From: Bolinopsis microptera
Taxonomy: Eukaryota; Ctenophora; Tentaculata; Lobata; Bolinopsidae
Direction of reading: 5' to 3'
DNA: 64,000 nucleotides
Assembly (NCBI RefSeq): GCF_026151205.1
Contig: NC_087082.1
Coordinates: 18,757,401 to 18,821,400 of the forward strand
Shown: positions 1 through 64,000 of the stretch, one piece after another
Layout: each line of letters begins with the position of its first letter
How positions within the stretch are numbered: position 1 is the first letter of the stretch
Position numbers and translations under genes: made by a program
The notes under the pieces: model-generated
The model's input: only the letters and a program-made list of their open reading frames with translations
Database searches by the model: none
What the model was told of the DNA's origin: nothing

Positions 1-523
1 ATTTCATGATGGAGCCACAATTAGAATAATTGCTATTATTACCTTGAATATAATTAGCATTCTGTAGAATCTATAGATTTTCTTAAGACCATTTTCTGCC
101 CTCCAAAGTTATACTTAATACAGACCTTCTAGAGTTTTATGTCAACGTTATACATCGACGGATTGATGATTAGATTTGTGTTAGAAACTTTAACCTGTCC
201 CGGCATTTAATATTTCATTTATTATACGGAAATCCTGTGATGACTTTCATAGAGCCGGTTTCTACGGACTTAAAGTCAGTAAATGTTGGCACCAGGTGGT
301 CAGTGCTATTCTTAATTTACACCAGAGAGTGCTCCCACTTTATGTTTACATACGTTGGCCATTGCTGCTTTCCGTTTTCCAGTTTTTGTAAAGTTTTTGC
401 TCAAAGTTCAGTTCTTTGCATCGTCTGTTACTATGTAATTGCGTATAATTATAATATTATGCGCATATTGCATATAATATTATCTTGATACTTCTCTTTC
501 TAAACACGTAACACCCTCCTAAG
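1..523. other. no gene seen; probably intron of the KIAA0319-like gene
   Basis: AT-rich sequence with no exon that I can support. The gene that follows starts mid-protein at 524, just after an acceptor-like CCTCCTAAG, so this stretch is most simply the preceding intron. Confidence 0.5.
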
Positions 524-3500
524 ATGGGAGTGGCAGAAGTCGTCAGACAGCCCGAAAACGGGAGATATGACCGGCACTACGATCTCCAACCTAACCCTGG
601 CCAACCTGGTGGAAGGAACTTACACCTTCACGCTCACAGTATACGATAAGAAGAATCAGAAGGGGGTTGCAAGCACAACCGTTACTGTCAGACCTGCTGA
701 AAAGGGTCCTCCTAAAGCTGACGCTGGTAGGTTTAGTGAGGGAGGGAGGGAGGGAGGAAGGGAGGGAGGGAGGGAGGGAGGGAGGGAGGGAGGGAGGGAG
801 GGAGGGAGGGAGGGAGGGAGGGAGGGAGGGAGGGAGGGAGGGAGGGAGGGAGGGAGGGAGGGAGGGAGGGAGGGAGGGAGGGAGGGAGGGAGGGAGGGAG
901 GGAGGGAGGGAGAGAGGGAGGGAGGGAGGGAGGTAGGTAGGGAGGGAGGGAGGGAGGGAGGAAGGGAGGGAGGGAGGGAGGGAGGGAGGGGGTTGCAAGC
1001 ACAACTGTTACTGTCAGGCCTGCTGAAAAGGGTCCTTCTAAAGCTGACGCTGGTAGGTTTTGTGTTTATTACTTTTAGGACGTTTATAAGTTTGTAGGTG
1101 AAGATGATAGATATTATTGTTACAAATTATCATGTTTCATGAAAAGTTCACCATGTGTACCACCAGGTGACAACAAGGAGCTAGTAGCACCAGACAGGAG
1201 CACCGAGCTGGACGGATCTAAAAGCATATCACCCCTTGGTATACTACACTACCACTGGGAACAGATATCAGGGGGCAAGGGGATCACGCTGCAGAATGAG
1301 AACTCCACTAAGTTGCTGGTTAATGGCCTGTCAGTTGGCTCGTACAGGTAGGTTACATTGTCAGTTCAATGAGATCTTGTTGATCTGAGGTGAGTGGCAC
1401 ACCTGGGGGGGGGGGGGGGGGGGGTCCAACACACTGACGTGATTCAACTTATCGCTTAAAGTTAAAGGACTTAAAATTACTCATAAAATTGTGTTTTGCC
1501 ATTATATTCCTCAACACTCCAGGTTTAAGTTGACGGTAGCGGACACTAATAACGTGACGGCTACTGACGAGGTGTCAATAACAGTGAAAGAAGACGACAA
1601 CAAGCCCCCAAAAGCGATCCTGGGACCTCCAATCAAGATATACGCCCCCAACACTGCAGTCGATATTGACGGCAGCAATTCTACTGATGATGACAGTAAG
1701 TCTACGTTTTATTCAGGGTCCCTATTTGTGGTGGCTCGGTGGCCCTTGCTATTTTTTCTCAACACTTGTTCCCTCTATAATAAATATTCTTGACCACCCT
1801 ATCCGTAAACTAACCATCATTTACACTCCTCAGAGATAGTGATGTGGGAGTGGAGTAGGTCTCCAGACAGTCCTGCACTAGGACAGGTAGTCAGTGGGTC
1901 AGATCACGCTCCCATTCTAAAACTCTGTGATCTTATTGAGGTAAGTTGAGTGATGAAAAATGTTTACTGTTCAGCCGTTAGATGTGTGATCAGTAGTAAA
2001 ATACTAGAGAGAGAGAGAGTAAGGGAGAGGGAGAGGGAGAGGGAGAGGGAGAGGGAGAGGGAGAGGGAGAGGGAGAGGGAGAGGGAGAGGGAGAGGGAGA
2101 GGGAGAGGGGGAGGGAGAGAGAGAGAGAGAGGGAGAGGGAGAGGGAGAGGGAGAGGGAGAGGGAGAGGGAGAGGGAGAGGGAGAGGGAGAGTAATTGTAC
2201 TGACGGCGTCAGGCTTCACTTTTTTCTGCTGCATTTAAAACCGCTACCCACTAGGAATACAATAACTTTTGTTGTGATGGAACCAGTCTGCTGTGACACT
2301 TTACTTTCAGGGAGTGTACAACTTCACACTGACAGTATTTGACGAGAAGGGAGCATCAGACAAAGCGTCATTAACTGTGACGGTGGAGAGGAACCCTCAC
2401 TCTAACGATATCGTACAGGTCTATCTGTTCGAGGATCCCACTAACTTTACTCAGGAGAGACTGGATAGTCTTACTAGCATCCTCATGGTGCCCTTCAGTA
2501 AGTGTGCTTACAACTTATTGCACCTTGCTACAGTTTTATCAGTCTTTATCAGTGTTTATCACTGTTTATAGTGTTTTTATGTGTTTACATCTCAAAATGC
2601 TATTCCTTAGATATACAGATGTTTAATTATAATCTGTAAAGGAGCCTAATTAGGAGCCTAATTAGGAGCATAATTAGGAGCGTAATTAGGAGCATAATTA
2701 GGAGCCTAATTAGGAGCCTAATTAGGAGTCTAATTAGGAGCATAATTAGGAGCATAATTAGGAGCATAATTAGGAGCCTAATTAGGAGCATAATTAGGAG
2801 CCTAATGAAGATTCCGTCCCTCACTAGGTGATGGAAAAGAGAGGTCTGTTGTGCGAAAGTGGGAACTGGTTACTATCGGTATCAGGACTATCAACAACCA
2901 AGTTGTCGTCTACTTCTACGGTTCGTCTTTAATTCTCGTGGATATTATTTGAGTCGGTTACAGTAATTCTGTTATATATTAGGACGCAATGAATCTACCG
3001 GACCACGATATATGACCTAATATGGTAATAAGGTAATATGACTGCTATTTAGCTCTTAAAAGAGCAGTTCTGTAAAATGAAGATGATAACCACTCTCTCC
3101 CTCAGGTAAGAATGATAAGGGTGAAATACTCCCAGGAGCTCCCCTAGTGAAACATCTCAGAGATACCGTGTATGGACGGTTGCTAGGATTCGAGTTTGAT
3201 GTGATAGACACGAGCACGTGCAGTAATGACTGCAGTGGTCACGGCACGTAAGGATCTCCTGTATTTTCAGTTTTTAAAATTTTATTAAAATACGATAATA
3301 CCCTTCCCGTGTATTTGGACATTACTCTTAATGATACATTATGTATCTAAAACGATCATAGTTTTTATCATCGTACAGGAAAAAATAAATTTTGAAGATT
3401 TTAGTACGATAACCTTGATAACCCTCTCCACAGCTGTTCCGATGCTACCCGTCTTTGCACGTGCGACAAGTTCTGGATAGAAAACTTCTTCCGCGCGTCC

Positions 3501-3851
3501 GCCGGACGGCAATTCAGCAACTGTGAGTGGAGCAAGATCTACTTCGGGCTGATCGTCTCACTGCTGATCATAGTGTGCTTCATTATTGTTTACATCGTGT
3601 GGTATGTGTGGTCTCTCAGGAACGATCAGCTGAGAAGGAGGAAGAAGTATAAGCAGTTGGAGGAGGAAACAGGGAGGGGCGTGAACTTTAATAGTGGGAG
3701 CTCGGATGAGGATGAGTTCTTTAAGATGAAAGCAAGGAAGAAATCCTCTTCTCGCAGTTTAACGCCAAAGGCTAATGGTTTCAAGCCAGCTAATGTTCTC
3801 AGTAACATTAATGCTGTTAAACCAAATGACAAGTCCGATAAAAGGAAGTAA
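524..3851 (+). CDS. KIAA0319/KIAA0319L-like PKD-domain membrane protein, 3' eight exons
   Basis: Exons by splice consensus and phase: 524-726, 1167-1347, 1523-1695, 1834-1940, 2311-2497, 2828-2920, 3106-3247, 3434-3851. Joined, they stay open for 500 codons to TAA at 3849-3851. The product has repeated PKD-type modules (WEW near the start of a module, then FTLTVYD or [10 protein letters not shown] strands and ELDGSKS or DIDGSNS turns). A Cys-rich stretch follows ([11 protein letters not shown], then [14 protein letters not shown]), then one membrane segment ([15 protein letters not shown] onward) and a basic, Ser-rich cytoplasmic tail. This order is that of KIAA0319 and KIAA0319L, type I plasma-membrane and trafficking glycoproteins linked to neuronal adhesion. 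The tail motif YKQL fits a YxxPhi endocytic signal like that of the vertebrate proteins. The N-terminus lies upstream of the window. Which vertebrate paralogue is closer cannot be judged. Confidence 0.88.
660..1062 (+). repeat. duplicated exon 3' end and splice donor around a GGGA array
   Basis: The last ~66 bases of exon 524-726 plus its donor GTAGGT (660-732) recur at 988-1062 on the far side of a (GGGA)n array (738-990). The two copies differ at three coding positions: two are silent (ACC/ACT, AGA/AGG) and one changes Pro to Ser. Either donor would keep the same exit phase, but using the second would pull in the array. The G-rich strand is a quadruplex candidate. Confidence 0.85.
1405..1424 (+). 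repeat. poly-G tract
   Basis: Twenty consecutive G in the intron between exons 1167-1347 and 1523-1695. Confidence 0.9.
2007..2190 (+). repeat. GGGAGA hexanucleotide array
   Basis: About 28 near-perfect GGGAGA units, with a GAGAGA interruption at ~2118-2130, inside the intron between exons 1834-1940 and 2311-2497. Confidence 0.95.
2638..2806 (+). repeat. 12-bp minisatellite (GGAGCATAATTA)
   Basis: About 14 units of GGAGCNTAATTA. The array ends about 20 bases before the acceptor of exon 2828-2920. Confidence 0.93.
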
Positions 3852-3992
3852 TTTTGGTTTTTTTTGTCTTTTTAAAATCTTTTTATTGTGATTTTTGGGG
3901 TTTTTCAGATATGAGTTAACGAATGATAATACCAGATCAGATTGCGTTTGATTTTAAATTCCATTGCCAGTCGATTAATCTGTTGATTATAT

Positions 3993-3998
3993 AATAAA
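3993..3998 (+). promoter_or_regulatory. polyadenylation signal AATAAA
   Basis: AATAAA about 140 bases after the stop of the KIAA0319-like gene. It is the first canonical signal downstream and the likely 3' end. Confidence 0.6.
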
Positions 3999-4520
3999 AT
4001 CTTTCGATAAGTTGTGTTACCACTTGCCTTTCTTTCAATTTATTCAGCAGAACTAGACAGAATACAGAATAAATGATAATTTTTTCTTTTGTTCTACCAT
4101 TTTTAAGATTATGATTTTATGTCATCTATCAGTAGTCATGGTTACTAATTATGTTACCATGACAACACTGCCATATTATCAATTCTTTTATGAACCTGGT
4201 ACGACAAAAGATAAACGTTTTTTTTTGTAAACATGTTTTAAAATTCTTAAAGCCGGTTTTCTAAATAATTTTAAAGCAACTTTTTGGGTTTGATCACCAT
4301 TACATTTGTGTATTTGTATAGTATTTAAGGAATGAGTAAATGATGATATACTCCTTCATGATAAATCTCGCTACTTTCTGTAGATCGGAATGTTTTCAAC
4401 GAAAACCAAAGTTGTTGTTATTTCCTAATATCCATCCTGCCTAAATACTAATAACTTATGACAATTCAATATCAAATGGTCTTAGTTCCACCTTGGTTCC
4501 ACCCCGACACCACGTGTCCC
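3999..4520. other. intergenic, nothing recognised
   Basis: AT-rich spacer between the KIAA0319-like gene and GPD2. No exon, RNA gene or repeat is evident. It probably holds the GPD2 promoter and 5' non-coding exon, but no motif is convincing. Confidence 0.5.
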
Positions 4521-5330
4521 ACTAACTCATATCTCACTGTAGGATAAGGTAACATTACACATAACTAACTCATATCTCACTGTAGGATGAGGTAACATTA
4601 CACATGACTAACTCATATCTCACTGTAGGATGAGGTAACATTACACATTACTAACTCATATCTCACTGTAGGATGAGGTAACATTACACATTACTAACTC
4701 ATATCTCACTGTAGGATGAGGTAACATTACACATTACTAACTCATATCTCACTGTAGGATGAGGTAACATTACACATTACTAACTCATATCTCACTGTAG
4801 GATGAGGTAACATTACACATTACTAACTCATATCTTACAGTAGGATGAGGTAACATTACACATTACTAACTCATATCTTACAGTAGGATGAGGTAACATT
4901 ACACATTACTAACTCATATCTCACTGTAGGATGAGGTAACATTACACATTACTAACTCATATCTCACTGTAGGATGAGGTAACATTACACATTACTAACT
5001 CATATCTCACTGTAGGATGAGGTAACATTACACATTACTAACTCATATCTTACAGTAGGATGAGGTAACATTACACATTACTAACTCATATCTCACTGTA
5101 GGATGAGGTAACATTACACATTACTAACTCATATCTCACTGTAGGATGAGGTAACATTACACATTACTAACTCATATCTCACTGTAGGATGAGGTAACAT
5201 TACACATTACTAACTCATATCTCACTGTAGGATGAGGTAACATTACACATTACTAACTCATATCTCACTGTAGGATGAGGTAACATTACACATTACTAAC
5301 TCATATCTCACTGTAGGATGAGGTAGGATA
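4521..5330 (+). repeat. 43-bp minisatellite x19 upstream of the GPD2 start
   Basis: Nineteen units of 43 bp. Each holds an acceptor-like TCTCACTGTAG, then GATGAG, then the donor-like GTAACA. The last unit turns into GATGAGGTAGGATAAGGC and leads straight into the GPD2 ATG at 5335. The 5' edge of the first coding exon is therefore probably the acceptor of the final unit, and the array repeats that junction. Confidence 0.93.
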
Positions 5331-5334
5331 AGGC

Positions 5335-8300
5335 ATGAAGAGGGCCCTGATAGCCGGAGCAATAGGGCTGGCCGGGGGTGTAACCGTCTACAAGTGGGAC
5401 AACCCCTACCAAACAAAGGCTAAAGTTAGAGACGCGGTATCATTCCCTCCCGTACCTAACAGAACACAACAGTTATCTCGTCTTAAGACTGAAGAGTTTG
5501 ATGTGTTGGTGATAGGAGGGGGCGCAACCGGGGCTGGGTGTGTTTTGGACGCCCAAACTCGGGGACTTAGCGCTGCGCTAGTCGAGCGAGGCGATTTTAG
5601 TTCCGGTAAGTTATGATATTTGTAATTGTATAAATATCTAAATAAATAGTTTTCTGATTAATAGGTGTATTCGACGGTAATAGATTTAAAATTTGGGAGA
5701 TCTTCAATCTTGTAGTTTTAACAAATTTTGAGTGAGATGTATTATTGTATTACGCTGTAAGTCCAACTTAATATCATGATGCCATGAAAAAAGATAGTTC
5801 TAACTTCAGAGCCATTCCTCTAATACCAACCCCCTTATAATAGTAGTTACAATGAAACTAAAAGCCTCTAAAATGACGTACCGATCAGGAACAAGCAGTC
5901 GGAGCACCAAGCTAATACACGGGGGTATCAGATACCTGCAGAATGCTATCTTCCACCTGGACAAGGAGCAGTGGGACCTAGTGTGTGAGGCTCTGTCCGA
6001 GAGGAAGAACCTTCTAGACTCAGCTCCCCACCTCAGTGCAGCTATCCCTATTATGATACCTGTCTATCAGTGGTTAGCTTGTTTTCCTCTTACTTTATAG
6101 AATAACACGTTATTATCTGTCCGAGAGGAAGAACCTTCTAGACTCAGCTCCCCACCTCAGTGCAGCTCTCCCTATCATGATACCTGTCTATCAGTGGTTA
6201 GCTTGTTTTCCTCTTACTTTATAGAATAACACGTTATTATCTGTCCGAGAGGAAGAACCTTCTAGACTCAGCTCCCCACCTCAGTGCAGCTCTCCCTATC
6301 ATGATACCTGTCTATCAGTGGTTAGCATGTTTTCCTCTTACTTTATAGAATAACACGTTATTATCTGTCCGAGAGGAAGAACCTTCTAGACTCAGCTCCC
6401 CACCTCAGTGCAGCTCTCCCTATCATGATACCTGTCTATCAGTGGTTAGCTTGTTTTCCTCTTACTTTATAGAATAACACGTTATTATCTGTCCGAGAGG
6501 AAGAACCTTCTAGACTCAGCTCCCCACCTCAGTGCAGCTCTCCCTATCATGATACCTGTCTATCAGTGGTTAGCATGTTTTCCTCTTACTTTATAGAATA
6601 ACACGTTATTATCTGTCCGAGAGGAAGAACCTTCTAGACTCAGCTCCCCACCTCAGTGCAGCTCTCCCTATCATGATACCTGTCTATCAGTGGTTAGCAT
6701 GTTTTCCTCTTACTTTATAGAATAACACGTTATTATCTGTCCGAGAGGAAGAACCTTCTAGACTCAGCTCCCCACCTCAGTGCAGCTATCCCTATCATGA
6801 TACCGGTCTATCAGTGGTTAGCTTGTTTTCCTCTTACTTTATACAATAACACGTTATTATGTGTGGAGAGGAAGAACCTTCTAGACTCAGCTCCCCACCT
6901 CAGTGCTGCTATCCCTATCATGATACCTGTCTATAAGTGGTTAGCTTTTTTTCCTCTTACTTTATACAATAACACGTTATTATGTGTGGAGAGGAAGAAC
7001 CTTCTAGACTCAGCTCCCCACCTCAGTGCTGCTATCCCTATTATGATACCTGTCTATCAGTGGTTAGCTTGTTTTCCTCTTACTTTATACAATAACACGT
7101 TATTATGTGTGGAGAGGAAGAACCTTCTAGACTCAGCCCCCCACCTCAGTGCTGCTATCCCTATTATGATACCTGTCTATCAGTGGTAAGCTTGTTTGCC
7201 TCTTACTTTATAGAATAACACGTTATTATGTGTCCGAGAGGAAGAACCTTCTAGACTCAGCTCCCCACCTCAGTGCAGCTATCCCTATCATGATACCTGT
7301 CTATCAGTGGTTAGCTTGTTTTCCTCTTACTTTATAGAATAACACGTTATTATGTGTCCGAGAGGAAGAACCTTCTAGACTCAGCTCCCCACCTCAGTGC
7401 AGCTATCCCTATCATGATACCTGTCTATAAGTGGTTAGCTTGTTTTCCTCTTACTTTATAGAATAACACGTTATTATGTGTCCGAGAGGAAGAACCTTCT
7501 AGACTCAGCTCCCCACCTCAGTGCAGCTATCCCTATCATGATACCTGTCTATCAGTGGTTAGCTTGTTTTCCTCTTACTTTATAGAATAACACGTTATTA
7601 TGTGTGGAGAGGAGGAACCTTCTAGACTCAGCTCCCCACCTCAGTGCAGCTATCCCTATTATGATACCTGTCTATCAGTGGTTAGCTTGTTTTCCTCTTA
7701 CTTTATAGATTAACACGTTATTATGTGTGGAGAGGAGGAACCTTCTAGACTCAGCTCCCCACCTCAGTGCAGCTATCCCTATCATGATACCTGTCTATCA
7801 GTGGTTAGCTTGTTTTCCTCTTACTTTATAGAATAACACGTTATTATGTGTGGAGAGGAAGAACCTTCTAGACTCAGCTCCCCACCTCAGTGCAGCTATC
7901 CCTATCATGATACCTGTCTATAAGTGGTTACCTTGTTTTCCTCTTACTTTATAGAATAGCATGTTATTATGGTTCATTTTTTGGATCGTGTGCGGAGGAA
8001 TCTTTGTTTGCCGTTAATTAATTAATATTTACAATTTGAGAATCCTACATATTGGTCCTCGTCAGCATTATAAGATACTTGCCCTATCTTTTACCATTTT
8101 TTTGGAAAAAAAAGAAAACATGATGATCCCTCGGGACCAGCGCCGCTTTGTTCGGGACCAGTGCCGCTTTGTTCGGGACCAGCGCCGCTTTGTTCGGGAC
8201 CAGTGCCGCTTTGTTCGGGACCAGCGCCGCTTTGTTGCTATGATTGTTTTATTTGTTAGTTATATTTTGATATAAGTATCAATTAATATTACGTTTTAAT

Positions 8301-11300
8301 TAAGTATAAATTAATATAATCAGTATTAATTAACATACGCATTTGATCAGGTGGAAGTTACCTTATTATTACGCGGGCACACTGCTCTACGACCTAGTTT
8401 CCTGGGGAGAAAGGTTGAAGTGGAGTCGTGTCATTTCCAAGCAGACCACTCTAGAGGAGTTCCCAATGCTCAGAGACAAAAACCTAAAGGTTTGTAGACT
8501 CCTAATTACACTCACTGCTAACAATATCACCTGACGCGCGCAGTCAGGAATGACGAAAATGTATGGCACTGCAGTCTCCGTGAGACATCTTTTATTATGA
8601 ATGTTATTAAATGCGTATTTCTCTTGTTGCTATTGGATATATAAACGAGAAAACCCAGTTTAATGAAAGGCTGTAGCATTTTATCATTGTTATCATTGCA
8701 TTCTAGTTAGTTGATGAAAAAATATTTTTAAGTATCCCCTAATTGAGTGATTATAATTGCATCTATTGTTGCTAGGGAGCGGTGGTTTACTATGATGGAC
8801 AGCAGAATGATGCCCGGATGAATGTCATGCTTGTTTTATCAGCAGTTCGAGAGGGTGCTGCTGCCTCTAATTATATCCAGGTAATTATAATTAATTAATT
8901 ATAACTAATTATATCCAGGTACACACGCTTTTGCTTTTATAATTTAGTGATCAAGTTATTAATTAAATAGTCAATTGATCCCGTATCAAACTATTACAGA
9001 TGTTTTTATACTGTATTAAACGCCAAATGTTGCATCTTTGAGTTTGACAACAATTCGCCGTGAAAAAACGGTGTTTCTTACCTTATTTATATTTGACTTT
9101 TGTGGTAGAGGTTGTTGAGATATTACACAACGAAGAGGGCAGGATTATTTAACTTTACTTTTGTGGTACAGGTTGTTGAGATATTACACACTGAAGAGGG
9201 CAGGATTATTTAACTTTACTTTTGTGTACAGGTTGTTGAGATATTACACAACGAAGAGGGCAGGATTATTTAACTTTACTTTTGTGGTACAGGTTGTTGA
9301 GATATTACACAACGAAGAGGGCAGGATTATTTAACTTTACCTTTGTGGTACAGGTTGTTGAGATATTACACACTGAAGAGGGCAGGATTATTTAACTTTA
9401 CTTTTGTGGTACAGGTTGTTGAGATATTACACAACGAAGAGGGCAGGATTATTTAACTTTACTTTTGTGGTACAGGTTGTTGAGATATTACACAACGAAG
9501 AGGGCAGGATTATTTAACTTTACTTTTGTGGTACAGGTTGTTGAGATATTACACAACGAAGAGGGCAGGATTATTTAACTTTACCTTTGTGGTACAGGTT
9601 GTTGAGATATTACACAACGAAGAGGGCAGGATTATTTAACTTTACTTTTGTGGTACAGGTTGTTGAGATATTACACAACGAAGAGGGCAGGATTATTTAA
9701 CTTTACCTTTGTGGTACAGGTTGTTGAGATATTACACACTGAAGAGGGCAGGATTATTTAACTTTACTTTTGTGGTACAGGTTGTTGAGATATTACACAC
9801 TGAAGAGGGCAGGATTATTTAACTTTACTTTTGTGTACAGGTTGTTGAGATATTACACAACGAAGAGGGCAGGATTATTTAACTTTACTTTTGTGGTACA
9901 GGTTGTTGAGATATTACACAACGAAGAGGGCAGGATTATTTAACTTTACTTTTGTGGTACAGGTTGTTGAGATATTACACAACGAAGAGGGCAGGATTAT
10001 TTAACTTTACTTTTGTGGTACAGGTTGTTGAGATATTACACAACGAAGAGGGCAGGATTATTTAACTTTACCTTTGTGGTACAGGTTGTTGAGATATTAC
10101 ACACTGAAGAGGGCAGGATTATTTAACTTTACTTTTGTGGTACAGGTTGTTGAGATATTACACAACGAAGAGGGCAGGATTATTTAACTTTACTTTTGTG
10201 GTACAGGTTGTTGAGATATTACACAACGAAGAGGGCAGGATTATTTAACTTTACTTTTGTGGTACAGGTTGTTGAGATATTACACAACGAAGAGGGCAGG
10301 ATTATTTAACTTTACTTTTGTGGTACAGGTTGTTGAGATATTACACAACGAAGAGGGCAGGATTATTTAACTTTACTTTTGTGGTAGAGGTTGTTGAGAT
10401 ATTACACAACGAAGAGGGCAGGATTATTTAACTTTACTTTTGTGGTACAGGTTGTTGAGATATTACACAACGAAGAGGGCAGGATTATTTAACTTTACTT
10501 TTGTGGTACAGGTTGTTGAGATATTACACAACGAAGAGGGCAGGATTATTTAACTTTACTTTTGTGGTACAGGTTGTTGAGATATTACACAACGAAGAGG
10601 GCAGGATTATTTAACTTTACTTTTGTGGTACAGGTTGTTGAGATATTACACAACGAAGAGGGCAGGATTATTTAACTTTACTTTTGTGGTACAGGTTGTT
10701 GAGATATTACACAACGAAGAGGGCAGGATTATTTAACTTAACTTTTGTGGTACAGGTTGTTGAGATATTACACAACGAAGAGGGCAGGATTATTTAACTT
10801 TACTTTTGTGGTAGAGGTTGTTGAGATATTACACAACGAAGAGGGCAGGATTATTTAACTTTACTTTTGTGGTACAGGTTGTTGAGATATTACACAACGA
10901 AGAGGGCAGGATTATTTAACTTTACTTTTGTGTACAGGTTGTTGAGATATTACACAACGAAGAGGGCAGGATTATTTAACTTTACTTTTGTGGTAGAGGT
11001 TGTTGAGATATTACACAACGAAGAGGGCAGGATTATTTAACTTTACTTTTGTGGTACAGGTTGTTGAGATATTACACACTGAAGAGGGCAGGATTATTTA
11101 TATTTAACTTTTGTGGTACAGGTTGTTGAGATATTACACACTGAAGAGGGCAGGATTATTTAACTTTACTTTTGTGGTACAGGTTGTTGAGATATTACAC
11201 AACGAAGAGGGCAGGATTATTTAACTTTACTTTTGTGGTACAGGTTGTTGAGATATTACACAACGAATAGGGCAGGATTATTTAACTTTACTTTTGTGGT

Positions 11301-13492
11301 ACAGGTTGTTGAGATATTACACAACGAAGAGGGCAGGATTATTTAACTTTACTTTTGTGGTACAGGTTGTTGAGATATTACACAACGAAGAGGGCAGGAT
11401 TATTTAACTTTACTTTTGTGGTACAGGTTGTTGAGATATTACACAACGAAGAGGGCAGGATTATTTAACTTTACTTTTGTGGTACAGGTTGTTGAGATAT
11501 TACACAACGAAGAGGGCAGGATTATTTAACTTTACTTTTGTGGTACAGGTTGTTGAGATATTACACAACGAAGAGGGCAGGATTATTTAACTTTACTTTT
11601 GTGGTACAGGTTGTTGAGATATTACACAACGAAGAGGGCAGGATACGGGGTGCTTTATGTAGAGACTCAAATACTGGGGAACCATTTGAGGTAATCTTGT
11701 AACTCAGCGAGTCATTATCATCACATTTAATTAAGATTTAATGTTAGGTACCGTTTACATGTTATTATTTGAGTCGAATTTAAGCCACTCTACCTGCTAT
11801 AGGCAATAACTTATGTGTAGAAATTACACCAGCTTTTCTAGTCTTCACAGCTTTGATAACGATATTTCAGGTAAAAGCTAAGAGTATAATAAACGCGACA
11901 GGTCCCTTCACGGACTCTATAAGAAAGATGGATAACGTAGAATCGGAGAGCATATGCTCCCCAAGTACCGGTGTACACATTGTTCTCCCTGGATACTTCA
12001 GGTATACTTCAGGTATACTTCAGGTATACTTCAGGTATAATTCAGATATACTTCAGGTATACTTCAGGTATACTTCAGGTATACTTCGTGTTCAGGTATA
12101 TGTATAGTTCAGGTATACTTCAGGTATACTTCAGGTATACTTCAGGTATACTTCGTGTTCAGGTATATGTATAGTTCAGGTATACTTCAGGTATACTTCA
12201 GGTATACTTCAGGTATAGTTCAGGTATACTTCAGGTATACTTCAGGTATACTTCAGGTATACTTCAGGTATACTTCAGGTATACTTCAGGTATACTTCAG
12301 GTATACTTCAGGTATACTTCAGGTATAGTTCAGGTATACTTCAGGTATTCTTCAGGTATACTTCAGGTATACTTCAGGTATAGTTTAGGTATTCTTCAGG
12401 TATAGTTCAGGTATACTTCAGGTATAGTTCAGGTATACTTCAGGTATAGTTCAGGTATACTTCGGGTATACTTCAGGTATAGTTCAGGTATACTTCAGGT
12501 ATACTTCAGGTATACTTCAGGTATACTTCAGGTATAGTTTAGGTATTCTTCAGGTATAGTTCAGGTATACTTCAGGTATAGTTCAGGTATACTTCAGGTA
12601 TACTTCAGGTATAGTTTAGGTATTCTTCAGGTATAGTTTAGGTATTCTTCAGGTATACTTCAGGTATACTTCAGGTATACTTCAGGTATACTTCAGGTTT
12701 AGTTCAGGTATACTTCAGGTATAGTTCAGGTATACTTCAGGTATTCTTCAGGTATACTTCAGGTATACTTCAGGTATTCTTCAGGTACTATTTAAGACAG
12801 TATTTTTTAGCACAAAGTTTACTATCTTGTTATTTAATGAAATGCCCCAAATACCTCAACTCTGTTTATCCCTCTCAGTCCTACGAACATGGGATTGTTA
12901 GACCCAGAAACATCCGACGGAAGGATCATATTCTTCCTACCCTGGGAAAGGTACACCATAGCAGGTTACTCTCTCATTACGCTTAAGTCATACATATTTA
13001 GCTATTTAGGTAACAGATTACCATTTTATTTATCTAGAAGTATGGAGCACATATCAGTTGTGGCGACCACGTGATAATTTACTCCCACGTGATAACCTAC
13101 TCCCACGTGATAACCTATTCCCACGTGATAACTTACGCCCACGTGATAACTTACGCCCACGTGATAACTTACGCCCACGTGATAACTTACGCCCACGTGA
13201 TAACTTACGCCCACGTGATAACTTACGCCCACGTGATAACTTACGCCCACGTGATAACTTACGCCCACGTGATAACTTACTCCCACGTGATAACTTACTC
13301 CCACGTGATAACTTACTCCCACGTGATAACTTACTCCCACGTGATAACTTACTCCCACGTGATAACTTACGCCCACGTGCACCAGGTACGACTGACACAC
13401 CCTGTGAACCACACGCCCGACCAGAGGCAACTGAGAGGGAAATACAGTTCATCCTGGACGAGATAGACACTTACTTCGACTGTAATGTCAAG
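5335..13492 (+). CDS. GPD2: mitochondrial glycerol-3-phosphate dehydrogenase (FAD), first eight coding exons, 3' incomplete
   Basis: This enzyme oxidises sn-glycerol 3-phosphate to dihydroxyacetone phosphate on the outer face of the inner mitochondrial membrane and passes electrons via FAD to ubiquinone. Exons: 5335-5605, 5889-6072, 8351-8489, 8776-8880, 11610-11690, 11871-12001, 12879-12964, 13386-13492. All phases match and give 368 codons. Residues 1-20 are a hydrophobic N-terminal segment. The FAD dinucleotide motif VIGGGATGAG lies near residue 60. Then come GTSSRSTKLIHGGIRYLQ, YYDGQQNDARMN, NATGPFTDS, GLLDPETSDGR and IAGTTDTP, all hallmarks of animal GPD2. Family proteins are about 720 residues, so the C-terminal half, including any EF-hands, is missing from the window. 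The alternative donor at ~7920 would give YKW instead of YQW at the exon 2 end. Introns are filled with minisatellites that copy the splice junctions. Confidence 0.95.
5997..7974 (+). repeat. 124-bp minisatellite x16 containing the exon 2 end and donor
   Basis: The period is exactly 124 bp in every interval I checked, from CCGAG at 5997 on, giving 16 copies. Each unit holds the last ~76 coding bases of GPD2 exon 2, the donor GTTAGC and ~48 bases of intron. Every copy therefore carries a usable-looking donor. Variants alternate TGTCCGAG with TGTGGAGAG, and CTATCAG with CTATAAG. Confidence 0.95.
8131..8236 (+). repeat. 21-bp minisatellite (TCGGGACCAG..)
   Basis: Five units of TCGGGACCAGYGCCGCTTTGT in GPD2 intron 2, not at an exon edge. 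Confidence 0.9.
9111..11648 (+). repeat. 61-bp minisatellite x42 containing the exon 5 acceptor
   Basis: Forty-two units, each made of an acceptor (GTGGTACAG or GTGGTAGAG) followed by the first ~34 coding bases of GPD2 exon 5 (GTTGTTGAGATATTACACAA onward). Only the last unit, starting at 11610, continues into the true exon. In all the others the frame runs into TAA (AGG ATT ATT TAA), so splicing to an upstream copy would truncate the protein. Confidence 0.96.
11991..12787 (+). repeat. 11-bp minisatellite at the exon 6 donor
   Basis: Roughly 70 units of GTATACTTCAG that begin at the end of exon 6 (..TACTTCAG/GTATAC). Each unit recreates both a donor (AG/GTATAC) and an acceptor-like TTCAG/G. 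Variants include GTATAGTTCAG and GTATTCTTCAG. One higher-order copy carries GTGTTCAGGTATATGTATAG. Confidence 0.95.
13066..13380 (+). repeat. 18-bp minisatellite with CACGTG cores
   Basis: About 17 units of CCCACGTGATAACTTACG or CTCCC variants in GPD2 intron 7. The array runs up to the acceptor CCCACGTGCACCAG of exon 13386-13492. Every unit has the palindrome CACGTG, the E-box core. Confidence 0.95.
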
Positions 13493-15332
13493 GTAAGGAA
13501 GAGAGTGAGGTTAACAGATAGACAGTTACTTCGACTGTAATGTCAAGGTAAGGAAGAGAGTGAGGTTAACAGATAGACAGTTACTTCGACTGTAATGTCA
13601 AGGTAAGGAAGAGAGTGAGGTTAACAGGTAGACAGTTACTTCGACTGTAATGTCAAGGTAAGGAAGAGTGAGGTTAACAGATAGACAGTTACTTCGACTG
13701 TAATGTCAAGGTAAGGAAGAGAGTGAGGTTAACAGATAGACAGTTACTTCGACTGTAATGTCAAGGTAAGGAAGAGAGTGAGGTTAACAGATAGACAGTT
13801 ACTTCGACTGTAATGTCAAGGTAAGGAAGAGATTGAGGTTAACAGGTAGACAGTTACTTCGACTGTAATGTCAAGGTAAGGAAGAGATTGAGGTTAACAG
13901 GTAGACAGTTACTTCGACTGTAATGTCAAGGTAAGGAAGAGAGTGAGGTTAACAGATAGACAGTTACTTCGACTGTAATGTCAAGGTAAGGAAGAGAGTG
14001 AGGTTAACAGATAGACAGTTACTTCGACTGTAATGTCAAGGTAAGGAAGAGAGTGAGGTTAACAGATAGACAGTTACTTCGACTGTAATGTCAAGGTAAG
14101 GAAGAGATTGAGGTTAACAGGTAGACAGTTACTTCGACTGTAATGTCAAGGTAAGGAAGAGATTGAGGTTAACAGGTAGACAGTTACTTCGACTGTAATG
14201 TCAAGGTAAGGAAGAGAGTGAGGTTAACAGATAGACAGTTACTTCGACTGTAATGTCAAGGTAAGGAAGAGAGTGAGGTTAACAGATAGACAGTTACTTC
14301 GACTGTAATGTCAAGGTAAGGAAGAGAGTGAGGTTAACAGGTAGACAGTTACTTCGACTGTAATGTCAAGGTAAGGAAGAGAGTGAGGTTAACAGATAGA
14401 CAGTTACTTCGACTGTAATGTCAAGGTAAGGAAGAGAGTGAGGTTAACAGGTAGACAGTTACTTCGACTGTAATGTCAAGGTAAGGAAGAGAGTGAGGTT
14501 AACAGATAGACAGTTACTTCGACTGTAATGTCAAGGTAAGGAAGAGATTGAGGTTAACAGGTAGACAGTTACTTCGACTGTAATGTCAAGGTAAGGCAGA
14601 GAGTGAGGTTAACAGGTAGACAGTTACTTCGACTGTAATGTCAAGGTAAGGAAGAGATTGAGGTTAACAGGTAGACAGTTACTTCGACTGTAATGTCAAG
14701 GTAAGGCAGAGAGTGAGGTTAACAGGTAGACAGTTACTTCGACTGTAATGTCAAGGTAAGGCAGAGAGTGAGGTAAACAGATAGACAGTTACTTCGACTG
14801 TAATGTCAAGGTAAGGAAGAGACTGAGGTAAACAGATAGACAGTTACTTTGACTGTAATGTCAAGGTAAGGCAGAGAGTGAGGTTAACAGATAGACAGTT
14901 ACTTCGACTGTAATGTCAAGGTAAGGAAGAGAGTGAGGTAAACAGATAGACAGTTACTTCGACTGTAATGTCAATGTAAGGAAGAGATTGAGGTTAACAG
15001 ATAGACAGTTACTTCGACTGTAATGTCAAGGTAAGGAAGAGATTGAGGTTAACAGATAGACAGTTACTTCGACTGTAATGTCAAGGTAAGGCAGAGAGTG
15101 AGGTAAACAGATAGACAGTTACTTCGACTGTAATGTCAAGGTAAGGAAGAGAGTGAGGTAAACAGATAGACAGTTACTTCGACTGTAATGTCAAGGTAAG
15201 GAAGAGATTGAGGTTAACAGATAGACAGTTACTTCGACTGTAATGTCAAGGTAAGGAAGAGAGTGAGGTAAACAGATAGACAGTTACTTCGACTGTAATG
15301 TCAAGGTAAGGCAGAGACTGAGGTTAACAGGT
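13466..15332 (+). repeat. 55-bp minisatellite x34 containing the exon 8 end and donor
   Basis: The units repeat the last ~22 coding bases of exon 8 (TTACTTCGACTGTAATGTCAAG), the donor GTAAGG and ~27 intron bases. The period is 55 bp; a few units are 53. The array fills the start of the next intron and ends ~160 bases before the assembly gap. Confidence 0.95.
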
Positions 15333-15493
15333 GCATCTCATGTTTTAACGGCCGTGTCAATATTAAATAGTTGAACAGCGTTGTCGCTATAGCGACTATG
15401 TAGCAGCACCCCAGAAATATCAAGCAGCCAGGTATAGTAGTAAGCTAATCTCTGTAAACACGATAGAAGAGGAGACGTGCTGGCAGCCAGGTA

Positions 15494-15593
15494 NNNNNNN
15501 NNNNNNNNNNNNNNNNNNNNNNNNNNNNNNNNNNNNNNNNNNNNNNNNNNNNNNNNNNNNNNNNNNNNNNNNNNNNNNNNNNNNNNNNNNNNN
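15494..15593. other. assembly gap of 100 N
   Basis: Exactly 100 N, the conventional size for a gap of unknown length. No downstream GPD2 exon is seen after it. The gap is flanked by CAGCCAGGTA, which also occurs at 15424. Confidence 0.99.
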
Positions 15594-15599
15594 AAAAAA

Positions 15600-15710
15600 A
15601 CCCAAAGAAAGACAAAATCGGGGAAGGAAAAAGCAGTAAACAAAGAAATCGGGGAAGGGGGGAGAAGCAAGGACCACATGGAAGATTAAATTGTGAAAAG
15701 CCCCCAATTA
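15600..15710. repeat. dispersed repeat, inverted copy at 38816-38930
   Basis: The block from AATCGGGGAAGGA to GCTTTTCACAATTTAATC-type sequence at 15600-15710 recurs as its reverse complement at 38816-38930 (TTGGGGGCTTTTTCACACTT onward). It is a dispersed element of unknown class. Confidence 0.75.
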
Positions 15711-15729
15711 GAAATCGTTCACGGGTAAT

Positions 15730-15815
15730 CGTACTGTAGTGCGACACGTACTCAAGTGCGACACGTACTCTAGTGCGAAGTCCGACAAAAACACTCTCTG
15801 TCGCACTACAGTACG
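15730..15815. repeat. short inverted repeat
   Basis: CGTACTGTAGTGCGAC (15730-15745) is perfectly repeated in inverted form at 15800-15815, with further GTGCGACACGTACT copies between and after. The rest of 15820-16110 holds degenerate GTTCACRTCAC..GAAGTGATC repeats and no gene. Confidence 0.7.
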
Positions 15816-16110
15816 TGTCGCACTACGATCCAGGTAGCGTACTCTACTGCGACAAAATATCCTGACTTATTTCCAAGTTCAGGTCACATCCTATCCTTCT
15901 TATGGACCATTAAGTGATTCGTCAGGTCGGTTCACGTCACTTATTTTGAAGTGATCTTGCGAATACGATTCATCGGTTCACATCACGTGTTTCGAAGTGA
16001 TCCACTGATCATAATTCCTTCCGGGCAGTTCAAGCCACGTATGCATTGTGTGATCCACTGGGTAACTCGTTAGCAGCATATGATCCTCATTCCTATCACA
16101 CGCATCGTAT

Positions 16111-16290
16111 GAAGATATATCCACCAGCGTGCGCTTTTTCGCATAGCGGGCTCTCACCAGCCCGCTGTCAAAGGGCCCGATATCTCTACAGCCCGCTCAT
16201 GATATAGCCCGCTAACAAGTGACATTTAATTTGACCAGTAGCAATATAGCCCGGAGTTCTCTAAAATATTTTCATAGCACGGAGATATAT
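16111..16290. repeat. partial copy of the cloverleaf-associated repeat
   Basis: TATCCACCAGCGTGCGCTTT and the following AGCCCGC-rich sequence match 18425-18590 almost base for base. This copy lacks the three-hairpin part. Confidence 0.8.
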
Positions 16291-16657
16291 ATATTTTATT
16301 TTTGTGTCCGGTAGGGCTGCTCATGCAGCTCGTGAGCAGATGACATGATACTTTGATTTATATCAAAGTTATTATAACACACTACATATAATACACATCA
16401 GCACTATAATAATCCCCCTATTATTGATATTCATCGTCACTGACATTACATTCATTATTCTCACGGCCCAGGAATGCAGTGCCAGTATGGATCTTTTATC
16501 TCCAGCCCCTATATACGACACAGCCCTTTATGATTGGCTTACATTGAACACGTGACGTGTTACCATGGTTACAACAATTAGTGGCGACCTTTTCTAGAGT
16601 TGACTTTTATACAAGCTCCATTGTTTATTTATAAGATTATATATTAACTGTAAAACG

Positions 16658-16875
16658 CCCGCTGGTGGACCGTGGATATAATCCACATCACCTCGACCCG
16701 CGGGCGGAAAAATCGTATAGCACTCGGGCCCGATGGGCCCTCCGTGCTATACGAAAATATGTCCTCCTCGGGCTATCGCACTCGGGGACATATGAAATAT
16801 TGCACGCGCGTGCGCGTGCAATATTTTGTTCCGCCCGCGAGTCTCCGGTGATATGTATATATATCCACCAGCGGG
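16658..16875. repeat. cloverleaf-like palindromic element, copy 1
   Basis: The outer stem CCCGCTGGTGGA (16658-16669) pairs with 16864-16875. A second stem CGCGGGCGGAA (16699-16709) pairs with 16829-16839. Inside are three hairpins: CGTATAGCAC/GTGCTATACG (16714-16753), ATATGTCC/GGACATAT (16757-16793) and AAATATTGCACGCGC with its complement (16795-16826). No coding capacity. I infer a mobile or recombination-active element whose identity is unknown. Confidence 0.85.
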
Positions 16876-17009
16876 CTATATTTTGTCATCTGAGCACTCG
16901 CAGCCCGATGTTACAAGACACAGTGCGCGTCCAGCCCGCTTAAAATACAGCACGCGAGCAGACGACACTTAGCGTGACAAGTAACAATACAGCAAATATA
17001 GCCCGCATG

Positions 17010-18216
17010 AAATTTGTCCAGTAGCGATATATTTTTGTGTCCGGTAGGGCTGGTGATACATCTCGTGAGCAGATGACATGAAATCTGAACACTGAACAGT
17101 GTTATTGATCCACACTTACACACTACACAGTACACTTAAATTGTTCCCACGGCAATATTATGTGGATGTAATTGTAAAGAATGTATCAACTCTGAAGTCT
17201 GAGCTCACCTTATATCACGCAGGTTGCCATGATTGGCTCATAATTAACACGTGACACACTGTTACTATGGTTACCAAATTCGTAGAGACGTTAAGTCTAA
17301 GCCGGTGATATTTTTCAGTATCGATAATTGTTTTGTGTTTACCATTTTCAGTTCACTATTTCAGTTGATAAACCTTGAAATTTAGGCCGACATTTTACGT
17401 GTTATTCTATTGTGTTCCCGATATATATTTTGCCCTGTTTTTGTTTTGAAACTGCCATTAAAATTGATGTTATAAATTTAATCTTTAACTTTCATATTCA
17501 ATGTCCATGATCAGACTGTGATCTCGAGCTCTCTGGGTTACTACTTTTGATTGTCCAGTCACTCAGTAGCTGCTACAGAAACTCTAGTAACTGGTTAACC
17601 GGGTAACCCTGGTTACCCTGGTAACTGATAATGACAACTCGAGTGGTAGTAGCAGCTGCTCTGTGGCGACTGGCGGTGCTTGTTCTGGTTCCAGGGAGGG
17701 AGAGAGGTAAAGAAGTAGATAGAGGGAGAGAAAGAGAGGGAGAGGAGGACAGAGGGAGAGGAGGACAGAGGGAGATAAAGAGAAAGTGATATAGGGAGAG
17801 AGGGAGGTAAGGAGAGTGGGAGAAGGAGAAAGGAAGATAGGGAGAGAGTGAGAGAGTGAGAGAGGGAGAGAAGGAGATAAGTAGATGAGGGAAAGAGGGC
17901 CTATATTTTGATCGTTTACAATAAGATTATATTATGTACATGAAACAATGAGCTGAAACATTGTTTGATAGCGGCCGGTTTTTCGTTCTATAGTCAGTCA
18001 TTATGGCCTTTTCTACATCTTAAACTAAATTTAAAAGCAATGATTATTTTCTCGTAAAATTTCTGAAATCTTGTACATTAATTTGCTGTGATTGTTGGAA
18101 ACTGAAGCTTCGTGATAAACGCCCACTTGTGGATATATTACATTGTTGATATATTTACATTTATAAAACTTAGTAAATGATCATCTAATTAGTGGCATTA
18201 CAACTACACTTGAGAA
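17010..18216. repeat. 1.2-kb duplicated segment, copy 1
   Basis: Matches 27281-28562 in direct orientation with small indels, including a GGGAGA-rich tract at 17690-17900. No convincing gene. Copy 1 is bracketed by the two full cloverleaf elements. Copy 2 is bracketed by TTCTAAATTCTAATTT repeats. Confidence 0.9.
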
Positions 18217-18440
18217 CCGCCCGCTCATGGATATACACGATATCATTCCTCGCCATGAGGGCGGAACTATCGTATAGCACTCGGGCCCGTTGGGCCCTCC
18301 GTGCTATACGAAAATATCTCCGCCTCGGGCTGGAGCCCTCGTGGAGATATAAAATATTGCACGCGCACGCGCGTGCAATATTTAGTACCGCCCTCAAGGC
18401 TGCAGTGATATCTATATATATATATCCACCAGCGTGCGCT
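18217..18440. repeat. cloverleaf-like palindromic element, copy 2
   Basis: Same layout as copy 1: stem GAGGGCGG (18257-18264) with CCGCCCTC (18388-18395), then hairpins at 18271-18310, 18314-18350 and 18352-18383. The middle stem is ATATCTCC/GGAGATAT here against ATATGTCC/GGACATAT in copy 1, a compensatory pair of changes. Confidence 0.85.
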
Positions 18441-19632
18441 TTTTCGCATAGCGGGCTCTCACCAGCCCGCTGTCAAAGGGCCCGATATCTCTACAGCCAG
18501 CTCATGATATAGCCCGCTAACAAGTGACATTTAATTTGATCACCAGTAGCAATATAGCCCGGAGTTCTCTAAAATATTTTCAGTTTCTGTATCGTCTCCA
18601 TGTGAAATTCCATAAGACAACAACTTACGGGAGGCCGACAAAGGGGGGCCCTCCATTATTAGGGGTCAGATCATATGACGTATAATTAGTGATGTGACGA
18701 GAGGCCGACGACCAGGCCCCCTTATTATTAGGGGTCCCACGTAGATCAGATCATATCACCAATTAGTGACGTATAATTAGTGATGTGATCCATCAGTAGA
18801 ATTTAACTGACCTAGAAATGGGCTAGATACAGGGTAGAGTTCACGTTCACATGTCAACTCTGTACATCATGGCATTGCATTAAGAAGTAAACATGATCTT
18901 TAAGATCTGACCGCTTGACTCGTATATCACATAAGTGGTCGCATTACAAGGGGGAAGCTTCGATTCCAAAATCGTATATCGAGAGGTAGGTACTACTAAA
19001 AGGTACGGGCTTCAGTAAAGTAAATCGTTGACACACCCTTTTGATCGCAACGTGTAGCAAGTAAACCGGAAAAAATATGTTAGGCTCATAATGATCATAA
19101 TGATCATTATGCAAACATTCACATGACGATGACTCACCCACTTAAGGAATTGTGCGAGAAGATGAACAATCAACAAAGGCAAAAATGAGGAAATAAAATA
19201 ATGTGTAATGCGTGTTAGGCATAAGGTTAGTTAGGAGTTAATTTGTTAAGTGAAATTGAATCATGAGATTTGGAACAATGAGAACATTGATCAATTGTTA
19301 AGACAATATATACAGACAACATCTCATGAGGGTAAAGGAAATATTTCTATGAACGCAGTGATCAGGAGTGTCAGCTTTATACTCGGACGACGAGCCCTCG
19401 GTCCCCACAAAAGATAATCTTTATAATTATAGTTAAGGCTAGTAGTACAATCTGTGTAAAAGAACTAATGGTCAGTCTATAAAACACATGAAAAGCAGTG
19501 TGCTCCATACCCCTTAGTCTCTAGCTTTGTTATCAAAACACGTGATTCGATCATGTGATGTTATCTCATTGTAAACAGGGTTTATTTGTTTTATTACGTG
19601 TAGTATGGTAAAGTATTAACACAATTTAACTA

Positions 19633-20523
19633 CCTTATCGGACCTTATTTGGACGGACATTACATGAACGGACATAATTGTGAACGGACATTAATATGAA
19701 CGCTCGAAGGCATTCAAAACCATCAAAAATCCGAATTTTTTTAATTTTTGACGTTTTTTTAATTTCAGCAAATGATTTTTTAATCCATTTTTTATACAGT
19801 AAGTAAGAATAGCAGTCATTAAGCAGTAAAAAAATGTTAAAATATGTGTACATGATCAGTGTCTTATATCACATATCATCTTCATTAAATAGGTTTTCGT
19901 GCATGAAATAGTCCATGCTTAAACAAGCATCAGTGATTTCTAGCTTTGTGGAAACCTTTTTTATCAAACTACCCTGGTCCTGCATTTCAGTGTTAACTTT
20001 TACAAGCCATTCGGCGTGAAGTGGTTTTATCTTAGACAACTTAAGGTTAACCTTAACATCACGTGGAGCTTTCCTAGCACTGTTTCATTACCTCCCCTCA
20101 GTAATATGAACTATAAAAACGTCGGACAATGTCCTTGGCAACACTATTTACCGTAATATCTAGAGGCTGGAACAAGTTTGTCATGTTGGCGGGGACCAGC
20201 TCATGAACTATGTTGTTGAGTGTCATGATTTCGTTGACTTTTTCCGCCAAGTGACCCTTGAAAACATCATATACTAGTAGAGTTTTCTGTGCCTCCGGCA
20301 GACCAAGGAGAACCTTTCCGTCGTTAACTTACGGCACAATAAAGTTCTCATAGTTGTCATATTCTGGGTAAAAAGTTCGAAATGGAAAAATGTTTGAAAA
20401 AATTTCAACGGACTTTTACTTGGACGGACATTAATTGAACGGACTTTATTTGAACGGACATTAAGATGAACGCTAGGGCCTCCAGCGTTCAAGTAATGTC
20501 CGTCCAAATAAGGTCCGATAAGG
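19633..20523 (-). mobile_element. pogo-like Tc1/mariner element, defective
   Basis: Near-perfect TIRs of ~38 bp (CCTTATCGGACCTTATTTGG and its inverse) are flanked by TA at 19631-19632 and 20524-20525, the Tc1/mariner target duplication. Inside is a minus-strand remnant of a pogo-type transposase. At 891 bp it is an internally deleted copy. Confidence 0.88.
19869..20397 (-). pseudogene. pogo/Tigger-type DDE transposase fragment
   Basis: Minus-strand reading shows LPEAQKTLLVYDVFKGH, then VHELVPANMTNLFQPLDITV and, after a frame break, LSKIKPLHAEWLV, ending in a stop at 19871-19869. PANMT..QPLD..VN is typical of the DDE_1 domain of pogo-like transposases. An in-frame TAA upstream of LPEAQ, the frame break and the missing N-terminal half make it non-functional. 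Confidence 0.8.
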
Positions 20524-22283
20524 TAATAATATTATGTGAACAGAGTCGACATGTGAATTGTGAACTCTACTCTGTATCTAGCCCATTTCTAGGTCAATTA
20601 AATTCTACTGATGGATCACATCACTAATCATACGTCACTAATTGGTGTCATGATCTGATCTCCGTGGGACCCCGAATAATGAGGGGGCCTGGCCGTCGTG
20701 CAACCGATGTGACATATAATTAGTGATGTGATCCATCCCTCTCAGACGGGAGGCCGACGATCAGGCCCCCTCATTTTTAGGGGTCCCACGTAGATCAGAT
20801 CATGACACCAATTAGTGTCGTATAATTAGTGATGTGATCCATCAGTAGAATTTAACTGACCTAGAAAGTAGAAATGAGCTAGATACAGGGTAGAGTTCAC
20901 ATATCAACTCTGTACATCATGGCTGTGCATTAAGAATTAAACATGATCTTTAAGATTTGACCGCTCGACTCGTATATCACATAAGGGACGGGAGCACTTG
21001 CTAAAGGGGGGTTCTCGTATCTAGGGATGTGAGACGTACGTGCCAAAGGCATGCAACGGGAGTGAGCCGATCAAGTGTTCTTAGGTATATAATTCAAGGA
21101 GAAAAGGAAATCGCGGCACGTGCGGAATCGCGATTTTTGACGTTTGCAGCGACAAATCGCGATTTTCTCAGATCCTCGCGACAGATCGCAATTATTTCAG
21201 TTCTCCGCGACAAATTTGTGCATTCTCCTTTAAATCTTCAGGCCTAATATCACGTTCTTTATAAATGTAAGTATATGGAACCAATCACATCCACAGCCTT
21301 CCGAATGTACAGACTTCAGAAGCTCATAATGATCAGGGTAGCATGAAACATGAACAAACGTAGTTTCCAGAAAATCTTTGAAAGAATTTCGACTTAGAAA
21401 ATTTTCGGTCCGAGTAATTCTCGAATCTCGATACGTACCTCTTAAGACAGAGCTCCCGCCTGCATTCCAAGATCGCATTACAAGGGGGAAGCTTCGAGTC
21501 CAAAATTGTATATAGAGAGGTAGGTACTACTAAAAGGTACGGACTTTAGTAAAGTAAACCGTTGACACACGCTGCAACCTCTTTTGATCGCAACGTGTAG
21601 CAAGTAAACCGGAAAAAAATTTTAGGCTCATAATGATCATTATGATCAGGGTAGCATAAACCGTGGAAAACAATTGGTTTCCAAAAATCCACTTTCACAA
21701 GCATTTCTTAACCCACTCGTCTGCTGACGTAACATTGTTAGCCAAAAACGTCCCTAAAACTTGACACGAGACATAAACTTGACCACTAGTCGACACCCCA
21801 ATCAATGTATGGAAAACTGCAAACATTCACATGACGATGACTCACCCCACTTAAGGAATTGTGCGAGAAGATGAACAATCAACAAAGGCAAAGATGAGGA
21901 AATAAAATAATGTGTAATGCGTGTTAGGCATACGGTTAGTTAGGCATAAGGTTAGTTAGGAGTTGATTTGTTAAGTGAAATTGAATCATGAGATTTGGAA
22001 CCATAAGAACATTGATCAATTGTTAACACAATATATACGGACAACAGCTCATAAGGGTAAAAGAAATATTTCTACGAACATAGTGATCAGGAGTGTCTGC
22101 TTTATACTCGGACGATGAGCCCTCGGTCCCCACAAAAGATAATGTTTAGAATTATAGTTAAACCTATAGGTTCAATTTGTGTAAGGGAACTCATGGTCAG
22201 TCTATAAAACACATGGAAAGCAGTGTGCTCCATACCCCTTAGTCTCTAGCTTTGTTATCAATCACGTGATTCGATCACGTGAT

Positions 22284-25200
22284 GTTTTGGCCCCAAAGGT
22301 TTTGCTCTATTATTTGGCCCCAAAGGTTTTGCTCTATTACGGGTAAACCTAGGATGCTGCAGATTCAACTCTGTACATTCAGACCGTCTGTGCGTGGTGA
22401 AGAGCCACATCCTGCTCGAGGTGGGGCTGCATGCAACTTCAGTGATGGAGTTGTAACTGAACACAGCGGATCTAGGGGTGCACCCCCGAAAAAAAAGCCG
22501 GGCATCCTCAGAACAAGCTCGTGATGATGGTGATTTGGGTTAATGAAGATGTAACAGATTCCGGAACTATGGGAGCACCATCTGTCATCTTTCCGTTTTA
22601 TTTACTGTATGTGGGAACATCTACTGATGAAGTAGCTATCAAGAGAGCCATTCCAGTGGCGCAGGTGGCTCACGTGTCACATAGCCAACAGAAAAGAAAC
22701 ATGATGAATAGTTCTTACAGCACTAGGGTATCAGCCCCTACTTTTGTTTCTGGACGTGAAGGTGGTAATGATTTCACCAACTTAAATCCGAATGGAAGGT
22801 TGGTGAATGATGAGCCTAATCAACCTGAAACACCCAACATAAACGAAAACAACAAAAAAAGTTTATTTTCATGTACCGACATTACCTGGGTAGGCACTCT
22901 TAACACTAGAACGATAAGAACTGCTCAGAGGAAACTGGAGATGGTACATCTTTTCGAGAAGAGTGGAGCAGAGATTGTAGGTATCCAAGAGCACAGGATA
23001 GTCCATGAAGAGCCTGTCAAAGTAGAGAGAGTTGGCGAGAGCAGCTATCTAATTACTTCATCAGCTACTAGGAATCGGGCCCAGGCAGCAGTGGGCGGAG
23101 TGGGATTCATCCTAACTAGCAAGGCATTTGACGCAACTACGGAGATAACACCAGTAACGGAGAGAATCCTTAAGATATCTCTAAATGGTAATCCTAAACC
23201 AACCTTCGTCTGTGTCTACGGACCTACGGAGGCAGATAGTGTAGAAGCAGCAGAGAAGTTTCATACCGATCTAAGGTGTGCAGTCTCACAGATCCCTGCT
23301 CACAACTTCTTGGAGGTGATTGGGGATTTTAACGCTCACCTATCAAAGAGGGACGAGAATGACTTCGGTTGGTATTTCCATGAGAGAACCAACAGAAATG
23401 GGGAGCTGCTTCGGGATACTGCCCTGGAATGTAATCTGGAGATTACAAACACCAGGTTCAGAAAGAAGCGGGGTAAGATGTGGACTCATCTATCGGATGG
23501 AACCCTGAATAAGTCTCAGTTAGACTTTATTCTAGTGAGGAAGAAGTGGAGGAACAGTGTCAAAAACACTGAAGTCTACAGCTTCTTTAGTACACTGGGT
23601 ACTGATCATAGACTTGTTTTGTCTAAGATCAAGCTATCTCTTCGACGAGCAAAAAAGCAACCCAAGAAAACCTGGTATAATTGGGGAGCACTTAAATCGG
23701 ATGAAGACCTACAGAAGAGATATGCAGTAGAAGTCAAGAATCGGTACTCTGCTTTATGCGAGCAAACCGATGAAAGTGAGGTTACGGAACTGTATGGGCA
23801 TTTTGTTGATGCGATTGCTGATACCAACAAAGCCATACTGCCTAAGAGAGAAAAGAAGAGACGTGACGATTTCGCGGGTGATCAGCGAGTTCAAAGCGTG
23901 CGTACAGCCTTGCAGCAAGCAGAGACTGTCTATCACCGGGAGCCTAGTGAAGACAGTCGACTGTCTGTTAAGCTACTAAAAACTGAACTGGATCAGGTGT
24001 ACCAGGACATCTTTGAAGAAGATCTAGTTGCCAAGGTTAGAAGGGTCGAAATGGCTGCAGACAGATGCAAAAACAAAGAAAGTTGGAATGTCATAAATGA
24101 GATAACTGGCAGGAAGGCCAAGGGGGCAACTCAAATAAGGGGCAACGGAGCCGAAGAAAGGAAGAAAAATTGGCTTGGGCATTTCACGAATCTGTTAGGG
24201 AGTATACCGGATGTGGAAAACGAGCATCCTAGGATCGAGACTCAATTTGAAGGACTCAACATCAGTACAGAACCTTTTACTGTGGATGAGCTTAAAGCTG
24301 CTAAACACAGGATAAAAGAAGGTAAAGCACCAGGTGATGACGGCATACCACCTGAAGTCCTCAAAAGATGCGACCTGGATGAAATCGTGCTGTCCTTCTG
24401 CAACAAAGCCCTGACAGATGGTATTGCGCCAGATCAGTGGAGGATAAGTAACATCATCCCGGTTCCCAAAAAGGGAGACTTGACCAACCCTGGAAACTGG
24501 AGGGGGATATCTTTGACTTCTCTCGTAGCTAAGACTCTTAATAGAATGGTGCTTAATAGGATCCAGCCGGCTATAGAGGGGGTACTTAGGGACACTCAGA
24601 ATGGTTTTCGGGAAGGACGGTCCACTACTAGTCACATCTTGGCACTCAGAAGGATTCTAGAGGGGGCTAGACAGAGAAATTTACCGGTAGCTATGGTGTT
24701 TGTTGATTTTAAGAAGGCCTTTGATTCACTTCACCGGGGAATTTTGATGCAAATACTAAAGGCCTATGGAATACCGGACAGTATTGTAGATATCATTAAT
24801 CTTCTCTATGTCAACACGAAGGGCAAAGTTATAACACCAGATGGGGATACCGAGCTATTTGATATCCTGGCAGGAGTTCTTCAAGGGGATACATTAGCAC
24901 CATACTTGTTCATTATAGCCCTTGACTATTGCATGAGACTAGCCTTAAGCAAGCATCCTGAAATAGGATTTACCATTAAGCCTTATCGGAGTAGGAGAGT
25001 CAAGGCGGAGAAGATAACAGACACTGGTTTTGCAGATGACATTGCTCTGATAGCAGATACTGTAAAGGAGGCAGAGATGCTGATGCTAGAGGTAGAAAGA
25101 GTTGCTGCTACAGTGGGACTTAGAATGAATGAAGGGAAAACCAAATTCATTACTCAGAACATCGAGAACCCTGATACCATCAAGTCCCTGGGTAACAACA

Positions 25201-25806
25201 CAATAGAGCACGTGGAAGACTTTACCTATCTTGGTTCTAGAATCAGAGACAGTGAGAGTGATATCAGGGTTAGGAAAGGAAGAGCATGGGGAGCATGCCA
25301 CACTCTCAAAAAACTTTGGAAATCTAACCTTAGAAAGTCTATCAAGACCAGAGTGTTCACAGCACTAGTCGAGTCGGTGCTTCTATACGGTTCTGAGACT
25401 TGGACTATGACGAAAAGGCTGGAGAAGATGGTTGATGGTTGCTATACACGAATGTTAAGAATGGCCCTTAACATCAATCAATATCGAGACCATGTCAGCA
25501 ACCACAGTCTGTACGGTGATCTTCCTAAAGTCAGCTCCAAGATAACCCAACGAAGGCTCAGACTTGCAGGTCATGCTCACCGACATCCGGAGCTGACACT
25601 GAACAAACTGATCCTCTGGAAGCCGAGTCATGGGCATACTAACAGGGGGCGACCTTACCTAACACTACTAGATAACCTAAAAGCAGATACTGGGCTGAAA
25701 TCAGTAGATGAGATAGCTAGACTGATGGAGGACAGAAAGCTGTGGAGAACTGTTGTCAATGGATCTCGGGAATACTACCCGCCTTAAGTCAGTAAGTCAG
25801 TAAGTC
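22284..25806 (+). mobile_element. RTE-like non-LTR retrotransposon, apparently full length
   Basis: Comparison with the uninterrupted sequence at 19575 places the insertion between 22283 and 25807, with ATGTT duplicated. The 5' end has two tandem copies of TTGGCCCCAAAGGTTTTGCT. The 3' end has no poly-A but AGTCAGTA repeats, as in RTE-type elements. A single intact ORF fills most of it. Confidence 0.85.
22524..25787 (+). CDS. endonuclease-reverse transcriptase of RTE-like LINE
   Basis: ORF of ~1087 codons from ATG 22524, uninterrupted. An N-terminal ~115 residues of unknown function precede an APE-type endonuclease (VGTLNTRTIR, IQEHR, YGPTE, GDFNAHL near residue 267, QLDFILVRKKW, TDHRLV). The reverse transcriptase follows, with PVPKKGDLTNPGNWRGISL, VDFKKAFDSLH near residue 726, GVLQGDTLAPYLF, FADDIALIADT near residue 836 and LLYGSETWTMTK. 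The C-terminal region has RRLRLAGHAHRHPE. All catalytic motifs look intact, so the copy may be recent or active. Clade assignment is inferred from the motifs and the 3' end. Confidence 0.92.
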   Translation: MMVIWVNEDVTDSGTMGAPSVIFPFYLLYVGTSTDEVAIKRAIPVAQVAHVSHSQQKRNMMNSSYSTRVSAPTFVSGREGGNDFTNLNPNGRLVNDEPNQPETPNINENNKKSLFSCTDITWVGTLNTRTIRTAQRKLEMVHLFEKSGAEIVGIQEHRIVHEEPVKVERVGESSYLITSSATRNRAQAAVGGVGFILTSKAFDATTEITPVTERILKISLNGNPKPTFVCVYGPTEADSVEAAEKFHTDLRCAVSQIPAHNFLEVIGDFNAHLSKRDENDFGWYFHERTNRNGELLRDTALECNLEITNTRFRKKRGKMWTHLSDGTLNKSQLDFILVRKKWRNSVKNTEVYSFFSTLGTDHRLVLSKIKLSLRRAKKQPKKTWYNWGALKSDEDLQKRYAVEVKNRYSALCEQTDESEVTELYGHFVDAIADTNKAILPKREKKRRDDFAGDQRVQSVRTALQQAETVYHREPSEDSRLSVKLLKTELDQVYQDIFEEDLVAKVRRVEMAADRCKNKESWNVINEITGRKAKGATQIRGNGAEERKKNWLGHFTNLLGSIPDVENEHPRIETQFEGLNISTEPFTVDELKAAKHRIKEGKAPGDDGIPPEVLKRCDLDEIVLSFCNKALTDGIAPDQWRISNIIPVPKKGDLTNPGNWRGISLTSLVAKTLNRMVLNRIQPAIEGVLRDTQNGFREGRSTTSHILALRRILEGARQRNLPVAMVFVDFKKAFDSLHRGILMQILKAYGIPDSIVDIINLLYVNTKGKVITPDGDTELFDILAGVLQGDTLAPYLFIIALDYCMRLALSKHPEIGFTIKPYRSRRVKAEKITDTGFADDIALIADTVKEAEMLMLEVERVAATVGLRMNEGKTKFITQNIENPDTIKSLGNNTIEHVEDFTYLGSRIRDSESDIRVRKGRAWGACHTLKKLWKSNLRKSIKTRVFTALVESVLLYGSETWTMTKRLEKMVDGCYTRMLRMALNINQYRDHVSNHSLYGDLPKVSSKITQRRLRLAGHAHRHPELTLNKLILWKPSHGHTNRGRPYLTLLDNLKADTGLKSVDEIARLMEDRKLWRTVVNGSREYYPP

Positions 25807-26195
25807 ATGTTATCTCATTGTAAACAGGGTTTATTTGTTTGATTACGTGTAGTATGGTAAAGTATTAACACAAGTTAACTAATAATATTATGTATATGAG
25901 TACAGATACGAAGTGGAACATCGAGTTCCGTTCTGGCGAGGTCTGGCGAGCTGGAAGGAACTTTCGAGATCGTCTGGAAGGGCTGATCTATAATACATAT
26001 AAAACTATGATATACAGACTACATGACATGTTAACTCTCCCCTGTATCTAGCCCATTTCTAGGTCAGTTAAATTCTACTGATGGATCACATCACTAATTA
26101 TACGTCACTAATTGGTGACATGATCTGATCTCCGTGGGACCCCTAATAATGAGGGGGCCTGGCCGTCGTGCAGCCTCTCAGACGATTCTCTCAGA

Positions 26196-26808
26196 TTGAG
26201 TACGAAAACCCACAACCACGAAGCAGACCTCGCAGCCCCAGAACGAAGAGAAGTCCTAACATCCCTGAAGAGGAAAGCTGAAGATCAACCTCTTTCGGCG
26301 ACGCAGAACCTCATATCAGAAGCCCTGGTAGAGACGTCGACTGCAGTGAACCAGACTTTCCCTAACATCATGTCCTTGGCCAGAGTGATTCAACGTTCCA
26401 GAGCTGCAGCGTCAGGATCCTCCCAACACCAGGAGGCTACTACCTTAGAGGACTTTACTCTCCCTCCTACATGTACTTCCACCAGAAGAGATGAACCCTT
26501 TGTCCTCTTTGATGGTTCTACAGATCGGGGAGTCAGAGTCATCGTATTCTCCACGAGCAGGAACATGAAGACACTGTCGGAGCACTCAGACTGGATAGCA
26601 GACGGCACTTTCTATGTATCACCGAAGATCTTTCCTCAGTCTTACACCATCCACTCAGTTGTAGACAACAAATGTGTGCCTTTAGTTTATATTTTAAGTG
26701 GTGACAAGAAAGGGGACACTTATGAATTTGTTTTAGATGTTATTAAGCACTATTTTGACCAGCATTGTCCGGTGGACACTGGTACCATTTTAGTAGATTT
26801 CGAGAAAG
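26196..26808 (+). pseudogene. MULE transposase fragment
   Basis: About 204 residues. WIADGTFYVSP, FPQSYTIHSVV, VPLVYILSGDKKGDTYEF and TILVDFEK match the MULE transposase domain, in which the Asp of ADGTF and the Asp of VDFEK are the first two acidic catalytic residues. The 5' end is cut off by the insertion of element B and no ATG is available. The 3' end dissolves into an ATTCAGT array, so the last catalytic residue and any FLYWCH/SWIM zinc finger are lost. Confidence 0.85.
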
Positions 26809-26907
26809 TATTCAGTATTCAGTATTCAGTATACAGTATTCAGTATTCAGTATTCAGTATTCAGTATTCAGTATTCAGTATTCAGTATTCAGTATTCAGT
26901 ATTCAGT
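26808..26907 (+). repeat. 7-bp array (ATTCAGT)n
   Basis: About 14 units that replace the C-terminal coding part of the MULE transposase. One unit reads ATACAGT. Confidence 0.95.
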
Positions 26908-27280
26908 AAATTTGATTAATTATCCTACGAAAAAATGCTTATTGACTTGTTAATTTAAATCAAAAGTACGGAGTTAAACTGGGCTAGATATAGGGTAGAG
27001 TTCACATGTTCTGTAAATCATAGCTGCATGTGGTGGATCACTCATCACATCACTAATTATACGTCACATCACTAATTATACGTCATATGATCTGACCCCT
27101 GATAATGGAGGGCCCCCCTTTGTCGTGCAGCCCAACTTACAAGTTACTTAGAACTATAGTTGAAACCGGTTTAATTCATTAACGATGAATTCAATTGCAA
27201 TAATCGTAGTGAGCTAATTAGTGTAGTTTCTGTTTCTAAATTACTAATTTCTAAATTCTAATTTCTAAATTATAATTTCT

Positions 27281-28562
27281 AAATTTGTCCAGTAGCGATA
27301 TATTTTTGTGTCCGGTAGGGCTGATGATACATCTCGTGAGCAGATGACATGAAATCTGAACACTGAACAGTGTTATTGATCCACACTTACACACTACACA
27401 GTACACTTTAATAGTTCCCACGGCAATATGTGGATGTAAAGAATGTATCAACTCTGAACTCTGAGCTCACCTTATATCACGCAGGTTGCCATGATTGGCT
27501 CATAATTAACACGTGACACACTGTTACTATGGTTACCAAATTCGTGGAGACGTTAAGTCTAAGCCGGTGATATTTTTCAGTATCGATAATTGTTTTGTGT
27601 TTACCATTTTCAGTTCACTATTTCAGTTGATAAACCTTGAAATTTAGGCCGACATTTTACGTGTTATTCTATTGTGTTCCCGAAAGATATTTTGCCCTGT
27701 TTTTGTTTTGAAACTGCCATTTAAATTGATGTTATAAATTTGATCTTTAACTTTCATATTCAATGTCCATGATCAGACTGTGATCTCGAGCTCTCTGGGT
27801 TACTACTTTTGATTGTCCAGTCACTCAGTAGCTGCTACAGAAACTCTAGTAACTGGTTACCCGGGTAACCCTGGTTACCCTGGTAACTGATAATGACAAC
27901 TCACGTGGTAGTAGCAGCTGCTCTGTGGCGACTGGCGTCTGGCGGTGCTTGTTCTGGTTCCAGGGAGGGAGAGAGGTAGAGAAGTAGAGAGGGAGAGAAA
28001 GAGAGGGAGAGGAGGAGAGAGGGAGAGGAGAAGAGAGGGAGATGAGGAGAGAGGGAGATAAAGAGAGAGGGAGAGAGGGAGAGAGGGAGATGAGGAGAGA
28101 TGGAGATAAAGAGAGAGGGAGAGAGGGAGAGAGGGAGAGAGGGAGGTAAGGAGAGTGGGAGAAGGAGAAAGGAATATAGGGAGAGAGTGAGAGAGTGAGA
28201 GAGGGTGAGAAGGAGATAAGGAGATGAGGGAGAGAGGGAGAGAGGGCCTATATTTTGATCGTTTACAATAAAATTATATGTACATGAGTCATGAAACAAT
28301 GAGCTGAAACATTGTTTGATAGCGGCCGGTTTTTCGTTCTATATAGTCAGTCATTTTGGCCTGTTCTACATCTTAAACTAAAAGCAACATGATTTTCTCG
28401 TAAAATTTCTGAAATCTTGTACATTAATTTGCTGTGATTGTTGGAAACTGAAGCTTTGTGATAAACGCCCACTTGTGGACATATTACATTGTTGATATAT
28501 TTACATTTATAAAACTTAGTAAATGATCATCTAATTAGTGGCATTACAACTACACTTGAGAA
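27281..28562. repeat. 1.2-kb duplicated segment, copy 2
   Basis: Direct copy of 17010-18216. It includes an expanded GGGAGA tract at 27960-28250. It is flanked by TTCTAAATTCTAATTT on both sides (27230-27280 and 28562-28582). Confidence 0.9.
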
Positions 28563-29230
28563 TTTCTAAATTCTAATTTCGATCAACTGTAACCCCTGTT
28601 TTATTTGTTCGTTCAATTTCATTAGAAACATGTTGAAAGTAAAAGTGAAACTAAATTAAAAACGGATCTGATCTTGAAGAAACTAAAGTAAAAACTAATA
28701 TCTGTAAGAAAAAGCTCACGCTGGTGGATATAATCCACATCACCTCGACCCGCGGGCGGAAAAATCGTATAGCATTCAACTACTTCAACCGTGATATACC
28801 AACTATGCCGGAGAAAAAAACGTGTTAACGCTGTTAAATATAATTTAAAATAAAGTAAATGCCGTAAAATATCGTATTTTTATAAAACGGGTCTCAATAT
28901 CGATAACGGTTCGTCTGATTTATACCAGAATTGACAATGGAAGTCCCTTGTTTAGTAATGAATAGTAATGAACCGTGAACTGAACAAATTAAAACGTTGG
29001 AGAAAAAATTGCAAAAATTATAAAAATTACAAAAATTACAAAATTACATTCATTTATACTTATAGCTTATATTAATCATAATTGATATAAACAATGAAAA
29101 CTCGAGAAATTGAAGCTCCAGATGCCATTATTTTCATTGTTTAAAAAATGTAAAATCACGTGTCAATAAAAAATTTGTGTGACTTTAAAGTGTCCCAATC
29201 ACGAAACTAATGTTGTCAAAATAATTATAA
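28563..29230. other. AT-rich sequence with a truncated cloverleaf fragment
   Basis: 28713-28770 copies the 5' part of the cloverleaf element (GCTGGTGGATATAATCCACA, then CGTATAGCA). The rest is AT-rich with no gene. Confidence 0.6.
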
Positions 29231-29234
29231 ATAC

Positions 29235-29740
29235 ATATCTGATCAAATTCGGCGCTCCTACTAAATCGCTCGCCCAAATTTTAAGAAAATTCTTGTGAAA
29301 AGTCCCTTTGGGTGTGAAATTGATCTGAGTAGGTGTATTTTTGGACGCTGATTCCGTATCACCCCCCATGACGTAGGGTAAAAAGTCTTTCCTGGAGAGT
29401 TAACGGGTGATACTCGTAAAATATCTGTTCCATATATATCCAGGACCGTCGACGAGTCCAACTCGGCGCGCGTCCTGGTAGGTTGTAAACCTACAACTGG
29501 GGAGTTATGGGCGAAAAACCGTTTTGGTCACGTGACAGGCTAGTAAAACATGAATTCGATTGTTTAGGGCTCGGGTTAGGGTTAGGGTTGTGGTAAGGGT
29601 TATGGATAGCTTCGGGGTTATTGTTGGGATTAGGGTTTATGTAAAACCGTTTTGTACGGCTGCAAAACCATAAAAACCAAAGTCACGTTAAATTTTTGGG
29701 CGAGCGAATTAGTAAAAGCCCAAATTCGGTGTTATAAACA
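29235..29740. repeat. possible MITE with imperfect inverted ends and telomere-like core
   Basis: GCGCTCCTACTAAATCGCTC at ~29252 and the inverse-like GGGCGAGCGAATTAGTAAAA at ~29698 form imperfect inverted ends. Inside, 29575-29640 holds GGGTTAGGGTTAGGGTT and degenerate GGTTAGG-like words. No gene. Confidence 0.45.
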
Positions 29741-30318
29741 AGAATTGCGCCCGTTGTTTCGTTTTGGCGGACGCTTGATTTCCATTCACTATAACTATAA
29801 ATATAGGCTCCAATCAGCTCACTCCATAATAATGATATTGATACACATCAGTACACTATACTACGCATGCCACGTACAAATTAGGCTTATAACCTTGAAC
29901 CTAATAATATACTGGTGGATTCGTGTAGTGTTTTTGAGTCTCATGATTTGATAGTTCTTTTATTCAAATTTCTGATTGTTTCTGAATAGACTCAGTGAAG
30001 ACAAATTCTAATGGAAATAAATAGCTGAATAACGTATCGACATTTCTACGTCATACTCATATTCTGAAATAGTATTAATTCAATTATAACGATCAATATT
30101 CACATTAAAAATTTGACGACGAAATTTATTTCAAACAAAATATATAACTGTAAAATAGTTATCAACCGTAAATAGTTTTTAACGAAATCGGAGCAAATAT
30201 GAACATAAAACTGACAAAATTGGGCTCATCTGAAAATTAACGAATAGCGTGACGTTATACAGGAGATAAAAGATTAAAAGAGATAAAAGAATTAAACGAG
30301 AATATTACTATTTACACG

Positions 30319-31362
30319 TCACTCAACTAAAAACTGTGTTAGATTGTTCAACTCTGTTTTATCGTTGAGTGTTGGTTTATTTTCAACTAAAAATCGGGCT
30401 TCTTTAATCTTTCTGTTGATGAGTGATGTTCCTCTATCTACGATTTGAAGTTTAAGCTTTGGGGGGCCTTTGTGCTGAGGGTGACTTTCCCTGTAGTGCT
30501 TTGCTAGTGGCTTATCTTCGTAAGATTTTGCTGTTGGATTTGCCGCACTACGGTAATGCTCGTCGAACCTGCACTTGATCGGTCTGTATGTTTCCCCACC
30601 ATAGTTCTCGGTACAATTGTCTACTTCGCAAGTGATGTGGTAGACGGTATTAGTTGTGGTGCATTCTCCATCGGTTAAAGCTGCGCATGTTCTGCAGTTT
30701 GATGTTGTACAGGATTTCTTGTCAAGGGGTCTGGAGTCTGTAAGGAGATCCTTCAGTTTCCGTCCAGGTTTCTCGACAATTTTGATGGGGAGTCCACTAT
30801 GTCTGACAGCATCTCTGTATTTGCGACTAGTAGCTTCGTTGACATAGGGTAGTTTGAGAATCGCTCCGTCTTGGTCTTTGTTCTGTACGTTCTGATTAAT
30901 TCTCTTTCTACGTTTTCTCTTGTTCTTTATGGTTTCTAAGACTCTATCAGTGTAGCCGTTGTTGATGAGAAGTTTATCTATCATCTTTTCTGAGCACTTC
31001 TCGTTTTCTCTGTTGTTAGAGACTGCCTCTGCGGTGTTGTACATACTCTCAACAGTAGCATTCTTTGTACGTGTTGTATGATGAGAGTTGTAGTGGAGGG
31101 TGAGTGGCTTTTTCTGTGGTTTTCTGTAGAGTCTAGAATGTACTATTCCATCTGAGTCGATCTTTATTTCCGTGTTGAGGAAGGGAACAAAGTCGTTCTG
31201 ATTGTCAGGGTAGTCTACAGTTAGTTTGATAAGTTTGTCAGGATCTTGTTGTTCGATGAGGTTGCACAGTTGCTGAGCTTTTCGTCTGTTGGTGGTGGCT
31301 CCGTTTAGATCGTCGTAAAACCTGCTGTAGGTGGGCAGTGTTATCCTCAGGTCTAACACCTA
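30319..31362 (-). pseudogene. 5'-truncated Penelope-like RT/GIY-YIG copy
   Basis: About 346 residues, from the motif C region (TYSRFYDDLNG) to the same C-terminus as the plus-strand copy. The translations differ at one residue that I can find (NEKCSEK against NEKYSEK). It lacks the N-terminal RT half and the 5' region. The near-identity points to a very recent origin, or to conversion between the arms. Confidence 0.9.
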
Positions 31363-31397
31363 CTCAACTAAGACGCTTAAACAACATTTGAAGAACA

Positions 31398-33410
31398 TTG
31401 CACCATTCGGCATTCGAGCAAACTTACACTCGTGCTCCACCTCTAGCAGACACTACCGTCGAGAACAAATTGGGTGCACTTCGACGAGATCTGATCAACA
31501 TCACCAAGACAGCTCAATTCACACCCAATCGCACTCCAAAACAACGAACTGCCCTCAGAAACCTGAAGAAAAATGAAGACCTTCAAATTTTCGTCGCTGA
31601 CAAAACAGCAGAGTTTGTAGTAATGCCTAAAGAAGATCATATCAGGACAACTACAACTCACCTCAACAATGGAAACGTCTACAAGAAGATCGACATACCA
31701 CAGGATAAACTGGGCAAACAAAAGTACATAAACAAGTTAACTAAAACTCTAGAAGACGATGTTAACTCAACATTCAAGAACATTGCCAAGAGTCGTAATC
31801 TCCCTCAAGATGTTACTAACCTGTTAATGAGCCATCACACCACCCTCGCTACTGCAAGAGTGATGCTTAAAACCCACAAGTACACAAGTGATGAGATCAA
31901 GACTCTTAACCCTGACACAATGAAAACTAGACCTATTGTTTCAGGCTGCAACTCCCCTTTCCACAAAATCCTTTGGTTCGTCTGTCACATCCTATCTCCT
32001 CTGATGAATCTAGTACCTTCTCATTTGAAAAACACTCACGATTTTCTTCGAAGGATTAGAAACATCACACCAAATGATCTGAAGAGTCTTACTTTCTTTA
32101 CAGCAGACGTCGAAGCTTTATACACCAATATCAACGTACTAACAGCAATAGAAGATGTCATGGAACTTGCCAAAGAAAATAGACAGTCAATCAGTACATA
32201 CGGTCTCCATCTCTCTGATTTACAAGAACTACTAGAGACAACCCTAGGAAAGTCATATTTTGTCTACAACAATCAAGTCTACCTACAGCTTCTTGGATTG
32301 TTCATGGGAACCAACCCTGCACCTATACTAGCTACTGTCAAAATGTGGAAACTGGAAAAACTTTCAGTCTACGTAGACCTGAGGATAACACTGCCCACCT
32401 ACAGCAGGTTTTACGACGATCTAAACGGAGCCACCACCAACAGACGAAAAGCTCAGCAACTGTGCAACCTCATCGAACAACAAGATCCTGACAAACTTAT
32501 CAAACTAACTGTAGACTACCCTGACAATCAGAACGACTTTGTTCCCTTCCTCAACACGGAAATAAAGATCGACTCAGATGGAATAGTACATTCTAGACTC
32601 TACAGAAAACCACAGAAAAAGCCACTCACCCTCCACTACAACTCTCATCATACAACACGTACAAAGAATGCTACTGTTGAGAGTATGTACAACACCGCAG
32701 AGGCAGTCTCTAACAACAGAGAAAACGAGAAGTACTCAGAAAAGATGATAGATAAACTTCTCATCAACAACGGCTACACTGATAGAGTCTTAGAAACCAT
32801 AAAGAACAAGAGAAAACGTAGAAAGAGAATTAATCAGAACGTACAGAACAAAGACCAAGACGGAGCGATTCTCAAACTACCCTATGTCAACGAAGCTACT
32901 AGTCGCAAATACAGAGATGCTGTCAGACATAGTGGACTCCCCATCAAAATTGTCGAGAAACCTGGACGGAAACTGAAGGATCTCCTTACAGACTCCAGAC
33001 CCCTTGACAAGAAATCCTGTACAACATCAAACTGCAGAACATGCGCAGCTTTAACCGATGGAGAATGCACCACAACTAATACCGTCTACCACATCACTTG
33101 CGAAGTAGACAATTGTACCGAGAACTATGGTGGGGAAACATACAGACCGATCAAGTGCAGGTTCGACGAGCATTACCGTAGTGCGGCAAATCCAACAGCA
33201 AAATCTTACGAAGATAAGCCACTAGCAAAGCACTACAGGGAAAGTCACCCTCAGCACAAAGGCCCCCCAAAGCTTAAACTTCAAATCGTAGATAGAGGAA
33301 CATCACTCATCAACAGAAAGATTAAAGAAGCCCGATTTTTAGTTGAAAATAAACCAACACTCAACGATAAAACAGAGTTGAACAATCTAACACAGTTTTT
33401 AGTTGAGTGA
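31398..33410 (+). CDS. Penelope-like reverse transcriptase with C-terminal GIY-YIG endonuclease
   Basis: Open for ~670 codons. The frame begins without a clear ATG (TTG at 31398), so the 5' end may be truncated at the inverted junction. NEDLQIFVADKTAEFVVMPK is the usual Penelope N-terminal block. RT motifs follow: TADVEALYTNI near residue 236, GLFMGTNPAPILA, and RFYDDLNG near residue 337. A Cys-rich stretch (CTTSNCRTCAALTDGEC) precedes GIY-YIG: TVYHITCEVDNC, NYGGETYRP and RFDEHYRS near residues 560-600. The first Tyr of the usual YIG is kept, but the motif reads YGGET. Confidence 0.9.
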   Translation: MHHSAFEQTYTRAPPLADTTVENKLGALRRDLINITKTAQFTPNRTPKQRTALRNLKKNEDLQIFVADKTAEFVVMPKEDHIRTTTTHLNNGNVYKKIDIPQDKLGKQKYINKLTKTLEDDVNSTFKNIAKSRNLPQDVTNLLMSHHTTLATARVMLKTHKYTSDEIKTLNPDTMKTRPIVSGCNSPFHKILWFVCHILSPLMNLVPSHLKNTHDFLRRIRNITPNDLKSLTFFTADVEALYTNINVLTAIEDVMELAKENRQSISTYGLHLSDLQELLETTLGKSYFVYNNQVYLQLLGLFMGTNPAPILATVKMWKLEKLSVYVDLRITLPTYSRFYDDLNGATTNRRKAQQLCNLIEQQDPDKLIKLTVDYPDNQNDFVPFLNTEIKIDSDGIVHSRLYRKPQKKPLTLHYNSHHTTRTKNATVESMYNTAEAVSNNRENEKYSEKMIDKLLINNGYTDRVLETIKNKRKRRKRINQNVQNKDQDGAILKLPYVNEATSRKYRDAVRHSGLPIKIVEKPGRKLKDLLTDSRPLDKKSCTTSNCRTCAALTDGECTTTNTVYHITCEVDNCTENYGGETYRPIKCRFDEHYRSAANPTAKSYEDKPLAKHYRESHPQHKGPPKLKLQIVDRGTSLINRKIKEARFLVENKPTLNDKTELNNLTQFLVE

Positions 33411-33461
33411 CGTGTAAATAGTATTATCACACTTTCGAGCCAAATTTGGCAGGAAAGCAGA

Positions 33462-33522
33462 ATTGATATTACATGCCCCGATGGGGAGCACTGGCTCTCA
33501 CCCGGGGGCATGAAATATCAAT
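33462..33522. repeat. hairpin at the left end of the insertion
   Basis: ATTGATATTACATGCCCC pairs with GGGGCATGAAATATCAAT, with one A-A mismatch, around a GC-rich loop. Confidence 0.75.
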
Positions 33523-36165
33523 CAGTTGCTCAGAGAGAGTCCGATATTCCCATAGGAACAAGGAACCCCCTCTCAACAACTGTTCTACTACTGTGAGGTA
33601 CTGATTTAAATAAAGATTTAAATCAACAACCTGAAGTAGTCTTTGACCGTAAATGCAATGATCAGATAAACTTTCCAAATGCAGGAAAAATATATATTTA
33701 TACCTTGTTTTAAAAACATTTCCTTGCGTTTGACATGTGTTAAGCAAAATACAATTTTTTGTTGTAAAACTTTTTCAAGCTGTTGCTTTTTTACTGCACT
33801 TCATAGTTCAAAACCTAATTAGGCTTCGGATGATGAAACAAAGTAAAAACTCCTGGTTTGTAAGAGTTTCAAGCGACTTAAGGTTACTGAAAACGAGATC
33901 AAAGTTTACAAGCAGACTTGAAAGTTGCACAAAGTTTTGGTACTTGTCAGCGATACAATCAATCAGGCTCATTAATTTCCTTAATCGCTTACTTGAAATT
34001 AAAAAGGAAGTGTTAGAACAAACTACAGTCACCCTCACAAAAAGTAGTAAACACAGAAACGATGTTTGATCTATTCGAAGGAAGAAAACACACAAAACAA
34101 AGCCAGATTTCAGCCATTTCAGACCTGAATTTTAACCCCCTCTGATCCCTTCTTTGAGCCATATAATTCCATATAGAAATTGTGCAGAAATTATACTTGG
34201 CTTTTCCAAACCGGTTTCGCCTAGATTAGCTTGCGAAATTCGTGGCTAATCTATAAACAGACTGATAAAGAGACTTATAGATTCTGTACAATAAAGAGCG
34301 AAAATACTATCCCAGGACCAGTTTTAACTGAATTTTAGTTAGTGCAAATAAGTGCAATAAGAACATCCTATAAATTATATTATCTATATAAATATATCAA
34401 GGGACGAATGACGTAACTTAATCAGCTAATCTGGTTATAAATCAGTCTGGGCACTGTGGCAAACAGGTCCGATGATTAATGTGCTGCCATTCTTTAGACC
34501 AATTCAATATTGGTAACAGTACGGGTGAACTACCTGGCCATGACCAGGGTGGTTATAGGCTGGTGGAGTACTGCGTTCTAAAATGTTGAAGAGATACATT
34601 TAATTATTACAACTGTTCTGATAATTTCCAGTTCAGATGATTCCTAGCGAAGCAGATAATGGCAAGTAAAGATGAATACTGACTAAGAACTAATTAGACT
34701 ATACTCGATAAAATTCTAAGTCAACGATTACAAGTTGCATTGATTAAATCATTCTGAAATAACAGACAATCAAGAATCAAGACGGACGATGATATTGTTG
34801 ATGTAAATTAGGGTGTGTAGTGTATAATGTGGACTGATAAATAGCCCACAGCTCTATTCAAATACAAGAACTAGGAAATTCTTTCACCTTATCGCAGATA
34901 CAGATTATACGATAAGGACTGTGATGTATAATCAACGCTTAAACGGATGTTCTATACATCATACATCTACAGTTTTAATGACTCTAAAAATATCTAATAG
35001 AAATAAAGTATTAGAATCACCAAACATCGATTGATTTGCAGGATGTAATAATTGCGTATCAAACGCGCTCGTTGCGGAATATTCTAGACGCCAATAATTA
35101 CAAGTCCCATGGTCGATAAATATAATAATATTCAATGCACTACGTATCACTTATGAGTAAAAAGCAAATTGGGCGTGGCATACAGCATTCACTGTGTCAT
35201 AAATGTGATGAGCACGTGAGATCTTAATTGTACGTATTGTATCTTCGATATCTGAAATACTAACTCATCGAGAGCTATATATAGCTTGGACATTATAAAC
35301 ATAAATAAGTTCGACATGTCTAGTTTGCTTTGGTGAGATTTATAACTAAAGTTTGATCAAATTCTGCTTTCCCGGCCAAATTTGGCTCCAAATAATGGCA
35401 AATTATGGCAATGAAGATGAATACTGACTAAGAACTATAAAGCAAACTATACTCGATAAAATTCTAACTTGTCAACGATTACAAGTTGCATTGATTAAAT
35501 CATTTTGAAATAACAGACAGTCAAGAATCAAAACGGACGATAACATTTTTGATGTGAATTAGGGCCTGTGGTGTATAATGTGGACTGATAGATTATCGAT
35601 ACTAATTATAGCTCCACAACTCTATTTAAATACAAGAACTAGGAAATACTTTCACCTTATCCCAGATACACATTTATGATAAGGACTCTGATGTATTTAA
35701 TCAACACTTGAACGGATGTTCTATACATACTAGTATATTTTCGGTAGTAATGATCAAGTATAAAATTACCTCACACCAATTAATATGCAGGATATAATTT
35801 GTGATTAATAAGACGCGGTGATCGTGGCGGAATATTCTAGACGCCAATAAGTACAAGTCCCATGGTCGATAAATATAATAATATTCAATGCACTACGTAT
35901 CACTTATGAGTAAAAAGCAAATTGGGCGCGGCATACAGCATTCACTGTGTCATAAATGTGATGAGCACGTGAGATCTTAATTGTACGTATTGTATCTTCG
36001 ATATCTGAAATACTAACTCATCGAGAGCTATTTATAGCTTGGACATTATAAACATAAATAAGTTCGACATGTCTAGTTTGCTTTGGTGACATTTATAACT
36101 AACGTTTGATCAAATTCTGCTTTCCCGGCCAAATTTGGCTCCAAAGAAAGTGTGATAAAACATTA

Positions 36166-36330
36166 ATCACATGCCTTCTCATGCGATATCAACATTTTCA
36201 AAACTCGGCAAGCCTCGTGATTGAAAATGTCGATATAACCCTCGGCAAGCCTCGGGAAATATCGAAACTTTCGCTAACTCGGCAAGCCTCGTGGGCGAAA
36301 GTTTTGATATCGCATGAGAAGGCATGTGAT
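36166..36330. repeat. cloverleaf-like palindromic element, second family
   Basis: A perfect 26-bp outer stem (36166-36191 with 36305-36330) encloses three hairpins with stems ACATTTTCA/TGAAAATGT, TCGATAT/ATATCGA and AACTTTCGC/GCGAAAGTT. All three loops carry the same word CTCGGCAAGCCTCG. The architecture parallels 16658-16875 without shared sequence. Confidence 0.85.
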
Positions 36331-36699
36331 AAATGTATAATATTCTCGTTTAATTCTTTTATCTCTTTTAATCTTTTATCTCCTGTATAACGTCACGCTA
36401 TTTGTTAATTTTCAGATGAGCCCAATTTTGTCAGTTTTATGTTCATATTTGCTCCGATTTCGTTAAAAACTATTTACGGTTGATAACTATTTTACAGTTA
36501 TATATTTTGTTTGAAATAAATTTCGTCGTCAAATTTTTAATGTGAATATTGATCGTTATAATTGAATTAATACTATTTCAGAATATGAGTATGACGTAGA
36601 AATGTCGATACGTTATTCAGCTATTTATTTCCATTAGAATTTGTCTTCACTGAGTCTATTCAGAAACAATCAGAAATTTGAATAAAAGAACTAATAATA

Positions 36700-37425
36700 T
36701 ACATTACATAGTAGTAGTAGTAGTAAATCTTTCAAAGTACGAAATATCTCTTTAAAAGAGCATCCTAGGCACCTTATAGATATCAAAACGCATAAAAAAG
36801 AAAACAAAAACATCAACCATCTTCTAACTTCTTCCATTCCTCCCTATCTAAAGCCAAAAATCTAAGGTCTTCGAAATCAGTCAAATTCTTAAGTCTAATA
36901 TCAAGATTTCTACTAGTCAAGTGTTTTCTAATAACATCTAATAAGTTTAAACATGGTCTACCCCGTCTCCCTTCCATAAAAATATCAGAATTTATAGCAA
37001 ATAACATAGAGGTGTATGCTGGTGAGTCTTCCTGTCCTCTTAAGATATGTCCTAACATTCTCCATCGAAACTTAGAGACTCTCACAGACAAGGGAGTGAC
37101 ATAACAACGAGCATAGAGTGCCTCATTAGAAATAACCCCAGTAGGCCATCTGATGTTGAGGATTCTTCGGAGGTGTTTGCGATGAGAAATATCAAGTTCA
37201 TTCAACGAAGCTAGTGGTGCAGCCCAGGAGTTGCAGTTGTAGAGTAGAATAGAGACTACTTGTGCCTCGTAGATTTTGATCTTCCTTTGGACTGAAATCT
37301 TGCTCTTCATCCAAACTTTCTGAAATTTACTAAAGGCAACATTACCAAGGAATATTCGATTCTTGATATCCTTAACAGTGCACATCAACGATCCTAAAGT
37401 TACATAGTATACATTAAAATACACT
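36700..37425 (-). pseudogene. 5'-truncated LINE fragment (C-terminal RT region)
   Basis: The minus-strand reading of ~203 residues ends at a stop just before 36813. IKIYEAQVVSILLYNCNSWA, HRKHLRRILNIRWP and FRWRMLGHILRGQEDSPAY correspond to the region after RT motif E of LINE ORF2 proteins. There is no palm domain. The 3' end (36700-36725) is a TAC/GTA microsatellite, and the 5' truncation is near 37425. Confidence 0.8.
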
Positions 37426-37429
37426 CGCG

Positions 37430-37860
37430 CCGCGCATTCATTGACAGGCTAGCTATATACATCACATCTCCGCAAGCAATACTCGCGCAAGCACTGCGCG
37501 CTAGTTGACTTGGTAACTAACGGAAGGAAGGAAGGACGTTTCTCTGCAAAAAACGTCCATTCGTAACCTTTCACTATTGCCTTTTTAGTTTTACAAAAGG
37601 GTGAACGGAAAAAATTAAAAAGATTAAGGGACTTAACAGGCAGTTTCGAATTGAACAAGTCCGTATCATCGAGCGATACAGCTCATTAAAAAGTAATTAT
37701 AAATACCGCACCATCAGATTTCTGCGATAGTTAAACCAAACGGGGTTTCTTTACTGGGCTGCGCTCAGCCTGTCATTCCGCCGAATGTCAATTATGAATA
37801 TTATAGCCTCGGCCGGGTCCCCAGGTAAGGGTTTTCTAACTTCTATGTTCTAGATATTTG
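37430..37860. repeat. dispersed repeat shared with 40930-41690
   Basis: CTTTACTGGGCTGCGCTCAG..GTCATTCCGCC..CAGGTAAGG at 37745-37850 recurs at 41605-41685, in both cases beyond the 5' end of a truncated minus-strand LINE. No gene. The downstream stretch 37860-38815 contains an AACAGGTACC repeat at 37942-37998, a poly-G tract near 38108 and no gene. Confidence 0.6.
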
Positions 37861-39295
37861 GTGCTATTTCATAACTGCAGATACTATAGTAATATGTTTA
37901 CACTATGCACTGAAGGGATATCAAGTTTCTTGAAAATTTAACAGGTACCCCTCCTCATTTAACAGGTACCTCTCCTCACTGTACTTAACAGGTACCCATC
38001 CTCATTTAACCTTCAACCAGGTTTCCTATCAATATCATTCGGCTGAGTCGACCGAGGAGATCGCATATATCCAATGGCTCCTTACTCTTAGATATTCCCT
38101 AGACTAGGGGGGGGGGGGGGGGACAAGTACTAGTGACAAAAGTCACGATGGCTACTGGACAACTATGTCCAATTTTGACTTTTTCAGACAGGGTAGCTTT
38201 ACTTGGGAAAATGATTATAAACCCAATACAATGAGTTTACCTTGTTAACTTTCAAGAGGGATTTGAGTTCCTCTCTGTCCGTCGATGTACTTGCTGAAGA
38301 CAACCATGATTCGATACTGTGACCACCATCCAAGTTACTGGGCCGTATTCGGGTGCAGACTACAGTTTTTATATGGCCTGGATGAAGTTGTCGTTTTGTG
38401 ATTTAGTCTGATTGGGTACCCAATTAATCTGATTGTGCGCCCTTACGTGCGGGAACTGGGTCAGATTGGTTGAATTTGTCGGTCACCAGTCACTTCCGAG
38501 GTACTGGAAGCTGAATATCCGAAAAAACCTTTGTGAAAGGAAAATCATAAGAATGTCCTACCGGTAAGAAATCGTCAGATATCAGCTTTTCTCGACCCAA
38601 TTTCACCATTTTAACTAAATCGTTCTTCACTGTTGATGGCACAATGTACTGTCGAGGTACTGAAAGCTAGATTACCGAAAAGAGCTTTGATAAGATTTAT
38701 TGGTGAACGATGGTTTTATGGTTCTATAAACTATAACATACTTATTGTAGAATTATTTACTTTTATCAAACAGTTCTGCTGTTTACTGCAATTAACGTGA
38801 ACGATATCTAATTGGGGGCTTTTTCACACTTTAAAGCTTTAATCTTCCATGTGGTCCTTGCTTCTCCCCCTTCCCTGATTTCTTTGTTTACTGTTTCAGT
38901 GTTTCTTCCAATTCCCCGATTTCTTTGTTCATCGTTTCTCCCTTTTGTTATTTTTAGAACTTCTCGATGGTATCGTTCTTAAATTACTGTGGTTAACGAT
39001 CAGAACTACCCGTTAAGTTTAACTATCTGCCTGGTAATTAGCACCATTGGAATGCACCACTGGGACACGTAGTCTAAATACTTTATGACATAAGGACACA
39101 TACGACGATGATGACGATGAAGCCTTCGCTGACCATGGCAGCGATAATGAGGTTTGTGCACTATATTATAATTTTACACGAAACTTTTAACTGTAGCTGT
39201 TTTTGGATGCCGGGCTGTTGGTATTATGAAGACTAACAGAGTAACAGGAACCCGTCTAACCCTAAAGTGGTGTCAACCGTTTTAATTTTATAGTT

Positions 39296-39390
39296 GTTCG
39301 TACGTGATATACGTGTGTTATATGTCACGTGGCATGTGATGTACGTGGATTACACAGGATTACACAGGATTACACAGGATTAAAATTAAA
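39296..39390 (+). repeat. satellite-like seed and 10-bp repeats
   Basis: A 50-bp stretch (ACGTGTGTTATATGTCACGT then GGCATGTGATGTACGTG) matches the unit of the large array at 62491-64000. Three GGATTACACA repeats follow it. Confidence 0.7.
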
Positions 39391-39485
39391 TTATAGATCC
39401 ATTATCATGGACCGTCATAATTGTACAGAGATTAATGAAAACATTCATCTTTCCTTGAAGTCAGGGCCAGGGTTATCCTTAAATC

Positions 39486-40920
39486 TTAATTATGACTAAT
39501 TCGCGAGGTTCTCACCAAGTTGATAGTAAAATTGTTTAAGTTTCGTGCATTTGAATTACGTTGACGCATATCTTCGGTGAAGCTATTTCGCTCTTCGGAG
39601 CAGCGAAGGAAATAAGTGCACACACAATTGACAGCATAGGAGCGCCTTTCTTGAAATTGAATATACTGTGGGGTGTCTGGTTGAATATTAAGTGAACGGT
39701 GGCAGTGAATATGGAGACTCTGGTGATTTTGAGGAATTACAGTTGAGTTAGGAGACAGAATTTCCATAAGATGGACTTTGAGATTTGTTTCATTGATATT
39801 GCTTGAGTCGGTGATTTTAGTGCTTATTTCAATGAGTGGCATTTGAGAAAGATTTTTTACTAATTTCGACCTCTGTTTTGAATACAAGTCACATATGTAG
39901 AGAACATGTGACTCGTCTTCGATGGTCTCGACGCCCATACTTGATTGACACCAAGCACATAGTCTTTGCTCACGGGGTGTGTTGGAGTATCTGCCTTTTT
40001 CAATATGGAGATCATGGGCGCTGATTCTAAGTTTTGTGGTGCTATAACGACGAGAGAAGCCTTTGCATAAGTGTAAGTAGGGCTCTCGTTTAAAGGTGTG
40101 TTTGATTGAGTGATAGAATGAGAGTTTAGAAGAAGTACATTTCTGATATTCCCAACATTTTTTGAATTGATTGGTTAGAGCTTCGATGATGTTAGGAATT
40201 CTATACTTTTTGCTGCATAGTGGTTTGATACATTGACTAAAATTTGACTGATTTTTGAGGGAGTCTTTTAATAATTTGTGATCACTTACAGGGTTGGGCT
40301 TGGCTTTGTTGGCTGCATTTGTATTGAGAATTCGGTGCGCGGTTATGTGATCTAGTTTGTAAATTTCATCTAGTTCAAGGAGTGGTTTTATGTATCGATA
40401 CCAAGGTAAGTTTAGTGATTTTTGTTCTTTTACGGCTGCAGTTACAAACGAATTCGACTTTGATTTTGTATTTAACCTTTTGAAGTAATTTAATGTTAAG
40501 CGAATTGATTGATAAATCAAAGGAATTCTCCCTGTCTCTCCCCATACACCTACATTTGATGCTTTACGATGGACTCCCAATGCCCATTTTAGGAATGAAA
40601 TATGCACTCTTTCTTGCAGAGAGGCGCTGATTTTTTTAAGTAAGTTAGTACTAGTAGCGGTTGCTTCTGTCGAGTTAATCGTTTTGCAAAGAGATTTGTT
40701 GATCGTACTAGTGGGTGTCCATATTGGAGCACCATATAATAAAATGGGCTTAATGAGAGAGTCGAACAGTGTAAGGAGTGCTTTAAAAGATAACTTTGAT
40801 CGCATGACAACCCTTTTCAGGCCAAAAAATGCGCGCATTGCTTTGGTTTTAAGGTTTTGTTGAGCGATCTGCACTTGACCCGATTGATGAAGTTCAAATC
40901 CAAGGTAACAATAACGCCTC
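39486..40920 (-). pseudogene. 5'-truncated LINE fragment (CR1/L2-like C-terminus)
   Basis: The minus-strand frame is open for about 475 codons. It begins just after a stop near 40922 with RYCYLGFELHQSGQ, a post-RT motif, then LIKPILLYGAPIW. It ends with LRISAHDLHIEKGRY, LCAWCQSSMGVETIEDESH and LYICDLY, the C-terminal zinc-knuckle-like region of such LINEs. The palm domain and endonuclease are missing. Confidence 0.85.
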
Positions 40921-41693
40921 TAGCTTGTAGCTGTTTCATCAAAAATTGTGTTGACTGTGCGCGGCTCGACCGCGCATTTTTACATATTTGTGCAAATGGC
41001 AAAATCATGCGTTGTTAACGATAAATTGACGTAAGGTCTACTTAGTTCGACTGACGGCGGGGCGCCAAATTTGTGCGCTAGTTGCAGCGCAGCCACTGTG
41101 GAAGATCGCGTTTTTACCTACCCATCCAGCAGCCCCCTTTCTTGTTGGCGAAATTCTCTACTTTCTTTTGATATTTTAAAATTGAAATTTGATTTGATTG
41201 GTGGAGAGTAATAAATGGTTTGTCAAAGTGAACGTTTTAAAATGAAGCGCAAATTCTTTTAAACGCGCGTAGGTTCGGCTCAGCAAACCCTACCGGCCGG
41301 GAAATATCTCCAAAAGTAAAATAAACAGAACCTTCCGGTTTTGAACAAAATTTCCGTCTCGTAAATTTAAAGGAGGCTCCCCAGGAGTACAATTGGGGAC
41401 AATTTAGATTCTGAATTAAACCGAAAAGTTTGATTTGTGGCTAAATAATAGATGACAGCTTTTAAACTTTTCAAAGTCATGTCGTTGTCATGACTACTAA
41501 ACTAAATGCAGCGCGCGAAAGCTAAACTCGATGTGACGCGCGACGCCAAACGCGTGCTGTTGAAAATCGATCACCTTTAGCAAGCCCAGCAGGTGGTAAA
41601 GTTTTCTTTACTGGGCCGCGCTCAGCCTGTCATTCCGCCAAATCTTTATTATGTTACATAACAGCCTGGGGTCCTCAGGTAAGGTTTTCTGGG

Positions 41694-42240
41694 TCGATAA
41701 ATTTGGTACCAAAAGTTGTCTAAAAATGTGAATTTTTTCCGAAAATTGTAGCAATTTTCGGAAAAAATGTTTCACGGCGCTTGTTCGCAGCGCGTGCTTT
41801 TTTCGCGCAAATGTTTAGTTTTTGGCCTATAACTTTCACATTTTAAATTATTATCACATAGTTATTGTGGTATCGTATTCAGCTCATCGAGACGAAACTT
41901 TTAGTACTAATATTTTAAAATTTAAAGGAATTTTTGAACAAGGTGTGTAAAATTTTGAACAAATGCTCGAAAAATTTTGTGCTTTAAATATTATAATTTT
42001 GGTACCAAAAGTTGCGTCTGATTAAGCTCATTACGATTCTGTAATAATTATTTCAAAATATTCAATATTTTAGGAGTTATACTTATAGGCATTTTAAGCA
42101 ATAAATTAACCATTTTTCGTCCATAGTACACTTTTGCAATGCACAGGATGGAGGCTCACATACATCTCAACAAATCGTGCTACACGGTGAATTATCATTA
42201 TTCACAGTTAAAGGCAACTTTTGGTACCAAATTTATCAAA
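41694..42240. repeat. possible MITE with TTTGGTACCAAA inverted ends
   Basis: GATAAATTTGGTACCAAAAG at 41695 is inverted at ~42218-42238 (CTTTTGGTACCAAATTTATC). A third copy is at 41997. No convincing coding sequence. Confidence 0.5.
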
Positions 42241-42399
42241 ATCAGAGACAAAAAATTCTGTGCCAACTCATGGCGCTTATTACATAGACTAAAAGTTAAA
42301 CCCTGCAATGCATGGAACTCCGCTGAAAAATCTGTTAAGTAGGTCATAGGTGAGAATTTACCTACTCATTTACCTACTCATTTTTTCGTCATATTGTTT

Positions 42400-42545
42400 G
42401 ATACTGCATGTACTGCTCGGCCATGGCCAAGGAAACTAATCGTCGTTATATTGTTTGAGACTGCTCGGCCATGGCGAGAGACTCATTTTTCCGTCATATT
42501 ATTTGATACTGCTCGGCCATGGCCGAGGATTTTTCGTCATATCGA
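42400..42545 (+). repeat. short tandem repeat with CTCGGCCATGGC
   Basis: Three ~60-bp units containing TCATATTGTTTGATACTGCT and CTCGGCCATGGCC. The remaining 42246-42690 shows no gene. Confidence 0.6.
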
Positions 42546-42932
42546 TTTTTATTTCTAAAATGAGCCCCCTCGGCCACCATAATATTGGTACGGTTGAAGG
42601 AATGAAAATAATACGGTCAAGAGAGAGAGAGAGCAGCAGGCATGCAGAGCACAACCCCGGGCCGATGACTGGACTATACTTAAGTCGAAGATAGCTACTC
42701 ACCATATCAGCAGTTAAAGAGTGTTCAGATTTTTAAAGGAATTTTGGGTTTTACTAACTTTTTACAATTTCTAGGGCTTATGTCACTGAAGATGACGCCT
42801 TGCAACATGTTTGACGATAGCCTGTAGATTGATTGTTTGATCTCAGTATTTACAACAATTCATCTAGTTTGAATGATTCAAAGGGAAACAAATTCCTCTG
42901 TTGCTTAACCTTCGGGTACTACATATCACTTC

Positions 42933-45495
42933 ATGATGCTGAATGGCGAGAAGCTTTCCGACGTTGGGACTTCCCAGTCCAACGTGCCCCAGTTGAATAG
43001 GATATTGCCATTACCCTACGAGAGCTACTCACCATATCAGAAGTTGTATATACTGAGAGAAAAACTCAATTTCCTACGATCTTGTACTACTCTTAAACGG
43101 CCCCCCTCCGGCCTCCACACTAAGGATCAGTGTTGCTAACGCTATTAAAGATGACCTCAAATTGTTCCATTTTTCTCAATTAGAGACTAGACTCCTTGCT
43201 TATGCTATCAAGAACAAGCTCAATGAGGTCAGATCCCTTAGCCAGAAGGTAAACTCAGAAGAATCGGACCAAACCCCCATGCCACTAAAGGAACGGACCA
43301 CCTTGAGAAAGCATTTTGACAAGAAAATCAGTTTCTACAAACTCCAAGAGAAAGAGAAGTGGGACCATTGGCCACGCAAGACTCCGGATATACTTAGAGT
43401 TTTGAGTGACCGAAAAGACAAAAACTATAAAAGACGTGAGAACCAAAGACACCGAAGAATAGAAAAAGAAGCTCGAAAGGCCTTAGACGAAGGAAGTGTC
43501 GTGGTACTAGTGGATGTGGGAGAAGAAATTCCACTTGAAGCGATAGCAGTGTTAAACAAAGGGCTAGGTTTTGTACCAACCCCAAAGGTTGACATGGAGG
43601 AGGCTCGCTTGGACATGCGCTTAACAATAAACAGAATCGTAACTGCCTCAACAAGAAGCCTCAACAGCTCACCTACAACATCATGTGAGGACCTATCAAC
43701 GCTTGATTTGGAACAGACCGCCCCAACTGGACTACCTCCACAACTATCAAGGAAGTATTACGGTAGAAAGCCCCCAAGTGAGGACCAATCCATCAATGAG
43801 ATTACAAACACCATGGCAGCGGACTTAGATCAGCAACTCATTAGAGGACCTAAAACTAATCTACAGCCTAAAAACCTCAACAAGATAGAGTCCCGTGGCC
43901 TCAAATGGTTAGAAAGAATGATCAAACATGAAAAACTTGCAATAGTTGCAGCTGACAAAGGTGGAGCCGTGTTACTAGTGGACCCAGCTATGCTAAAGCG
44001 AAGAACACAGGAAAAGCTCGACAACCCCCTATTGTATAAAAAGCTCGCTAAAGACCCTACGCAAGACCTACACCAGGAACTATTTGATTTATGGATCGAG
44101 GGAAAAAAGAAAAACTTTGTTACACCAAAAGAAGCTAAAGACATCATGGGTATTACCAACAATCTAAACAGTGATGGTACAGTTACTAACAACAAGAGTA
44201 CTTCTTCCCACTTCAAACCTGGTAAAGCTTATTTCTACCCCACCCTAAAGATCCACAAGCTTCAAAAGGAAGACCTTAAACCAGGAGTCGAACCCCCCTT
44301 CAGGCTCATCACGGCACTCCAGGATGGAATCACAAAACGCAGTGATGTTTTCCTCGCCAGCCAATACCTGAAGGATCTTGAAAAAGATTTCTGCTCTGAC
44401 CTTTTGACTGATAGCACTGATGCCCTTCAATGGTTGGATTTCGTGGATAGTGAACATTCCCCAGTACAGAAGAAAGGCTTCAGATCATCTACCTACGACT
44501 TTAGGGCCCTCTATGATTCTCTAACACCACCCCTCGTCAAAGAGGCCCTGAATTCCGCTATGTCATCATGCAGAGAAGATTGGTCTGAAGATTTCTGCAA
44601 ATGGCTCACCAAATTGGTGGAATTGAGCCTTCGATCCTCTGCTGGGGTGTTCGATCAAAATTGGTTCATACAGCTCATCGGTATCCCTATAACGGGTGGA
44701 TCACTATGTGTCCAAATCGCAAACATAGCAGTCTACTACCTAATGAACAAATGTGTTTATAGTAACCCAGAGCTCATGAATAAGATCGTATCAGCCAGGC
44801 GTTACATTGACGACGGAGCAGGTTTGTTTGAGGGAACTACAGATGAGTTCAAAATTTGGATTGCAGATGTTAACAAAGCACTCCTCTCCCATGGCTTAAT
44901 CATTGATGAATACCAAATAGAAGACCCTGGTAAATACGTATCTTTCCTTGACATAATGTTCACCTTCGATTCCTTAGGATCCCTCCAAACGGATTTGTTC
45001 ATAAAGCCAACAGACTCTCGTTCATATCTACATTTTAAAAGCTCCCACCCTAACCATATCTATTCCGGTATCGTGTACTCTCAATGCCTTAGACTCAGAC
45101 GGATCATCAACTGCCAAGAACGCCTGAAAGAACATCTCAACAACCTCAAAAAAGCCTTTCTTGCCGCATGTTACCCTAGAAAAATGATTGAGAACATCAG
45201 TAATAAGGTCCTTAACACAGCAAGATCACTGTCACGCAAAGTTCAGGCTCCTGATGACCAGACATCATTACATCTTCCAATCAGGGTCATATCTACTTAT
45301 GGTAGTGATGATGATCTGGTGTCTGTGACTAAGAAGTATGAAGAACACCTCTCAAGAACGAGGAGTTTCAGTGAAAGTGACACTGCTGAAACATCCCAAG
45401 AGACCTCCTCAACATCCGCCACGCCTAGGAAGACAATTTTCAGTTACACAAAGAAAACAGGGCCAAGCCTAAAATCTCGCCTCGTTTTGTTTTGA
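42933..45495 (+). pseudogene. Penelope-like reverse transcriptase (interrupted)
   Basis: The frame starts at ATG 42933 (MLNGEKLSDVGTSQSN). Near 43110 it needs a one-base shift (LRSCTTLKRPPSGL, then ISVANAIKDDLKLFHFSQLE). After that ~780 codons are open. ERMIKHEKLAIVAADKGGAV, then RT motif A TYDFRALYDSL near 44500, motif B GIPITGGSLCVQIANIAVYY and motif C ARRYIDDGAGLF near 44800. FLDIMF and LFIKPTDSRSYLHFKSSHP follow. The protein ends at SLKSRLVLF, where LINE sequence begins, so it loses its GIY-YIG part. Confidence 0.88.
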
Positions 45496-45815
45496 AACCC
45501 CACGGTGGAGGTTGGCGTGTGCCGCAATTTATTGATCAATGGTTATTACATAAATGAAATTATAGAAGTCACACTAAAATATAATAATGTAAAATAAATA
45601 TATTAAAATAAATGCCCTACTAAAAGTACTATATAACTAACGGTCTGCAAAACTGGTTGAAGTCGCAATTTGTAAACATGCTAATTACTATTTAATAGTA
45701 ATAGATAAAAAGTTTTGCGCGGCAGATGTAAATTCGGCATTGCATAATGGCAGTGAAATTAAAATGATATGTTGTTGATAACAGATCATAGTCATTTGAC
45801 GCGAGTGATCTTTCT

Positions 45816-48800
45816 TTACGCGTTGTCGCTTACTAACTCGGTGCTGTAGTCTATTTGCGAGCGCCCTTCTCTTTGAGACTTTCTTAGCCCAGGTATACTA
45901 TAAAGTAAGAAATTTGGCCAATTTTCATCGTCTCCTGAGCTTTGCAGCTTGAGGAGTTCGCGCTTAGCTGAATTTTTAAAGATTTCAATTGAAAAGGTAG
46001 AACTTGGAATAGTTATATCCTTACTTTGTTTTGTAATAGAGAGCATGGGTCCTTTGAAGAAAAGAGTATTTCTAAATGTTGGGCCGTTGTAAGTTGTGAA
46101 CCAAGAAAGGTTATGTTCGAATGTGGAATTATAGGTGGGAATATCGTGAGGGAAAAGTTCTTTGACGGATTTAGGGAGAAGGCTTGGCATGTTCCTTACT
46201 TTGTGTAGTAGAATAAGAGCGTTTTTTACAATGACGCTATGGACTGTTAGGATATTATGCAATCTAAACGCACTTTTTGTGTGCTCCGGGGGATTGCCGT
46301 CTTTATATCTATAATTTACATATCCTGACATAACAGCTCTAATTCCCTGCTTTTGCTTGGTGAACAGAGATTCAATGTGACATTTTGAGGCAAATCCCCA
46401 CACTAAAGAACAGAAATTTAGATGGGATTGGATAAGGCTTTGGAAAATGTTTAGGCGGGCTTTGATAGGTAGAAGGTGCTTTAGCTTATACATAACTCCG
46501 AGGTAGCGACCCATCTTTATTCTAACGGCCGTAATGTGTTTTTGCCAAGTGAGCTTTTCGTCTAGGATCACTCCTAAAAATCTTGCTTCAGTCTTACGTT
46601 CGATTACAGTGTTGTCAATGGACAAATTAAAGCCGCTGAAGTCGATTCTTTTTCTAGTGAAAATCATGTAACACGTCTTTTTTACATTTAAAGATAGCCC
46701 ATTAACACCTACCCAATCTACAAGACGTGAAATTAGCTGATTAGCTTTTAATTGTATTTCTTCTAGGGTGGTTCCACTAATTAATATGTTTGCGTCGTCG
46801 GCATAAAGGATGAACTTTGCAAAATCACTAATTCCAGGTAGGTCGTTTATATAAATTACAAATAAGAGAGGTCCTAAAATGCTACCCTGAGGTACGCCGT
46901 AAACTATGGGCATGCTAGAAGAGCAAGTTCCGTTTAAAGTTACGTATTGAGATCGATTACAAAGGTAAGATCTAAACCATTCGTGCGCGACTCCCCTGAT
47001 CCCATAATGGTCAAGCTTCTTAAGCAAGGTCTCATGATCAAGCACGTCAAAGGCTTTACTGTAATCGAGCAGGAGCAGTAGGGAAATTTTTTTCTTATTC
47101 AGAGAGTGTAGTATGGAATTTTGGGCATTGAGCAGTGCATGTTCGCACGATCTTCCTGGCCGAAATCCGTATTGATTTTCGAAAAGAGAATCGTTCTTAT
47201 CTAAAAATTCTAAAACACGAGCATGCATAAGTTTCTCATAAATTTTCGAGAATGATCCCAAAAGAGAGATCGGCCTATAATTAGCTACTTCCAATTTTGA
47301 ACCACCTTTGTGGATAGGAACGACTTTCGCAGTTTTTAGAGCATTTGGGAAGGTACCACTGGAGAACGAACAGTTAATGACATTAGCTAGTGCCCTGGTA
47401 AAGTTTTCGCAGCTGTTTGCAATTTTCAATGGCTCAATTTTACAATCGAGTGTGGACTTGTTCTTAAGCCCTGATATTATCTTTTGGACTTCACCGTGTG
47501 ATGTAGGCTTAAGAAACATCGAGTTACTACACGAAGCCTTAAGAAAATGCTTGAAACCACCTGGGTCAAAGGTTCGACGGGCAGCGATTTGCCTCTTGAT
47601 ACTGGCTGCAATACCGGAGAAGTAGCCGTTAAATTTCTCAGCGACTGCCAGATCGGAGCTTATAATCGTGCCATCGTCGTCCTTCAGACGGGTGTGTCCG
47701 AACTTTTTTCTGTTACGGTTCAGGAGGCCATTGATAATTTTCCATTGACTTTTAGAGCAGTTTTGGTATTTGTCAAACATTTTTTTATAGTACTTTTCTT
47801 TGGCTAGATTCACATGTTTGTGACAAAACTTTTTCATTTTATCATACGCGTCGCAGTTTTTTTGTGATGGATTTATAGTTTTTTCAAAAAAAAGTAACTT
47901 CTTGCGGTTGCATGCCGCCTCAAGCCAGGGTAAGATCCAAGGCTTTGGGTCAGCTCTTTCGAATTTTCTTCTCGAACTGTCGCGCTTCAGGGGGTATGCA
48001 GTATTGTAGTGTTTCATGTACGTTTGATAGATGGAATTGTATTGTTCATCAGCGCACGTTGAGGAGGTAGCATCATCCCAGGTCTCACTTACAATAAGCT
48101 CTTTGAATTTAGCATGATTAGCTTCGTTAAATACACGGGCCTCTAATTTCAAGCTAGTGTTGTTGTTCTTTACACGTTGACTACGGAATCGCTCGTTCAA
48201 ACTAGGTGTGGCTCCTAAACTAATGGTCGTGCTAACCGCGAGATGATCTGACATATCCAACGTCACGACATTACAACTAATAACGTTTGTCACGTGATTA
48301 GTATACACGTGATCAATAAGCGTTGCACTGTGGTCAGTTACCCTGGTAGGCTTGGAGACAGTCTGGGCAAACCCATATTTTTCTAGTAAGCTTATAAGAT
48401 CCTGGCTGTAAGCGTCGGTATCGTATTTTATAAGATCAATATTTGCATCACCCAGGAAGACTATCTGCTTTCTGGAGTGTCTATCAAGACCCCTGAGCAC
48501 GTTTTCAAACTTTTCAAGGAATTTTTTAGGGCTTGTGGATGGCGAGCGGTAGAAATTTACGATGATTTTTGTCTTATTTCCGTTTTTAAAATTGTTGATT
48601 TTAAGCAATTGAAATTCTCCGCAAGTAACTTCTTCTGGACTCAGATTGAGTTCGAGTTCCTGTATTTTATCGTAATTACAAACGCGTTTGTTAACATAGA
48701 GCGCAAGACCACCTCCTTTTCCAGATTTACGTGCAGGTTCTTTGATAAAGGGCTCGTAAAACTGTTCGATTTCAATGTCGTTCAGACCATTAGGAAGATT

Positions 48801-48836
48801 AGAAATTTTACAGTTGGTTTCATTGAGGCAGAGGTC
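45816..48836 (-). CDS. LINE ORF2: endonuclease (N-terminally short) and reverse transcriptase
   Basis: Open for 1006 codons from just after a TGA at 48839-48837. It overlaps the last codons of ORF1 in another frame and has no good ATG near its start. The endonuclease begins only at LCLNET, so the first ~25 residues usual for the fold are absent. GKGGGLALYVNK, FLGDANIDL, DHVYTN and MSDHLAV follow. RT: VVPIHKGG, NYRPISLLGSFSKIYEKLM, LLDYSKAFDVLDH near 47060, YGVPQGSILGPLLFVIYIND, and ILYADDANILI near 46800, then FLGVILDEKLTW. The short endonuclease and missing start suggest translation coupled to ORF1, by frameshift or reinitiation, or a damaged 5' end. Confidence 0.88.
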   Translation of the reverse strand, partial: DLCLNETNCKISNLPNGLNDIEIEQFYEPFIKEPARKSGKGGGLALYVNKRVCNYDKIQELELNLSPEEVTCGEFQLLKINNFKNGNKTKIIVNFYRSPSTSPKKFLEKFENVLRGLDRHSRKQIVFLGDANIDLIKYDTDAYSQDLISLLEKYGFAQTVSKPTRVTDHSATLIDHVYTNHVTNVISCNVVTLDMSDHLAVSTTISLGATPSLNERFRSQRVKNNNTSLKLEARVFNEANHAKFKELIVSETWDDATSSTCADEQYNSIYQTYMKHYNTAYPLKRDSSRRKFERADPKPWILPWLEAACNRKKLLFFEKTINPSQKNCDAYDKMKKFCHKHVNLAKEKYYKKMFDKYQNCSKSQWKIINGLLNRNRKKFGHTRLKDDDGTIISSDLAVAEKFNGYFSGIAASIKRQIAARRTFDPGGFKHFLKASCSNSMFLKPTSHGEVQKIISGLKNKSTLDCKIEPLKIANSCENFTRALANVINCSFSSGTFPNALKTAKVVPIHKGGSKLEVANYRPISLLGSFSKIYEKLMHARVLEFLDKNDSLFENQYGFRPGRSCEHALLNAQNSILHSLNKKKISLLLLLDYSKAFDVLDHETLLKKLDHYGIRGVAHEWFRSYLCNRSQYVTLNGTCSSSMPIVYGVPQGSILGPLLFVIYINDLPGISDFAKFILYADDANILISGTTLEEIQLKANQLISRLVDWVGVNGLSLNVKKTCYMIFTRKRIDFSGFNLSIDNTVIERKTEARFLGVILDEKLTWQKHITAVRIKMGRYLGVMYKLKHLLPIKARLNIFQSLIQSHLNFCSLVWGFASKCHIESLFTKQKQGIRAVMSGYVNYRYKDGNPPEHTKSAFRLHNILTVHSVIVKNALILLHKVRNMPSLLPKSVKELFPHDIPTYNSTFEHNLSWFTTYNGPTFRNTLFFKGPMLSITKQSKDITIPSSTFSIEIFKNSAKRELLKLQSSGDDENWPNFLLYSIPGLRKSQREGRSQIDYSTELVSDNA

Positions 48837-50049
48837 TCAGGGGGTCGGATGGTGCTATTGACGGTTCATGGATTTTAGGAATGTGCGTGCGCATGGGCTT
48901 GTCAATGCGTCTAAAGGTCACTGACACACGACACGAGGTGACGCCAGGTTCGGGTTGTATCGCATGCTCCCAGAAAAACTGAGACTCTGTGGTCATTGCG
49001 TACACTGTGCCATTCCTTAGTTCGTGTTCACGTCGCTCATCAGTGACTATGTTACGGAAAGTTAAGGTGCGAGTGGCCCCAAAGCTGGCAGTGATGATTT
49101 CACCCGTTAAGCCTGTTTCATTATCAGAGTGAAACGGGATAGAGTCTGAGCCTGTCTGGTATCTAGTGACCATGCAAGTAACGTTATCCCTATTGAAGGT
49201 GGGATCGTCTAGTTCGTCAGCTATACAGTCTAGTATCTTATTTACAGCGTGATCAGATGGTGGGTAGGCCTTAGCGCGATGGGTAATACTGCCGTAACTG
49301 TATTTACTGGAGCCGAAGTAAGAGACGTCACGTGATCCTATGCGTTGAAAGTCCAGTCCATCACAAACATTATGCGTTTCAAACTCAAACTTTGATCGCA
49401 AACTTCTTACCGGAGTAGCTTCTAGTACTTCCTCGTGTCCGGCTGGAGAACCTGTGACGAAGGTTGAGGGATCCGAAGTAGTGTTGGGAGTAGAGTTCCT
49501 AGCGACGAGAGAACTAGAGCTCCTTATCACCTCCTTGTATTCGTCAAGCGTCTGTTCGGCTTTTTCCAGCAGCATGCAAAAATCGGAGGTTAGATTATCG
49601 TGTATAGTCTGCTTATCAGTTGGATTTCTGATAAGATGATCATAGTATCTAGAGTCTAGATTTAGCTTTGCTGTCATGTATGGTTTTCGTAGCGTTTTGT
49701 TTGTAGATTTACAGAGTCCGGCACTTAAAGATTCACGATAAAGTTGGTCCGGTGTAAGTGACGGCAGTAGCTCGAGGCAAGTTTCTGGCGTAAAAGTAGG
49801 TACCCAAAAACCAACAAACTCTGTCTGCGTACTGTGATTTTCGACGTTTATCTTACCTTCAGCTTGAGGGTTTGCCGAGCAGTGTTTTTGATCTGCGGCA
49901 GTGGTGGGGGCACCACTGCCCAGCAACCCCTTTTCAGATGTGTCGCTCTGCGTCGTGGTACTCGAACTAGAGGTAGGGCTGTGGGACTCCAGAGGACTCG
50001 AGGGGATCAAGCTTAGGTCAGTAGGACTCGAACTAGGCTCAGAAGACAT
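48820..50049 (-). CDS. LINE ORF1 with AlkB-type 2OG-Fe(II) oxygenase domain
   Basis: Intact ORF of 409 residues from ATG 50049. Residues 1-75 are Ser/Thr-rich and low complexity. Residues 76-230 are unrecognised. Residues ~235-382 match an AlkB fold: SRDVSYFGSSKYSYG (239-253), VTRYQTGSDSIPFHSDNE with the iron ligands H307 and D309, GATRTLTFRN, NGTVYAMTTESQFFWEHAI with ligand H362, and CRVSVTFRRI with the 2-oxoglutarate Arg (374 or 380). AlkB enzymes oxidatively remove methyl groups from nucleic acid bases. The layout resembles AlkB domains of plant RNA virus replicases. Its place directly upstream of ORF2 on the same strand makes it ORF1. No CCHC knuckle or RRM is seen. Confidence 0.88.
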   Translation of the reverse strand: MSSEPSSSPTDLSLIPSSPLESHSPTSSSSTTTQSDTSEKGLLGSGAPTTAADQKHCSANPQAEGKINVENHSTQTEFVGFWVPTFTPETCLELLPSLTPDQLYRESLSAGLCKSTNKTLRKPYMTAKLNLDSRYYDHLIRNPTDKQTIHDNLTSDFCMLLEKAEQTLDEYKEVIRSSSSLVARNSTPNTTSDPSTFVTGSPAGHEEVLEATPVRSLRSKFEFETHNVCDGLDFQRIGSRDVSYFGSSKYSYGSITHRAKAYPPSDHAVNKILDCIADELDDPTFNRDNVTCMVTRYQTGSDSIPFHSDNETGLTGEIITASFGATRTLTFRNIVTDERREHELRNGTVYAMTTESQFFWEHAIQPEPGVTSCRVSVTFRRIDKPMRTHIPKIHEPSIAPSDPLRPLPQ

Positions 50050-50196
50050 GGTATAGAGGGTGTAAAAGTAGGTGTAGGATGTAAACTGGTTAACAAGACG
50101 TGGCTAAAAGGCAGGTCAGGCCGCGCGTTATCAGCTTATCAGATTACTATCAGCAGCAACAAAACATTTAGTGAATATTGATGATTGTCAAATTGA

Positions 50197-50712
50197 ATGA
50201 TCGTCAAATTGAAAGAACTTGCTTTAGGAGCCCAACATGGCCCAACCAGCAAATGCAATGTGCCAAGATGCAAATGTTGTGAACCTGTCAAAGGCACCCG
50301 TGAATTCAAAGTGAACGGCAAGAAGGTTAAAGCTTCCCCCGGAAACTGCCAGAGCTACAACATCATTTATCTGTTCCAATGTAGTGTCTGTGGAAAGGCT
50401 TACGTCGGTCGCACAACTCGATCTCTACGGGTTAGGACTGGAGAACATAGGGTCAAATATTATAAACTTTTAAATGGTGATAAGGTAGATGAAACAAGTG
50501 ATGAATATAGTTTGGGTTTACATTTGTTGGATCATGGTTTTAGACAAAGGGAAGATTTTAACAAAATTTTTAATGTGTCAATTATTGATAATTCTAGTCC
50601 TAAAACTTTGGATGTCCGTGAACATAAATATATTCAACTACTCAAGACTTTAAAACCTTTGGGAATTAACACTATAAATCCTTTTGGCCTTCCATTACTC
50701 CTAACATCTTAA
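50197..50712 (+). pseudogene. Penelope-like GIY-YIG endonuclease part
   Basis: About 171 residues continuing the split RT. A Cys motif CNVPRCKCC comes first, then NIIYLFQCSVCGKAYVGRTT (GIY and YIG elements with catalytic-type Tyr and Arg) and RVRTGEHRV, ending in PLGINTINPFGLP. By analogy with other elements it would follow SLKSRLV of the RT without a break. The AlkB LINE sits exactly in between. Confidence 0.88.
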
Positions 50713-51289
50713 TTTTAACTTTATAACCGTTTAAAGAGTGTTCAGATTTTTAAAGGAATTTTGGGTTTTACTAACTTTTTACAATTTCTAGGGCTCATGT
50801 CACTGAAGATGACGCATTGCAACATGTTTGACGATAGCCTGTAGATTGATAGTTTGATCTCAGTATTTACAACAATTCATCTAGTTTGATTGATTCAAAG
50901 GGAAACAAATTCCTTTAAGTCGAAGATAATATGATTATAGATGAAAAGAGAAGAGCACAGTACCCACCAACAGTCATAAGGGTAAAGCTCCTAGCAATGA
51001 TGACCACTCCAAAACCCAAACAACACATTCCACAGGAGATAAAGAGGCTATCAGGATCACAGGTATATTTGCCATTTTCATGAAGGGAACCTATAGGGAC
51101 ACTTAAGCCACGGTTAAAAAAGAATCCTGGTCAAGTTGGATAAGTTTATGATTTACAACAGGGCTAGGATTGTGGTCAGAGTCATGGTTAGCGGCCCCGA
51201 CCGGGTTATGGTTGGGGATAAGTGTTTATTTAAAACCTTTATTTTGAGTCTTGTGGACGATCGAAATAATAATATGAGCCCCCCGGAAA

Positions 51290-51674
51290 CTTTTTGCGAA
51301 ACAGGGTGATTTAGACGACATTTGGCATTAAAGAAATTTGTAGGACAGCAATATACTGGGATTGATCATTGAAAAGAATCAAGTACTCACGTAAATTTGG
51401 TAACTTCACAACAGCAATCTGCATTCTCCAATCAGAATTTACGACTTACTCAGACCTCATCGTCTTAAGATTTTTACATTTCCTACGGTCTAGGGGACAC
51501 TATTGACTATTTATAGAAGTCTTCTAGAATGTTTGCTTGGATTTTCTGACAGATATTTACTAATCCACAGTTCAAATCTTTGACTGACTGCAGTCATAAA
51601 CACAGCCCAGTTACCAGGCGACCATGGGGACTAGGGGGCTTATCTTTTTTCTGGGGTTCGATTTTTTCCGGGGT

Positions 51675-51707
<33 letters not shown>

Positions 51708-52329
51708 CTGCCACCCCCCTAGCCCCCCCCCCCTGTCTACGTGCCTGATATCTTGTGAACTTGGCTAGTATATATGAAACATTTGACACGGAGTTGCAGA
51801 GTGAGCTATGTGCCTCGCCGGGCTAAAGTATTGAATGTCCTTGCTGTACGGCAAGTTAAACAAGGAACTGAAACTACTAGGTTCCGTACAGGCTCAACTC
51901 TGCACTCATGTCAATGTGTTCATTATATGCAAGCCTCTTGATTTAATAGTATTAGATGCCCGTTCCTGAACTAAAAGTAAAATAAATATTTCAGAATATT
52001 CTAGAAGGTTATGGATTATTCTATGAGTGCAGGGTAGCCAAGCCTGCAGCCTGCAGCCTAACAATTATAATGAGTAATTCGTCGCAAATTTATTTTTAGT
52101 TACAAATTCCAGAATTTATCGAATTTGCATTTTTATTGTTGAATATATGTTCATTTTCCACTCTATTATTATTATTGACGGCACTTGCACAAACTAATCA
52201 TTGAGGTTAAGATCGAGTTTGTTTGTCTATTTCTTGCTTCTCCAATTATCAAATTAGATTCTAGCGGTGCTTTATTAAAATAATGATCCCTGGAGGTCCA
52301 GGATAAATGTCTTGGGTCGCAGACTGACA
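51290..52329. repeat. 1.04-kb dispersed repeat, copy 1
   Basis: Near-identical direct copy at 55876-56905, from CTTTTTGCGAAACAGGGTGA to GGGTCGCAGACTGACA. Contains a long poly-G run followed by C-rich sequence (51677-51733). No coding capacity. The spacer 50930-51289 and the stretch 52330-52590 hold no gene. Confidence 0.93.
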
Positions 52330-52599
52330 TTAACCATAAAATCGTTTTCGCAAATTCCCCTTATAGATCATTTGGCTTGAAAATATGATCATACTCGACA
52401 TAGACAGGATTTTCTGCAGCTGGGCCTCCTATATTTACATTGTTTTATTTACTTTGTTTTATTTACGTCTGCTAAGCTAGGGATGAAATATCAAAATAGG
52501 CACACATTTTAAGTACATTTACTTTTTTATAAAAATCACATTTAATTTAACACTTACTTACTTGTACTTGAAAAGGTCTCCTCCTAGTCGTTGGAGTGG

Positions 52600-54073
52600 C
52601 CTGCACCACATAGTCACTCCTTTCTCCGATGTATTAGGCCTCTCCAATGTACCCTGTTTGTTGCTTGTTGTTCTGCATCTTCTATCGTGATGTTATCGAC
52701 ACCTGTGAAGATTGCTGCATCCTCCCGGAAACATGACAGCCAATTTTTCCGAGGTCTGCCTCTTGATCTTTTACCATGCTTTGGGATCCAGTGCAGAAGA
52801 TAGTTGGGTATTCTTTCTTCTGGCATCCTCACCACATGGCCAAACCATCGGAGCCTAGCTGCTTGTACGAAAGTATCAACAGGGGCGATGTTGGCCCGCT
52901 TACGTACGTCAGCATTAGATACGTGATAAAACCATTTGATTTTCAGGATTCTTCTCAGACATCTGTGATGGAACACCTCAAATCTTTTCATCTGCGTCTG
53001 TGTGGTATTCCATACCTCACTTCCATAAAGCAGTATAGTGAGGACAGCCGCTTTGTAGATCCTGATTTTAGTCGGTGTCTTGATGTTGCGACTGTACCAT
53101 ATACTGCTAAGCTGATAGAATGCCCCAGAGGCCTTCTGAATTCGAGCTGATAGTTCTTTGTCGATTGTTCCATCCGCACTGATGATAGCACCCAAGTAAG
53201 TGAAGCTGCTGACCTGCTGTATTGGGAGACCTTCCACATTGATGTCCATAGTGTCGTCTTTAGAATACGGCCTCTGCGATGCACTTTTACTGACAGCCAT
53301 GCTCTGTGTTTTGCCAGCATTAATCTTCAGACCCGCATAGGCACTGTATTTGCAGAGAAGGTCAGTGGTTTCCTGCAGCCCCTCTTTTGAGTTATCTAAC
53401 ATGGCCATGTCATCAGCGTAATCAGTGTCCAAGAGATGTTTCTCTTCTACCCCGGGGGCTGGCAGCTGTAATAGAGCCCCCTTACTAATGACCTTGTTCA
53501 GTTCCATAAGGTATGCCGAAAAATTCAGACAGAAGTTGAATACTGGTGGTCCCTGTATATCACCTTGCCCAGTTCCCGAGTTGACATCAAACCAGCCTGT
53601 AACCTCTCCATTGACCCTAACAGCACTAACTGTGTGAGTAAAGAACGCCTTCATGATTCTAATGTACTTGTCAGGTAAGCCGTAGTGCTGCATACTTCTC
53701 CAAATGGCGCATATGCCACTGAATAAATAAGTAAGGAGCCATTATCCAGTAGCTCTGATCCAGTACCAGGCATATGGGTCTCAGTTATACCCAGCAAGTC
53801 CAACTTATACTCAGAGATATTCTCTGATAGCTGGAACAACTGACTTGAACTACTTGTCAGAGATAATACATTCCATGTCCCAAATGTAAGACCTGTTTTA
53901 GAATAATTCGCTGGCTGTTTCTTATTAGAGTCGGAGTCCACATGGGTGATCTGTGGAGAAATAAATCTGCTACAATGACGTGTTCTCCCAACACTCATCT
54001 GGCCACGGGGGTCCCTTAGGCTTTGCCCCGCCACCTTCATACTGGTATCATCCGTCCTTGCAGAGGGAGCCAC
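52600..54073 (-). pseudogene. internally deleted LINE (endonuclease start fused to RT end)
   Basis: On the minus strand, 54073-53700 encodes the start of an APE endonuclease (LTFGTWNVLSLTSSSS, LDLLGITETHMPGTGSELL). At about 53695 it jumps into the end of an RT in another frame (MQHYGLPDKYIRIMKAFF, GQGDIQGPPVFNF, DYADDMAML, ILLYGSEVWNTT, RLRWFGHVVRMPEERIP, KHGKRSRGRPRKNW), stopping near 52614. Most of the endonuclease and the RT fingers are missing. The copy must be inactive. Confidence 0.85.
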
Positions 54074-54702
54074 ACACCGTTTCTTGTTGTTACTTTGTGA
54101 TGTTTCTGCAGCAAAATTTTTAGAGAGGAGAAGTTGCCAGCATCTCGCACCCGGTTTTTTATCGACCTTTGCCTGTCTAGATCCATAGTGTTTAGTTGCA
54201 TGTCATCTGTTTATACTGGAGTCACCCAGGACAGATTACAATGCTTAATAGTAGCACCTCGAAAAGGATGTGATTCTTCATCACGCACTATGGTCATTGG
54301 AATAGGAGAGGTGATTGGTTACACGATCACTATTCCCTGAGATTAAAAATAATCTCTTGCCACCAATTTAACACATATAAAAACTAATATAAAATATTGC
54401 CACTAATTTAACACATATAAAAAAATTACTTAACTTGCTTGATTCTGCACTAGTTTGACGATCTTAGACCCGAAATTGAACGGGAGAATCGACTTAAAAT
54501 ATACTAAAATTTCCAGAAATATGTTAAGATTTCCCTGATATAAATGATTAAACATAACTTTTTATTATTCTTATACTAGTGTATAAAATAATAAGTACAT
54601 TATAAATAAATAAAAATTTATTATTATTTTATAAAATGATAAATAATGATAAAATATTAGTTGTTTCATTTTTATCAAGTTGTCAGTGAGTGGTAAAACG
54701 TC

Positions 54703-57700
54703 ATGACGATAACGATCATCATTTTGACGATCCTACTGTGGTCATCAGTCAAAGGTAACATTTTATATGGTAAAATCTTTACTAGTCATATTGTAATTAT
54801 GGACACGGGAGGCTAAACGTTACCACCCAAACGTTTCAGTTAATAATTGATTTATTATTTAAATACTTTCTCTGATATGACTAACAAATCGATTACTAAG
54901 CAATTGCTTTAAAAGTACAACCACTGATTGAATAATAAGCTAATTGATTAATATGCTTATTATCCAAAAGCAACCAATTTTTCGATTAAAATAAAAATGA
55001 AACCTCGTACCATCCTCACAACTGGAGATGTATCAAAATTAGTAATTACTAGTTGGTATTCATGAAAACCAAATTTCCCCACTTTTTATGAAAACGACTT
55101 ACTGTCATAACTTTATCGGCGTGTACATCAAATTTAATTAAATTGTTTCAATTTTTTCGAATCAACGTTTAATAATATAAATATCGCATATTTTAGTTAT
55201 TACTTATTCGAAATAATTGGATCAAGTCAAATTATAGTGCATAGTGATTTAATTTAATAATTGGCCTTTCAAATTACAGTTTTCCTGAAAAGAAAGTGGG
55301 CTCTAGCTATACTCTAATGATTGAGATATCCAAAACGAGTTCGGTAGTGTTCTCTTTGGTCATGTCATGTTTAATTCCTGTTTAATTCCTGTTTAATGTT
55401 TAATTCCTGTTTATCAAGTAAAACTAAACATACTTTGACAATTGGGATAGAATAGTAAAAAGTGAGTGCTGTCACGTCGGCCGGGTGGTTTAGTGGTTTT
55501 AATACATTTGCTTCACACGCGGACGACTGGGGTTAGATTCCCAGTGGGGACTTATTCGGTATGATGCGGTTCGGCAACCAAACCATGGTATGAGCTTCGA
55601 AAAAAACTTGGTAATTAGATAATTAGCTAATTAGTAATCATCAAATTATCTGATTGTCTGACGTGAACATTTTTCGGACAAAAGTTCTTCTCGTCGATAA
55701 GATAAACACCCTCGATTAATTTGTAACCTTCTACGATGTTCATAGCTGAAGATATTTGACAAACAAGAAAGGTGGTAAAAATTGGCAAAAGTAGCAATAA
55801 GTGGCTTTAAGACATGTGGAAAATGTTGGAAAAGTTAGTCAGCCTAATAATGTCATAAATCCTTTTATTTGGAAGCTTTTTGCGAAACAGGGTGATTTAG
55901 ACGACATTTGGCATTAAAGAAATTTGTAGGACAGCAATATACTGGGATTGATCATTGAAAAGAATCAAGTACTCACGTAAATTTGGTAACTTCACAACAG
56001 CAATCTGCATTCTCCAATCAGAATTTACGACTTACTCAGACCTCATCGTCTTAAGATTTTTACATTTCCTACGGTCTAGGGGACACTATTGACTATTTAT
56101 AGAAGTCTTCTAGAATGTTTGCTTGGATTTTCTGACAGATATTTACTAATCCACAGTTCAAATCTTTGACTGACTGCAGTCATAAACACAGCCCAGTTAC
56201 CAGGCGACCATGGGGACTAGGGGGCTTATCTTTTTTCTGGGGTTCGATTTTTTCCGGGGTGGGGGGGGGGGGGGGGGGGGGGGGCTGCCACCCCCCTAGC
56301 CCCCCCCCCTGTCTACGTGCCTGATATCTTGTGAACTTGGTTAGTATATATGAAACATTTGACACGGAGTTGCAGAGTGAGCTATGTGCCTCGCCGGGCT
56401 AAAGTATTGAATGTCCTTGCTGTACGGCAAGTTAAACAAGGAACTGAAACTACTAGGTTCCGTACAGGCTCAACTCTGCACTCATGTCAATGTGTTCATT
56501 ATATGCAAGCCTCTTGATTTAATAGTATTAGATGCCCGTTCCTGAACTAAAAGTAAAATAAATATTTCAGAATATTCTAGAAGGTTATGGATTATTCTAT
56601 GAGTGCAGGGTAGCCAAGCCTGCAGCCTGCAGCCTAACAATTATAATGAGTAATTCGTCGCAAATTTATTTTTAGTTACAAATTCCAGAATTTATCGAAA
56701 TTGCATTTTTATTGTTGAATATATGTTCATTTTCCACTCTATTATTATTATTGACGGCCCTTGCACAAACTAATCATTGAGGTTAAGATCGAGTTTGTTT
56801 GTCTATTTCTTGCTTCTCCAATTATCAAATTAGATTCTAGCGGTGCTTTATTAAAATAATGATCCCTGGAGGTCCAGGATAAATGTCTTGGGTCGCAGAC
56901 TGACAGGAATTAAACAGGAATTAAACATGACATGACCAAAGAGAACACTACCGAACTCGTTTTGGATATCTCAATCATTAGAGTATAGCTAGAGCCCACT
57001 TTCTTTTCAGGAAAACTGTAATTTGAAAGGCCAATTATTAAATTAAATCACTATGCACTATAATTAGCAATAAGTGGCTTTAAGACATGTGGAAAATGTT
57101 GGAAAAGTTAGTCAGCCTAATAATGTCATAAATCCTTTTATTTGGAAGCTTTTTGTGTCGGTAGATCGATTTTTCAGACGATCTGTAGCTGTACTATAAT
57201 ACTATCTTTGCACTCTGCACTGCCAATGTTCATATCACGCAAAATATAGACCATAGGTAATCGTGACGTCACGTTATCCATGACAGTTGGCACGAGTACT
57301 GAATAGACTGTGCCTGCAGTCACGTCAGACACGGATTTTTGGCTAAGCACGGCTTTTGAAAACTGAAAAGCCACGCGCGACGTGCCTGAGGACTGAGGAG
57401 TTGTCACGTGACCTTGGCACGCCCTATAAACACACTACGTAACTATCGTTACATCTGACCGCACCATGACAACAGTCATGCATAGTATAATAGTCGGGCC
57501 CTTAAATTCTGAGAATAAACTATGGGCGACATTCTTACAATTCCTTTATAGTCATGAGTTAAACATACAATTAACAGGTGAGTTTCCAGTCAAATATGAC
57601 GTGGAAATAGAGTGGGATCTTGAGTCGACACCTTTAGAAATTAGAACTAATAGTGAGCTGGGGAGCGGCGATAAGGTGAGAGTGGGGTTCAACCAGTACT

Positions 57701-60508
57701 ACCAGTTTGCAGGATCAGTCACTCTCTACTTCACCTCTACTCTACAATGGTCTCTCGGCGGGTGTGAGAGCGCATTTACCGACATTGTCAATCCCCCCTC
57801 TGCTACTGACAAGGTGTGGCGTATCTCTATAACCAGAACTGCAGGTGTTAATCTAGTGATACACTGTAACAACGAGGAGGTGGTCAACATAGTGCTCTCT
57901 GAATCAACGTGCAGTAATAGCGAATGGAGCACTTACTGGAACAGAGACGTGAAAAATATACAGTTCTCTTCCGGAAGAGACACCGCATCTGATAACTACG
58001 GAACACAATTAAAATTACCAGGTGACTAATAACAACAAGTATTGGTTTAACAAAGTAACAATAACTTTAATTTATAGATAAACCACCTTGCTGATTTTCT
58101 CGTAAGCTCGTGATTACGCATTTTCTGTCTAAATTTCAAATATGTTATTTAAAATAATATAACACATATATAGGATATGGGATATAAGATAGTGAGCATA
58201 TTGTTATTTATAACTTAATAAGGTGGTCATAATTTTATCAATTACTGTTCTCCGAATGAGATAACATCACACTCTTTCAATGAAGGCAGAGTTATAATCA
58301 TATTGGCGATAGCGGATTACAAAGTAGCAAACTATAATTTATAAATCTTGTATATTTTGTAGTAGACATGATGGAGACAAGCCGTTTTCAGTTACTAAAG
58401 GTTGAAACAATCATCAATTGAAAACTGATGTTTTTTATAAAATATCTTGAAAATAAGCAGTAATTAGGTATTTTACCAAACAAGCTCAAAACTGTTTTGG
58501 TTCAAGATTTATTTTGCAGAGTTTACACAGTATAAAAGCATGTGCATTGTGCTTCATAGTTTGTTGATAAGGCGTATTTTTAGCGTTAACCCTGGTGACT
58601 GAAGGTCTTAAATCATCCATGTCTTTCGGTTAGGCCCATAATTATCACTCCTGTTTTCTCTCCAATGAGCTCCTCCCTCGACAATCGATATCATGTGTTC
58701 CTTTCTGCCTCAGCTCGGTGAATTGTCTCCTTCATCTGGTTGATATTCCTTTTCTCGAACATGAGATAGTAATTCCTGTGATTGCTCTGGTTATTTCTCG
58801 ACAGTTGTTACCAGAAGGACTTTCAGCATCCATGTTCCTGATAAGGCCTATATATTTATCGTCTCTACACAGTACACTCTATTTTCCGCTTTATGAGTTC
58901 CTTCTCTCCTTTTGTCATGATGAAAGCACACCACGTGACCTGTGCCGTAGCTTGTAGGCCGTGAAATAGTTCTATTATTATCTCGTGGACCAGGATATTT
59001 ATATCGCCTTCACCCTAGCCACACCTGGCTAGTCGTAAATAGGATCGTAATAGACTTGATCTGTTATACTACAAAGAATCGTAAAAATCAAATGTCCAAT
59101 TTCATCTCAGAACAATAAATAAAGAAATGATAATGAGTAAAACACACTGCTCATATTACTACGACAGTTATCATGGATTAATCTAGATGTTTTGATGCAT
59201 CATGATGATCAATCACGCAAATCGAAATATGTGGTAACCCGGGATTAAACGTAGAAACAGTGCATAAATAATAAAATACGTGCCTTATACCAAGTTATAA
59301 TTGAGATTGTGGATAATTTTGTTATTACATTTCTCTTGAACTAGAAGCAATTAACGGAGGTTGGAGTTCAGACGGCTCATGGTCTACCTGCTCAAAGACT
59401 TGCGAGGGAGGAACACAAACAAGAAGCAGGACTTGTACAAATCCTTCTCCTGCACACGGAGGTGCTAGTTGTTCAGGAGAATCTTCAGAATCTCAGAGTT
59501 GCAACACCCAAAGCTGTCCAGGTAATTCGATCAGTTTTCATTTGTTTTAACGAGATCGGGTCTGTTAATAAAACAACAAAAATTATAATGGGTAAAACAC
59601 ACTGCTTAAATTACTACGACAGTTATCATGGATTAATCTAGATGTTCTGATGCGGTATCTTAGGACTTGGTGGGTATTTATAACTGCCCATAAATGACGC
59701 TCTGTTGTTTTAACTTTATTATTACATCTAAGATAACTTGTTACATTCAACTGTTAAAACAAAATTAAATTTATCATAGGATCCAGTGAATTTAGTTTAG
59801 AAAGTTCAATCATTCAGTTCCTGTACAATACTAGAACGTGTTTCTTGGTTATTATAAATTATTTAATTTACTGATTGCAACATAATGCTATGACATAATG
59901 ACATCGCTACATCTGACACTGGAAACACGGATCATACTCGCCAGAGCAATTTTTCAGTCGAGTAGATATACCAAATAAGTTATGATGTTCATCGACGGGT
60001 GGAAGGGGGATTTTCGGTAGTTTCGTGCAAAACTGCTGGGTAGCCAGGACTTTCTATTTTTATTAATGGACATATTCATTGGAAGTTGAATAATTTTTCA
60101 GTGCCAGTATTTTGACGATTGCACTCGATTTTATCTTACCCATTTAATTAAATTTGTTAACATTGAAAGACAAATGAACTGTTTAACGTACGGGAGTCAA
60201 GCGAACTAGGATAATCGAATAGTTGTAATTACTTGTTTATAGTTCCTAAAAATAAATATAAGATTTGTGTCTGTTCGTGGTCTTGCAATAATTAGTCAAA
60301 GCCATATAAAATAGATCATGCCGATATCTTTCCAGAATGAAGGTATCTTTTACTAAATTAAATGTCCCCTTCAGAATTAGAAGATACAAGTGAAGAAGAG
60401 AATGAAAATGAACAGGGAGACAACCAGAACTACTCTGATGCAGCAGCCCTGAAAGTCAGCTTAATTTTCCTCGTCGTTCTCCTGTTTGCTGTTGATATGA
60501 GCATCTAA
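54703..60508 (+). CDS. secreted or GPI-anchored protein with DTASD-motif domain and TSP1 repeat
   Basis: Four exons, all joined in phase 1: 54703-54754, 57578-58021, 59345-59521, 60375-60508. They total 268 codons and a stop with no break. Exon 1 is a signal peptide ([18 protein letters not shown]). Exon 2 encodes a ~147-residue domain rich in Trp, ending [19 protein letters not shown] and [14 protein letters not shown] believe this is an uncharacterised domain recurrent in invertebrate extracellular proteins, but cannot name it. Exon 3 is a complete thrombospondin type 1 repeat ([19 protein letters not shown], six Cys). Exon 4 has an acidic spacer, then [20 protein letters not shown] with only a few residues after it, as in a GPI-attachment signal. 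Intron 1 holds repeats. Start at ATG 54703 is preferred because it supplies the signal peptide. 57466 is an alternative ATG giving no signal. Confidence 0.78.
55236..55420. repeat. inverted duplication with 56912-57064
   Basis: AATTATAGTGCATAGTGATT..GTTTAATTCCTG at 55236-55420 is present as its reverse complement at 56912-57064, on either side of the SINE and the 1-kb repeat. Another block, AGCAATAAGTGGCTTTAAGA onward, is directly repeated at 55795-55880 and 57066-57154. Confidence 0.85.
55471..55560 (+). repeat. tRNA-Val-like SINE or tRNA pseudogene
   Basis: A-box TGGTTTAGTGG (55486-55496), B-box-like GGTTAGATTCC (55531-55541) and an anticodon arm with loop TTCACAC, implying anticodon CAC (Val). 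The B box has A for the usual C. The acceptor stem does not close well and the sequence runs on into unrelated tail, so a SINE head or pseudogene is likelier than a functional tRNA. Confidence 0.6.
55876..56905. repeat. 1.03-kb dispersed repeat, copy 2
   Basis: Copy of 51290-52329 with a shorter poly-G run (56258-56284). It lies in intron 1 of the TSP1-domain gene and is embedded in a local rearrangement. Confidence 0.93.
58022..59344. other. intron of the TSP1-domain gene
   Basis: AT-rich, no exon or repeat element recognised. The following intron (59522-60374) repeats a short piece of it (TACTACGACAGTTATCATGG at ~59158 and ~59618) but is otherwise featureless. Confidence 0.6.
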
Positions 60509-60685
60509 ACTTGTTGTGGACTGAAATGGTTCTACGGTACAAAACACTATCTTAACATGGTTTTTTATCGGGATGTGATAGAAAAAATAACAACTCAAAA
60601 ACCCGGACGAATCTATAAATTTATAATCTATAATTAAACTTTTGATATTTAAAATTTTAATATTTTAGACAACTTTTAATGTTTT

Positions 60686-60691
60686 AATAAA
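60686..60691 (+). promoter_or_regulatory. polyadenylation signal AATAAA
   Basis: AATAAA about 180 bases after the stop of the TSP1-domain gene, followed by a second overlapping AATAAA. Confidence 0.55.
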
Positions 60692-60890
60692 AAATAAAAG
60701 AAAGAGACTGCGATTCAGTAATTATTGATATTCATTGCATGTTTTTTTCAGAATGCTTATTATATATATTGTAATATACATTTTTTCCCCGATCCATGAC
60801 TTTTGTGTCAGGACTAGGAACGTGAACGAAGCTTTTTTATTTGGACCAACTGGAATTGTTATGCATTGTTGTGAGATGTGTCTCCATCAC

Positions 60891-61062
60891 AGCTATACAC
60901 ATGCAGGAGGACTATAGTGCAAAGAAACTGCTGCTAATTGCTGCTTACTGCTGCTCACTACTGCTCACTGCTGCTCACTGCTGCAAACTGCTGCTCACTG
61001 AGCAGCAGTGAGCAGCAGTGAGCAGCAGTTTCTTTGCATTATAGTCCTCCTGTGTATAGCTT
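60891..61062. repeat. long hairpin with ACTGCTGCTC repeats
   Basis: The left arm (GCTATACACATGCAGGAGGA, then GCAAAGAAACTGCTGC) is inverted at the right (GCAGCAGTTTCTTTGC..TCCTCCTGTGTATAGC). The centre is made of CTGCTGCTCA repeats that meet their complement. It may be a terminal structure of the element encoding 61145-62501. Confidence 0.85.
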
Positions 61063-61144
61063 ACACCAAATCATCAATCACTGAACCCCGGTTCAAACTC
61101 CGCATAGTTCTAAGCGAAAGCGAGTTAGTAAACCTAGGAGCAGT

Positions 61145-62501
61145 GTGGTATTCAGAAACGTTGCAGTTCAGACATGGCATTCCTCCTTCAAATACGATCT
61201 GGTTCGAAAAAATGTCGTGTCAAGCAAAATTAAGGCCAGGCTCATAACATCTGCACGTTGTCAGCACATTTCATCGACTTTAGAGAAGCATAAGGCCGAT
61301 AATAAGCAGCTACAGCTAGAAAATGGGATGCTTAAGGCTAATATCGACGTTCTATTACACAAGCAAGAACACTTCCAATCTCAGATAAGCTTTAAAGATA
61401 AGAGCATCGCAGAATTGCTGGCAGATTCTGACAACCTCAAGGCTAGCTTATGTGATATTAAGGCTAAGTTAAGGGATTCCAATAATATGCAAAGTGCTCG
61501 ATGATGAGCTTTGCCAATACCGAGATTTAGAAGCCCAAGTAGATAGAATTACAAATGACCCTGATTTTAAGCTCCGTATTTCTGAGGCCTCTAAATCCTA
61601 TGATAGAGCAGATGCTGCTGATACGAAACTTTCGAACCAGATTCCTATGCGAAGTAGTCGCAAATCTATCAATCCTAAGATTGATATTGCGTTGTCCATT
61701 TTGAGACACGTTGGTCTTTGTTCGCTAGAAAAATGTTTTGAAACGTTAGTACTTTTAGGAAATCACGTCTTTGATCAGGAATGGGAGTTAAGTAGCGATG
61801 TTTCTAATAAGCGAGCACGTCAGATGTTGCCTAGTGATAGTATTAAAGGTAATGTATCAGAATCAGATCCCACTTACCCAAATCCAAGCAGTAGCACGAG
61901 CAGTATCTCGGCCAAAAGAACAATGCATAAGATCACTAAGAATACAGCTCCAACTCAAGGCTATCTGCATAAGTTTGAGGCCAATGTGTACACGCCCTTA
62001 GCTCTTCAGTCTGTTGCACAAGAGCTGAAAAGCCCAAATCTTGTAACATCGACCATCATGTATGATGGGGCTAGTATTAAAAAGGGCAAAGTAATGACAG
62101 TTGGCGTGGTTAACGCTGTAAATGACCCCGTATCAAGCAAAGTTACATCGCATTATCGCCAGCTTGGGCTTATGGAGATGGTTAAGAGTGATACTGATTC
62201 TTCATTCAAGGCTGTAACTTCTACCTTACGTAATGCTGCCGTTCTTGATTCTGATACAGTTAGCCATGAAGACGTCCTCAGTTCGACCAAAGATGTATTT
62301 TCTAATATCGATTACATTGTAACAGACTTAGGTGGCGAGATGAAGCCTGTCAGTGAGAAAGTTTCCGAGCTTAAAGTTTCACTTGGTCATGATAGTCGGC
62401 CAACTTACATCCATTGCAATGCTCACGTTAGTCCGGCGTTTGATTCTGAAATAGATAAGGAGTTGCATGCGATTGAATCACTCCTTGATATAAAGATGTA
62501 A
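61145..62501 (+). pseudogene. unclassified transposon-like protein, frameshifted
   Basis: Two overlapping frames join at ~61490 (..RDSNNMQS against KVLDDELCQYRD), so a one-base shift splits one protein. The first part is a coiled coil (LEKHKADNKQLQLENGMLK). The second, ~335 residues, includes STIMYDGASIKKGKVMTVGV, DTDSSFKAVTSTLRNA, YIVTDLGGEMKPVSEKV and YIHCNAHVSPAFDSEIDKEL. Spaced acidic residues with a CNAH element suggest an RNase H-like transposase or a related transposon protein, but I cannot assign a family. The frame ends where the 32-bp satellite begins, so the C-terminus is probably lost. Confidence 0.55.
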
Positions 62502-64000
62502 GTGTGTTATAAGACACGTGACATGTGATGTACGTGTGTTATATGACACGTGACATGTAATGTACGTGTGTTATAAGACACGTGACATGTGATGTACGTG
62601 TGTTATAAGACACGTGACATGTAATGTACGTGTGTTATATGACACGTGACATGTAATGTAAGTGTGTTATATGACACGTGACATGTAATGTACGTGTGTT
62701 ATATGTCACGTGGCATGTAATGTACGTGTGTTATATGACACGTGACATGTAATGTACGTGTGTTAAAAGACACGTGACATGTAATGTACGTGTGTTATAA
62801 GACACGTGACATGTAATGTACGTGTGTTATATGACACGTGACATGTAATGTACGTGTGTTATATGACACGTGACATGTAATGTACGTGTATTATATGTCA
62901 CGTGACATGTAATGTACGTGTGTTATAAGACACGTGACATGTAATGTACGTGTGTTATAAGACACGTGACATGTAATGTACGTGTGTTATAAGACACGTG
63001 GCATGTAATGTACGTGTGTTATAAGACACGTGACATGTAATGTACGTGTGTTATATATGACACGTGACATGTAATGTACGTGTGTTATATGACACGTGAC
63101 ATGTAATGTACGTGTATTATATGTCACGTGGCATGTAATGTACGTGTGTTATAAGACACGTGACATGTGATGTACGTGTGTTATATATGACACGTGACAT
63201 GTAATGTACGTGTGTTATAAGACACGTGACATGTAATGTACGTGTGTTATAAGACACGTGACATGTAATGTACGTGTGTTATAAGACACGTGACATGTAA
63301 TGTACGTGTGTTATATGACACGTGACATGTAATGTACGTGTGTTATATGACACGTGACATGTAATGTACGTGTGTTATATGACACGTGACATGTAATGTA
63401 CGTGTGTTATATGACACGTGACATGTAATGTACGTGTGTTATATGACACGTGACATGTAATGTACGTGTGTTATAAGACACGTGACATGTAATGTACGTG
63501 TGTTATAAGACACGTGACATGTAATGTACGTGTGTTATATGACACGTGACATGTAATGTACGTGTGTTATAAGACACGTGACATGTAATGTACGTGTGTT
63601 ATATGACACGTGACATGTAATGTACGTGTGTTATAAGACACTTGGCATGTAATGTACGTGTATTATATGACACGTGACATGTGATGTACGTGTGTTATAT
63701 GACACGTGACATGTAATGTACGTGTGTTATAAGACACTTGGCATGTAATGTACGTGTGTTATATGACACGTGACATGTAATGTACGTGTGTTATATGACA
63801 CGTGACATGTGATGTACGTGTGTTATATGACACGTGACATGTAATGTACGTGTGTTATATGACACGTGACATGTAATGTACGTGTGTTATATGACACGTG
63901 ACATGTAATGTACGTGTATTATATGACACGTGACATGTAATGTACGTGTGTTATATGACACGTGACATGTAATGTACGTGTGTTATATGACACGTGACAT
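62491..64000 (+). repeat. 32-bp satellite array with CACGTG in each unit
   Basis: About 47 units of ATGTACGTGTGTTATATGACACGTGACATGTA, running off the end of the window. Variants are TATAAGACAC for TATATGACAC and CACTTGGCATG for CACGTGACATG. Each unit has the palindrome CACGTG. Confidence 0.97.

Follow-up and report, generated by a model that had tools for sequence, protein, structure and literature searches.

Does the AlkB-like domain found beside a reverse transcriptase at this locus belong to the retroelement, and if so, what might a LINE do with such a domain? The question arises from an ORF of 409 amino acids on the minus strand, at positions 48820..50049 of a 64,000-nucleotide stretch of the genome of the ctenophore Bolinopsis microptera (the window). 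The original prediction described it as the intact ORF1 of a LINE carrying a complete AlkB-type 2OG-Fe(II) oxygenase domain.

The profile search proposed there as a check gave 64.2 bits for Pfam 2OG-FeII_Oxy_2 in the 409-aa ORF (cut-off 31.2), and the best match by sequence among solved structures was human ALKBH3 (E 8.8e-8). The domain spans residues 209-384 (48898..49425, minus strand), a range taken from the fold alignment of the close relative P0001, with which the ORF shares its numbering; in this alignment the domain is predicted to have the double-stranded beta-helix fold of AlkB proteins. The HxD...H and RxxxxxR signature of the family is present, H307, D309 and H362 being the predicted metal ligands and R374 and R380 the predicted 2OG-binding residues. 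The domain is complete as described, all five residues being invariant in a six-sequence alignment, and they are unchanged in 20 of 20 aligned relatives with identity down to about 29%; substitution of the Fe(II) ligands within the family, which had been named as an observation that would speak against the reading, was not seen. The pattern H-x-D/E...H...RxxxxxR fits 138 of the 144 relatives listed, or 137 if D is required, and the seven misfits to the D motif among these 144 include P0023, P0066, P0102 (without any H-x-D-x-E) and P0064 (a chimera). By sequence score and predicted fold the domain is nearest to ALKBH2 and ALKBH3, a placement that comes from scores and fold alignment; nearness in fold does not fix the substrate.

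One position near the 2OG site deserves separate mention. In ALKBH5, Asn-193 helps to hold 2OG, according to excerpts of PMC9289625. At the corresponding position, two before a conserved Tyr, 19 of the 21 proteins of the window's group have Thr (T295 in P0001) and the others Ser and Ala, and a regular expression applied to 12 family representatives of the host genome read Asn in 0 of 12, with one reading ambiguous. In a second group, obtained by a search seeded with the PHD type, Asn is found in 106 of 117 proteins among the matches listed. Since the window's group lacks this Asn, its 2OG binding or substrate may differ.

The ORF lies in a damaged LINE copy on the minus strand (45485..50181), whose limits were set by blastn homology to seven near-full-length sister copies and by junction sequences. 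The 5' end is near 50181 (by blastn homology the seven sister copies start at window positions 50160 to 50187) and the 3' end near 45485, with a short, (AAAAC)n-like tail; inspection by eye of the flanks of this one copy showed no clear target-site duplication. Short tandem repeats stand, by eye, directly before the element start in L009, L010, L012, L014 and the window copy (near 50181), and they differ from copy to copy, as if created during insertion. Downstream of ORF1 lies an ORF2 remnant of 1006 aa stop to stop (45816..48836, minus strand), consisting of an APE-type endonuclease without its start and a reverse transcriptase. The endonuclease-plus-reverse transcriptase make-up of a LINE is seen in Pfam matches exceeding the cut-offs, to Exo_endo_phos_2 (PF14529) at 48234..48563 and to RVT_1 (PF00078, E 6e-34) at 46566..47312, both on the minus strand.

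The alignment with sister copies breaks between window positions 48833 and 48832. At this strandless junction (48832..48833), located from the alignment and the junction sequences, 1561 bp are missing relative to L009, and the alignment indicates an internal deletion that took with it the SGNH half of ORF1, the whole spacer and the beginning of ORF2. Splicing was rejected as the origin of the gap because its ends are not GT-AG. What is left of ORF1 is a disordered start, a coiled-coil region and the AlkB domain. The 409-aa ORF thus exists as predicted but is not intact, as it has suffered the deletion and the seven sister copies stay open for 620 codons. Similarly, the reverse transcriptase ORF said to follow it and to overlap with it does follow on the same strand, as an endonuclease-reverse transcriptase ORF, but the overlap is a product of the deletion and not a natural arrangement.

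Other elements lie close by in the window. On the plus strand, an RT-like ORF (43057-45495; YIDD by eye, without a Pfam RT match) adjoins the 3' end of the LINE, and a GIY-YIG ORF (50197-50712; 19.0 bits, cut-off 22.6) adjoins its 5' end; the two are probably parts of what we take to be a Penelope-like element, split by the LINE. Another RT ORF, on the minus strand at 52614-53693 (RVT_1 34.9 bits, DUF6451 28.2 bits), belongs to a different retroelement.

The host genome (264.65 Mb in 232 contigs) was searched with the 409-aa ORF, and 102 of 806 candidates were scored as matches. Of these 102, 96 were stop-free inside, and in 71 of the 96 the open frame reached 530 codons or more. Twenty 10-kb regions were taken, around the 19 matches that ranked next below the window and around the lowest-ranking one. 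In the near-full-length copies ORF1 spans 620 codons between stops, or 602 aa when counted from the ATG, and is followed by a spacer some 500 bp long and by an ORF2 of 1161 codons with a Cys-rich, finger-like start (by eye); the intact ORF2 of L009 matches PF14529, PF03372 and PF00078, all over cut-off in Pfam. The ORF2 start of L028 (L028:4141-7809) matches a C1-type zinc finger with 27.4 bits (cut-off 26.5), and that of L050 is PHD-like, under cut-off. The copies compared have a common 3' end and form the 5'-truncated series typical of a multi-copy LINE, their homology beginning anywhere from query 1 to 2885 and in the majority reaching the query end. Whole or partial AlkB-ORF1 loci occupy at least 180 distinct places in the host genome. 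Among solved structures, L1 ORF2p entries scored best for the reverse transcriptase, which does not decide its clade. The window copy belongs, as a damaged member, to a large, recently active and diverse group of AlkB-carrying LINEs, in which ORF1 comprises an N-terminal region (which may include a PHD finger), a coiled coil, AlkB and an SGNH esterase-like domain, and ORF2 a finger-like start, an APE-type endonuclease and a reverse transcriptase.

Linkage between the two ORFs was followed in both directions. Starting from ORF1, endonuclease or endonuclease-reverse transcriptase matches were found downstream on the same strand in 19 of the 20 fetched loci, in L019 only after some 5 kb; for L026 no ORF2 was found in reach. 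The AlkB motif is present in 12 of 12 chosen ORF1 loci of further families (L029-L040), and all ten of the pieces taken downstream (L041-L050) match an ORF2 query, L048 at only 22% identity; the distant-type ORF2 of L048, beside the ORF1 of that family, may be a separate insertion. A family with an ORF1 of 551 codons (L051) has AlkB, a weak GDSL match and an endonuclease start just downstream. The L039 locus (G000 C12:12223200-12227000) contains a 1163-codon open frame: a Penelope-like RT, recognised by eye, continues without a frame break into an AlkB-SGNH ORF1, and a finger-endonuclease ORF2 comes next. The arrangement resembles an in-frame insertion.

Starting from ORF2, and among the matches listed, 31 of 67 ORF2 matches had an AlkB-ORF1 on the same strand at most 4.5 kb upstream, and there was one neighbour in another orientation. 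The 36 without an AlkB-ORF1 upstream among the matches listed comprise 17 of the window's family and 19 of other families. All 17 are 5'-truncated, 3' of the AlkB part, their homology beginning at query 1348 or later in 12 cases and inside ORF2 in five. An AlkB match is present in 9 of 9 window-family copies whose homology starts at the very 5' end, in its first 10 bases, the window copy included, although in one it is degenerate, with 18 stops. It had been pointed out that copies of the LINE without the AlkB ORF would indicate chance adjacency; none of the nine 5'-reaching window-family copies lacks it, and the 17 matches traced, all of the window's family, are without it through 5' truncation. 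The same order was seen in many families and copies of the host genome, which bears out the placing of the AlkB domain in a LINE ORF1.

A first protein search yielded five relatives of 546-601 aa, the nearest of which, P0001, is 94% identical over all 409 window residues. A profile search gave 27 proteins, and a second one, seeded with the PHD type, 171, with 117 new among the 120 listed. The Mnemiopsis leidyi protein P0010 (hypothetical protein ACHWQZ_G001240), known from a gene model, has AlkB and endonuclease domains in Pfam; the stretch between them aligns with the SGNH part of the relatives and gave no match to a GDSL family in Pfam, and the endonuclease part is 35% identical to the window's ORF2 over 454 aa. 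P0141 is a second Mnemiopsis protein. In P0064, PHD-like and AlkB parts are joined to an RT fragment, and P0023 combines a similar start with an SGNH-like domain but lacks AlkB, so that not all relatives carry it. The viral contigs scanned with A1 contained 22 stretches that fit a pattern, none of which encodes a relative.

The second domain of ORF1 is SGNH esterase-like and has been lost from the window copy. Beyond the 409 aligned residues, P0001 has about 190 extra C-terminal residues that weakly match GDSL lipases, and PF13472 scores 17 to 24 bits in five ORF1 relatives, under its cut-off of 32.9. The SGNH residues S417, G461 and N463 are invariant and H557 is nearly so in 20 relatives; the position of the triad Asp is Asn (NGIH) in the window's family and Asp in the commonest types overall. 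An ORF1 of the esterase or PHD type, as found here, is characteristic of the CR1/L2 lineage (Jockey superfamily). A 1019-codon ORF on the minus strand of L052 (L052:340-3396, G000 C8) has weak P-loop/helicase-like Pfam matches and no AlkB; its end is 43% identical to the SGNH part of the LINE in L028, and it is possible that this is a LINE SGNH domain captured by another gene.

Both domains are under selection. In the AlkB domain, 11 copies of the window's family have 9 synonymous and 5 non-synonymous variants (ratio 0.16, p 0.001), and four copies of a second family have 6 and 2 (ratio 0.09, p 0.002). The corresponding numbers for the SGNH domain are 7 and 9 in the window's family (ratio 0.33, p 0.03) and 8 and 6 in the second (ratio 0.20, p 0.004). 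It must be noted that these counts are small and that the distinct variants include changes made after insertion, which dilute the signal. The N-terminal ratio of 0.89 in family A, the window's family, is no control, because stop-to-stop leader sequence was included in it.

Trees were made for 12 families of the host genome. The main splits are the same in the AlkB tree and the SGNH tree (support in AlkB/SGNH: M, J, H, I and D 98/97; the PHD pair 98/100; F and G 100/100), and they place A with B with moderate support (85/66). In the ORF2 tree B is with E (99), and B, E and the PHD pair stand apart from A (100). The pairs involved in this conflict are L009, L024, L028 and L030/L042. The conflict suggests that ORF1, with AlkB and SGNH together, changed its ORF2 partners, so the AlkB-SGNH ORF1 seems to have been exchanged between ORF2 lineages; reticulate evolution of ORF1 is described for the Jockey superfamily in excerpts of PMC4120745. 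Within this recently active group of LINEs, the AlkB-SGNH ORF1 protein is an established component kept by selection.

It is interesting to compare this element with known systems. LINE ORF1 proteins are RNA binders and chaperones, and the esterase-type (Type IV) ORF1 of CR1 and L2 LINEs was reportedly described by Kapitonov and Jurka in 2003. As far as excerpts of PMC3905857 and PMC4120745 go, the closest parallel is ZfL2-1, with a coiled coil and a C-terminal SGNH domain in ORF1 and an APE endonuclease and reverse transcriptase in ORF2; other ORF1 types of the CR1 and L2 lineages carry a PHD finger. Membrane targeting has been proposed for the SGNH part of the ZfL2-1 ORF1 (PMC3905857, in excerpt). 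In contrast to the esterase-type CR1/L2 ORF1, that of the ctenophore has AlkB between the coiled coil and SGNH. The words AlkB, oxygenase and 2OG have 0 occurrences in PMC4120745, excerpts of which assign esterase ORF1s to vertebrate groups only; cnidarian and sponge esterase ORF1s are also aligned in the excerpted PMC3905857. Our search of the open-access literature found no report of AlkB in a LINE ORF1; Repbase, preprints and subscription papers were outside this search, so an earlier, unremarked entry is possible.

Human ALKBH2 and ALKBH3 are host repair genes. They are nearest in fold and sequence and have HxD...H and RxxxxxR in common with the ctenophore domain, but identity over the fold alignment is 23-25% and the Asn beside the 2OG site is replaced in the ctenophore ORF1. 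Plant RNA viruses are likewise selfish, RNA-templated replicators with an AlkB domain, and their polyproteins match the AlkB model in the viral library; there, AlkB is part of a replicase polyprotein, with no reverse transcriptase and no SGNH partner. The excerpted text of PMC9289625 names such viruses from the Alpha- and Betaflexiviridae and the Closteroviridae. The same excerpts report a Ty3/Gypsy retrotransposon of the orchid Phalaenopsis that encodes an AlkB-family domain with m6A demethylase activity in vitro, an LTR element with a separate ALKBH5-like ORF2 of the ALKBH5 clade. The ctenophore element, in contrast, is non-LTR, has AlkB fused within ORF1, is nearest to ALKBH2/3 and occurs in many families.

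What might the domain do? Other LINE ORF1 proteins coat the element RNA in cis, and m1A and m3C stop reverse transcription and are substrates of ALKBH2/3. We give an even chance to the reading that the window holds a damaged AlkB-SGNH LINE whose AlkB domain strips base methylation from the element RNA in cis. The ORF1 protein would coat its RNA in cis like its counterparts in other LINEs. Its AlkB domain, using Fe(II), O2 and 2-oxoglutarate, would take methyl groups off bases (m1A and m3C, for example) in that packaged RNA, and target DNA or cDNA may be further substrates; the SGNH domain, following the proposal for ZfL2-1, may attach the RNP to membranes. The analysis establishes the identity of the domain, the architecture, the linkage to endonuclease and reverse transcriptase, the spread in many copies, the conservation and the selection; we infer from there that the domain is catalytic, what it acts on, that it works in cis and that transposition gains by it. 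Against the reading stand the replaced Asn beside the 2OG site, P0023 as a relative lacking AlkB, the L026 locus with no ORF2 nearby, and the small counts behind the selection ratios. Repair of m1A and m3C is favoured over erasure of m6A or 6mA and over non-catalytic binding because these lesions block reverse transcription and are ALKBH2/3 substrates. Both functions suggested in the original prediction, repair of template RNA and escape from silencing, appear reasonable. Slightly short of an even chance, in our estimate, is the wider proposal of an abundant and recently mobile animal LINE lineage with its own ALKBH2/3-type dealkylase in the ORF1 protein, which would clear RT-blocking or silencing marks from RNA or cDNA in cis, and of an AlkB-SGNH cassette that would be mobile between ORF2 lineages as a unit.

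Less probably, the AlkB domain would be an eraser of regulatory marks (m6A on RNA, 6mA on DNA), by which the LINE would escape host silencing or surveillance. This unlikely alternative finds parallels in the removal of m6A in vitro by the ALKBH5-like domain of the orchid Gypsy ORF (PMC9289625, in excerpt) and in the rise of 6mA on young L1 upon loss of Alkbh1 in mouse cells (excerpts of the review PMC4982230). It is also rather improbable that the domain is no longer enzymatic and serves ORF1p as a nucleic-acid-binding module in place of RRM/CCHC. RRM and CCHC matches were indeed absent from the ORF1 proteins scanned with Pfam, and in the window's group Thr, Ser or Ala stands beside the 2OG site. 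Against a pure binding module, which would not need Fe ligands, speak the metal ligands and the two arginines, none of which varies in 20 relatives (to about 29% identity), and also the depletion of non-synonymous change. A chance adjacency or single capture, with a fragment of a host AlkB gene next to a reverse transcriptase, has nothing in its favour beyond what the window's single copy could show and is ruled out by the linkage counts, the order recurring in many families and copies of the host genome and in the Mnemiopsis leidyi protein model.

If the AlkB domain does remove base methylation from element RNA in cis, LINE particles would gain a previously undescribed activity, that of a methylation-editing enzyme which selection maintains in several families. 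The finding touches the open question of what base methylation does to retroelement RNA in animals, whether it limits its reverse transcription or marks it for silencing, and gives a direct handle on it because the element carries a proposed answer that mutation of a single ligand can test. These LINEs would then join plant RNA viruses and the orchid Gypsy, which captured AlkB in parallel, and bring to three the kinds of selfish element equipped with it.
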